From: Chrysomallon squamiferum
Taxonomy: Eukaryota > Mollusca > Gastropoda > Neomphalida > Peltospiridae
Direction of reading: 5' to 3'
Assembly: GCA_012295275.1 (NCBI GenBank)
Contig: CM022672.1
Coordinates: 15,078,625 to 15,142,624 of the forward strand
Length of the DNA: 64,000 nt
Position numbers and translations under genes: made by a program
In this document: positions 1 through 64,000 of the stretch, piece after piece
Layout of the letters: each line of letters starts with the position of its first letter
How positions within the stretch are numbered: position 1 is the first letter of the stretch
Notes under the pieces: generated by a model
Database searches by the model: none
What the model was told of the DNA's origin: nothing
The model's input: only the letters and a program-made list of their open reading frames with translations

Positions 1-166
1 AATATTATTCACAATCAAAACCAAACAAATAATTTAAAAAAAAAAAAAAAAAACTGTCTGAAATAATGGTAAAGATTATTAATGATTAAAGAAAATAAAT
101 GGAAGTAGTGCATTTTGCCTTAATGGTTTAAACAAGCTATCACCAAGCTCTAACAAGAGTGCTAAC

Positions 167-3100
167 CTCAAGAGCTCCACCCTGTACTTTCTTTATTCCT
201 ATCATATTGAGAGGCAGCAGATCATCTAGCATCATGACAGCATCACACACCATGTTAGAAAAGAATCCTTTCTGTGAGGCAACCAGTTTTGAACTCAGAG
301 CAGTAGCAGCACATTTCTCTAACAACTTTCTCTGTTCTCTACAATTATGAATAAAAACAGGTCAGTTATCTTCTTTTTTGTTCACATCTACATCTCTGTA
401 CTGTGGACAGAAAGCCATTGTGTATCTTCTACTGCAGTTTCATTTGTTGTATAATTATTTCATAAGACTATTCATACACTTTACACCAGGCAATACTAAT
501 CACAATTGGGATATATCTACTAACATCACAGCTCACTGCTTAATTGCAGAAAATGACTATGCAAAAATTGTACATCAAGCACATAGCATGAAAGGTCTAA
601 CATCTAAGGTAAGACTAGGCATAAGGAAAGCTTACTACGAGTAAGAAGAAAAAATCAGTATTATGTAGACTTGTGGACATAGGCATATACAATCCACTGT
701 GCACGATCATTAAAAATCATTAATGCTGATGAAAGTATTTGATGAACTTGTAAAAATAAGCCTACATGTACATTAAAAATGTGCAGTGTTCGACAAATTG
801 TACATACAGAGTTTGTTAGGTAAACACTGAATAGAACTTAACATGATTACACCTGTAACAGTTCCTTGATTTCAGACAAACATATTTTATTTCAAATAGT
901 AGACTGTTAATCTGAATTTGTTTGAATATATAACTATGCAGTTTATTCAGTGTTCACACAAGAAAATTAATATAACCATTTAAACATCCTACTGAAAATA
1001 ATTTTTCAAAAGTATCATTAGAACATTTTGTTTTAACACTTTCCTTTTTTCCTGAAAACATAATTTTTAGCAAGTAAGAACTAGGCAGAGTAAAACTTAC
1101 TTCATATCACTTTTCTTTGTTTTTACAGAAATTTCTTTTGTTTTTTCCACAGCCTGAAAAATAAACATGATTTTTGCCAAATAAAAAATCAAGAATTTGG
1201 TCCATTAGGCAAATGTGCAAAACATTTAAAAGACAAAATATTTAATCAGATGAATGTGACAAAATATAATTATACAGTTTCAGTTGTTAATCATTATTAT
1301 TTTGCCAAATAAAAAAATTTGTTTTTACAGATTTTCCATTTGTTTTTGTCACTGCAGTGGTGAAACATTTAAAAGACAAAATATTTAATCAGATGAATGT
1401 GACAAAATATAATTATACAGTTTCAAATCGTATGATTTTTGCCAAATAAAAAATCATGGTTGCGAGGAATTTGGTCCATTAGTGCCAAATGTCACTGCAG
1501 TGGTGAAACATTTAAAAGACAAAATATTTAATCAGATGAATGTGACAAAATATAATTATACAGTTTCAGTTGTTAATCGTATTATTTTGCAGACTTCAGA
1601 TGAATTGTAATTACTAAAAATTTGCAGTTGTTCACATTAGAAACCACTTGATATATTATTCTGTTTAAGTAAACGTGTATTATGTCCACTGCATATCAAG
1701 ATCAGATTTCAGTTCAACAGATAATAACCTCCTAAATGTAGCAACTGTTTCTTCAGGTTCTTTTTGTGACTTAATACTTACTAAATTTAATGCTTTTCTA
1801 TATGCCCTGATAATGATTTGTGGGTGAACTCCTTCCTCGACATAAGGTTTGGCCTGTTTTAGAAATTCCCCTGCAAGCAATGTTACAGTAGTCGTACCAT
1901 CTCCAACCTTTCAGAAAATACAACAGAAGAAAATTAGAACAGAAAATCTATGCCTGCAAAAGTTCACCAATAACAAATGTAAATTTAACAAGTCAGTGCT
2001 GTGTACAGAAAGGAATCAAGAACTTACTTCATCTTTTTGTAAATTTACGTTCAAACTGAAATATTGATAACTGTGTCTGTAAATCACTGCAGTGTATGTA
2101 TTTAGTGAGGAATTAAAAGGAAATGATGAAAGAATATTGATTTAATAAAGTTTTGCTACATACCTCAGCATCTTGAGATTTAGCAATGTCTACAAGAGTT
2201 CTTGCAGCAGGATGTATAACGTCTAAGGTCTTTAAAATAGTAGCTCCATCATTAGATATTGTGGCTTTTCCTATAATTAAAATATAACATGGAACATGTA
2301 TACTTCAGGTAATCATTTTTTTTTTTTTTTTTTTTTGAAAACTTGTCATAATTGTACTCAACTACCTAAGTAAGAAAAATAAAAGAATTGTAGCATGTAT
2401 TTATGAATCCAGATATTACCTCCAGAATCCACTATAAGTTTGTCCATCCCACGAGGACCAAGAGTTGTACGTACAGCATCAGAAACAGCCAGACATGCAC
2501 TTATGTTGCTGACAATTTGTGGGACACCCTGGGAGGTGTCTGTTCCCTCCTTCAGCAAGATGATTGGTGCTTGCTGAAGTTAAAATTAAAAATATCAAGT
2601 GTTTATTTTACATTATTATTCCATACACATCATGTAGGTGTGTAAAAGCTAAGAATTTGGAAACATTTTCATAACTATATAAATACATTTCAATCCTAAA
2701 TGTGATTCTCAATAACATTCTTCCATTTTATTAGTCATTCTCCTTAATGTTTTAGGTCTCATGTATTTGAAAACTGGTTTCTCCTTTAACAAACTCTACT
2801 TTGGAGTTTGGGTTTCTTTATGAATTCTTATCCTAGCTGGTGTGCATATTCGTTGGCTTATCTAAAGTCGTAAAGAACAGATAACTTTTGTGGAATTTTA
2901 TTCAGTTTACATAAGCATTAGTTTGGCTTAACATATTTCCTAAATATGTATGGCATGTTATAAAATAAGTTTATTTCATATATATATATGATATAGATTT
3001 TCACAGCTAACATTAGACTAGTGGGGAGAACTTTCTTTGGGCTCTGTCAAACACAACTTCTGTAAATTACTGATGTTTAAAATATCAGATTTATATTACG

Positions 3101-3396
3101 GGTGTGTTACTATAAATCTGATGGAAAGACAAAAGTATTCTTAAGATGATTAATTCTTACGTACAAACTGTCATTGTGTCAAGTAAGTACGACGAATATT
3201 TTATTGATATTTGGCAGTTGCTATGATACTTTTAAAAAATAATATAATTTGAATGAACCATCAGTGTAAAAAAATAAAACATTGTCTATTTTAAAAAATA
3301 ATAACTGTTTCTGTTTATTTTTTGCATCATGAAAATTGTTATGAATTAATAGTCAGATTGAAGAGATTAAAATCCGAACACATTTCTACTCACCAT
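167..3396 (-). CDS. CCT7: CCT7, T-complex protein 1 subunit eta (N-terminal 205 residues; gene runs off left edge)
   Basis: One subunit of the cytosolic group II chaperonin TRiC/CCT, which folds actin, tubulin and WD40 proteins with ATP. Coding exons on the minus strand are 3396-3394, 2573-2420, 2270-2164, 1907-1782, 1153-1101 and 338-167; all junctions are GT/AG and in phase, giving 205 residues. The start ATG is the last three bases of exon 1, directly before GTGAGT, and splices to a segment reading [12 protein letters not shown], the family N-terminus. Equatorial-domain motifs follow: [19 protein letters not shown] and [16 protein letters not shown] (nucleotide-binding region), then [12 protein letters not shown] and, in exon 6, [13 protein letters not shown] and [13 protein letters not shown], entering the apical domain. 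The remaining part (family length about 540 residues) lies off the window. The upstream neighbour is divergent. Seen: exons and motifs. Known: chaperonin role. Confidence is high because the similarity is continuous across six exons. Confidence 0.96.
1166..1590. repeat. Three-copy tandem repeat, 143-bp period, in CCT7 intron
   Basis: The block beginning ACATTTAAAAGACAAAA recurs at 1222, 1365 and 1508, exactly 143 bp apart each time. Each copy continues for about 60 nearly identical bases (through ATTATACAGTTTCA). Segments between the blocks (GCCAAATAAAAAAT and TTTGGTCCATTAG) are also shared but more variable, and copies 2 and 3 share CACTGCAGTGGTGAAA. The near-identity points to a recent local duplication. 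Confidence 0.85.
1318..1356 (-). pseudogene. Decayed copy of CCT7 exon 5 inside the 143-bp repeat
   Basis: On the minus strand this stretch reads CTGCAG then a segment resembling the true exon at 1153-1101; both end in TCTGTAAAAACAAA. About 13 bases at that end are identical and the rest is roughly 70 percent alike by eye. The copy opens with TGA in the corresponding region and lacks the GTAAGT donor, so it would not be a usable exon. It could also be chance A-rich similarity. Confidence 0.35.
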
Positions 3397-3413
3397 TTTG
3401 TCGGAATGTTTCT

Positions 3414-3426
3414 TTCTGGAAAATTC
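3414..3426. promoter_or_regulatory. Three-unit heat-shock element upstream of CCT7
   Basis: TTCTGGAAAATTC is a perfect inverted triplet of the HSF half-site (TTC nn GAA nn TTC), 18 bp upstream of the CCT7 start codon and probably in the 5' UTR or core promoter. Cytosolic chaperonin genes are known targets of heat-shock factors in other animals. Function here is inferred from the motif only. Confidence 0.5.
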
Positions 3427-3746
3427 CGATACGGGCGATAACTCTAACGCATTTCATCAAATAATAATTAATGACATTGTTATTTACGTTTCGTCTTTAT
3501 TTATTTACTTATTATGAATGAATGAATGAATTTTTAAATGTCTCATCTATGATGCACCAGAAGCAGTTGTTATCCATAATTAAAGGGCTATTATGTTAAT
3601 ATTATGATCGTTAATTAGACATAATTTCATTAAACTATTTTTAAAATTTTAGAATTAATTTATGGGATATGATGTTTTTGAATCTATTTGCCCGCATACA
3701 TATATATAGATATAGATATTATTTATTTCAGTTTTACGTTGCAATA

Positions 3747-3749
<3 letters not shown>

Positions 3750-3782
<33 letters not shown>

Positions 3783-3811
3783 CTCTCTTTATTTTATTTA
3801 TTTGTTTATTC

Positions 3812-3877
<66 letters not shown>

Positions 3878-3886
3878 TTTATTTAT
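3750..3886. repeat. Compound microsatellite (AT)n, (ATT)n, (TTTA)n
   Basis: AT dinucleotides to about 3780, then at least 14 ATT/TTA trinucleotides (3817-3860), then TTTA tetranucleotides to 3886. Pure simple repeat in the divergent promoter region. Confidence 0.95.
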
Positions 3887-4589
3887 TGCATACCATGAAG
3901 GCACAAAGTCGAATGAAATTTAAAAATAGGAATTCGAGATCAATGTAAGAGTTTATGTGCATGAGCGAGCGCCTATATCATAATGTGTTTTGTTCTTTAA
4001 TATTAAATGCTTTTCGAACATAATACCCTGGTAAGTAGCGTGCAGTGTTTGAATATCTAACAATGCTTATATATTCAACTGTCACATACTGATTAGATTT
4101 ACGTGACTGCCTTGAAAGAAGTCAAAACGAAACCAGGTTCAATAACAGCCTGACAAATCGTATTATATATATATACACTTGTAATACTCAACTCTGGTTG
4201 ATAACAGTAAACTCAGGCTATATTTCTCGCGGTTGTTATGTTTTGTTCAGACTTGCATTAATCGAAGCGAGAATTGCCAACATTTGCGTCAGTGGTAACA
4301 ATAAGGCGTAAGTTATATATTGTTTGTTCTGGATTTTATTTTGTGGATGGATAACGAATGTATTTGAAAATGTTCTTCATGAATATGTCTGTTTAACAGA
4401 ATCAGATTGGTAAGATAATTCAGAATTAAGGACATAAGAAAGTGCACGGCCGGCATTATAAATTGATCACAAAGAGAAATTGCTGTTAATAATACTAATA
4501 ATAATTCACTGAGCTATTACCGAAACATAAATACTATCAGGTCGGGAATAAAAGAGAAATATTAATTTGACCTCTAATACTATATCAAA

Positions 4590-6126
4590 ATGGATTTTTC
4601 GAAATTTCGACAGTCAGGTGATCTATCTGATATCACAGTAACCGTCGATGACTCGGAGTTCAAACTTCACAAATTCCCGTTATTTGCGAAGTCGGATTAC
4701 TTCTGCAGTTTGGCCCGGTCTGGATCGACGGATTCTACGGTTGAACTAGAATCATTTCCAGGAGGACCGCAAGTATTTAGTCTTGTAGCTGACTTCTGCT
4801 ATAACATGCCGGTTGACTTTACCAAGAACAATATCGTATACATAAGATGCGGAGCCGAGTACTTACGAATGAATGGGCTTGATAACTTGGCAGAAATATC
4901 CGAAAAATTCCTCCACGACACAATTACATCAGCAAAGATGAGTAGATCAACTGCAGGAATAATAACCCTTTTACTCTACTGCAGCACTGTAGAGAAATTA
5001 GCAGAGAAAACAGGAATTGTATCCCACTGCATTGAAGCACTGGTTGACTGTTGGCTAAAACCGCCAACAAAATTCAGTCCTACATTCAGAAAGCCTCAAC
5101 TAGATATTCACACTGACGATCTGGCTTTGAAGAACTTGTGTTCACTTCCAAGTATTTGGTTTGTTAATATTCTTGCACTGGGACGTGATAAGGGTGTTAA
5201 GTTGTCTGACTTAGCAGAGATGGCAGTAAAATATGTGTCATCTGTTCTTGAACGTGCAGAAACCGAAGACCCGAAGAGCAGATCCGAACAAGGAATAGCT
5301 AAAGCTATCGAAATCAAATCAACATCAACAATCGACGACAGTGACATCGATTTAAGCACTATATCAAAGAGTCCATCTATTATTACGCCACTAAGTCCGT
5401 CGCTTACGTCATCAGAAACACGTAGTTCATTAGTGAGTTCACCAGCTTCTAAAATCATCGACTGCAGCTTCAAAGAGAGTAAAAGAGAACCTGCTGCAGT
5501 CAGAGATCCAGGGAAAATTTTGGACGCTGTGTTGATGAGTCTACCAGAGGAGGCTTACTCTGGACCATTCATGACAACTGAATGGTTGACGAAGGTTCTG
5601 CGAGTTGCTACAGTTCGTGGGTGTTCGTGCCGAAGATTTTTAGTAAAGATAGCAAGTGAAATGCTAAACACGCTTTCGCCTGAAGATCTGTGCATTATAT
5701 CGCCCTCGGTGCTTCACGACATAGTGGTGGAGTCGTCTGGTCAGGATGGAGTGAATGCGGAAAAAGCTGCAAAACTTGTAGACACTTACATGTCAGAAAT
5801 GGCGAAAAAAGGAGTACTGACAGCCGAGACGTTCAAACTTCTTGCTTCGGCAGCGCCACCTGATTGCAGAAGCAGTCACGATAAAATATATGATGCTTTG
5901 GAATACATCTTGAAATCAGGTTGGTATTACAATATATCCAAATTTCCATCACCACCCCAAAAGGTTTTAGATCCCAATCAATCCCAGTATGACTGATAAA
6001 TATTATCACCATTTCAATCAGTTCTTTTCTCTTTGATGAAACTGTGATCTGTTACTAGTCATTATTACTGGGATCCAAAAGTTCAACTTGCTTTAAATAT
6101 AAATAAATAAATAAATATTATTTTAA

Positions 6127-6184
<58 letters not shown>

Positions 6185-7157
6185 AGAAAGACAAAATTAG
6201 CTCGGACCAGAGGCAGGAATTGCTGGACATTGTGAACTTTAACCTAATGAGTGAAGCAGGCCTTCAGAGGGCGTGCGATTCTCAGCTCGTGCCACCGTCT
6301 TACGTGGCCAGAGGAGCCCTCAGTCTTTGTGCCAGACTGAGAGCGGAACTCGATTCGGTTAAGTATATCGCTCAGATGCAGGAGCAGGAACTCCAGAAGT
6401 ATCATCGGCAAAAGTCGGACACGTCACCCCCGGGAAACGAACTCACTAACATGAAGAACCGATCAGATTCAGGTGGGTGTTTTTTTTTTTTTTTTTTTTT
6501 TTTGTTCCACTGAGTTTATATTTCTCTAGAAATCTAGAAAGAAAGAAAACAAAAATTATCATATATATTACATAATTTTTGTTTTATTTATCAAATATGT
6601 TTTAAATTCAGTCTTTTAAGCGATGAACCAGAAATTTTAAAATTTATAATTATAAAATATATTGAATGGTTTCCTACGATTACATCATAATATAACATTC
6701 ATTTGTTAGATAAATAATAATGTGTTCTGTTCTTTTGAGTTATTTTAAAATATACATCTGTTCGTTTTTCGTATCAACGTAGTAAATGTAATCTGACAGT
6801 GACTTGAACATTTATTTCTACACAGGTTTCTCTGAGATTCCTGCTAAAATCAGTCCCACATCAACCGACGCTGTCAAGGCTGCTCATGACGTTCTCTCTG
6901 CAGCTAGAACTAAACTGGCCACCCAGGATATTTCGAATTTCAGGCCTGTTCATCGATACCCTCCACAGTCCACTGCGTACGGCTACGTGGGAACAGTCGA
7001 ACATGACATCACTTTCGAGGATGAGATGGAATTCAAATTTGATCGATCTTTCAGAAGCCTCGACCAGAGAATCAGACAAAGGCCAACCTTTACAAGTTCC
7101 AGTTCATCAAACCATTCCACACCTCGGTCTTATTTCCCTTATTCTTACCGATACTAA
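4590..7157 (+). CDS. BTB/POZ protein with plant-type NPH3-like domain, 649 aa
   Basis: Three coding exons, 4590-5919, 6185-6472 and 6826-7157, joined in phase by GT/AG introns. The BTB domain (residues about 12-115) has SDITVTVDDSEFKLHKFPL, then VELESFPGGPQVF, FCYNM and CGAEYLRM, the order and spacing of the BTB domain of the plant NPH3/RPT2 family. A Ser/Thr-rich linker (about 218-305) splits two blocks resembling the NPH3 domain: TDDLALKNLCSLPS...GVKLSDLAEMAVKYV (about 175-218) and, after the linker, LDAVLMSLPEE, FLVKIASEML, KAAKLVDTYM, HDKIYDALEYILK (about 308-443), finishing in exon 2 with a segment like the family's final helices. A short coiled coil (about 494-516) and a basic, Ser/Tyr-rich tail follow. 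Plant relatives are about 600 residues and act as CUL3 adaptors in phototropism and auxin signalling; the animal role is unknown. Alternative: a very divergent BTB-BACK protein. Lying between CCT7 and PRC1 in similar AT-rich sequence, it does not look like contamination. Confidence 0.85.
6127..6182. repeat. (ATT)n microsatellite abutting a splice acceptor
   Basis: About 18 ATT units run directly into the CAG acceptor of the BTB-NPH3 intron 1 (exon begins 6185). No conventional pyrimidine tract lies between them, so the repeat takes the place of the polypyrimidine tract. On the other side of exon 2, a 23-base T run starts 7 bases after the donor. Confidence 0.9.
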
Positions 7158-7560
7158 CTATAAACGATGCGTAGATTTTGTTATATTTACCGATATTGGT
7201 TCGTATATATACTTCTATATAATAATAATTAATAATATTACTTTAAAACCTGAGCATTGTATTTAAGAAAGAAAGAAAAGAAAAAAAAAAAAAAAAAAAA
7301 AAATTGAAAATAAAAAAACCCCAAAACAACAACAGAAAACAAATGAAGAATAAGAAAAATTTCAAACTGAGTTTATAATTTTTGAAGAATCAACAAAAGT
7401 GTGGCTTTTATTTATTTTTATTATTTTAAATTTACAAACTGTAACAGTCAAACATTCAAGTCTACGCACTTATCTATTTACCTTTTATGGACATACATAT
7501 TCTGACATGCCACTGTAAACGTACTGATGGCATTATATCCATCTATCTATTTATCTATCT

Positions 7561-7598
<38 letters not shown>

Positions 7599-9786
7599 AA
7601 AGACAGTTTCTTAATCATTATTTACAAATTATTTTTATACTAATATTTCTTTTAATGACCGAAATTCGATCTGGCTCTTCAAACAAAAGCCTATTTTCAA
7701 AATATCCTAAAACTTTGAATTGTTGCATTTCTAATCTTACACGGTAAAACTAAAATTGATAAATCAAAAGCATATACGCTTTAATGAAATAAATTACTGT
7801 ATAATTATAACCATTTTATTCCAGTAATTATACTTGTATTTAACTATCGTGTTTAATTATAGTAGTTTTAAATTGTGATAGAAATACGCTTTCGTAAGTT
7901 TTCTTCTGGTCTTTTTAATGTGTTTTATGTAATATAAAATAACTACACAAAATAGTATTAATACACTGGGTCCTTTTATGGCTGTGTTTTACTGTCTGTG
8001 ATACAATTTTTAATTCAACTTGCTTTAAACGTCTTTTACATTGCATGTTTTGGTTTTGTTGTTGATTGTTTTTTTTTTTTTTTAAACTGTAATTCATTAA
8101 CGCATATGGACGCACAATACAAAATGACAAGATTTATTTTTCTTTAACGTTTTTCGGTTTCAATAAAATCATCGTCTCTGAGGAAACTACTACCTTTGGT
8201 CTGAGCAACGTATTCACTTTCGTTCAAATACTAACCCAGCTACAGGCAGTGAGACTGAGGATCAGTTTCATAAGAAACTTCAAAAAAAAAATTAAGAAAT
8301 AGAACTTTAAATACTGGAGACAGGGAACCCAGTGAATGAACTAGTAGATGAAAATCTAAGGTCTGTGCTAAAGGTTACAAGATCGCATTTATGATACAGG
8401 CAGTCAGCACTGGACATCTAAGAACTTACATGACCATGTAAAGTGTTAAAGCGTTAAAGTAGAGAACAGTGTTTTGAGTCAAAAACCAGTATGTTTGAAA
8501 ATATCTGTTGTGTATTTGTGTCTTTAAATATTTATATTCCTATTTTTCTATTTCTGGGACACCCATTATATTACTTGTTCATACATATCATAATTACACA
8601 TTCACCTTCGTTAATTTATTATATGCTGTGGTTGTACAAGACTAAATAAAAAATAGCCTAAATGGCATATTCAAAATCTTTCTTTCTTTCTTTTTTTTTT
8701 AAATACTCCGTCATCGTGATAATAGTCTTGCAGAATGGAATGAATTTCAAAATAAACTAGGCATAGGGTCAAAAGTGTATACCTGACTACGTTCACTGAC
8801 TATTCAGCATAGTCTAACTGGATATAAACAGTTATATAATCTAGGCTTTCGGTGAAATTTTCTTAATTCCTTTCTCTAAACAGTTCAAAAGTTCTTGTTT
8901 ATCACCTCCATTAACCTTTTCTTTCGTTCGTTATCTTTAGAATAACTCTCTGAAAGGCTTTACGCGTAACAAGGTCATATTAAAAGGATTGGGGAAAAAA
9001 TGGTTTGCAGAATTTCGCATAAACAGTATTTTGAAACCAATTTACATCGAAGATATTTTCCACATTGAAAACATAAAATAAACTATAATATAAAATTAAT
9101 AACAACAAAGTAACTTGAAGAACATGTATTTACGTTTAAAAAAATGATGTTTAGTTACTGAATATTTTTATTATTATTTTGTTAATCTCTTTTTCTCACT
9201 GTCAATGTATGCGTTTAATTATCAGTGTTCTGTTTATTGCACGGTGTCAGAGAACAGATATATATTAGTAAAAAAAATAACTCAATAAGTAAAGACAGTA
9301 AATCATAAACTTTTGAATGCCAAGATTCAAATTAACTGTTGTGTTTGCGATATTTAAACACCACTGTTAAACATCTCGGTGGCTAGAGACGACCACCAAT
9401 TAAAATTTCCTATTCTCGTATCGTGTTATTAATTAATATTTTCAGATGTTATCAAAGTAACGGAATACTGCGAAGTTTTAGAAAACTCACTTCCTATAAA
9501 GAAATAACTTACAGGTTAAAAATTAAAACGAATATAATTATTACAAAAACAGTATATCGGTAGAATTTTTAATATTATTATTATTTTTATCATGAATCGA
9601 TACTTTGATGTCAAGAACAGAAGCTGAAACTGAGCTGAAACAAATAAATAAATAAACCTAGTGTACATATTAGTAGTATAAACACAGGTGGAGACAAGTT
9701 GTTGGTGAAACCGATGACTCACAAAACGAGTGAGGTCCCTTCCTCAAACTAAACATGTACAGGAATGACGGGTAATTTTAAACTCT
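7158..9786. other. BTB-NPH3 3' UTR and intergenic spacer; no gene seen
   Basis: The first part is presumably 3' UTR; candidate AATAAA signals occur near 7308 and 7784. It contains a long A run (7282-7303), (AT)n at about 7565-7594 and AT-rich sequence. A stretch near 8160-8440 is less repetitive but has no open frame with family similarity. Short open frames here look random. Confidence 0.5.
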
Positions 9787-9822
9787 CCAATCAAAATAGA
9801 GCTTTCATTGAGTCCTTTCAAA
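9787..9822 (+). promoter_or_regulatory. CCAAT box and CHR-like element upstream of PRC1
   Basis: CCAAT at 9787-9791 and TTCAAA (reverse of the CHR core TTTGAA) at 9817-9822, 26 bp apart and about 90 bp before the PRC1 start codon. G2/M genes, including mammalian PRC1, are typically driven by NF-Y CCAAT boxes plus a CHR bound by MuvB complexes. The motifs are short, so the match could be chance. Confidence 0.35.
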
Positions 9823-9909
9823 TGAAAAGCGGCAATAAGAAGAGCAACTTAGAGTATTTAAAAATATTTTTTGTTTTTGTTGTTTTGCGGAAGCCAGCGC
9901 ATATAAACT

Positions 9910-12900
9910 ATGGCGAGTTTTAGGTAAGTATTTAAAATACTAAATGTAGGATGTAAATTTAGTCATTTAATTTATAATTAAATAATTGGATTGTGTTTGC
10001 AGTTCGAAAATTATAAACTTAACCGTAGGCGTATACAGCTGAGGATTCCAAAATATACGGGGTATACCAACGTTTATTTTCCAAACAAAAACAAAGAAAG
10101 AAAAGAAATCAGCTGTATCAGTTATAATCCTAGTGTTAATCTATTTATTATTATCTAAAATATGTAAAACAGCAATACATTGATTATTTAGATAGTTATG
10201 ACTCTCTGATTCATTAAATTTACAATTGAATATCATGAATTTGAATATTTGTGTCTTGTCTATCCGCGGGCACCAGAACTCGGCTTGTGCTTATTATAAT
10301 ATTAATTATTAGTTATAATATCAGTTTTGATATACTGCTATCAGATAATAATAATGACTGACAGCATACAAGAACTGAACAAATCGAATTGTACTGTATA
10401 GTGAAGATAAACAATTGAATTACTAAATTAGATTTGACAAATTGTATTATTCTGTTAACACAATAACAGTATTTTAAGCAAATTAATGCCATTTATAAAT
10501 AACAATTCATACTCGTCTTATTCATTGAACTGTTGTAGTAGTGGTAGTAGTAGTAATAATAAATTTGTATGGATGTAAATTGAACTGTGAACAAATTTCC
10601 ATAATTATTGTCAAGTCCAGCAGCTTCGACAAACAATATATTTGACTGCAGTAGCAAGAGATTTTAATGTTTCCTTTTTGATGTAGATGATAATAACACA
10701 TATACAGTATTAGCTCTATATTTTTCTTATTAATATAATATAAACATTTTTACCTTTCAGTCCGGAAACAATCCGGCTAGGAGTGGTAGAAAAACTTGAT
10801 GTTGTTTTTGGTAAACTGTATGAGATATGGACTGATATTGGGATCTGCGAGAGTCAGATGGAAGAACGAGCAGGAGCAGTTCTAAAACATCTTGACAATC
10901 TGCTTGATGAGATGGTTGAGGAAGAGAGTGTACTGAGAAATGAGATTCAGCAGAATATTCAAGAACATTCAGCAGAAGTTGCTGCACTCTGTACAGAATT
11001 GCATTTACCACAGTATAAGGTATTATTATTAAATTCTCTTCCTAAAGCTGTTATAACACACAGCAATCTATACCAAATTATATTTTCATGTATATAAGAT
11101 ATTTCATGAAGATTTCACATTGGTTTCTCATCCTAAAATTGTATTAGTGCATTCACCATTGTACAAGGATTTATTATTTCAGAACTGTTTCTTCTTACCC
11201 TAAAAGTATTCTAACCTGAAAATATGTCAAGAATGCTTAGAAAAGATGTCTGCACTACAGAATTACATTTACCACAGTTAAATGTTTTAATTACAGTTAA
11301 TGAATGAATGAACAGAATATGTCAATAGCAAAATTTAAAGAGCTACTTTGTGATGAGTTGAATTGAACTGAACTTTATTCATACTCAGGCTGTAGTCTGT
11401 GGCAAGTGAGGACACATTCATGTAGAATTTAATATAATTATTGCAGTTATAATAGGATTGTGGATTTACAGTAATGTGCATAATAATAAAAAAATATATC
11501 AGCTAGAGGATTTACAAAAAATGTTCACGATTAGATTACAGAAAATAGAATGTTTTCTAAGGACACCAGCTTTTTTAGAGTTAAATAATTTACAAAACAA
11601 GAATATACTTGATTTACATTGACAAAAAAACATTCTTAAAAACATATATATAAATATATAATGAAACTGTTGTCATGGACATACTGGGCACAATGGACAT
11701 ATTCTGTTTTCTAATGGTATATATTACCATCTTCTGCTTTCAATAGGAAGATTACCATTTGAATGTCTAAACTGTAACAGTGGGCATCAGTATTTTTTCT
11801 CTGTAAAGTATAACATTGAAATATGTCTCAGATGCAACTGTATCTTTAAATAGTTTATAAATACTGATCTATAAGCCTTGAGTTAATGCATGATTCTAAC
11901 ATGATTTAGAAGCACTAGTGATAATCACATATATGTACAGCCAACATCATTGAGAACAGATTTAGCATGTAATATCAATATGTGGTTTAAAATATTGGTG
12001 ATATTATATTCAGTAATAGTCTGTACACTAGACGACTAGTAATGATAAGTACTTTCCCATGATTAATTAAAACCAGAAAACAATTATTTTTACTTTTATA
12101 ATAATATACACTGAATAAAGTACAAGTTCTCCATTTAATAAGTTCATTGGAGTAGATTTCCTCACAGGTAATAACAATTTCATAACCTGGTTACATAATT
12201 TTTCCAAAATCCCCAGATTTTCCTACCATATAGAAAAACTGGTAAAACCATGTCAATTAACTTAGGTTGACACTGGATGGACATCTTTCTTGTGTCATGT
12301 CAAAGCAGACAGTGCAGGCATCTTTGACCTGACTTAGCATATCATAAAATAATAAAAATGGCTGCATCTGTCTGCTTCTTGGCTTCCATCACATTTCGAT
12401 TCTTCATCCTAAGTTGGTACTTTGCACACGCAGCTCAGGTATCTGTGGCAGGAGATCCAAACCTAAGATTGAACTTTGTAGTGGAACACTGAGTAGTAGA
12501 GCGAATAACTGACATGGTTCTTGAATAACTCGTATTTTTTTTGATTCTGATGTCACTTGGCAAGTACTTCCAGCCTGGTGTCCCTCTACGACCATAGTGG
12601 CTGGCTCTGCAGGTAAACATCTGGAAGTGGGCCATGACTAGCTCTTCCTTTGCCAACTTTACAAGAACCACCCCTGCTTTCTGGATGTGCATTAATGTAA
12701 TTAGTAATAATTAACCAAATGAACTTTGAACTTAAAACAAATAACACTAATTCTACAATCTTTCAGTGAATTCCATTCTACCAAGATTCATATTAAATCA
12801 CTTTAAATAGTTTCTATCAGCCTTTGAGTTGTTTTTTGAGCACATCTAGGATATCTCGGGGTTGATGTATTGGTAGTTGCAGTACATCGTCAACAGTATC

Positions 12901-15900
12901 ATTAATGGCATTAGAAGCATCCTTGATGGCATTAGAAGTAACTGTTCTGTTTTTCATCTCGGTCTCTACCTGAACAGTTCATTCAACAAATTCCATTTCA
13001 GATTGAGTACCAACTGCCGACAGTTCTGTGGAAGCATTCCTATTATCCTCGGAATACGCACATTTACAAAGTTGATCCACATGTCTTTTACACACAAAAT
13101 CTCCAACTTTCACTCTGTAGGTAACAGGCCCTAGCTGACACAGTACTTTTCTACTCAACCACTTGTCAGATCCTCTGTAGTTCTTCACTTGAACTGAATC
13201 TCCAATATTGAACACTCATGTTTTACTTACTTTTGGAATAGTTCTCTTTTTAACAGTTCTCCAAACAGAACGCAAGCTATTCAATCTTGTTTTTTCTGCT
13301 TTCCACATTTAACAATCACCTCAATTTGCCCAAGGACTGGTACCACTTCATCTGTATAAGTTTTCAACACAATTGATGTTGATTTCAATACACTGTTTTC
13401 TTCAATTTTTCCTGATAACTCTTATTAGAAATTATCGAAACAGAAGCACCAGTATCTACTTCCATTTTGAATGGCACACCATTGAGTTCCAATGAAATTT
13501 GAATTTCTTTCACTTTCATAGATTTTGCTGAGAAAATCATTGTCATTACTTTCCATTGCAACCTCTTTATTTTCTAGAACAGCTTTTGTAATTTCTGATT
13601 CAGTTTTGTTACTTCCACTTTCTTCATGAACAACATGAATTTTGAAACCTGTTTCAGATTCAGTATTTTCACTTTCCAAATCATTGGTACCACTTTCTGA
13701 TTCCGTTAGGTCCCTATCAGAATCTTAATTCACAACATGAAATTTAGAGTTTTTCTTTTTCAACTTTTCAAATTTCTTTTTTTCTTTTTCCATCTGTTTA
13801 TGTTCCTGTCTTTCTACTTTTTTCTTTTAATTTTGACATTTTCTACTCTAATGTCCTGTTTCATTACACTTTTTGCCTTTTTATAAAACCATGCATCATG
13901 ATGGTGATTAGTTTTACCACACCGGAAGCATTCAATGACAGAAACTTTGTGGAACTTTTCTGTTTCTGACTTAATTCCAATTTTCAGCATGCCAGTTTCT
14001 CTAGCTGCCATTTCCATACTAACAGCTATTTGCAAGGCTTTCCTCAGTGATAAGTCATGTTCAGAGAGAAGTTTTTTCTGTATTGACTTTTCAGACAGAC
14101 CACAGACAAAAATGTCTCTTAATGCTTCAGTCAAAAATGCATCAAATTCACAATGTTCTGTCAGTTTTCTTAATTCAGCCAAAAATCCACTTACAGTCTC
14201 TCCAGGCTCTTGTTTCTGTTGATAGAATTTGAACCGTTCCGCAGTCACCAAAGGTTTTGGTTTGAGATAATTTCCTATCAAGGTTTTCAATTGTTTGTAA
14301 GTCTTACTTGCCGGGTTCTCAGGCCAAGTCAGATTTTGAATCAACCTGTAAGTCTTGACACCAGATACAGACAACAAAATGGAACGTTTCTTTTCAGCAT
14401 CGTCTACATCATTCGCCAACAGATACTGTTCCAAATGTTCAATGTATTCATCCCAGTGGGAACTTTTTATGTCAAACTCTTCAACCTTACTACAGGTAGC
14501 CATATTTCATAAAGAGTTAATTTCAGGAAACAGTTCATCTCATCCTCGTTGGCAATTGTTATGTTTTAGCATTAAAATGTAAAGTTCATTTCAGTTTCCA
14601 AACAATTTATTTCATTTCAAAATGGCTACGTACAAAAACTAACATACATTCACGATGATGTCATATAATTATATCTCCCTTGTTCCATTTCCCCTAAACA
14701 TTATAAACTGTAACAGTGTTAACCATAACACCATTTAGATACAGCAAATCCTGCTTAAACTTCAAATAGTAATATCATGTGTTTCAAGATACAGCTTTAA
14801 TCTATTATTTAACACAGTGGTTTAGAGTTTACCAAGGCATCTAAGTAATGTAATATGTATGTCATTTTCTAGAGTATTTTTATCACCACTTTTATACATT
14901 GGCTTGATTATACCTGACTAACCATGAGTCAAGGAAGATATCCATTTCAAACACTAAATTAAAAGGTTTGACATAAACATATATCATCAACAGTTTGCTT
15001 AATAAATTAATTAATTATATTATCTAGACCTGAAGCTTTGTTGTTCTTTGCATGAAGCTAACTAATGGTGTAGCATGTGTAATTTGTTTATTCACTCTTG
15101 TTACACTGTGCCTGCGACTGTGCCATGTTGGGCCTGTAGTTTCCACTGCATGTCTGGTGTGTACCTGTCAGTACCATAGTTCTTACAATTAATGCACTTC
15201 ACATCAACAGTTTGCTTAATACATTTATTAATTATATTGTCTGGACCTGAAGCTTTGTTGTTCTTGAGATATTTAACAACTATAAATATTTCACTTTCTC
15301 AAACTGTGGTAAAATCTGCTTCTGGAGTGGGATCATCACTAATGTTTACATCTTTAAAGTCTTGGTACAGTGCTTCTAAAGGTGGTAAATTACAGTCAAG
15401 TTTGTTGTGTTTTTAGGAGTGTACAAAAAGCTCTCATGCCATATCTGCTAAAATCTTTAATTTAATTTTTTTATTTTCCAGTTACGTCTTAATATTATAT
15501 TCTTGTACTGTTTACTTGCCTTTAGAAGTCATTGCTTGTTATTTATTGTTTTCCTATTTTTGTAATCTGTTCTGGTTTCTCTGTGTTGCATTGACTACCT
15601 AACTATGCCTTATTTCTGCAGTTGGGGATAGATCTGCTTCTAGTATATCCAAATATATTTACTGCAGTGTTCACGAATAAGCGACTGACACTGTTCACCA
15701 TGGTATTAAGCTACCATACAACCGAATCTTTAAACTTAAACCATAATATGTATTCAGATGTGTTTTGATAAACTAGGTATGTGCTTCTCAGTTTAACATG
15801 TGATTTTTCATTTCTGTTGTTTGTATATACTGTATAACCTGGTATTTCTACATTATCAATATCTTCAAGTTTGGCATCTACTAGGCACAAAATATCATAC

Positions 15901-18900
15901 TGATTAAACATTTTTTTTATAAATTCTGGTATATGCAGTTTTGTTTCCAAGCCACAAGCATGAAAAATAAAATATTTACAGAATCAGAAGTGTTGACTGT
16001 ATTTGTGTAACCATGGTTGTTCGATACTTCAGTCATTTCATTTTGATTGTCACCAGTGTCAATCTTCCGGCTGTCTTAAGCATGGTCTTCTGTCGGTGAG
16101 GTGTAATTGCAGGCACACTTGTTCGGATTTATAATTTGTGGGATGTATTATGGCTTGTATCTGAATAAAAAGTTGGTCATACCACTAATGTCACACGGAT
16201 TCAATAAATCTAGCCTCAATAAATGTTTCTGTGTTCCACAGACTCATGATTTACTGACACCAAAATGAATTCTTTCAAAACTTCAGAATTTCTTCTGAGA
16301 ATTTCTCTGACTTTCAGTCTTGGTATTTGGTGGCATAGTGGTGTTTGCATATGATCAAATGCAAAAGTGTTTTCATGTTTCATTTGTTCTTTAAGCAATT
16401 AATTTAGTACTTGCTCTGCATCCTTGTTGTCTTTTTCTAGAATTCAGTTAAAAATCAGGTTGTGTATGAATATGTAACACATTTTCACAAAGATCTTCAT
16501 AATAATGTTAGAAACTGTCAGTATCATTATAACATTTGGCTTACTTTTTCCTTCATAATTTCAACCACATCTGCTATTTTCTTTCTTTCTACACAGGATT
16601 CTTCAAAGCTAGTATTTACAAACTTTATGGATTTTTCTGGATAAAACAGACTGGCTTTTAAATAATTATTACTGTTAGGAAAAGTAATCATATTTATTTA
16701 TAATTCAGCAAAAGGATGGCATGTCCATGATACAAAGAGAGAAGGATCTCAGAGCCAAACTGGATAGCTTGAAAGCTGAAAAATCGGAGAGATTGAGGAT
16801 TTATAAAAACTTCAAACTTCAAGACCAGCATCTGTGTGACGTCCTTCAGATGACTCCCTACTACATCCCATCAGGAACAATCCCCACCAAGGAGCAGTTA
16901 ACTGAACTGGAAAAACACATAGCAGCAAGGAATGTTGAAAAGGTTTGTTAAAATACAGCACAGATGATTTCATGTTAAAAACTTAAAGGAATGGAAGGCA
17001 GTTCAGTGGTCAAAAGTGTTGATGTAAAGCATAATTTCACATGATTGGACTGTTTTAGTTAGACTTTTTATGTCAGAGTGAGACAGAAAGGTTTCCTAAT
17101 ACGTTTTATAAATGTACGTGTGACTTTTTTCTTTTTAGTCAAACTGTCAGCATTAGCTTTTTTTCAATTTTAAAGTAACTATTCAAGTCCAAACTAAAAA
17201 TTTATTTTTATTTAAATATTATAGATTGATTTGTTTGACAGCATATGCATATTCATTAATAAAGAGTCAGATTACATTAATTAAATCAAAGGTTTGATGT
17301 TATTTTAACTTGTAATATGTATTTTGTTTTTGTTTTTGTAATAGCGTGAAAGACAAGCTAAGTTTACATCGACCAAGAAAAAGATTATTGAGCTGTTTAA
17401 CTTACTGGAGTGCAACCCAGACACATCGTTTGAGAGGGAAATTGTCTGTGAAGATGATGATTCTTTTATACTGTCAACAGAAAACATGACGGCACTGAAG
17501 AGTCTGCATGAAGAGGTACAAGGGATGATTTACAGTGTCCATTTACAGCACATTAGTTATAACAAAATCTTTGGTTTATCAGACCAGCACAGTGTTTATT
17601 TATCGTCTATTTCTACCTTAGTTCTGATTTTTTAAATATTAAATGATAGTACCTAACTTGATAGTGAAGAGCTTAAATATAAATATGTATTATCTTATGT
17701 CAGTAAGAAAACGAAACAGTTATATTTAAAACAGTGGTGAAATTTTTAAATTTAACTCTTTTAATTTAAACTTTAATTTTAATTTTTCCAGTATTGTTGC
17801 TGATTTCTCTAACAACGTTTTGTATTCTCAAAAAAATAACATACAGCAAATATGAATGCTGCCATTTATTCTGTTTAACCATAATAGACATAAAAGTTTC
17901 AATGAATTAGCACTATATTTAATTATATATATTTTGTTATCCTGTTTGTTTAATTACATCTGTATGATAGCCAATGTAATTTCATGTGTGGGTATCATTA
18001 AACATTCATTCATTCATTCATTGAATTTTATTCTCTGTAACTTCTTTTGTTTTGAGTATATGGTGTATGGTAGAGGTATATGCTAAGCACACTTGTGTGG
18101 GTAAATAAGCAAAATCTAGTAATGGCAGATGCAAAAAGTAAAAACAAATTTGTACAGTATTTGCTAAATAGACATTCTCATCTCGAAAATTATGATTTGC
18201 GTTATTTTCTAAAATTATAATTTGCGTTATGTTATATTCAGTTAAAATATTGTGCACATTTTACTAACATATTAAAACTTATCATACTGAACCTGCTCTG
18301 CTGTGATATTTGGAAAGGGATATTTAGCAACCACATATTTTCTCCAAAAAGTAGTTAGAAAAAAAATTGGTGAATTATGGTAAGTTGTAAATACATTTTG
18401 TGTTCAGAAATTTATAAGGATATTTTTTTTCTCTTTATTTTTAAGCTTGAAAATAAGTATGAGAACTTAAAACAGGCCACAATGACACTGTGGTCAGATC
18501 TGTATGCTCTCTGGAACAGGCTTGATGTATCAGATGAAGAGAGAGAAAAATTCAAAGAAGGCAAAGATGGACATAAACCATTAGTTCTGGATGCCTTGCG
18601 AAAAGAAATCGCTAGGTGTGAACAACTTAAATTTCAAAACATCCAGCGTTTTGTTGATGGCATCAGGAGTGAACTTGAGGTGTTGTGGAACAAGTGTTAC
18701 TTCAGCAAAGAGCAGCGAGAATTGTTTAAATTTATGCATGAAGGTTTGTTTTTTTAGACATTGTTTAAACATTTGACCTTTCTTCATTTCTGTTTCTGTA
18801 AGAAAGTGAATTGTAGAAGAAGAAAAAACCCCATATCTGTTAACCTCAAAAACTCAATCAAAAGGATTCCAATGATTTCATTATTTATAAATTAAATGTA

Positions 18901-21900
18901 AAATGTATAAAATGATATAAGAATTCAGAATGTTGTCTTTGCAGATCGATACACAGAGGAACTTCTCAAAGTACATGAGAATGAACTGGAAGAGGTGAAG
19001 AGTTACTACAACACATACAAACAGCTGTTCATCAAGTTAGAAAAATGGGAATCTTTGTTCCAAGACAAATTGGAACTGGAGGTTATTTGATAACAATATT
19101 GATATATTTATATTCCTCACATTGCTTTTCAAGATTTAAACGAAAGAAAGAAATATTTCTGTAATCTGTTTTTGCTGTCGTTACTCTGTTATTCAAATTA
19201 GAAAAATTGAAATTTTTGCTTCAAGACTAGGTTTTTTAATAATTTTATTTTTATTTTCTTCACATCACATTAAAAAGATTGAAGCAAAGAGATGCTTGTC
19301 TTATGAAATGTGTTTTTGAGGTCAATCATGGTGATATTAAATGTAAAATTGAATATATTCTGGTTGTATCAAAATGGTTTTTGCTTATGGGAAGATGTTT
19401 TAACTTTTAAAAAAGAAGAAATGCTGGTTTTTTATTAAATGTAATGAGGTAAAATTTGTTGTGAATTTAATATTTATCATCATGGTCCTTTTTTATGCAG
19501 AAATTGTTAATTTATGTATATTTTTTATTGTGCAGCGAAAAGCTATGGATCCTAATCGTTACAAAAACAGACGTCATAACTATATATTACAAGATGAAAA
19601 GGCAATGAGGAAAATTTCAAAAGAACTTCCAAGGGTATGTAAATATCTGAACAGTGAAACATAGCAATTGTAATATACCAAAGATATGCTGTGTTGTAAA
19701 CATGTTTACAATCTATTTATGGTCCTTAATCATGTATTTTAGAACATGTTAAATATCTTATTTGTTCCTCGCATAACATCACTGCAGTGTTATAAAATAA
19801 AATATAATTTTGGCCATAAACTTAACAACACAGCATCTATAATTTACGAAAAATACTCAATGTTACCTTTTTACAATTGGTATGGTCCATAATCATTAAA
19901 GCATCATATACTTTTACATATAAGAATATGATAAAATATATTTAATACATTCTAAAACTGTTATGTATCTTAACAGGCACAACAGGGCAGAAGAAGTTGT
20001 AAAATAGCAACAACAATTTACAGAAAAAAATGCACTGTTATAAACATTTTTTAATTTTCAATCTCATTATCATGATTATGGCATCAAATACCTGTGAATT
20101 TAAAACTATTTTAATCCATTTTTAATGCCTCTACAGAATAATGCATTAATTGTGGATACTGAATGTTACAGGCAGAGGAAGATGTAAAGGAAGCAGTGAC
20201 TAAGTGGGAAAAAGATCACCAGAAAACCTTTCTGGTAGAAGGAATGTCTTTTGTAGATTATGTTAAAAAGAGGTGGGATGATTACCATGAAGAGAAAATC
20301 AGAGAAAAGGAACAAAGGGTAAAATCAGCATATCTGTGTGTGTGGAGAGAGAGAGAGAGATAGACAGACAGATAACCAGTTTGTGAAAGCTGGATTAATT
20401 AAATAATTCATGTCTTATTTACAACCATTTACATGAGATATGTCTTAGGTATCAGTGAAAGTTCAAATATTTTTGTCTGTCTTGATGAATTTCTTTTTCA
20501 TACACACACCCATGTGCAATTTAGGCAGAAATTTTTATTTCAAAATACATTATTCTTTTAAAACTAAATCCCAGTGTCTAAACAGTAAAATATGTTATTT
20601 GAGTTGAATCAGCAAATTAGCAATATCAACATATGTCAAGATAAGCAGTTTTTCATCCATGTAGAAATAGTTTCTTATAATCACAGTCCTTAAGTTATGC
20701 AAAGATAAAAGTAATACTGTATATTAAAAATACTTTTGTTATGATGTTAATTTCCTGAAGTGTAAGTTAATGCTGCTAGTGAATTTTGAATGTTAAGTGC
20801 TTAGATGTAGTGCAACATTTGTTCTTTGTTCTTCAACAAGTAAGCATACACATCAAATATTTTATAGCAAAAAGCCAAGGCTAAATTAATTCAAGACGAG
20901 ATGGCATTCGGCAGTAAACCAACGACACCAGCAAAAAGAGCCATGTGTGTTACTCCAACAAAAACCCCAAGCAAATTTAGAAAGGTAAGTTAAAATTAAT
21001 TATTTTTAACCATATATACTGTACATGAAAATAAATTAAAAACATACAGAGCATGCCTTTTAATGTAAATTAAGATTATGATTATGATTTTATTTTTACA
21101 TTTAGTCCAGTAAAAGAAGTGCAATCTTAAAGACTTGCATATTTTCATTTGTATTTGTCTGATTTATTGACTCATAAAATATTAAATGTGTAAGGTTAGG
21201 ATTTAGTTAAATGATTTACTGTCTTATTGGTAACAGATTACCTCAGATATGTCTCAGATGTCGGTGAAAGTTCGAATCAACTACAGCATGAAGGTATCAT
21301 TCTTCAGGACTGTGGATTTTAACAATACTTCTAATAACTTCACAACAATTTGTCACTTACCACTTGTTTCTGGGAATGTACCAGCTGGAAATTAATTTAT
21401 GACTGCTATCATCTAGTTAATTTTCATTTTATTAAAGTGCAAAATAATATTGTATTCTTCCAAATGATTTATTTGTTTGTTATGAACAGACTTTGCTAAA
21501 ATAACAACATTGAGATTAACATTTACTGGGACATTTCATTAAAAAAGATACATTAATGTCAAAATTTTGTAAAGACGTCTTCAGTCTGTTTGCTTTTTTT
21601 TCTCATTCCTCCATACAAAATATACTGACATTCAGCAAAGACTGGTAAAATAAAATTAAAAAAAAAAAAATTATTTATATTGTTCTTAGTAGAGCCAATT
21701 AAATACTTTAAACATTTATATATCATTGATAAATTTACCTCTGGTTAATTCCCAGCTGTACACTTTTTGCACATTCACAGTTAATTATGTTAAACTAATG
21801 ATTTTGCATGTTGACACAGTTGAATGAAACAAAAACACCTGGTTCTGTAAGCCGTATTCAGCACTCCAGCATTTTTGCTTCACCATGTGGTCGAGCTCCT

Positions 21901-22413
21901 TTGTCATCAAGTAAGGTAACCGACATATGAAATACGTTTTAAACCTTTTTTTTAATAAATAGGAAATGTACATATAAAATAAAATAAAAATTACAAAGAT
22001 ATTTCACTTTACAAAGATAAGCATAACATTATGGTGTTTACAAAAAGAAAATGATAATATTAGTTTTAACTGTCTAAGATACAAGATACATCACATTTAA
22101 AATTTCTATTTTGCGGATAGACCATCATCTGCAGAACTAATCTCTTTTTTGTTTGAATTTTGAATCAGATTTTCTTGTTATTATTTCAGGCACCAAACAG
22201 GTCGTTACGGAGGCGATCAAAGCGCCTTGCACGCCAGGTGCTAGCAGAGTGTAAGGCTAACAACACCAAGTCAAACAACACAATATTCAGCCAGACCACG
22301 GTAAGCAGCAACGAAGGGAATAGCATCAACATGAGCCTAGCGTCCACCGGGTCATATCAAGATTTTGCTGTGTGTATCATTCGTAAATTTTTCTTTTAGT
22401 CTATACCAGAATG

Positions 22414-22444
<31 letters not shown>

Positions 22445-23604
22445 GTTCTATTAACATCACCAAACATTGTTGGCATGAACGGTGCACTGTTTTACCCTGA
22501 TTAATAATACCTGCATCCTTTCCTCACACTATAATGTTTAAAAAAAGAAAATGAATCAGTTTATTTGTCTCTTCTGTTTTTTGATTTATGAAATAATAGG
22601 CAAATAAAATTTGATTTTTTAATTCCTAATTACTGATCTTGCCATCTTTGTGAAAATGGAAAAACAATGTTAAAACCCTGGTATATATATATATAAAGTA
22701 TTGCAATATAATAAATTTATTTAGTGTTGCCAGCAGACAAACCATGACCCAGTGACACCAGTCTGATTGTTGACAGGAATTTTTATAATTTTATTTTGAA
22801 ATATATAAATTTATACTTATCTTTTCTCACCATTGCTAAATAATTTCTGGAACATCTGTGAAATAATTTAGAAAAATGGAAAATAAGAAATTAGAAGGTA
22901 TCAACATGTTGGTATTTACCAACCAGTTGGTACAACTGTTATATTAGAATATTAAAAGCATCTGATAATTGGAAGAGCATAATAATGTGTGTATGTGTGT
23001 TTGTAAATGTATGTATGGACATATGTGTCTTTGTGTCTGTGTATATTATATGTGTGTGCGTGTGTGCACACGCATGCATACACACACACACACATAATTT
23101 GTTTTATTAATTCAAAGTATAGTGCATGTTCACATTGTTATATGTTTCACACTAATATTCTGATTTCTGTATCAGAAATAAATGTTTTGAAGTTATTAAC
23201 TTTGGTCTTACAATAACAACAATAGTTGTCATGCATGTTTAAGTATAAACCCTTTGTTTTGTGGCACATTTGGTTTGTTGGTTATTGTTTTTTTAGTTGA
23301 TACAACTGATAGTTTCAGCACACATTGCAGGACTGCAAAACAAGAAAACATGATATGTATATATTTTTTTAAAAATGGAATTATTCAAATATTTGTTAGT
23401 AATTTAAATCTACAGCAACAGTTTTTGATTTCTGATGTTTTAATGTGAATGTTACGGATATGAAAATTGTTGATAGATTGTGATTCATGCATTAAAAAGA
23501 GGCTTTTTCACAAATTCAGTCAAATATGGTATAATTATAGGTTTAGGAAAATTGTATCCTTCTGCTGCTGCTACTCAATTACAACTTCACAAAAAATAAC
23601 AATT

Positions 23605-23637
<33 letters not shown>

Positions 23638-25735
23638 AAAAAAGAAAAGGATAAAAATTTAGGATTATTAGTTTGAAAATTTCTTGACTGTGAAAATCAT
23701 TGTAGTTATGTATTTATTAACACCAACAGGTGCCCAAGCTAGTGCCACGGGAAAACATTTCACATCCGACTGTCGCCAATTAGTAAGAGACAGTTTGTCC
23801 AGGTAACAGAATGCTGAAATGACTGTCTGGCCTTGACTGGCTTATATTTAAATGCATGTTCTAGAATTGTCTATCCTAAGAAAAAATCTGTTTAGTAATC
23901 AAATAATCTACTTTCTGCATGATATCATTTAAAGATGACCATGAACCAAAATTTAACCAAGAGGGATATATATGCACCAAGATTATTTTCATTTATTTTG
24001 TCTTTCATTGCTATAAGTTGTGTTAGACCTTAAGTAATACAAACAAAAGCACAAAGGTTTAGTGAATGAAACAAGATCACACAATAATAACAACAATTAA
24101 ATGTGTGTTTTTTTAATATATATATATATATATAATGAAAACTGGAATAGATTTTTATTGGAAGTAAAAATTAAAAATGATTTACAAACTAAAATGTTTA
24201 GTTATTAAGCAGTCCTGTTGTGTGTCTGTAATAAATATTTATCTGTTTGTAATCAGAATATTAGTTTCTGCTTTTTATTCTTGTTGACAAAAATAATTTT
24301 TTAAAAACCATTGTTTTAATTTACATTAAAATTTGTTATATGAAGTTTTGTTTTATCTGAATAAGTTTCTTAAACTTGAGATACAAATAAATATCTTTCC
24401 CTGCTTTACACTGCTTACAGCATGAATCTGAATGATTTGTGTAATAATTATTTTAGAAAATGTTAGGTAAATAACATTGTTTTTATGAGAGTTCATTTTC
24501 CTGTGCTGATGTCATTGCAATCCATTACTTGTTGGGAATAAAATCCCACATACTGTAATTTGTCCCAAAAAGTAAAAAATAGACTTTAAAAATAAAAATT
24601 TAAAAGTTTTGTTTAGCTTGAAAATTATAAACTTGTCATTTGTTTTAGTTAAATTTACCATTTTCAGTTCATGTATGTTTTTATTTCTACATTATGCATT
24701 ATATCTGCTTTGTATTAACTTGCTTCATTATAATTAATAAAACACTATAGTGTTTTTGTCTTGATATGATCAGGTACTGTTTCATTTATAATTTTGTTAC
24801 ATATAAATATTAGCACAGGTTGTATTTGTCAGCTGTTTGCATTATCTTAGGAACAGTCCATCTAAAAAGTTGAAATATAATTTATAAAATTGCAATAATA
24901 GTTTATTTGTTTAAATAATGATAAAATTCAGACATGAAAGAGAAGAAAAAAAAATGTTTATAAAAAGTAAATGAAATTCTATTAAATATTGATTATAAAA
25001 TTGCTATATATTTTTATATACATTTATTGATGTTGTCCAGAAATGAAAGAAAAACAATAAACAAAAAACAACTTATCCCTATAAAGATAAATGAAATATT
25101 TGTTATTACGTTGTTTTTTTGATTTGTGATCTGCAGTTATGAAATTGTCAAAATAATGCTCTATCTGTTTCAAATGTGGTTTAGAAACCAAAAAATATTG
25201 TTGCAGGAAACTTATTTGGCGATATTGCATGCCATAAAGAATCAAATACAGAGCACAGTGCTTGTGTGCATGATAGTAATTCATTTAAATAAATGACAAC
25301 ATCAGCTTCTTCTAAAAGAATCAAAATCAACAGATGTTACATAAAAGAATTTTACAACTTTTGTAAAAATAATAATAAAATTCCTGCTATATCAGTGTAA
25401 CACAAGAGAATATACAAAATTTGTTATTGGGATTTTGATATTTAAAATTTTATTCAGTTCTTAAACGAAGTGATGCCTTTTCTTTTTTATTTTCTTCTCC
25501 AGTGTTAGACCAAATAAATATATAAATAAAATAAAAATTTAAACAATAAATGTTTAATAAATTTTTCATACCAAAAATGATTTAGTTGATACAAAAATAT
25601 TACATATTATTTCACCCTTGTTTGCATTTTAAATATTAATAATCTTATTTATATTTTTAGGTTGGACTGAATCCAGCATCTCGCCCATATTGTCGAAGTA
25701 GTACCATCTTCCACAGTCCAGCAAAGCCACACTGA
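9910..25735 (+). CDS. PRC1: PRC1, protein regulator of cytokinesis 1 (MAP65/Ase1 family), 608 aa
   Basis: Bundles antiparallel microtubules at the spindle midzone and recruits KIF4 and centralspindlin partners during anaphase and cytokinesis. Twelve coding exons, all in phase: 9910-9923, 10761-11019, 16709-16942, 17345-17515, 18446-18743, 18945-19081, 19536-19634, 20172-20318, 20868-20984, 21820-21915, 22190-22369 and 25661-25735. Total 608 residues against about 620 in vertebrates. The coiled-coil dimerisation and rod region comes first (LYEIWTDIGI, NPDTSFEREIVCEDDD), then the spectrin-like microtubule-binding domain (about 326-453) with the conserved DPNRYKNRR stretch. The C-tail has three adjacent CDK consensus sites, T473-PAK, T482-PTK and T486-PSK, a basic nuclear-localisation-like stretch SLRRRSKRLARQ (exon 11) and the conserved SYQDFA motif. 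Exon 1 codes only 14 bases, with the start ATG in ATGGCGAG just before GTAAGT. The gene is convergent with the PNRC2-like gene. Confidence 0.96.
11020..12841. other. PRC1 intron 2, left part: AT-rich, no clear element
   Basis: Intron sequence before the retroelement cluster. It has a possible dispersed repeat near 11345-11420 (GAATTGAACTGAACTTTATTC and following), but no coding similarity. A minus-strand open frame at 12435-12692 resembles no family I recognise, and no copy of the 14557-14730 LTR was found here. Confidence 0.5.
12845..13215 (-). pseudogene. Integrase C-terminal remnant of the gypsy element
   Basis: The minus strand encodes FNIGDSVQVKNYRGSDKWL, LGPVTYRVKVGD and CKRHVDQL, the chromatin/DNA-binding tail of gypsy integrases. 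Downstream an acidic stretch and a stop follow. The catalytic core that should precede it is absent. Confidence 0.8.
13310..13500 (-). pseudogene. Aspartic protease remnant of the gypsy element
   Basis: The minus strand reads KMEVDTGASVSIISNKSY, the D-T-G-A active site of retroelement proteases with its usual context, then a stretch like the LKTYT..VPVLG segment that follows in this family. The open frame is shifted relative to the upstream frame and ends after about 60 residues where the deletion to the integrase tail begins. Confidence 0.7.
13814..14503 (-). CDS. Gag-like protein of the gypsy element, 229 aa, single open frame
   Basis: Open frame starting MATCSKVEEFD. The capsid-like region includes FKFYQQKQEPGETVSGFLAE and LRDIFVCGLSEKSIQKKLL, both typical of the retrotransposon gag family of Ty3/gypsy elements. 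A zinc-knuckle-like CFRCGKTNHHHDAWF follows near residue 194, but the last cysteine of CX2CX4HX4C is replaced (F at that point), so the knuckle is damaged. The rest of the element is broken, so this is a relic rather than a host gene, although it remains open. Confidence 0.8.
   Translation of the reverse strand: MATCSKVEEFDIKSSHWDEYIEHLEQYLLANDVDDAEKKRSILLSVSGVKTYRLIQNLTWPENPASKTYKQLKTLIGNYLKPKPLVTAERFKFYQQKQEPGETVSGFLAELRKLTEHCEFDAFLTEALRDIFVCGLSEKSIQKKLLSEHDLSLRKALQIAVSMEMAARETGMLKIGIKSETEKFHKVSVIECFRCGKTNHHHDAWFYKKAKSVMKQDIRVENVKIKRKK
14557..14730 (-). repeat. 5' LTR of the gypsy element, about 174 bp
   Basis: Bounded by TGTTATG and CATAACA, giving the TG...CA ends and short inverted termini expected of an LTR. 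It lies immediately upstream of the leader and gag. Only one copy is visible, so the assignment rests on its ends and position. Confidence 0.6.
14990..16640 (-). mobile_element. Non-LTR retrotransposon (LINE) remnant
   Basis: Antisense in PRC1 intron 2, next to the gypsy relic. On the minus strand, an endonuclease-like start lies at 15950-15711 (FNQYDILCLVDAKLEDIDNVEIPGYTV, read in pieces) as in APE-type LINE endonucleases. Then comes a Lys-rich linker and, at about 15420-15200, a segment ending VKYLKNNKASGPDNII, the start of LINE reverse transcriptases. KNNKASGLDNII recurs near 15060-15020, so that part is duplicated. At 16398-16216 a frame with HQIPRLKVREILRR could be the tail of ORF1. Several stops break every frame. 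The outer limits are approximate. Confidence 0.7.
16943..22189. other. PRC1 introns 3-10: AT-rich, no other gene
   Basis: Introns between the coding exons listed for PRC1. They contain simple repeats and one short dispersed motif: a block near 20400-20465 and a related one near 21216-21280 share GATATGTCT and GTGAAAGTTC and similar flanks. The second one is exon-like but is treated as repeat. No RNA gene or coding similarity was seen. Confidence 0.45.
22370..25660. other. PRC1 last intron: simple repeats, possible alternative exon
   Basis: About 3.3 kb of AT-rich sequence. It holds a T run (22417-22443), a TG-to-CA alternating tract (about 22985-23095) with a short palindromic centre GTGTGCACAC, an A run of about 29 (23607-23635) and (TA)n near 24117. 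One candidate alternative last exon is listed separately. Confidence 0.45.
23730..23783 (+). CDS. Possible alternative last exon of PRC1
   Basis: After CACCAACAG, an in-phase segment from 23730 encodes VPKLVPRENISHPTVAN then TAG (23781-23783). Entered from exon 11 (phase 0) it would give a 601-residue protein with a different tail. If it were spliced onward at GTAAGA into 25661, the joined codon would be TAG, so it can only be terminal. There is no transcript evidence. Confidence 0.35.
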   Translation: MPKLVPRENISHPTVAN

Positions 25736-26630
25736 ACCTGACAAATGATTCCACACTATCTGATTTTGAAAAACAGTTCATCAGGCATTAGTTGACGTTG
25801 AGGAATAATTTATCGAACACACTAGCTGATTTTGATGAACAGTTCATAAGACATTAATTGATTTTAATAATTGATCATACATACTAGCCAATTTTGAGGA
25901 ACTGTTCATCAAAGAAACATGTATTTGTACAGCTTAAGAAACCATCTTGCTGTTGCTGTAACCTAAACCCGTAATTGACAGATTGAATTATATTCTGATA
26001 TACTAATGTATCAAGACCATCAGATATTACAAAAATCATTTTTAATTTGGGCCACCAAATTGGCAGTCACTGAATAGACTTTGATATTTATAAGATGAGA
26101 ATTCAGAGCAGTGGTAGATGGATTATTACTTTTCTTAAAACACTAAAACTAGAATGGGCTGCATTTTCCGCCTGTACTATTGCTTTTAATTACAAAAAAA
26201 AAAAATTAAATTAAATATGCTATGATGTGTCTAAAATTGTACTTGCTTTTATAAATTAAAAATTATAAATGGATGTGGAGGCAATGAATGCTTTATTGTA
26301 AATGCTAGCTGTGTAAAATGTAAACTGACTTTTTTCTTTCTTTTTTTTGTCAAAATGACAATGTGGACCTGTGATGGCAGACAGTGTTTTTTTTTTAATA
26401 AAACCCAGCAAAGACTGAAATACTTTCAGGTTTTTAAGCGCCATTCTGCCTGTTGAAGCTTTTAATAATCTTATTAATGTAGTCTTTCAGTGTAAATACA
26501 TTGTATCAGATTGTATTATGATTTATAATGTAGTGTATTTTATAATTATTTATATTACTGTTTTGTCTAGTATGTGCATGCGATTACAAATTTTCTATAT
26601 TCCTCTGAGAATAAATGTATCATTTTTATC
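25736..26630 (+). other. PRC1 3' UTR
   Basis: Follows the TGA at 25733-25735. Early UTR carries a loose repeat: AACAGTTCATCAGGCATTAGTTGA, AACAGTTCATAAGACATTAATTGA and AACTGTTCATCAAAG at roughly 60-bp spacing (25772-25917), each followed or preceded by GATTTTGA. It ends near the AATAAA at 26610. Confidence 0.6.
26610..26615 (+). terminator. Polyadenylation signal of PRC1
   Basis: AATAAA, about 875 bp after the stop codon, followed by T-rich sequence. It is the most plausible of several candidates. Confidence 0.5.
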
Positions 26631-27384
26631 AGTTCATACAAAAAACAAAAAATGTCTATCCCTTCAGTGAACAACAAAATCTGCAGATTTTACTCATTCT
26701 TTAATTCCTATTTACATTTCACCAATCTCTGAACACGAGATGCACATTCAGCAAGTTGCACATATTTATCATGATTATATCAAGAGCAAGTTTATTTGTG
26801 TTGATCAAAACAGATTAATGCTTTTTATTATTTTTTAAACCAGTTACTAAGTAATTTTTAGTAATAACAGAAAATGAGATTTAAAAGTATTAAATTGTAA
26901 AAGTTTCTTGTGCATAAATTAAGTTTATATTGAAGTTGTACAAATAACAAAATTCCTTTGCAATAACCGACAGTTGGGAAAGTGTACATATTCATTTATT
27001 TAAAAAAAAAAAATCTCTTCTTGCTTTAGTTCTGTATTTTATTAAAAATATGGATTATGAAAGTAAAATATTAAATTCTTATTTATTTGTTTTGTTCTTA
27101 ATGTGCTATAAATATATGAATATATTTGTTTTGAAGACTTAAAATTGGATATTAAACAAGTTATTATTTGCAGTGGTTCTTTTACCAAAACTTTTCATAT
27201 ATACCAGACATACAGAGCCTTTGTCAAATCAGTTTAGAAAGGCAGAAGTAACACATTCCTAGAAAACATTATTACCCATTTATGCAATTTTGAATTTTTT
27301 TAGTTAAAAACTGTTACTAGTTAAAATAATTATTTAAAATCAATAAATTAAAAAGACAAAAAGACATTGTTAAATAAATACAAA
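26631..27384. other. Convergent intergenic spacer, PRC1 to PNRC2
   Basis: AT-rich sequence of about 750 bp between the two predicted transcript ends. Nothing recognisable besides A and T runs. Confidence 0.5.
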
Positions 27385-27390
27385 TTTATT
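27385..27390 (-). terminator. Candidate polyadenylation signal of the PNRC2-like gene
   Basis: TTTATT on the plus strand, that is AATAAA on the minus strand, the last strong signal before the convergent PRC1 end. It implies a 3' UTR of about 4 kb; nearer signals exist and may be used as well. Confidence 0.35.
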
Positions 27391-30300
27391 GTAAAAAGAT
27401 GACAAAACATCCTGTTTCCCAAAATGAGAACAATTATAAAAATACATAATTGTATAAAAACATTGAATTAACAGCAGTTTTATAAAACATGGGTTGCTGA
27501 ATACAGCTTGCTTCAGCACTGGCAGTTAAATACACTCAGCTATGCACCTCTGATTATTTTCTCTGTATAGTTTGAATCTGAAAATATCAAGAAAAAATTT
27601 CAACTGTAATTTAAATTATTTAATTTATTATATATATGACAATAAAAGAGGAAATAGAAAAAGAATGAATTCTCAGAAGACTAGCACTTGCTATTGTTAC
27701 TTGTTTTTTGTATAAACCAGCTTTTACTTTTTAATACATCATAATGCAATTATTTACTGAAGATATCACTAAATTTGTCACATACACACAAACAAAAAGA
27801 AGTAGAAATTACTTTACCTTTGAATTAATCACATACTTTACCACCATTTCCTGTGCCAGACATTTGCTGAAAAAAAAATAACTAAACATACCAGTTTTTT
27901 AATATTAATCTGTGATATTTTATAATTAATTAAAAAAATTCACAAAATTCATTTAATTTTATATGTTTGTGGAGCTGGTTTTAGTCATTTTGTACATTTA
28001 TTTAGATCCATCTTAATTTCCCTTTTAAAACAAAAGTTTTGGAATGTTTAAAAAAGAAAGTTATCATACACAGTAGATTAGCTACTATGTCATAAAATTT
28101 ATTAGAGATCAGTAAAGCAGTATATTAAAACAATACATAAATCCCTACTGGTTTTCATTTATCACAATGCCCTGATTATTGGGTAATCATCTTTTGTAAC
28201 TTTGAACATTTATATTTAAATGCTCAGTTCAACAGATTCACATTCCAGTATTCTTTCAGTAACAAGATCCACACTTGCAGCATTTATTCCACAGATTCAT
28301 ACTTCTATAATGCATTCAGCAATTATATTTATACTTTCAGCATTTACCAATCATAATTCATTCTTTCAAATTGCATTCAACAATCATATTCCCTCTTTCA
28401 AAATGAATTTGACAATCATACATTTAGTATTGCACTCAATTAAATAAAACTCATACAGACTTCCATATTCACTTCTGTATAATGTAATGTGCAAAATTCA
28501 TCTTCGAGAGATTTGTGGGTTCTAAAGAGAACCCGAAAAAAAAAAAAGTAAAAATAAATTAAAATAAAAAAAAAAAAAAAAAAAAATCTGAAAGAAAAGT
28601 GAATTAATGATGTACAGTTCTATGTTCTAACAAGCCCATGTGAGTAGCAATTACATTTGTGTAATAAATTCTAACCATTAGTGGAAAACTCTGTCCACAT
28701 GATGCTTCATGTATGTATATATATATATATATTTAAAAAAATAAAAATAAAAAAAATGAAAGAAAACAAAAAACAAAACAATCCCTGCAAAAACAAAACA
28801 GTAAACAAAAAATAAAAAAATAAAAAAAAACACAATATGAATAATGTCTTGATGGGTAAAAATATTCAGGAATAATCATTCTGGAACAATTTTACGTATG
28901 AAAGATGACATTCTAAATCAAGGTCTCACAATTTTTCTTTTTCAATCACAAAAATACTCTTGTATAAACTAACAAATACATATTTCTCTAAACCTGTTGT
29001 TCCATGATAAAAGTGTTATGAAAAGTATCATTCATGATTCCTTTCACATACCAAAGTATCAGGGCTGCACAAATATTGAACTGTAACATTACATTTTTAA
29101 TTTTTTGTGCCATAATCACCAAATAAAATTAATGTCCAACAAGTTAAAATATGATAAACAACTCTTAACAGAAATTCAAATAAATGTGCCTGCCTGTAAT
29201 ATGATAAAGTGAGTACATCATATGCAAATGCGGTAGCTCCACTTCAAATGACAGAATCAGAATTAATATTCACTATAATGAATGCTATTTTATTTTAAAA
29301 AAAAGAAAAAAAAAAAGGTTAATTTTTATCTATTAGTACAGTATTTGTAAGAAAAACAAAACAATATTAATTGGAAAACATCAATACTGGGTATAGTTTT
29401 TTCATCTTCATTCATTGCTGGGGAAAAATAAAATAAAAAAGAACCTAAATAAAATTATGAGTTTTCCCCATCATTTATTTCTTAAAAAGTTATGTATAGT
29501 TCTCCTTTTTTAATATATATATTACAAGCAGAATACAAATCTCATTATCTTAACTTTCAAATATAAACTTGTTACACAATTATTTTGTGCAGCTCTGATT
29601 AGACATTTTGGTAAACAAGTAGTAATCACAGTATAAACATCAAGACAAAGCACTTTCCAAACTATATATATCATAATGTAAATGTACATAATGCAAAAGT
29701 GGCGTATCTACTAATGAAGCATCAAAATCATAGATGGGAATGCATTGGCAGAAAATAGCAAATTGTCACAACAAATGAATAAATAAAATAATTACAATTT
29801 GAACTTTTAGAATTATTACTAGGTATGTATTCAAAACATCCAACAAGTTATTTTAATGTCTGTGAAATCAGTTTGAAAAACAAAGAAATGTCTATATAAA
29901 ACATAACAAAATAAATGTAAACAATGAAAAGATTATTCAAGGAAAAAGGATGAATGAATTTCAAGTACAAGATTATTAATTCAAATGGCCGAGTTTAGTA
30001 CTTTCATTCAATTTCAAGATGAATGTTATTAAAAGTGACATTACTTAGTGGATGCCATTACATGGCCCATGTGATAATGGATGGATGTAAATTTTAGAAC
30101 ATGATAAGGATAATTATAAAAATTAAATAGCTATGTGATTAACAAAATGCCTGTTTTGGATTAAGCTTTCTCATCTTTCTAATACAATATATTAATTCTA
30201 TATCATCAATTTCTGACAAACAATCCAGGAATTATCAAAGTTATGTTGGAACAAATGTTATTGCAATGACAATTTGCTATTTTAAGTAAAATGGAAATAA

Positions 30301-31422
30301 ATGAGCAATAAAATAATTACATCCACCCCACAAATACAACATTGGTACATAACTGTGTAAAATATCACAAATTATAAATTTACAATACCCAAAATGTTGT
30401 TCATTGCACATTTCTGTGAAGTGCTAATATGGCTTCTAATAAAACTGGTCCATAAAAAAATGAATTAAAAAATCCACATACACATTATCAAACATTTGAG
30501 AATTTATTTTATAATCAGTTACTTTATGCTCATTTATTCTTTAGGGGTTTCTTTCTGAAGTTAAGGTGCAAAATTTTGCAGAAGCAGATAAATATTAAAA
30601 ATGTTTTAATTACAATTAATTTATATTAAAAATAATAATTTAAAAAAAAAAATTATGAAATTTAAAGCATAAAACTGTGGAATCTTTAAATGAAAACATG
30701 TATCATCGTATAAATGTATGTAAAGTCATTAAGAAAAAGAAACCCCTCATACTCATTAAAACAATTTACATTAAAACTAGTAATGACATTTTTACACTCA
30801 TCATTGATTACAGGATAATTTTAATTAATCAGAAAACATTTCTTAGATATGTATGCCAAGCATTTCTCATTGTTCTGACAGAGCTTTCAACTAAAACAAC
30901 ACTATGTAAATAAAATACATTAACTTAATAAATATTTAATAATACCCCAATATTGCACTATGCCTAAAATATGGCATAAAATATCACATGAGCTTGTTAT
31001 TTGCATATACATATATTACTATATACAATCTACAAAAATATCAAGAACTGTACATCATTTAATTATTATTACAATTTTAAGTAAATAAAAAAATAAATAA
31101 ATACATTTGAAAAAAAAAGTCAGCAGGTGCTATTGTCTGAATATTGTAATAAAAAAAAATTTAGGAAGAAAAATTTTCTTAAGCTGCTGACAGATCAAAT
31201 AATTCAAGAAGAAAGGCAAGGATATCCTGAAGACATACAATGAACATGTATATTGATATGCCACACAATGAATATGAAAGATAAAAATCTGATGGTTTAT
31301 ATAAATGATATTCATGATGAAGTGTGACGTTGTCAATACTGAAATGACAGTTAGAAAAATAAACTGGAATGACTTGATTCTGAGACCTCTGTTAAATCAA
31401 GAAATGCACTGAATATCGAGTT
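27391..31422 (-). other. Long apparent 3' UTR of the PNRC2-like gene
   Basis: No coding similarity in about 4 kb after the PNRC2-like stop codon. It contains A-rich homopolymers (28540-28585, 28733-28830), a degenerate minisatellite (28220-28440) and AT-rich sequence with many ATTTA-type words. Assignment to the UTR is inferred from the absence of another gene; part could be intergenic. Confidence 0.4.
28220..28440. repeat. Degenerate minisatellite, about 31-33 bp unit
   Basis: CAATCAT recurs at 28348, 28381 and 28413, and related CAGCAATT and CAGATTCA units precede it at similar spacing. Units carry an ATTC-rich left part and a CTTTCA/GCATT right part. About seven diverged units are visible by eye. 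Confidence 0.6.
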
Positions 31423-31872
31423 CTATGCTTGCACCTGGACCTTGAGTAACATCTTCAAATGACAAGTCATATCATCACACTTTGCTGGTTCATGATTGGT
31501 ACTGCCAGGCATCCAGTGTGATGGAGGTTTAGGAAGTACTTTAGGTGAAGGTGGATCACTGAATTTGGCACCAGCATAGGCAACAACAGACTTCTCTTCA
31601 AGGCTGGGTTCAATCGTTATTGATGGGCAGCGAGCTCTTTTCTTAGCCCTTTCTCCTTCCATCATAACTTGATGCTGACGATTGCGATTTGACACCAATG
31701 TTTTATTTGGATGCTGCGATTTTGTCGATGCATTTCTCATGTCATTCTCTTTGGACCCAGAATATCTTTTCTGCTTCAAATGATTAAAAGGTCCTTTTAA
31801 CTGATGCCCCATTTTGACATTTGACCTCTTTTTGTCCTTGATATTTGGCATAGCCAGTGTAGACAAAACCAT
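31423..31872 (-). CDS. PNRC2: PNRC2-like proline-rich nuclear receptor coactivator, 149 aa
   Basis: Vertebrate PNRC2 links the decapping activator DCP1A to UPF1 in nonsense-mediated decay and binds nuclear receptors. This single-exon frame has a basic, low-complexity N-terminal half with KKRAR (77-81), then the family core: YAGAKFS (99-105), [15 protein letters not shown] (106-120), the proline-rich segment that binds the DCP1 EVH1 domain (SEPPSPS in vertebrates), and near the C-terminus LKMLLKVQV, carrying the LXXLL nuclear-receptor box (139-143). Vertebrate PNRC2 has about 139 residues and an intronless CDS, matching this one. Start choice: ATG at 31872 begins [11 protein letters not shown]; an upstream in-frame ATG at 31929 would add 19 hydrophobic residues of no family character, and an ATG at 31851 is also possible. 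The gene is minus-strand and convergent with PRC1. Confidence 0.85.
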
Positions 31873-33097
31873 TTGAAATTCTAACAAGCACCACACCAAA
31901 TATTTGACTAAATATTTGAAAACACACAATTACTCGATGTTCGTTCTTGTAATCCACAAAAAATACCGTTTTCTGGTTGTTGTTTTGTTTTTTCAAAGCT
32001 TTTTCACAAATTATTCGAATAAGCTTTGTTTACATTTACAAATGAAAGATGGCGTCTTCGTCTTGTTCTTCTTTCCGATATTATCGTCGGTAATTGAACA
32101 AAATTCTCAAAAACGTCAACTTTTTCTTCAACGAATTAAGTCTTTAAATAATTCCTAGCGTCTTTACAAGAAAAATAATTCGAATCAAAGATTTTTAAAT
32201 TAAAAAAGTCATAAAAATACCTGGGCTTTACCCTCTCTACTCTTCAAAACTAATCTCCTTCCGTCTACGTTTCTACTCCTGCTGATGTCAGCCAGTCATA
32301 TCTACCAATGGGCACCTGCTAGAGGCGCCACGTGATGAACCCAGCCAATGATTACTGTGCTAAGTTTAGAATTGTCGTCAAGCTCTACAAATAGCTAGTT
32401 TCGACATGAGATAAACGAAGAGGGTAATAAAAGTTTGTTCGATCCCAATGTCTTTGTGAAACTGATTTTAAAACAATATTACAGATAGGCTGTTAGTTTT
32501 ACTGATGTTGTTATTATTTCATAAAGTGATTAAAGTCCAAGCATTTCCATTCGTTAAGAAACAACACTACGTTAAATTGCACTTGACTAAAATATTAGTT
32601 GTTTTATCGTTGTGTTTATTGCAGTTTTTGAATTCATGATGATGTACCTGATAAATGAATACAGAATATATTTAAAACCATTCTGCCATGATTAATTATA
32701 TAAAATATATTCAAATTTAAACTATGTTCAGACTATATAGCAAATAGCGAACAAACAGCATTTTCTTTGCAGGGATAATTGACCTTTTAGACGACAAACA
32801 TCAACCGATAACAAACTAATAAATAAGACTACATTTAATACTGGTGTTGTTTCAACTTTAACAACGAAAATAAATTATCTTACATAAATTTTCATAACCC
32901 TTCACCCTCGAAGCGCTTGCAGAAGCAGAAAGAAAATTTTTAATGCTTTTGTGTGTTTTTTCTTTATTTCTTTCATTTTGATCATAATCTGACGTCAGTG
33001 CTGCTTTTGCACATATATTCAGTTTTGAAATAAAATATGAGCGACTTTTTATTATTAATATTTATTTATTTATTTATTTTTTTAAGGTAAAAGAAAT

Positions 33098-33199
33098 GAT
33101 TTTCGTTTCCTTTTAGTAACCATGATTAAAAGTTTAATTTTATTTAAAGTGATTTTCGTTTACTTTTAGTACCAAGATCAAAAGTTTAATTTTATTTGT
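33098..33199. repeat. Two-copy tandem duplication, 53-bp period
   Basis: GATTTTCGTTTNCTTTTAGT starts at 33098 and again at 33151. Both copies continue with AAAAGTTTAATTTTATTT and differ at a few positions. A recent local duplication. Confidence 0.85.
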
Positions 33200-33755
33200 G
33201 TGCAGATATTTTGTACAAAAAGGAGGAATTCAGTTGTCCTTTACCATGATAATGGGTGGATAGTTCTGTGCCGCTTAAGAAATTAACAAATATAAAAATG
33301 AGGCAGAGAAATATTTAAAACTATTTTCCTCTTAAATTAAATATTTTTGATAATTTAAAGATAATTGAAAGTAAAACGCCGACATGATGTGGATAGATGT
33401 CGGAGTCCTTTAATGGTAAAAGGTATTCCTTTGCAAATATAGAGGACTTGTAAATTCAGAGATGATAAATAAAAGCTAGGGTGCACTGCAAATTTATCCC
33501 ATGCAGGCATATATGCATGTACGCACTTAGGTTTGTGATAATAATTTTAAGTAGTATATTTAAATAATTTTTGGCAGCTAATTTCTTTAATGCTATTTTA
33601 TGTTTTGTACCTAAGGTGAACTAGCCTATTATTCCAGTATTAGCTAACGTTCTGGCCAGTGTGAGATTCCATATCGTCACTCGCAGGATGCCTCTTCGTG
33701 GCTGCATTTAAAATATAGTTTAATAAATAATGGTGAAAAATAATTTTACAAATTC

Positions 33756-33756
<1 letters not shown>

Positions 33757-33800
<44 letters not shown>
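33757..33800. repeat. (AAT)n microsatellite
   Basis: About 14 uninterrupted AAT units in the intergenic region. Confidence 0.95.
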
Positions 33801-33802
<2 letters not shown>

Positions 33803-34266
33803 CTTATTATATTGGAACAAGTATTAATTTATTTGTGACAAATTTTGAAGTTTGTTCTGCAGAAACGTTGCTCATTGAAAATAAAACCTTAATTTCATGC
33901 GATAATTAACAATCTAATTAAGCAGACAGTTAATAAGGAACGATGATAATTCACACATGGAATAATCTTTTAGAAATGGAAGCCATTTTTATTATTTCGT
34001 TTTGTTTCACTATATTCTTCGGTTTATGAAAACAGATATTTACAGAACATTGTGCATTTGTGTGAATTTCAAATAACTGATTGATTAAATTTAACGAATG
34101 AACTTAAAAAATATGTGCCAAGTTTTACACTTCTGCATTTCTTTCTTTTTTTAAATTTTCTCTACCAACAGTATTTAGATGGTCGTGCCTTGGTGTTTTT
34201 GTTTTCGAGTTTTACTCCTTTTATAGACGGTCAGATTCTTAATTAGATTTCGTTTACCAAAACCAG

Positions 34267-34296
34267 ATGGATAGATAGATAGATAGATAGATAGAT
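34267..34296. repeat. (GATA)n microsatellite
   Basis: About 7 GATA units upstream of the promoter of the next gene. Confidence 0.95.
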
Positions 34297-34689
34297 ACAC
34301 ACATTTATTTTAATGAAAAACGATGGGGATAAAATAAAGAATTTCTTTAGGTTTCAGTTGGCACTTGCTTCAGTCTTAGCCCGATATTAATAATACTAAT
34401 ACTAATACTAAGAATAATACCTATTTTATGAATTAAATTTTAAAAAGCCTGTCCAATAATATTTATTTTTTTCATTTTCGACAATTAACTTTAAAATCAA
34501 ATTGCAATTGATTTTGTTATCTAAGGCTGTAAATTTCAATTTCACATTCTAAAGAAGAAAAGACTGTTTCAAAGTCAACAAAATTAATTTCAAGACTTTA
34601 TTTTCTTTTTCCTTTTCGTTATTGTTAGAAATGTTTAATGTATATTTCAGAGACCGACAATCCGGGGTGATATTCATATACTGTGTTTA

Positions 34690-34902
34690 TTTCCCGCCAA
34701 ATACTATTTTTCGACCGGAAGATGGCGCTGTGAGCCGGGGCATTCGTTTGAAAATATTGTAAGGAATTTCTTGCTGATGACGTAATTTGTAGGCGGGGAA
34801 TCCTTTATTTGATAATCGGAAACGACACGAATATCGACTCTTGCTGACGATAAATCAGAGAAGATTTTGTGGAAAAGTAACCTACAAAGAAAAGCTACAA
34901 GG
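34690..34902 (+). promoter_or_regulatory. Promoter and non-coding first exon of the 36521 gene
   Basis: GC-richer block with many factor motifs: E2F site TTTCCCGCCAAA (34690-34701), ETS core ACCGGAAG (34714-34721) overlapping YY1-type AAGATGGCGC (34719-34728), CHR core TTTGAA (34747-34752), CRE-like TGACGTAA (34778-34785) and GGCGGGGAA (34792-34800). The first exon probably begins here and ends at 34902 before GTAAGG. The coding frame is closed by an in-frame TAA at 34813-34815 and has no ATG in this exon, so translation should start in exon 2. E2F plus CHR suggests cell-cycle control. Motif evidence only. Confidence 0.55.
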
Positions 34903-36496
34903 GTAAGGTTTTATTATTTGTAATTTAGTTAAAGTATATCTGGAGTCGGTCGTTACAAATTAAATGAACTTTAAAGCACGTATTTCTGGTTTTTAATCCA
35001 CCATAGTAAGATAGTTCGCAAGGTTCTCGTTTCGCACTTCCGCGGATAAGTTATGGCCGGCCCTCGTGAATTTTAGCGTGAAAACCACTAAACAGTTTTC
35101 TCTTCTGGATTTGTATGTATATTACCAATATATATTATAAAAGTAATACTATGAGAATATTATTTCCAGGGATACAATTGCTACGTTAATTTACCACATA
35201 TATTTCGCAATTCCTGTCAGTGTCAACAAAATGGTGGCAATGAATTAGCTCGTGAGGCATTGTTGGGAGACGAGAGATCTTTTTCGCGAATTTTACAGTA
35301 ATATATATTTTTTATTACGTCATTAATTATTGAAGAGGAATATAATCTTTAAACTTTTTAATTTTAAATTTTTTAAATTTACCAAATAGGAATTATTTCC
35401 CGAAATAATTCGTAAAAGGGTAGTGCACAAGAAAATCGGACGATATGACGGATATCATGTAGGGCGTGTTGTCTACCACAACAGCAAAAGGCAACATGTT
35501 TTAAAGACGATGCTGCTTTTGAATGTAGATATAGTAGAAAATAAAACATTGTCATTAAATTTTACATTTAGTTTTTTGTTTGTATATAAGAAAACATAAA
35601 GACATTTAGTATGTTCAAAGCTAGCTCATAAATGATAATATTCATCAGAATAGTGTGATACATTCAGGCTGTGTTACATTTATATGTTTCATTAAACTTA
35701 CAAATGCTAAAGTGTATTAATTCTTTTATTTGTGGTTTGTTACACTTGAAATTGATTATGTAAAGCATTTTCTTCATAGGAATATATACTACAAGTGCAT
35801 ATACAGTTTAATTTATTCAGAGGCATAGACTTTTAGCAGCATATACTTTACTTCGAGAAAGAAATAACTACATGTTAAATTTCAGTATTCATATAGTAAT
35901 TGTTTCAGCATAAGAAATTAATTATATTTGAAAAGGTATTTATTTGAAAGTGTGTAGATAGATAGAAAGATTGAATAAAAAATAAAAAAGCCATATTTTA
36001 TATAGATATAAACTTATTATAAGATTTAAAAAAAAAATAATAGAAGGAAACAACAGACATGTTTATTAAGATCAGAAAATGTTGAGAACTTACTCTATTA
36101 AATTTTTTGGTTAATTATTAACATGAAAATTATAATTAGTGCAAATATTTTGTATAATGAAATTATATTGCTTGCCTCAAATGGATTTTATACTTTAAAA
36201 AGTCAAATGTATTTGTATAAGTTATGTTTTGATTATTAATATTATTATTTTCTCAAATCTTATCATTTTTATACCGATTTTTGTTAAATAATTCAAATTT
36301 TACCATGAATGATTGAAATAAGCATAGTTTTCATAAGTTATTGGCAATGATTTTGCTACAAGCTTCAGGAGACTCCGTCACCTCCATGAAATCTTAAAAA
36401 AATTAAGTTGCCTTGATGAACCCATGGCAACACTTTAAAAAAATTAAAAAAAACATTTTCTCCCGGTTAATAGTAAATACATTTTTTTAATTTCAG
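34903..36496 (+). other. Intron 1 of the 36521 gene
   Basis: Runs from the GTAAGG donor at 34903 to TTTCAG at 36496. The first 400 bases are GC-richer (GGCCGGCCC near 35055) and could extend the promoter; the rest is AT-rich without repeats of note. Confidence 0.5.
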
Positions 36497-36520
36497 AGAC
36501 AGATTCAAGTTACTCAAGAT

Positions 36521-36851
36521 ATGCCAGTAGCACCATCTCAGAAAGAACCTTCAATTGTACGCTATCGTCGCCTTTTGTCGAAATCCCCCACCTTCCATTT
36601 GACATCATCAGGAGTAAATGAGGACAATCTATGTGTTGCAGACTCAGGTACTGTGTTAATTCCTGACAATCACAATCAGAACATAACTGATGCTTCTATG
36701 TTGGACCAGCAAGGACAATACATTAGCACTCGCAGTCCACCCATATTAAATCTTAGTCCGAATCTCAGCCCGACAGAACCACAGAGAACATCACCTTTCT
36801 ATGACCTCAGAGAAAGTACTAGAAGACGAGGCCAACAAGGTAAAGTTTTTA

Positions 36852-36894
<43 letters not shown>

Positions 36895-39800
36895 TGAATT
36901 TAAAATGTTAGGGATTAAAAAATATTTGCATATTGTGAAATAATAAAACTTGTTCATTGGATATGAACCATTGATACAAAAAGCAGAATTATTTTATGTT
37001 CTGGAATGAATTGGCATTTGTGAATTTTGTATAAGTATGTCATAGGATCAATGCAAAGACCACTGTTCATTAAAACTGGGAAGAAATGTTTCATTGTCAT
37101 CCAGTGATTTAAAAAAAAAAAAAATTTGTTTGTTTAAATATTACAAAATTTTAAGTGTTTCTTTAGTCTTCTGATTGTTGAAACTATAAAAGCATTGAAT
37201 CCAGTCTTTTAATTGTTTATGATTATTAGCTTGAATAGAAATATATTTATAGAACTTTGTCCTTAAAGCAAATACGTTAACACGTATTATATAAATATGG
37301 ATACATTTATCTAACAGATTTTTTCAACAAAAGAAACAACCGTGTTTTATCAACTGTTTCCATTATCACAGTCAAATAAGTCTGCAGCATAGGGATAACC
37401 TAAATACAAACTTATTTATCAATGAAACTGGAACATAGCTGTTATTTAGTACTTAATGTCTAGCACCAGTATCTTTTTTCTTTTTAATGGGACTAGAATA
37501 ATAGTTTTCTTTTACCTTCTTTCACATAGATGTTTATTAAATTTATTGGTTAATTTCTACAGAACTGAGAAAATGTTTATTAATATGATGATTAAGAAAC
37601 AATGACAAAAAAAAAAGACATTCCAAAAAACTTCATTATCTTGGTATTAGTTCTGTAAACATATTGTGTCATGTGACCATCAGTGGTGAATTGTTAAGGG
37701 TGTCATCCCATTTGGTCAGATTCCCAGTTGATCAAAATACCTGATTACCTCTGTATGCAACAAACATGACCTTTTCATGTTCATAAAAGTTTTGATTATA
37801 GACGGACAATGGTTTATTTACCAATGTACATAAATCTGATTATTTGTTTATGTAATGAACATGGCCTCTTCACAGTTTTTTTTTTATAGTTTTTCCGTAG
37901 CTTTTTGTTAAAAAATCTCTATATACAAACTTTCATTAGAGATGGACAGTAGTGTATTTCCAATACATGTTTTCCGTGGCTTCTTGAGTATATTGAAAAA
38001 CAAAAAAAATCACACTTACCATTCCAAGAATGGCTGTTTTAAGCAAAATAGAATTAGATGGTTATACGTACAGTTGAAATTGTGTTAATGAAGAAACCAC
38101 ATACTGGAGATGAACCAAACAACCCTGTGTTAGCAAGATCCTACAGTTGATGGTTTTGTCAGAAACAGCTTTGGTCGTGACCATACTCTGAGTAATGAAC
38201 CTACTGTCAAGTTTGTTAGTATAATGAGAAAGAGAGCAGTACCTAGAGTTGTTGAATTCAACAATTGCAGAGTGATGACATGGGTGGATGATGACACAAT
38301 ATTTCCTCTTTGCATGTGGAATCACTTCACCGTTGCTGTCCCAAAAACAAACATCTGGGAGGTTTCTATTCGTGACTCAACAGGCTGCTTCCTCATCCAC
38401 ACGATCAAGGAGATAGAGATGTGCAAAAGAGCAAAGTTGGTGCATCTGAATGCTGCAGCTGTACCACCACAATAGTCAGTTGTTTCAAGTAGCAACTCAC
38501 TAATGAAGACACCTCTGCAGTACATGGACTCTATTGGTTACCTCATGAAGCTGCAGTGATTGCTTTTTGTGAAATTATTTTGTTTTAGACGAATACCCTC
38601 TTTTTTTGTTATTTATAGACATTCACTACATTCAGTACATGGATTATTTTCATATTTGTCATATTTGTATACTTTATGCAATAAGTGACATCCATACCAT
38701 CTCTACAATAATAATCGGTTTCCAAATAATCTGGAACAGCTCATTATAATGACTGAGGTAACAACATGTTGTTGTTTTAGCAGTTCAACCAACTGGGAAT
38801 TTGACCAAATGGGAATATGCCTTGTTAAGCATCAACAATTCAGTTTGGGTTAAACTTGAACCATCTTGAGAAATCTTACTTCTGTTGAACAAATCTTGAT
38901 ATATATATACTTTGAACTTAACATATAAAGAAGAAAATATATTAGTAAGGATTTAAAACAAAATAAAACATCCACAACAAAAATAGCCCCACAAAAACAA
39001 AGCAAGTGACTTGGTCCGTCAATTGTCAACTTCTAAACTGACATTGTTTGAAAGTCATATATTCCTTTTTGACAGTTTATATATTATTATATTTTATCCC
39101 AGTATAAATATTAATTCAGTAAACATCATATATGAACATGATTACTAACAATGTGTGTGTGTGTGGGATAATTGTCAGGAAATGCATTGTGATTCTCTTT
39201 TAAATAAGAAAACCCCCAAAGGATCAGGCATTAAGAGGTTCTTTCCCATTATGTGCAGATTTGGAAAAAATGCATGAATAGTCCATTTTTTTTTAAACGT
39301 ACATATATGTATGAGAGAGAGATACCACAAAATTGAAAACAATATTTTTAGCACAAATTTTTATCAAAACTGCAGGAAGCTTGCTGTGTGGCCAAATTTT
39401 AAACTGGTGTTCACCTACATATAGATAAATCTCAAGACAAAATCCTGCCCTATTTAAAGTTTGACCTCTTTTTAACTAATCATCTGCTATAACAAGGAAA
39501 TGGAATACGAATATGAACAAACAGTTAAATGTACTCATTGCTTTCCTGTAGCTAAACTGCACTGCACTAAACAACCCTAGGCTCATTTAGTGTAGTACTT
39601 TTTCCCATATTCTCCTGTCATGCGATTTTTCATTATTCTTAATGTGGGCAGGTCAGACCCACTTGTCATTAGTTTTGTTTATGAGATTTGCACTGAGTTT
39701 AGAAAAAAACAAAACAATAACCGTTAAATTGGGATATAGTCGTCATCATCATTATTCACACATATAAGTTGACCAGGTAATTTGACACAAGTTCGGTAGA

Positions 39801-40042
39801 CTAGGGTATATCACATTCATCAAGGTGAGTTGAAATTTTGGAAGCATATCTGGATATTTTCAATATTAATATTATTTTTCAATAATTATCTTAGCTTTTT
39901 ACTTAGGATTAAAAAAAAAAAAAAAAAAAACAGTTGTTATAAAAAGTAGTATCCAGTATAGTTTAAAAACACATACTGTAAATACGACTTAGGTAGTTTT
40001 ATGTTTTTGCTTTATGGTGATCGTGAGTGCTATTCTTTCACC

Positions 40043-40120
<78 letters not shown>

Positions 40121-42541
40121 AAAGAGAAAGTATGCTGTTCCTTTGGAAGGATTTGAGCCTAGTACTTCTTAAATTGTGACATTCCTTCATGATTGTTAGA
40201 AAACTACTAATATTGTTATAAGTTACAAGTACTTTGAATGGTCTGTGAAGCTGTTTACCAAAAAGGTTACACGCACTGTTATCTGCATTTAAAAGTACAT
40301 GCCTCTAGATTTCACCCAGCAGTGTTTTTGTTTTACAGTCAACTTCTGATTAGTAATGTAACAGTTGAACTAGAAATGTAGGTTATTATTTTTTTTAAAT
40401 ATTAATAGGAAAATCTTTTATAATATTATAATATGTATGTATTATATCATATGAATGTGATTAACAGTCATAGATTTATTGATTCTGAGTGAAAATTTGC
40501 CTTTATTTTTAAATTTCTGTTTCTTATTTTTACAATATTTTCTTATTTAAGTCAATGGTTACCAAAGGTTTAATTTCTTGTTTTCTGATCCCCCCCCCAT
40601 TTTTGAAATAAATAGTAATATAAAATAAAATTAGAAATACACATGTATTATATATGTATGCATTTCCCTGTGTATTCTTGATAAACCTGTCATTAGAGCA
40701 CTGGCTGGAATATATAACACAACTTTTTCTCATGAACATGTAACTGGTTTGCCAGTTTTGGAAGCAGTAGTATATACTGCCATTTTAATACTGAAGAAAA
40801 AAACACATGTGAAAACCCAACCGGTTTAACATTCAGAACGTTAAGCGCAGTGTGCTTACTTTAACCCAGTGGTGTTATTTCCAAGCTGTGACTGTCGCCT
40901 TGTTCATAGTACTTGTCTGCAGCTGGCTTTGTGCACCAGTGTGGAGGTTTTCCCAAACACATTCAACATTCAACAGCCAGCAGGCTGGTTGGAAAACCCA
41001 CATGTTATTGTACGATGTAGTTTTATCCAACACTAGCAGAATTTTCTATGCTTTTCTCTTCAACAAAATAAACAGCTTGGGCAGGCTAGGTTTTATAGGT
41101 TACAGTGTGTTTCTGTGTATATTGTATAGCCAGCCATACAGGCAGATTTGGAACACTGGCATTCAGTTAAACATTTTTATTTATTTAAAAAAAAAATTAA
41201 ATTTATTTTTTAAATGAAATAAAAAAGAAGTGAAAGAAAATTTAGTATATGCTGTTATCTAGAAAAAACATTTTGTTAAAAGCTGATGTCATTTGTGTTA
41301 AAAAATAAAAATAAAATTACTGAATTAGTGGCATCAGATTAATGATTCATGTGCAGTTACTATGCTTGGATTTTAAAAATATATATTAATAAGTAAAATG
41401 AATGTACACTACGTTTAAAGATGTGTTTTTATAAATCAGTAATTTTGAATTGCAGTATGTTTTCATTTGGCAGTCAGACATTTATATACTAATTATAATA
41501 CTTCAGACATACACTGATCTTTACAATACAAATTTTATCTATATTACAAAATCATTTTTTATTTTAATTTTTTTTATTAATGTTTTTGTTATTTTATTTC
41601 CTTTAATATTTGTAAAAATATGTTTAAAATTATTATGTGAAAGATAAACTCAGTGGCATCACACATGGTCTACTCTTTCCAATAGCAAGAATCTTTCTTT
41701 GTTTATGCATCTTCCCATAGGCAGGAAAGATAATACATTGGCTGAAACTTGACTGGATAAAGAACTGCATAACAGACTAATCTATAAAGTTAGTTTTAAT
41801 TTTAATAATGTTAAAAATGGCTTCAGCTCAGTGACCTAACTTTTGATATATTCAGTAGATACTTTTAATGAGTTACATTTTTGTTTTTTTACCTTACACA
41901 TATGCTCCAGTCACTGAATTTGAGGCAATTAGTTTTATTTTAATGTGATAAAATGAGAGAAATATATGTCAGCAGAAATAAAAAAAAGTGTTACAATGAA
42001 ATGCCTGAATTTAAATAGATCAAACATATGCAGATATTTTAACAGGGAAGAAATAAAAAAACAAAGAACTCAAAAATATTTCACATCATAAAATGAATTT
42101 AAAGAGAAATAAATGAATTGAAAGAAGTACAAACTGGTACTTTAAAAACAGGAAAACATTCCTTTTTGTTTAATAGAGAAGAAACTGAAAGAAAGAAGAA
42201 TTGATTTTGATGGATTTTTATATCTCCTTTTATTCCATTTTAACACACACTGCCAATGGGGCCTGTAGCAAAATGTTACTCAGTTTCCATAGAGACAGTA
42301 TTGGCTTTGGTTGTAGCCAAGCCTTGTGGCTGCCAAGTGAAATTCATATTTGCCAGCTGATAAGACATACTGGTAGTGGTTCCAAGCTAAAATCAGACTC
42401 TTGGCTCTCTAGAACACTGAGAAAATTATCATTATCCAAACAATTAAAACTAATAGCATACAGACTAATTAAAAATCAATCTACAATTCTCTATGCTAAT
42501 TTGTAGGTGCAGTTAGACTGAGTCAAAAATAACTTGTCATT

Positions 42542-42607
<66 letters not shown>

Positions 42608-44095
42608 TGTGTATGTGTATAGGTGTGTGCATGTGTGTTGGTTTTCAGTTGCTTATATTTGGTTTCTAAACTGAGATGAGGGGCTCTTTACTTTGTTTCT
42701 TTGTGTTCAGTACATTCATAAAATGTTAACTGATATTTACTTATTTAAATGTGAAGGATTTGATTTCAGGTTAGAAGATATATATCCCAAGTGTTTTGAG
42801 AATAATAAAAGTTTACATACTGTTTTATGAACTAAAATATTAATATGCACACACATACACAAATACACCTACTACTCATATAACACATGCAGTGATATAC
42901 ATATAATGCATATTATGCACCAGTTCAAACATAGTTATCAAATAAAAATGCTGGAGTTTCACCTTTTAAAAAAAACACTTTATGATATTATTTATTTATT
43001 TATTTATTTATTTTGATTATGGGATAGAGTAAATCTTTTTAATACCAATACACTTTGTATTAATATTCAGTTAACCACTGATTAAAAAAATTAATTTCAT
43101 AAATCATTTTAATTTGAAATCCAAATACATACACACAAAATTTAAGCTTTCTTTTATCAGTTATCAGCTGTCACCCATCTATAAGTTAATCACCATATTT
43201 ACAGGATTCAGGATGTTGGTTGATCACAGGTTTTCCAGATGACTTTTCAACAGCTACCTTCTTTGTACCTTTTTTCTCATTCTAAGTCGTGGCTGTGGCC
43301 ACAAATTGATGCTTTAATTATCCAGGTTGTGACCATTGCTGAAGCTGTATGCTTTTATTACCCAGCCTGACACTCAGCACCTGACCACTGACCACTCCTT
43401 TAGAGGGGATCAGTGATCTGGCCCAGTTTGATGTCCTGCCATGGTATGGGAACTTTACAACTCTTAATTCAGCAGATTTTGGTTTATAAAAAACAATAAA
43501 ATAAAGATGTTGCAACAGTTTGCAAACTGTTTGGTTTGTAATCATTTTCATCATTAGGTTGATATAACTGTTTATGTTTTTTCTTCACAGTTTATGGTCC
43601 TAATTTGGTTTTATTTTCATTTATTTTTCCTAATTTCATTTTATTTTCATTTATTTTTCTTTCTTAAGAGTCTTCCATATCTGGAGCAATCAAATACCAG
43701 GTTGACCTTTATCCCATTTGAAATTCCTTATTCATGTGTTTATCCCTGATCAGTAACAAATGTAGAAATAGAAAACCATTTTGGAAGTATAATATGAAAT
43801 TTAAAAAAATAAACAAAAGCAATTCTATAGCTCTGCATTATGAAAAATTTCAAGAAAAACAAAATAATAATAAATAAAAGTTTCTTGAACAGAGTTTATA
43901 GATATATAAACATTTATTGTCAAACTGCATATCACTGAGAGTAAATGCAGATGGTGCATGAATATAGGATGTATTACACACGGTATTTCATTTGTTACCT
44001 GGCATAGTTTAAATCATTAATTTATTACTCTTATTACTGTTTTTGTCTGGCTGTTCAGAACCTTTACTTCATTTTTTTTGAAATCTCAAAGCATG

Positions 44096-44130
<35 letters not shown>

Positions 44131-45282
44131 CACATGGACAGAGAGAGAAAAAAAATTATATAAAACATGGCTTTGCCATTCATTTAGTTAAATACGGTAT
44201 CTGTAAAAATAGTGTATATTGAACTTTTATCTAGAAAAGTAGGATATTAACAAAAACATGACTGATTTTTTTATACATTTATTTAGATAAGTATAGTATT
44301 TGTACAAATGAGTTTGCTGAGAATTTGCTGTTAATTTTTATACATTCATTTAGATAAATATAGTGTGTATAATGACTATACTCAGAGCATTACTGTCTAC
44401 ATGAGTTGTGATAAGAACGTGGATTATAATTCTACAGCATTTGGTAGATAAAAATGGCTTTGATATGAAAACAGATGTATATATTATGAATGCATTTGTG
44501 AAGATTAACATGGCATCTAAAAACAGCTTTGCTATCAATAGAACATATATAAAATAACTTTAATGATAACATGGACCATTTATTTAATTTTAATATGGTG
44601 TCTTTGAAATTAATTTACTGAAATCAGATCACATTTATTAAATTATGCAAGGTATCTGCATGCAAAAGTTGTAAAAAAGATACAACAGTAATGTTGAATT
44701 TATAGTGTGTTTACTATGTTAAATACAGTACCCAGCAAAAATGGCTGTGCTGTTAACAAAACTGTGTTACTGGTCTGGTAACAAATGTTGATTCTGTTAG
44801 CTGGGCTGTCTGCCAGAACTAGTGATAACACTTGGTGCTTGTTGATGTATTTTATTTAATGTCACAGCCAGGCTGGTCCCTTGCACTTCTTTGGATGAAT
44901 TTTACTTCATGGGGTACGTCATCATTTATGAGTTTTCCAGAACACCTTATGGATTGTTTTATGACAGTTCTTACATTCATTTACATTTTCAAATATTGTT
45001 AGATGTAGAAAATATGTCAGTGACAGAAAATTCTATAAAAACACGTATGTTATTGTGTAATCAATAGTCAGGGGAAAAAAAATTGCACACCTAACTTTAA
45101 TTTATATTACGATATTGTTTTATGTAAAGGTTTTCAGTTGTTACTCGGAGGGAATACATTTTTAAATATGTTTTAGATAATTATTATTATCAGTCCAAGT
45201 AAAACTGATTAAAATGTTTGTTTGAATTTAAATGAATATTTAATCAATGTTCAGTACATTTTATTGTTAAAACAATATCGGA

Positions 45283-45318
<36 letters not shown>

Positions 45319-47189
45319 GAGGATGCTACAAAAAAAACTCAGTGCAGCCATTATAGCTTGTACAACTCTTATTAATTAGCAACAAGAAATCACCTTCTCA
45401 TAGACAGGGGAACGTATATCAATTACAATAGGTCTAGTGACACTTCTTAAATAACCAACTGCAGGTGCTGAGAAGTATTGATCTCATGACTCACCACTCC
45501 TTAGCCAAGCACTTTAAGTTACAGTCCATTCTGAGTTATTTTAAACAGAAATTTTAAATAGTTTTCTTCACCCACCACAATATCTTTCACTGTATATAAC
45601 TGTAACATCTGTTTCCCATTTCTTGATTTTATTCCACTGTATAATCTTTTTTTTTTTTTTGTAAATAGCTTTCTTGTTGAGTTCAAATTATTTAAATTAA
45701 ATATTAGACATAATATTAATAGTTACTAACATATAGATAAAAGTTTTAAAATTGTTCTTAATCTTCATATATCGAATATGAAATAAAACAGCTACATAAA
45801 CAATGGTGTAAACAGACACAAACACAAAATACACTTGACAACATAGCCATAAACATATACAACATACACACAATAAAAAATTTAATAACACTAAATTTAA
45901 TTGTAAAATTGTTGAATTATTTTATACCATACCCCCCAAAAAAACAAAAACAAAAACAAAAAACAATTGAATAATAATAATTTTCATTTGCTGATTTAAT
46001 GTTTTTAAGATTGAAAACTAAAACTAAAAGCTGTTTTTAACAGGCTGCATGTGTATAGTATTTTTAACTACACCGAACGTCTGATAAAAGTGGGTTGACA
46101 GTAAGACGGAATTTTCGATCTTGCCTATCCTTGGAATGTAGCCAGTAGCACGGTCATATAGAATTCACCAGGCTAGCTGCTTTCATTGCAGCTTCAACAC
46201 ACTGGGAGACAGTGTCCTTGTATACTGCTGTAAAAAAATTATTTCCTTTAATGCCGTCATTGGAGGACACTAATTAATATTCCATATTGGCTGTTTAATA
46301 GTTGTTTGACATTACCAAAGCCTATTGATTTATTGAATGTCAAATGTTTTTGTCATGACACTGCAAGAGTTTTGGTTGTTTAATGTGGGTTTTTTCAGTG
46401 ACACTACTAGAGCATGTTGATCTTTTGAACATCAAACATTTGTTTAAACTAAGCATTGTTGAATTATTGAATGTAAACATTTGTTTTATTTAACTGTTAA
46501 AGCATTTTAATTGTTTTTTTTTTGTTTTTTTTGTATACAAATATTTATTTCATTTTAGCAGTGTTCAATGACATCACTAGAGCATATTGATTAATCTTCC
46601 ATTACTGGCTGCTTAATGTCAGAAATTTATTTAATGTCACCACTTGATTTAATCATTTGTTCATGCTGTATCGAATACTTGTGTAACAAATTCACCATAG
46701 CTTATTAATCTGGATGTCAAACATTTAACTGGCACCATTAAAACATTGATATTTTAATAAGAAAAAAACCCATTTGAAGATCTGATTATATAGTTTTGTT
46801 TTTATTGAAATGAAAATTAGAAAATGAATTATATAAATTAACATTTTTATTCATTAAATTAGTATTATTTTGTTAATATTATATTTTCTTTTTAAATGTA
46901 TGGAATATTTTATTAAATTTTCAGATACATCTGAGATCTAATTAACATTTAAAATCATTCTTGAACAATTAAGACAAATTAAAATCCTTATTGTCAGTTG
47001 CTTAGAAGAATTAATATTGAAATTCAAACATTTGCAAGAATTCTGCAAAGATAGATCCCCAAAACAACCCATAATATTTTGATTTATAACTGTCAAACAT
47101 AATTTAATGAATCTTAAATAGGTATTTTATTTTTCATTGGTGATACAGATGTTGCTTTATTACATCTTATTTTAATCTTTGTGAGTGTG

Positions 47190-47250
<61 letters not shown>

Positions 47251-50200
47251 CTTTTTTGTTGTTTCTGTTTAGTGATAGTAAATTTTTTTTATTTTTTTTA
47301 TGTTGGTTAAAAAGGTAAATCAGTAGCTTTTGGTTTTACAACACCTTTTACCTAGTGTATTATTCCTGTTATGGTTCATAATTTTTTTTATACAGTTTCT
47401 TCTTTTGTGCAGTATATAACAACATTTCTTAAATACTATACTTTAGTATACTATACTTTGCTTTTTTTTTTTTAAGTCACCAGATCAGGTATATTCAAAT
47501 TTTATATGGCTTATGTATGATTAGCCATTTCATATTTTTTGATTCACTGCTTGAGTCTTGCCTAGGCTGTTCTTTCGTTATTCAGTAATGAGTCATTTCT
47601 TTTTTTTGTTCAGTGTATGTCATTGTCTGCCCTTACATAACCTAGGCTTATACTTCCAGATTTGCCTGAAGCTCACTGCTTCAGACATTTGAGAAGAAAA
47701 CCAACATAAAAGTTTTCTCGTGTCCTTGGTGTACCATTTAGATCTGTTTATGGCCTTTCCCCTTCAAGCAGACATTTTTCCCCTTTTCATGTTTTATGTG
47801 GACAAGCCCACATTATTTTGCGCAGTTCCTTGGCAAGCTGGCTCTACCCGCATAAAAGTATTGGCGTCATCAGAATCAATCTGCCTCCGCATTGATTCAA
47901 ACTCCCAGCACACCAGCCAGATCTGGTGAACTAGCAAAACCTTGTTAAAGTTGTAAAGGCTTTATTGAAAGCTGCCAGTGGAAAGAGCGTGCATAGTATC
48001 TCATGTAGCTGTAGTTTTCCAACTAGTCTTTTGTGTATCATCAACACAGCATGGATTTCCATTGCTTGCAGTATTTTTCAAGTTTTCCACAGTTAGCAGG
48101 TGGCTCGCTGTCCTGACTATTATTGTAGTCCTGGAATTGAACTAAAAAATTCCAAGGATTTTGTCATAATGTTTAGAAGCTGGAGAGAGAGACAGAGAGA
48201 AAAATAAGCCAGCCTAAACCTGTTTTGAGGTACCGTAAATATCTGTGTATAAAGTGGCTGTATTAATTTTTATTAATTTTTTTTATCTGACGTTTTATTG
48301 ATCTATTCTTCATTGTGTAATAAAATAATTATTTGGCCACCTGTATCACATAACCCAATATGCTATTATTATTACTATTATAATGTCTGAATTTCAAGAC
48401 TGCCAAATTGAAAGAAATTATCTTTATTCCTTCTTTTTAAAAAACAAAATCACAAAAAAAGAGAGAAGAAATAATAAGAAATAAAAAATTATATTTTATA
48501 TAGTTAATTGCTTTCAGTTTATTTTAATATATCTTTTATTTCTGTAAATATCAATGTTAATGTAATTTCTTATATTTTAAATTAATCAAATGTTTACAAT
48601 TTCTTATATTTTAAATTAATCAAATGTTTACAATTTCTTAATTTTATTTTCAAAACAAATAAAACATGTTTTATATTTGTTCACTGTTTGGCATGCACAC
48701 TTCCATTTCTTATTACTGGAAATGTTTATTATTTTCATTTCTTTGTTTATAAATAATAAATAAAAATAAATAATAATATAAAAGAGAGTAAAAAAAAAAA
48801 AAAAAAAAATAAAGTAATAAAAAAAAAAAAAAAAAAAATAACTATTTTAAATTGTAATAATTTGTACTGTTGTGTGAAATAAATTGATGGTATTTCATTT
48901 TCATAATGCACCAGTACCTACACAATTATATCATGGCCACTTGGTTGTTGAACACTGTGACCAAATGACACAAAGCTAGTATTTGACAAACCATTTTATC
49001 AGTTTTTGTTGCCTGGTAACTTGTATAAAATTGGTAATAAGTTAAATTAGACATCTAGGTTTGTTTCAGATCACTTGAAAACTGTCTTCAGTTGATTGTG
49101 TAATTTTTTGCATGGACTCTCTTAATAATACATTGCAACTAACATAGCAAAGATGTTGGTTGGAATATATTGAGTAAAATGTAAAACTGACCGAATTGTT
49201 TTTTTTTTTTTGTGTTTTTTTTTACTGATTATTGAAAATCATTTAAAAGAAATCCCCAAACAATCTCACCTGTCTTTCTCATCATCATCATCATCATCAT
49301 AATTAACCTGTTTTGTTGTATTATTAACATTACATTACGATGAAATACACATGGACTAAAATTGAAATATTGCACAGTAGTAAATGAATAAAATAAGTGA
49401 TCAATAACTGTTTTGACATCAGACTGGGATGACAAAAAGTCTGCACACCAGTTGTTGGCACAGGTAAATCATTTTGGGTTTGAATTTTCCAGCGAGGCCA
49501 GATTTAAATTTGACCAGCTGTGACCTCCCGGCTGTTTGTTTATGTGCTAACTAAACAGGGGACTTGAACAAAGGGACGACAGCTTGCTATAAATACTGTT
49601 ATGCAGTGTGGTCATCAACCAGGAACTGACAAGTGGACACATGCAACTTCGCCCGATTAAGACAAGGTTCAGATGGCAATTGCTAAAATAAGTGATATGT
49701 ATTTGTTTTGGTTCACTAAACCAAATGGTGCGAAGTTGAGGGAAGTGATGGGGAGTATGTTGATATTTTTAAAAACATTTTTGTTTGGAATATAAAAAAA
49801 ATAAAAACCTAATTTAATTATAGATGCAGTGTATATTATTTTGTTACTTGTTGTTTTGTGTCAAATGTGAGCGTGAATTAAAGAGCGACAGATCTAAGAG
49901 AATACCAAATAACTTGGGTTAATCAGGTGTGTATGTGTTTGTGTATGTCAGAGAAAGAATGAGAGAGGATTGTTTTGGACATGTTAATTAGTTTAATTTT
50001 AATTAACTGTAGGCAAATATGGATTTATTTCACAGAAATAAAATGAATAAATAAAATAATTATAATTATAATAATAATTAAAAAATGGACTGTTCGGCAT
50101 TAAAAAAAAAATGATTTGAATTTTAATTTTAACATTGAGTATATTCATACATTTGTTATTATTCACATGTGTAATAAATAAAAAGATGATATCAATGAGG

Positions 50201-51069
50201 TGAATAAACATTTTCACTAGTTTTGACAGGCTGTGCATTAAAATTTTCTCTAAATATATAAAATAAATAAATTAATACAAAGTACTGCTAAATAAAAAAA
50301 TTCGGATAATCAATCAAGAGAAAAAGTTACTACAGACTAAGTCACAGTGCACTTTTAGACAGCTCAGCATGGTATTGCATTGATAGGTGAATAATCAGTG
50401 ATTTGTATGCATTTAGTTCATTCACAAGATCAATTTTTTCTTTTTGTCTTTTTTCTCCTTTTTTTCTTTTTTTCTTCTTCTTAATATAAGAAAGTAAAAA
50501 GTGCATTGATGCGAGAAAAAGGAAATTTAATTCATGATCTTTAACTATTTTTCTACATTGCATATTGGGGCATATTTCCATTTTCCTTCTTTTTTTCACT
50601 CAGTGTACAAGCTACTATTACCATTCATAAATCAAAGTGGAACAAATATTTTAATAAAAACAAAGGATTGAAACTGAAAATGATTTCTGCTTTAATTTAT
50701 TAAAATGTTTTCTTTTGTACTTTATTCATTCTTTGCATGTTCAGGTTGGAAAGAAAGAAAAAAAAGAGAAAGATACTCATTCATATTTACATTTTGCCTT
50801 GCAAAATATCCAATATTCATTCACTCACTGCTTGCTCACAGAGCTAGGTCTTTTTTCCGTTATATAAAATCTTCATCGAAAACAGAAACAGAATTAAAAC
50901 TCTTAATTATTTATTTATTCATTCATCCAGTGTTTTTCTTACTCTATCCTACCTACATCACTCATGTAGGAGTATATTTATTTCAACCAGTTTCCTGAAA
51001 GTTTCTTTGTGTCAGACTTTTCCTTCATTTCATCATCCTCTTGTCCAGCTCTATCAGCTAGCCAATTAT

Positions 51070-51104
<35 letters not shown>

Positions 51105-54100
51105 TACATGTGTGAATTAAATTTAGTTGCTGCTGGATTTTCTGGCCTGGGATCATGTTTGGCTGGGACAGTGTGTTTGCATGACCAGGTTTGTAAAACT
51201 TTGCTGGTAGGCTAAAAACATCAGATCCCAACTGCCACAGCATACTTGGTCTGTCACACTGTTTGAGTCGGAAGTTTGAAAAATTGTTGCAGGAATTTTT
51301 CAGCTTTGCCTGTGATGTTTTTAAAATGTTACAAGAACTTCTTGTCCCTGCTCTGTCAACTCAGCTCTGAATGTCCGTAAAAGCAAATTTAGACATTATA
51401 AAAAAAATAACCAAATTCACTATAATGATTATAACTAGAATTTAAAGCGAATTATTAAAAAAGAAGATATTGAAAAGTTATATTTTATTTAAAAAAAAAA
51501 AATGTTTTCCTTTTAATTTGTTAAACAAAGGATGGCAAATAAAATAAATATCCTTACTGCATTCATTTACTCTGTATAATTGTGTGTGTGTGTGTGTGTT
51601 GCATGTAATATGTGCATACATACAGTAATGATTAATTAATTAAATTTAATTTTTACAGAATGGTTTTTAAAATAAGTCAAACATTCAATTTAAAGTAATA
51701 AAACAAATGCATTTTATTATTATAAATCAAATATTACGAGTCTGTTGCTATCTAAATGTTGGAGCTCCAAAAAACAGTTCAGCCTCATTTTGTATTGTCT
51801 TTCTGTTAGGTGACATGCTCAGGTCCTCATTTCACTGTTACATTCGCGGTAAAACTTTATGACTGTACTTTATGAACAATTTTATTTATTTTTTGATTTT
51901 TTTGTTAAAAGGAAATTTTATTGGCACAAACAATTGTTATGGAATATCTGTGTTACTTATAGCATAGCTAAATATATAAATGCTTTCTTGGAAGCGTTTA
52001 AATATATATATATACACGTTGTTTGTGTGTGTGAATATATGAGGATTTTCTTTTTTTCCAGTTTTATATATATATATTTTATTATTATTATGATTTTTTA
52101 TTTGTTACTGTTACTATTTTTTTTTTTTTTTTTTTTTTTTGAGTTATTACCATAAAAATAAATAAATAAATAAATGAATAATTGGAAAGAAAGAAAATCC
52201 TCATAGATTTACTTAGTCAATAACTACCTTCACTTTATTAAACTCTTCTCTTTATTTATTTTTATTCTTTTTTTTTTGAGACCACCACCTACAACGGCTG
52301 GTGATCCATAAAATTTGAGTAGGACAGGCTTTCATTTTAGTGGTTGCCATGGATTTAATCATAGGTTGATAAGTCTACATCACAGTTACCCAGTGGGAGT
52401 TCTGTTTTAGCCATAGGCTAGAGGATGTACATTTTAAAATGCTAGCAATATATATATATATTTTTTTTTAAAGCAACACCCCTAGAAATTTTGGTTGATG
52501 CACTCAAGCACAGCAGAAAACTTTTATTATTTTTATTTTTTTATTTTACTGTCATCACAAGGACTGCAGTCAAAGCTTGCTGCATTTAGTTATTTTTCTT
52601 CTCTGTATGTTCAGGTCTTTTTTTCTCTTTTTTTTAACAATCTGTTCATTCTACTGCTGTGTTCAAAGTCTCCACTTAATGGCAGTAAATGTCAGGATTT
52701 TTCCTTCCTAACTCTGGTTCAGCTTTGGCGGGTCATACAGTGGTCAACCTATTCAGGTCAAAGCTATCTTTGAAGTGGGCTGTTACAGCCTGCATTCAGC
52801 ACAAGGTACAGTGCAAACCACCAGTTGACTGGTGGTTTTATTTTCATCTGTACAGGGTGGCAGCTTTCAAGCTTTTCCAACATCAAACCTTCATGGAGCC
52901 TGTCAGCTTTTCCCAACCTGGATTCTGTTTATGTAAGTGTGTTAATATTTAATATTTTTCAGTGATTTTTAAAAAAGATTTTTTTTTTTTTTTTTGTAGC
53001 TGTGGATATTAATTTTTTTTTTTGTTCAGTGAAGCTATAGCGAAGGAATGCAAGTTGCCCAGTTGAGTTGGCACATTGCCAGATATGCTAGAGGGATTTC
53101 CCATGATTACAATAATTGGGAAGTGGCAGCTTGGGCCAAGGAGTTCCCATACATCCACTTAGTTTCTTTTTACACAATGGAAGTAGTTGAGACTGCTCGC
53201 ATTTGAAAATCTTAATTTTATTGAAATTCAGGTCAGATGCATTTTATAGTTAGTTTTTCTGATGTGATCAAGTGATGTAAATTTTTTACCATAAAATGCT
53301 TTGGCTGTAAGTAAATTGAATCATTTTCCATTTTGACAAATAAGCAAGAGTACACGCGTGTATTCATGCTCTCATACATGCAACATATAAGGACGCATAC
53401 AAACAACCAAAACACATGCACACACACAAGCACATAAAATCATAGTTCGTGCTAGGCAAGTAAAATAGGGAGAAGTGAGATTTCGTGAAGGTGAAAAAAG
53501 AAAATAAGACGTAACCAAGCCTTTCTCGTTAACGTGAAATCTACAAGTATTCATTGACATTCTGTTTCTAGGCCTTTAACAAAATATTTGGTACACTCTC
53601 AGGCAATAAGAGGTAAAATTATTTAATAAAAGTCTTATTCTGATATTTATTAATGATTACTTGCAGCCTCCTTACTTGATTCTTGTGTGTTTGCAAATTG
53701 TAATCTTTACAATACACATAATAATGTTCAGTCATTTAACATGTACGTCCATCTCAGTTAATTTAATCTGAATAGAAATTCATTATAACTGTATTTATTG
53801 TCAACCTTTAACCTCAATAATAAAACAATGCATTTTTGCAACTATTCATTCAGTTGTTCAAATGATCTCCTTCTACATGAGAGGCACCCATCTCTGTAGT
53901 ATTCATTGGTAGATATATATATATATATATATATATATGTTTGATGGAAATTACAGAAGTCTGTGAGAACAAACAAATGTACAGACACTTGCAACTTCAA
54001 AGAGATGCATTCCAAAAACGAAAAAAAGGTTACTTAGAACACTGCCATGAGTTAATAGTACGGCAAAGTTTAATACAACAGGGCAAGTATTTTGCCATCA

Positions 54101-55462
54101 TTGCTCCATCATGATTTATAGAAACATTTTTATTTTTGTTTTTTTTAATAAATATTATCTTGGCCTACTGATAGTGTGTGGAGGTACATTTTGATAATGA
54201 GAAGGACGAGTATTTGGCAATAAAAATGTTCCTTTTGTCCTTGTATTTAGTATAATCTTATTTCCTGCCTACCATTCCTCAATCTTGAATAGTTTGTTAA
54301 TGGATTTCAAATCTGAAGAAAAAAATACCCGAGGAAATTGTGATTGTTAAGGATAAAATAAGAAAATGTTCGTCATGATTTTTGTGCATACTTAAATATA
54401 TTCAAGTGTGTGTGTGTGTGTGTGTGTGTGCAAATGCATACCTGCATGCATTTCATAAGCATACACACTCAAAACAGACACATTTTCAAGGAAATCTCAT
54501 TTTTACTTGCATGCACACGTACACATACATACATACATACATACATACATACACTCATATACGCATAGACATTCTGCAGATTTGGGCTATAATTAAACAC
54601 AAGATCTAAAGTTCATTATGGTTGTTGTACGTTCATCATCACACGTGTTCCAGCATGCACTGGAGTCTTTTTTTGAAGAATGTCTTTAGAAAAGTGCTTC
54701 ACCGAGGCAGCCAGCATGTGGTAATAACCTGAAGACATTACAGAACACATGGCCACTAATTACACTGGTCTGCTGCTCCTTGGTTTGGGTGTTCAGAAGT
54801 ATTAGTAGTTGTTTTTTTCACATGGAAGTTTCAAAATTTCCACAGAGAATGTACTTAGGTATACACGTGTACATATATACACATACATACGGTCAGGCAG
54901 TGGAGAACTGAATGAGAAACAAGGAGAAAGAGATGTATGAGAAAGATAGAGAGAGGAACAGAAAGAAAAAAGGACTGATTTGTTCTTCTTTATAATGGAA
55001 AAAATGGAATAATGCTAAACATACTTTTTATAAATTATGTGGATGTTTCTGTTAATGTACACACACATGCACATGCACTCACACACACACAAATACACAA
55101 ACACACAAACACACACATTCTTTTTTTGCCAAAGAAAAGAACAAAAATATTTTAAAAACATTTTTTTTAAATGTGTGTGTGTGTGCGTGTTAGCTTAGTT
55201 GATTTAGTTTGTTGTGTGATATAAAATAAGGTTGGAGCTTAAAGTAAGCACTTGAAATTTCATGCTGTGTTGTCCTTGTGGTAGCTGCATGTTCACTAAA
55301 ACTGACATTGTTGTGTGAACATGACAAATCTGGATTGTTCTGTATTTGCTTCTATTAATAGATAACACAGCTATCTATATGTGTGTCACTGATGTTAAAT
55401 GAAGCAAAACAAGGGATGATGCTTTTAGCTGTATTTGTGTGTGTGTGTGTGATGGATGAATG

Positions 55463-55495
<33 letters not shown>

Positions 55496-55667
55496 TGTGC
55501 AGTTTATGGATGAGTGCCCCAGTAACTACTTATGAGTGTACCAGTGCATTCTTGTGTGAGTGTACTTCTGTCAGTGTCCAAATTGCATCTGTGTCCATAC
55601 AAATGCATGTATGTGTTGGTAAGTTACAATCCTTATATGATGGGTTTTTTTGTTGTTTTTTTAAAAA

Positions 55668-55698
<31 letters not shown>

Positions 55699-56509
55699 AT
55701 GAAAGTAAAATTCATTAAAGATTGATTTAAAAAAAAAAAAAGTTTAATATTAAGGAAATTAAACTAATGAAATATTGAGTACTTCTTCGAAAAACAGTAT
55801 TTTGTTTGTTTTTATTGATTATATTGCTGACAGCATTATTATTATAGTTATTTTTTTACATAACACAACTAGGTAAATTTTTGTGTAACTGTCGAATACA
55901 ACATAAATGTAATCATAGAGAGAGAAACAATCAGTTGTGAAATCTATTGACAAAATTTAACTGCTGCAGGAATCATCATTAACACTCAGCTTTCTTTCCT
56001 TTTTTTTTGTTTTTTAAATATTATTTTTATATTCTGAATAACAAATAAAATTATAATCATGGTACCACCTGAAGTTTGAAAGATATAGAAATAAAGAAAG
56101 AGGAAATTAAAGAGGAAAATGAGAGAATCAGAAAGATGACAAAGAAATTAAGAGAGATAGAAATGTCTATATAGAGATACAGAAAGAATAAATGAGAACG
56201 AAAAAGTCGATTATTTTGTACATGGAATTATCATAAAAGTGTTGAGAGAAATGCAGTGAATCACTTTCATAATTTTGCTTCCGATATTTTAGAATTTTTC
56301 TAATTGTGTGTGTGTGTGCATGTGTCTGTGTCTCTATCTACTTAATTAAAATCTTTTTTTGGATCTGAATAATATTCTGAAACATTGCAGATCACATATT
56401 TTCTTTATTATCTGTGCACATATCTATTAATTATTAGATTTACTGTATCATGTTTTGGTTATATATAATTCACATTCACAGAGTAAAGAGAATAAGGGTA
56501 AAGTAATAA

Positions 56510-56555
<46 letters not shown>

Positions 56556-57938
56556 ACTATGATTAATTATTTTACGGTGGTGATGATACTGATTTTATTT
56601 TGAGAATCAGCTTGTAAATTATGTATTTTTAAAATAATCAGCTTCATTACTGGTAAGGAATGTAAGTAAATAAACTATACTGGTTTCAGTCTGTGCTAAC
56701 TGTTAACAGGTATTACCATATCTAGAAACATCTAACCCTAATGCATTGTTAGGTTTGTTTTAATGTATAGCTGTTCTGTATTAGTGTTACAATCACATGT
56801 GATTTTATGCTTGTTAATACCTGTCCAGATAAAACTGTCTATTTCAGATTTCAAAATGAAATCATTTTATGTAATTTTGGTTATATAATATTTAGGCAGA
56901 TTAAACTCTTTTTTAACATTACATATTTTCAAAAACATTCTGCTTACACATCATCATCCTTTTTAATATTTAATCAAATTTTAAAGAAACATACATACAT
57001 ACATATAGACACATGCATAAACATTTACTTTTAATTGGTACATTTTACTAAACAATATTTTTCATAGATGTAATTTTAGTATTAATCATGTTTAAAAGGT
57101 TTGTTTTATTATATTATATATATGTTGCTCAAAGTACTGAATTTTGCTTTTTTAGTTCATATATAGTCTATCTATGATCAGTTTAAAACACTGAATTTTA
57201 TTCTTGTTAATAAATTTAAAATTGTTACATAACTTCATTTGATTGTGTGATCACTTTAAAATCCCTGATACATTGCTGTCGTGTGAAGGTGTATGAACTA
57301 TTGAGCCCACATTTGATATATAGCCAGCTTAATACCATTACTATAGATAAAAACTTAGAATGCATGGAAATTCAGGTGATTTATAATGTCCTTTGTTCTC
57401 CATGCTGTTGCTGAGGGCATTGCTTGTGCAAATGACCTTTCTAGTGTGTTCCTGATAAAACCATCCTTTACCCTGTTGCAAAATGTATTATGTATGCAGA
57501 ACATTTTACTGCACTTTTATGTGCGTTTTCTATCCACTGTTTCAACTTTCACTTTAATAATGTATGAAAGTTAAAGTTTGTGTGTGTGTGTATGTTTTTT
57601 ATATATATATATATATATAACTGTGTGTTTGTGTGTGTGTGTTATACAATTATTCATAAACAAAGTTTAATACATAAATTTCCATTTAATCCTGATATTT
57701 ATGCTGCTTTTTTTGTTTACTCTTTCTCTCTAGAGAATCTCAGTTATTTAACAGTCAAGTAGTTTTATAACTGTGCATCATAAATAAATACCTATTACTG
57801 TTACTGTTAATGGTTTTGTTTTTTAATATTTATTTACTTTTATTTATTATTTCAGACCTGCATAACAATCTGAGTCAGCAGATGCAGCATTCACCTCAGA
57901 TTCTGTCAGGATTATTAAATGACGACACTAACAGAAAA
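36521..57938 (+). CDS. Unrecognised Ser/Pro-rich protein, N-terminal 134 residues (gene runs off right edge)
   Basis: Two coding exons are supported: 36497-36839 (coding from the ATG at 36521) and 57856-57938, joined in phase (G|AC gives D) across a 21-kb intron, ending in phase 0 at GTAAGT. The start is fixed by an in-frame TAA upstream at 34813 with no intervening ATG. The protein begins MPVAPSQKEPSIVRYRRLLS, then has several Ser-Pro motifs (KSPTF, TRSPPILNLSPNLSPTEP, TSPFYDL), a basic ESTRRRGQQ and DLHNNLSQQMQHSP. It looks like a disordered, phosphorylatable N-terminus of a regulator. I recognise no family. A candidate third exon at 62441-62481 is described in the findings. The huge intron with regulatory-looking islands suggests a developmental or cell-cycle regulator. 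Confidence 0.7.
36857..36893. repeat. (TA)n microsatellite 17 bases after a splice donor
   Basis: Nearly pure TA run following the 36840 GTAAAG donor of the Ser/Pro-rich gene. Confidence 0.9.
37699..37736 (+). repeat. Left terminal inverted repeat of the MULE-like element
   Basis: Starts GGTGTCATCCCATTTGGTCA. Preceded by target-duplication copy TTGTTAAG (37691-37698). The TIR contains an internal 16-bp subrepeat: CCCATTTGGTC and CCCAGTTGATC. Confidence 0.8.
38224..38475 (+). pseudogene. MULE-type transposase C-terminal remnant
   Basis: The open frame includes VVEFNNCRVMTWVDDD, FPLCMWNHF and PKTN, which match the order of the MULE transposase end: an aromatic-rich TW segment, then FP..MWN, then TNN.VEGWH. 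The last motif is damaged (TNIWEV). Upstream sequence (38080-38220) also looks coding-like but has stops. The identification rests on these motifs and on the surrounding TIRs. Confidence 0.55.
38784..38821 (-). repeat. Right terminal inverted repeat of the MULE-like element
   Basis: The reverse complement starts GGCATATTCCCATTTGGTCA and continues ATTCCCAGTTGGTT. Followed by target-duplication copy TTGTTAAG (38822-38829). Confidence 0.8.
40049..40117. repeat. (GA)n microsatellite, about 34 units
   Basis: Long pure GA run in the 21-kb intron, ending in a short G run. Confidence 0.97.
40830..41110. other. Non-repetitive GC-richer island in the intron
   Basis: About 280 bp of complex sequence among AT-rich DNA, containing GCAGCTGGC (E-box CAGCTG) and no convincing exon. 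Candidate regulatory element by contrast only. Confidence 0.25.
42235..42425. other. Non-repetitive GC-richer island in the intron
   Basis: Contains GTTTCCATAGAGAC (about 42287-42300), which resembles an RFX/X-box with one weak half. No exon is visible. Confidence 0.25.
42547..42603. repeat. (TC)n microsatellite, about 28 units
   Basis: Pure TC run followed by TG-rich sequence; complementary to the GA runs at 40049 and 56514 within the same transcript. Confidence 0.97.
43190..43460. other. Island with palindrome TGTGGCCACA and repeated TGACCAC
   Basis: The perfect 10-bp palindrome TGTGGCCACA is at 43294-43303 and CTGACCACTGACCACT at 43381-43396. ACCAC words fit RUNX-like cores. Candidate regulatory DNA; no exon. 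Confidence 0.3.
44099..44127. repeat. (AC)n microsatellite
   Basis: About 14 AC units in the intron. Confidence 0.95.
44170..44770. repeat. Very degenerate tandem array, unit roughly 55-95 bp
   Basis: Words of the form CATTTATTTAGATAAATATG followed by GTATCTGTAAAAATGGCTTT recur near 44181, 44276, 44344, 44439, 44492, 44577, 44633 and 44712. Copies differ strongly, so this is an old array. Assigned by eye. Confidence 0.45.
45285..45314. repeat. (TG)n microsatellite
   Basis: About 15 TG units in the intron. Confidence 0.95.
46230..46760. repeat. Degenerate tandem array, about 90-bp unit
   Basis: GACATCACTAGAGCATATTGAT-type words recur near 46307, 46398, 46491, 46569 and 46692, each followed by a variant of GAACATCAAACATTTGTTT. 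Strongly diverged units with irregular spacing. Confidence 0.5.
47193..47250. repeat. Compound (TG)n(TA)n microsatellite
   Basis: About 15 TG units then about 14 TA units. Confidence 0.97.
47560..48130. other. Largest non-repetitive GC-richer island in the intron
   Basis: About 570 bp of complex sequence without simple repeats, including TGGCAAGCTGGCTCTACCC and several CAGC-type words. One open frame (47720-47929) shows no family similarity. Candidate regulatory DNA. Confidence 0.3.
48564..48640. repeat. 34-bp tandem repeat, 2.3 copies
   Basis: AATTTCTTATATTTTAAATT begins at 48564 and 48598 with the full 34-bp unit repeated, and again partially at 48632. Confidence 0.9.
49430..49680. other. 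Candidate regulatory island with forkhead and TCF/SOX motifs
   Basis: GC-richer sequence with a perfect forkhead site TGTTTGTTTA (49533-49542), GAACAAAGG (49566-49574, TCF/LEF or SOX), an E-box CAGCTG next to TGACCT (about 49515-49526) and GCTATAAATA. No exon is visible. Confidence 0.35.
51110..51360. other. Non-repetitive GC-richer island in the intron
   Basis: Complex sequence after an A run at 51080-51103; no exon and no clear motif. Confidence 0.2.
52540..52930. other. Non-repetitive island carrying a 24-bp palindrome
   Basis: Complex sequence. The central feature is the inverted repeat listed next; several CAGC and GTCAAAG words surround it. Candidate regulatory element. Confidence 0.3.
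52815..52838. repeat. Perfect inverted repeat, 11-bp arms, 2-base centre
   Basis: AAACCACCAGT then TG then ACTGGTGGTTT. Each arm carries AACCACC, close to a RUNX core. It could be a dimeric binding site or form a hairpin in RNA. Confidence 0.75.
53030..53200. other. Non-repetitive island with homeodomain/SOX-like words
   Basis: Contains GATTACAATAATTGGG and ACACAATGG. Candidate regulatory element, by contrast with its surroundings only. Confidence 0.25.
53911..53938. repeat. (AT)n microsatellite
   Basis: About 14 AT units. Confidence 0.95.
54407..54552. repeat. (TG)n and (ATAC)n microsatellites
   Basis: TG run at 54407-54431 and ATAC/CATA tetranucleotides at about 54522-54552, separated by CA-rich sequence. 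Confidence 0.9.
55430..55700. repeat. TG-rich and (TA)n tracts
   Basis: TG runs at about 55435-55452 and 55465-55495, then (TA)n at about 55671-55698. Open frames here are repeat-derived. Confidence 0.9.
56514..56550. repeat. (GA)n microsatellite
   Basis: About 18 GA units in the intron. Confidence 0.97.
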
Positions 57939-58129
57939 GTAAGTTTTGTTTTTAGATTTTTTTTTTTTTATTTTTTTTTTTTTTGTTTTTATTTTATTAC
58001 AATGGCTTGCAGCGACATACGTCAGCTTGCACATACTAAATTATGTCATTTCATTTTTAAAAGTTTTATTTTTTTTTTTTCTACATTTTTGAAATATGTT
58101 TATTTTTTTTTTTAAGTTCAGTTTAGTTT

Positions 58130-58470
58130 TTCTTCTGCTGTTCGAAAGAGAACTAATAATCTCATTTATGAGCTGGATGGTAAAAAATTGCAGTGTTTTC
58201 ACATCACTCTATCAAACAACACGTATCCTGAGCAGCATAAATGGACATATTTTTTGTTCATTTAGGCTTGGGAGTTTTGCATGCCTCAGCTTCACATAAT
58301 TAATAATTCATGCTGGGTCAAAGGATATTCTGAAACAGTTTGGTCTTCATGCTTTGTTTTATTTTGCCATGCTCAGGCTAAACAGACATTGGTCCATTAT
58401 TATGCAAATGACCTCATTTTCATTGATTCTTTAGTGCAGTGTTAAATGTGCCACCAAATAATTTTGGGGC
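58130..58470. other. Candidate regulatory island with an octamer site
   Basis: Complex sequence containing the POU octamer ATGCAAAT (58403-58410), homeodomain-like TAATTAATAATT (about 58298-58309) and GGGTCAAAGG (58315-58324, nuclear-receptor type). No exon is visible. Confidence 0.35.
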
Positions 58471-59987
58471 ATTGTTTTGGTTAAAAAGGGGTAAGTTTTA
58501 ATTCTGCCATTTTGGAAAATCATATTTTATCATTTCGAAAAATTGTTTTTAGAAATGATATGTTTAAATTAGGTAATTACTTAGGTGCAGAGTATGTTTT
58601 AAAAAAAAAAAAAAAAAAAAAAGAAGTTTGAATATTTAAATTGGGATTTTAAAACCTTTCTAGGGCCCAGGATAAATTAATGAAGATCTTTATAGATTGC
58701 TTTGTGTTTTCATTTCGTTGCCTCCCTACATTGTCAAAGTGCATCAGTAAGGCCTATTTATATAAGTCAGAACTTACTATTTTATTTCTCTCTGTTTTTA
58801 TTTAGTTTCAGTATAGTTTAATTATACTAATTCTGCTTAAAAATATAATAACTATTAAAGATTTTTTTGTTTGTTATAGTGGTAAAAAAAAGGGGCTGTA
58901 TATTGATTTTATTTTGGAATATTCTAATTATTTCTGAGGTTTTTTTTCTTTTGAGTTTTTAAATTTATCTTTTTCAAATATCAATGAAAGATTATGATCT
59001 TTTATTTCCTATTTTTTTATGTTTGCATTTTTTCTCGGTAAAAGATTTGTTTTATACATAAATATTTAGTGTTTTAATATTTATTAGTACATATACATTT
59101 GGAAATGGTCGTTTTTATGTAAAGGGTAGTTGAAAAAAATTATCATCATTAAAAACAGTTGAAAGAACAATACATCAGTTAAGTCTGTTCTAAAGGATAA
59201 ATCTATATATATTAATTGTAATTACATGATTGCGCCCTGGGTCATTTGGCCCATATGTCTAAAAAAACATTATCTTTATTTTTTCTCTTTATCTCTCTTT
59301 CTCTTTCTTTTTCTCTTTCTTTTAATAATTTTTAAATGTAAATAAATATTATCATATAAATATGACATAAATAATAAACACAATAATAATTTAAAAAATT
59401 AAGATGACAATGAAAAATGTTGATAAATAATAAAAAATGTATATTCAATAATAACAAATATTTTGTAAGACACAATTAAAAACTGTCAAAGAAAAGTTAA
59501 TGAACATTAAATATGACAATGAAAACTGTTAATAAATGTTTAAAAAAAAATAAAAAGAGGCAACCCCAGTAAAAACATTTTTACAATTTTTTGTTTGTAC
59601 TCAGATACACAGGACATTGTGAACAGATTTGTTAATGTTGACTTTTGACATGTGTCTAATTAATTATTAGTGTTAGTTTCAGTGTATGTAAACAGTTTAC
59701 AAGGGTTTGAGGTGTGTATTTTCTGAAATATTTTACCTATGTTCCAGGTCATTGTTAAATGTATGTAAAATGTTTTGTCTACAGCATTTTCTGTATGAAA
59801 ATATAGGCCTAGTTGCTGTAAGAAAAGGTGGAATTTTTTTTAGATATTATAAAAGTGTATTATGTATTAGTGTTAGTTTCAACAAATGTAACTTGATATT
59901 GCTTGTTTTTAAGTATATCATATTAAAGATTAATTTAAGGAAGTCTGAACAAAATTCATCAGTTTATTTAGTGTGTATGTGCATCTG

Positions 59988-59990
<3 letters not shown>

Positions 59991-60031
<41 letters not shown>
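59991..60031. repeat. (TG)n microsatellite, about 20 units
   Basis: Pure TG run. Confidence 0.97.
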
Positions 60032-60034
<3 letters not shown>

Positions 60035-60193
60035 AATTATAAAATGTATATATTGAATTATTATTATAATATACAGGTGTATTTGTGAAATTACATATTC
60101 TTAGACATGATACCAAGTAGAGAGATTTCCAACAAACACATTGTACATTTTATTTCATTTACACTATTACCCAGCTGCAGGCATCCTTTCTTT

Positions 60194-60231
<38 letters not shown>

Positions 60232-60419
60232 TATCATTATTATTATTTTTTAAACTGTTGGAATGAATTCTAGATGGCTGGCTGCTTTTATCCAGGTTAT
60301 TCACATGGTTTGAACAGACTATATTTTACTTTGGGCTTTGATCAGGCTCACAGTCCACATAGACTGTTCTAGCATAGGTAAACACAGTCAGGCATGTCCA
60401 ACAGAGTCCTCTTAGTGTT

Positions 60420-61060
60420 TGAAATGGGTGAGGCCCCATATGGGTTGTAATAGTACATTTCACATGGGGGGGGGACCATTGAGGCTGTTTGTACGACTCT
60501 ATCATTGTGCTAAAATTATTTGAGGCTTGGTTCTACAGAATAAGTTGGCCAGAGTAAAGAAATTTATGGTGTACACTGTTATGGTTATAGAGAGATTTTT
60601 GGGATGAGTTTTTGTCATCAGCCACAGTACCAGAAATGTTTGGGGCAGTGTATGGGTTATAATTATTGGGAATGGGGCACTGTTGAGGCGGTTAAATCAT
60701 TTGAAGCACATTTACAAAACAGATTGGCCATTGTATAAGAAAAATATATTGGGTGCATGGTTAAGGTTGTAGATTTTTATTTTTCCCCAGATAGTGCTGT
60801 CTTGAGGTTGTAATCAACAGTATCAGAAATGTGTGGCTTTTTTGTGTGTGTTTTTTTATTTTTATTATTAATTTTTTTTTTTTTTTTGTGGGAGTGGTTC
60901 TAAATATTTTAAACGAGGCACTGTTGAGGAATGTTGTTAGAATGGTGGTGAAAAATAGGGGCGGTGTTAAAGTTCTTGGGAAGAAATTTATATAGAATTG
61001 AAATATGTGAGGCTCTAATAGGGTTGTTGAGATATGTTTGCTTTGGGTGTTTTTAAGATT
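60420..61060. repeat. Degenerate tandem array, about 175-210-bp unit
   Basis: GAAATG or GAAATATG followed by TGAGGC/TGGGGC words begins at 60421, 60633, 60826 and 61000. GGCACTGTTGAGG or a variant, and AGATTGGCCA or AAGTTGGCCA, recur at matching offsets in the first copies. Three to four old copies. Confidence 0.5.
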
Positions 61061-61286
61061 GTACTTTTCTATCCTTTATTTTTTTAATTTTATAAATGTT
61101 TAATACAAAATTTAAATAAATAGAATTTAATGATATATTTAACAACCCCTGAAACTTAATCATTTTGTATGTGTCTCTCTGTATATGTTGACTAAAAAAT
61201 ATTAGCAAAACGATGAAGGTGACTTTTGATTTTCATTAATTATGAATGACTGTTGTTAATGGTAACTGTCTTTTGCATTTTAAAGT

Positions 61287-61307
61287 TTATTATTATTGTT
61301 ATTGTTA

Positions 61308-61350
<43 letters not shown>
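61287..61350. repeat. (ATT)n / (ATTGTT)n microsatellite
   Basis: ATTGTT units then about 14 ATT units. The overlapping open frame encodes only tyrosine and cysteine runs. Confidence 0.95.
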
Positions 61351-61351
<1 letters not shown>

Positions 61352-62646
61352 TTAATCTGAAGCTCTACCCAAAAAGGAATACAACAGCATTCACACAGAA
61401 ACGCTATTTTCTTCAGAACCTAGTGTCCAGGCCAGTGTCTGAATACACCCAACAATACCAGGGTTTTAACAATACCATCCATTCATTGTCCATCACTGGC
61501 CAAATTCTGTGTATGGGACCCTGAAGCTGAGATCCCTTGCAAAGCCAGTTGTCAGGTTACAGTTTTATCTTTACAACGGCAGGTGTAGAAAGAAGCCTGC
61601 TGCCCACAGTCCACAAAGTCTGAGTGGGTGTATGTGTGGGTGTGTGTGGCAGAAAAGTGGGGTAGATCATCTATAAAATAGTTTGTATAGAATTTGTTAG
61701 CAGGCTGCAGTCCCTGTGTAGACACTTAATGAGGAGACTGAGTTGTCATCATTTATTTTTGTTCACAAGTCAGTGCTGAATATTATGTATGTATGTGTTC
61801 CGTAACCACTGAAAAGGTTCACATAACACATTAAAAAGAATTTCCGGGGTGTTTTTTTCTTCAACATTTCAGTTCTGTTTCTGGATATTTTAATAAAAAC
61901 AAAAACAACAACAACAATAATAATTTTTGTTATAAAATTATAAATACCATTAATTTTACATTGTAAATGCACAATTATTTAAAATTTTACTTTTGTGTAT
62001 TGTTTATCTGTTAAAATATATGTATAAAAACATATTTTAATGTCATGTGAAAAATATAAATTATAAAGTTTGGTATAATCAATTTATATATAGATTTTAA
62101 TATTTATTAAAAAATGTTTAAATTGAAAATGATTTGGGTGCACTTTAAAAGAAGGAAAATAAATACATATTGATTTCATTTGACTTTTCTCGTTAATAAT
62201 CTTTTCCATTTTTTAGTACTGTTATTCATTAAAAATTTAAAGAAATGCTGAAGGATATAATTATTTTAACTTATTTTTGTAATCTAATGTTGTGGTGAGG
62301 CATTTAAATGTGTAATTTGTAACTCTCTTTGGAAATAACTCCTTTCCTATAAATAATATTTTTATGATCATGGGCCGATTTTCCTTGTGTGTATTTTCAA
62401 TGCATTTCATGGGAGCACCTTCTCGTTACGTTTTGTCAAGATTTCACATTCATCACCATCAGAAATGTCCAGCTGCCTTTGGTAGGTTTTCAAGATTTCT
62501 TCGCTTTTAATTTTTCGGCTGGATAATCACATGAACATAGACCTATCTTCATAGTGACATTGTTTTGGTCATGTGTTTATTAAAGCCCAGTAAACATATT
62601 AATTTTTTATCCTGACATATATATATTTTTAAAAAGTTAAATAGTT

Positions 62647-62698
62647 AAAATAATAATAATAATAATAATAATAATCATATATATATATATATATATAT
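62647..62698. repeat. (ATA)n(TA)n compound microsatellite
   Basis: About 9 AAT/ATA units followed by about 11 TA units. Confidence 0.95.
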
Positions 62699-62775
62699 GA
62701 AGTAGAAAGAAAAAGAAGAAGAATTACAAATATGTTTCTGTATTTATTTTAAATAAAAATACATTTATTCAGGGT

Positions 62776-62807
<32 letters not shown>

Positions 62808-64000
62808 GTTTCACAGATGTGAAAATAAACAAAACAAAATTCTCTGCATATCAAAACTTCCTACAGATAAGCTATTTTATTTTAAAACATAAAAGGAAAA
62901 AAGAAAAAAAAGACAGCAAAAATCATCGAAAATAGAAGTAAAGATTTTAATCAACAGAAATGCTGCCCACCCCCATCCACTGTCTTCATCATTAAATATT
63001 TTATTCACTGCAGGTGTTAGAATTGAACCTAGTTGCAGAATTAAAATTTCCAGTTGTGGAAATATTAATGTGGGAGGGCAGTACTGTTGTAAAAATGCCT
63101 TTAGCCTTAAGGTCCCTTTTAATGAGACCAGTCACAGTCAGTGTGCAGGTCAGGTTGATAGAAATGTGTACTTGGTATTCAGAGCTGGTACATGATAAAC
63201 TGGAGACTGAATAAATAACCAAGCTAAATGTAGACTTCAGTAAAATGTTTCTTCGGAGGGCAGGCTTGAATATGTGAACTGAATTGTTAAATACACCACA
63301 AAGGTAGTTTTTATTTTAACACATCATGACTGACCTTCAGAGTCAGCAGTATAAACATATTTTGCTGCAAAAGCTTCTTTTTTATTTTTTTTTTTTTTTC
63401 TGTCTATTTTATCTTTAAAAATGTCTTTTAAAAACATTTTTACACTAACAGATCTTTCAAGTAATCAATAGAAAAAGAAGAGATTTTTTTTTTTAAAGAA
63501 AATGAATGGAAATTGTCGGATGTCCTTACAAACGTGTTTGGTGAACCATATCGTGGTATGGATTGTGGGCGGAGTTACTGAATCATGGATTCGTGGATTC
63601 TGACCCATTAATTATGGGATTCTGAAGAATTAAATTCAGTGATATTCTGTTCTCTGCTAGATATTAAACATATTTAAAAAAAAAAAAAATACATTTGTTT
63701 TACCTTCATATAAAAAAGAAAAAACCTTAAAAAAAAACCACCAACGTAACCCAGGATCTATGTTTGTGTATGTAGGCCTATGTATTGCATGTGTAAAGTA
63801 ACTGGACCAAGTATCGATTGCCAACTCAGGCTTGGATAATAAGATCCTGTATACATAAGAGAAAAAAGGGATTGCCATGGGTGGGGTAATCAAAGGGTGA
63901 GTAAGGGCAAGTCACAGGACTGTTGGGTAAAACAATTGTTATCAGTTGAGTAGTTGGTTCGGAGAGAAGAGGAAAGAGAAATCCTGTTAGGTTTTTCTTG

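Follow-up and report, generated by a model that had tools for sequence, protein, structure and literature searches.

The locus considered here raises the question of whether a snail genome carries a genuine member of the NPH3 family and, if so, how such a gene came to be there. In the portions of the literature available to us, the family is called plant-specific (PMC8531446), is described as possibly a 'plant-specific adaptation' (PMC1257465) and is said to appear 'at the origin of plants' (PMC4327156); the accessible part of a survey of 17 eukaryotes reports none outside Arabidopsis (PMC1257465). A sequence-only reading of a 64,000-nucleotide stretch of Chrysomallon squamiferum DNA (the window) described a complete gene of this type and put forward three explanations for it: an ancient family that a few animal lineages have retained, a horizontal transfer, or a BTB-BACK protein converging on NPH3.

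Gene structure and genomic setting

An open frame of three exons runs on the plus strand from an ATG at 4590 to a stop codon at 7155-7157 and encodes 649 amino acids. Both introns are of phase 1 and bounded by GT...AG, as read from the splice signals in the window sequence, and the in-phase gene at 4590..7157 proposed earlier has proved exact in its coordinates. The gene is composed of the following parts.

4590..5919, plus strand: exon 1, open frame with GT donor, encoding BTB and the greater part of NPH3 (residues 1-443, plus one base of codon 444)
5920..6184, plus strand: intron 1, phase 1, GT-AG, its acceptor preceded by a TTA microsatellite
6185..6472, plus strand: exon 2, end of NPH3 followed by a long helix
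6473..6825, plus strand: intron 2, phase 1, GT-AG
6826..7157, plus strand: exon 3, tail, mostly predicted to be disordered, with conserved islands

The window corresponds to C8:15078625-15142624 in an assembly of 404.6 Mb and 22 contigs. A search of this genome with the whole protein returned its own three exons, among them exon 1 as a 100% match (970.9 bits) and exon 2 at 199.5 bits, together with six weak BTB-only matches of 22-25 bits. A profile search with PF03000 gave one match in the whole 404.6 Mb and none in any of 14 control genomes. The gene was thus found once in the snail genome, as against the 21 members given for Arabidopsis in the part of the source available (PMC1257465).

The nearest relative detected is a protein of Gigantopelta aegis (P0001), whose lineage was looked up and lies in the family Peltospiridae, with 80% identity over 100% of the query. 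The alignment, read by eye, continues across both splice junctions, and full-length identity of this order indicates that the window gene is not a product of chance.

Animal neighbours had been proposed on both sides of the gene, a claim confirmed for the downstream side only; no gene was identified upstream, in 1-4589. Exons of MAP65/ASE1 (PRC1, a cytokinesis regulator) lie at 10744-18754 on the plus strand, with four frames matching PF03999 in order, and one of these frames, when compared with solved structures, matches PRC1. Between the PRC1 exons and on the opposite strand, a PNMA-like gag frame is found at 13817-14506 (PF14893, 27.4 bits; cut-off 25), with an apparent CCHC knuckle by eye; it reads as a retroelement remnant or a domesticated gag. 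A short minus-strand frame at 15714-15983 resembles, by eye, a LINE endonuclease fragment and has no Pfam match. A further minus-strand frame, at 31426-31929, carries a PNRC motif (PF15365, 23.3 bits; cut-off 21) and is perhaps a PNRC-type gene. Neither an Rfam nor a tRNA scan gave a match in the window.

Domain architecture and spread in animals

The succession of BTB and NPH3 seen in the plant NPH3/RPT2 family had been read from the frame, and Pfam, profile and model comparisons agree on it. In the window protein, Pfam detects BTB at 51.2 bits and NPH3 at 62.2 bits (E 7.9e-17; cut-off 27), the best NPH3 stretch being residues 389-466. Its Pfam matches include no BACK (PF07707) at E <= 1 and no kelch repeats. 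The regions of the protein are as follows.

4596..4895, plus strand: BTB domain, residues 3-102, with the HKFPL / FPGG / FCY / RC-AEYL-M signature
4629..4673, plus strand: Asp14 to Lys28, a charged pair 14 residues apart, spaced as Asp28/Lys42 of potato NRL1
4896..5255, plus strand: residues 103-222, opening the NPH3 region, with helices that are 3-box/BACK-like in the P0001 model
5256..5525, plus strand: variable linker, predicted to be disordered, residues 223-312, 32/90 identical to Gigantopelta
5526..5919, plus strand: conserved second part of NPH3 within exon 1, residues 313-443, including KLVDTYMSEMAKKGVLTAETFKLLA...HDKIYDALEYILK
6292..6417, plus strand: long helix after NPH3, at the coiled-coil position; residues 458-499 of P0001, about 480-521 in the window protein when mapped through the 22-residue difference in length
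7131..7154, plus strand: C-terminal YFPYSYRY, at the site of the basic-x-S-x-S (14-3-3) end present in half of the sampled plants

Identity to the Gigantopelta protein amounts to 87/102 in BTB, 104/120 in the first NPH3 part (103-222) and 146/158 in the second (residues 313-470), with 89/110 in the tail (516-625) and then 20/24 at its end. This regional pattern, high in NPH3 and BTB and low in the linker, fits a protein under constraint.

The N-terminal BTB domain is of the NRL kind, with LHKFPL, PGG, FCY, RCAAEYLEM and GNL counted in the alignment, and a comparison of animal and plant profiles for this part gave E 2e-36 with 40% identity over 100 columns. The resemblance extends beyond it: with BTB removed, an animal profile of 29 rows and a plant profile of 16 rows were aligned by hhalign over 319 columns (E 6.4e-18). 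A plant-only NPH3 profile, built from 32 plant parts likewise stripped of BTB, scored the window protein at 59.5 bits. None of 1100 shuffles reached more than 6.3 bits with it, a value exceeded by all 44 animal parts, Xenia scoring lowest among these (11.9 bits). Pfam NPH3 has been detected in 42 of the 43 animal members scanned and in 32/32 plants, and Pfam BACK in none of the 43 animal members at E <= 0.01. Conserved residues are colinear with those of plants in BTB and in both NPH3 parts. The aspartate of the charged pair (D14) is found in 44/44 animal and 31/32 plant rows, and the lysine (K28) in 35/44 animal and 32/32 plant rows. These comparisons confirm that the gene encodes a BTB-NPH3 protein, belonging to an animal branch of a known family.

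Searches in other collections were also performed. The NCBIfam library of bacteria and archaea gave no family for the four members tested. Two patterns taken from the animal alignment were run against each of the prokaryote and IMG/VR viral collections, where 71 and 35 matching stretches, respectively, encoded no relative, a weak negative. By sequence, the PDB returned BTB matches only and no NPH3 domain for the window protein (best 60 of 77), and likewise BTB matches without an NPH3 domain for the plant protein P0102 (21).

Three protein searches, each scoring the 8000 candidates that shared most words, gave 80, 71 and 246 matches, with the best 120 of the 246 listed. The named relatives among the matches listed belong to seven phyla (Mollusca, Nemertea, Annelida, Platyhelminthes, Rotifera, Hemichordata and Cnidaria); the lineages of Gigantopelta, Xenia and Glandiceps were looked up. 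The mollusc relatives named are Gigantopelta, Haliotis, Patella, Batillaria, Littorina, Nucella, Babylonia, Lymnaea, Physella, Biomphalaria, Bulinus, Plakobranchus, Candidula, Ruditapes, Mercenaria, Mactra, Mya, Dreissena, Sinanodonta, Argopecten, Ylistrum, Ostrea, Saccostrea, Pinctada, Mytilus and Solemya. Outside this phylum, relatives were named in the nemerteans Lineus and Tubulanus, the annelids Capitella and Owenia, the flatworms Macrostomum and Cichlidogyrus, the rotifer Adineta, the hemichordates Glandiceps and Ptychodera, and the octocoral Xenia. The named matches listed comprise animals and land plants only; no vertebrate, arthropod, nematode, sponge or protist name occurs among them, which, given the limit on candidates and a further 126 matches outside the list, is no proof of absence. 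In two further proteins, P0068 and P0134, an NPH3-type BTB precedes a series of repeats resembling NLISMAADIL, with no precomputed NPH3 domain; P0068 is 49% identical over 24% of the query.

The position of intron 1, after residue 443, is reflected in these relatives. All 53 animal-like proteins shorter than 520 aa among 176 relatives were counted, and 34 of them cease aligning at window residues 441-445; the alignment ends earlier in 15 of the 53 and later in 4. Proteins ending at 441-445 are read as putative unspliced open frames. P0082, P0085 and P0113 end their alignment outside this interval. In the snail-like frames P0065, P0066 and P0067, the alignment ends at window residues 336-339, perhaps at a further intron that the window gene lacks.

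Predicted structure, C-terminal tail and proposed function

The AlphaFold models used were those of the Gigantopelta ortholog P0001, which is 80% identical, and of the plant protein P0102, rather than of the window protein itself. Their secondary structures agree at 351/427 positions, each part being above its slid controls, and a plant-like order of helices is predicted in both, with a helix at the coiled-coil position after NPH3; low pLDDT values are found at 239-278 of P0001, in the linker. A plant-like model, one of the checks by which the family assignment could be judged, has thus been found on the ortholog. Among solved structures, fold searches with the animal model ranked CUL3-bound BTB/3-box/BACK proteins best, its BTB domain and next helices resembling KBTBD2, KLHL11 and SPOP. 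The same proteins are among the best for the plant model, where they score no better than BTB-only chains, and since the match lists were filled by BTB proteins the second half of NPH3 was barely probed in either.

Compared with plant NRL (BTB-NPH3) proteins, the animal members have in common BTB, NPH3 and its Pfam model, the long helix at the coiled-coil position, an agreeing predicted secondary structure, and 57 positions of the joint alignment with one and the same majority residue, found in 70% or more of the animal rows (44) and of the plant rows (32). They differ in lying on the other side of one tree branch, in the variable linker of the NPH3 region and in an animal-specific tail without the basic-x-S-x-S end.

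In Arabidopsis NPH3, the third-last serine has been reported, in the parts of the sources available, to be phosphorylated and to bind 14-3-3 (PMC8531446, PMC8531357). A basic-x-S-x-S end occurs in 16/32 plants and in none of 41 animal ends (RxS with a third-last Ser), the window protein ending in SYRY. A bare S/T-X1-2-COOH end is found in 4 of the 41 animals (P0018, P0060, P0062 and P0105), and the end of P0114 is probably an intron read-through. The tail alignment has revealed conserved islands in exon 3, VKAAxxVLSAARxKL and EHDIxxxDExxFKFDRxFRSLDxR, which are kept in gastropod tails, these ending in YFPYSxRY or a similar sequence. An extra C-terminal domain is common to hemichordates and the octocoral group (97 columns, hhalign E 8.8e-13), with no Pfam name among the precomputed domains and no match to the mollusc tail (hhalign E 0.27 for the octocoral group and 0.11 for hemichordates). 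This domain is roughly 100 residues long, carries WP[FY] close to its end and has been observed in P0084 and P0105 (from about residue 446) and in P0119-P0126 (from about 450-459).

The animal protein is probably a dimeric adaptor or scaffold of CUL3 type. For potato NRL1, Asp28/Lys42 have been reported, in the available part of the source, as necessary for interaction with SWAP70, and mutations of the BTB pocket as preventing dimerisation (PMC10830690). By the proposed mechanism, the BTB domain would dimerise through a conserved pocket containing Asp14/Lys28, and the 3-box/BACK-like helices together with BTB would dock on CUL3, a binding that we infer for the animal protein from its predicted fold. 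The second NPH3 part and the coiled coil would bring in a client at a membrane or scaffold. Regulation may fall to the disordered tail with its animal-specific islands, replacing the 14-3-3-binding tail that is phosphorylated by AGC kinases in plants. The light-sensing inputs of plants are not implied for the animal protein.

A serious rival, to which we give tentative credence, is a family member without a CUL3 role, acting solely as a membrane or kinase scaffold like plant NPY in PIN polarity. The accessible part of one source treats what plant NPH3 does biochemically as an unsettled matter and reports that NPY proteins interact with AGC kinases and keep the localisation of PIN polar (PMC8531357); the long conserved tail after the long helix is in keeping with such a role. 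Against it stands the best match of the animal model to CUL3-bound BTB/3-box/BACK proteins, a likeness which does not show binding. The convergence of a BTB-BACK protein on NPH3, one of the origins first envisaged, is very improbable. The predicted model does resemble BTB-BACK CUL3 binders (KBTBD2, KLHL11, vaccinia A55) in its BTB fold and, apparently, in 3-box/BACK-like helices after it, but the window protein has neither a BACK match nor kelch repeats, possesses an extra conserved helical second part and long helix, and is colinear in its conserved residues with plants. Convergence finds no support in sequence, with NPH3 in nearly every animal member scanned and BACK in none, and has been rejected on the Pfam results and on the same fold searches made with the plant model.

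Origin of the animal gene

A tree of 56 rows separates 34 animals (7 of them counted as animal by similarity) from 22 plants as the two sides of one branch, with 100/100 support. Within it, 16 molluscs group at 100/100 and 9 gastropods at 99/97, with long branches warned of, and the window protein joins Gigantopelta (100/100) and next Haliotis (99/95). When the longest rows were left out, the resulting 35-row tree again gave 100/100 for the branch between animals and plants, and the grouping of hemichordates with octocorals lost resolution. Free trees place the animals outside the three plant groups sampled, not significantly; in AU tests, neither a grouping of animals with RPT2 (p 0.167) nor one with At5g48800 (p 0.171) is rejected. 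With these values, the trees are compatible both with a single very old transfer and with common descent followed by many losses.

In databases, the ortholog and fellow members recovered by the searches go under names such as 'root phototropism protein 2-like' (Gigantopelta, Xenia), 'DOT3-like protein' (Mya) and 'At5g48800-like'. The free tree leaves the animals outside the RPT2 subfamily, though a place within it is not rejected by the AU test.

The spread, from a soft coral to acorn worms, suggests that animals have had the BTB-NPH3 family for a very long time. Of the origins first envisaged, an ancient family is the best supported, although 'a few' lineages understates an occurrence in seven phyla. 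Inheritance within animals would be vertical, going back probably at least as far as the ancestor that cnidarians share with bilaterians. A functional BTB-NPH3 gene, homologous to plant NRLs throughout BTB and NPH3, inherited vertically in animals and acting through the adaptor mechanism proposed above, is as a whole the explanation that we consider likely; the data directly show its gene structure, conservation, family membership and predicted fold. That the family predates the split of plants and animals, or at least the animal radiation, and was kept in spiralians, hemichordates and octocorals, is a narrower proposition on which our judgement is evenly divided.

An ancient transfer between the green (streptophyte) stem and an early animal, in either direction and before the cnidarian-bilaterian split, with vertical descent in animals afterwards, is possible but somewhat doubtful. 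It would explain the patchy spread and the restriction of the named matches listed to animals and land plants, and the AU tests do not reject an attachment beside RPT2 or At5g48800. The position of the animals in the free trees speaks against it, not significantly and as a weak point, as does the exon structure: in the animal gene the complete BTB, with the greater part of NPH3, lies in exon 1, whereas BTB is spread over exons 1 and 2 in potato NRL1 according to the available part of the source (PMC10830690), again a weak point from one plant gene. The transfer option has thus survived in its very old form and not with a recent land-plant donor. Although the automated naming after RPT2 and At5g48800 could suggest a recent land-plant transfer or plant contamination of the assembly, both are rejected as having negligible probability, a recent gift not being credible given the breadth of the animal spread (seven phyla, together on one side of the branch), and the earlier case against contamination being upheld by this breadth, the tree, the 80% identical nearest relative in a peltospirid snail, the intron break common to many animal ORFs, and a position at about 15.08 Mb of contig C8 with animal genes downstream.

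Returning to a family older than the split of plants and animals, its truth would mean that the family is missing from those animals that were first to have their genomes surveyed, and that it was subsequently expanded in plants, where its tail became linked to phototropins and other AGC kinases via 14-3-3. Animals would have kept other tails, with an extra C-terminal domain in hemichordates and octocoral-like lineages, and the animal gene would show the role of NPH3 before light and auxin.

Animal records of the family already exist in databases, with automatic names and precomputed NPH3 domains, and no published description of them was found. The available portions of the open-access literature on NPH3 or root phototropism protein together with animals yielded no account of animal members, and open-access searches on the NPH3 domain and horizontal gene transfer yielded nothing. 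Judged by their titles, the open-access papers naming a root phototropism protein all concern plants, one of them dealing with aphid-induced galls. Members in seven animal phyla contradict the plant-specific label. Plant biology gains an outgroup in which NPH3 acts without phototropin or auxin, and animal biology gains an unstudied conserved gene, open to knock-down in tractable species such as Macrostomum, Capitella and oyster, while the origin of the family becomes testable with protist genomes.
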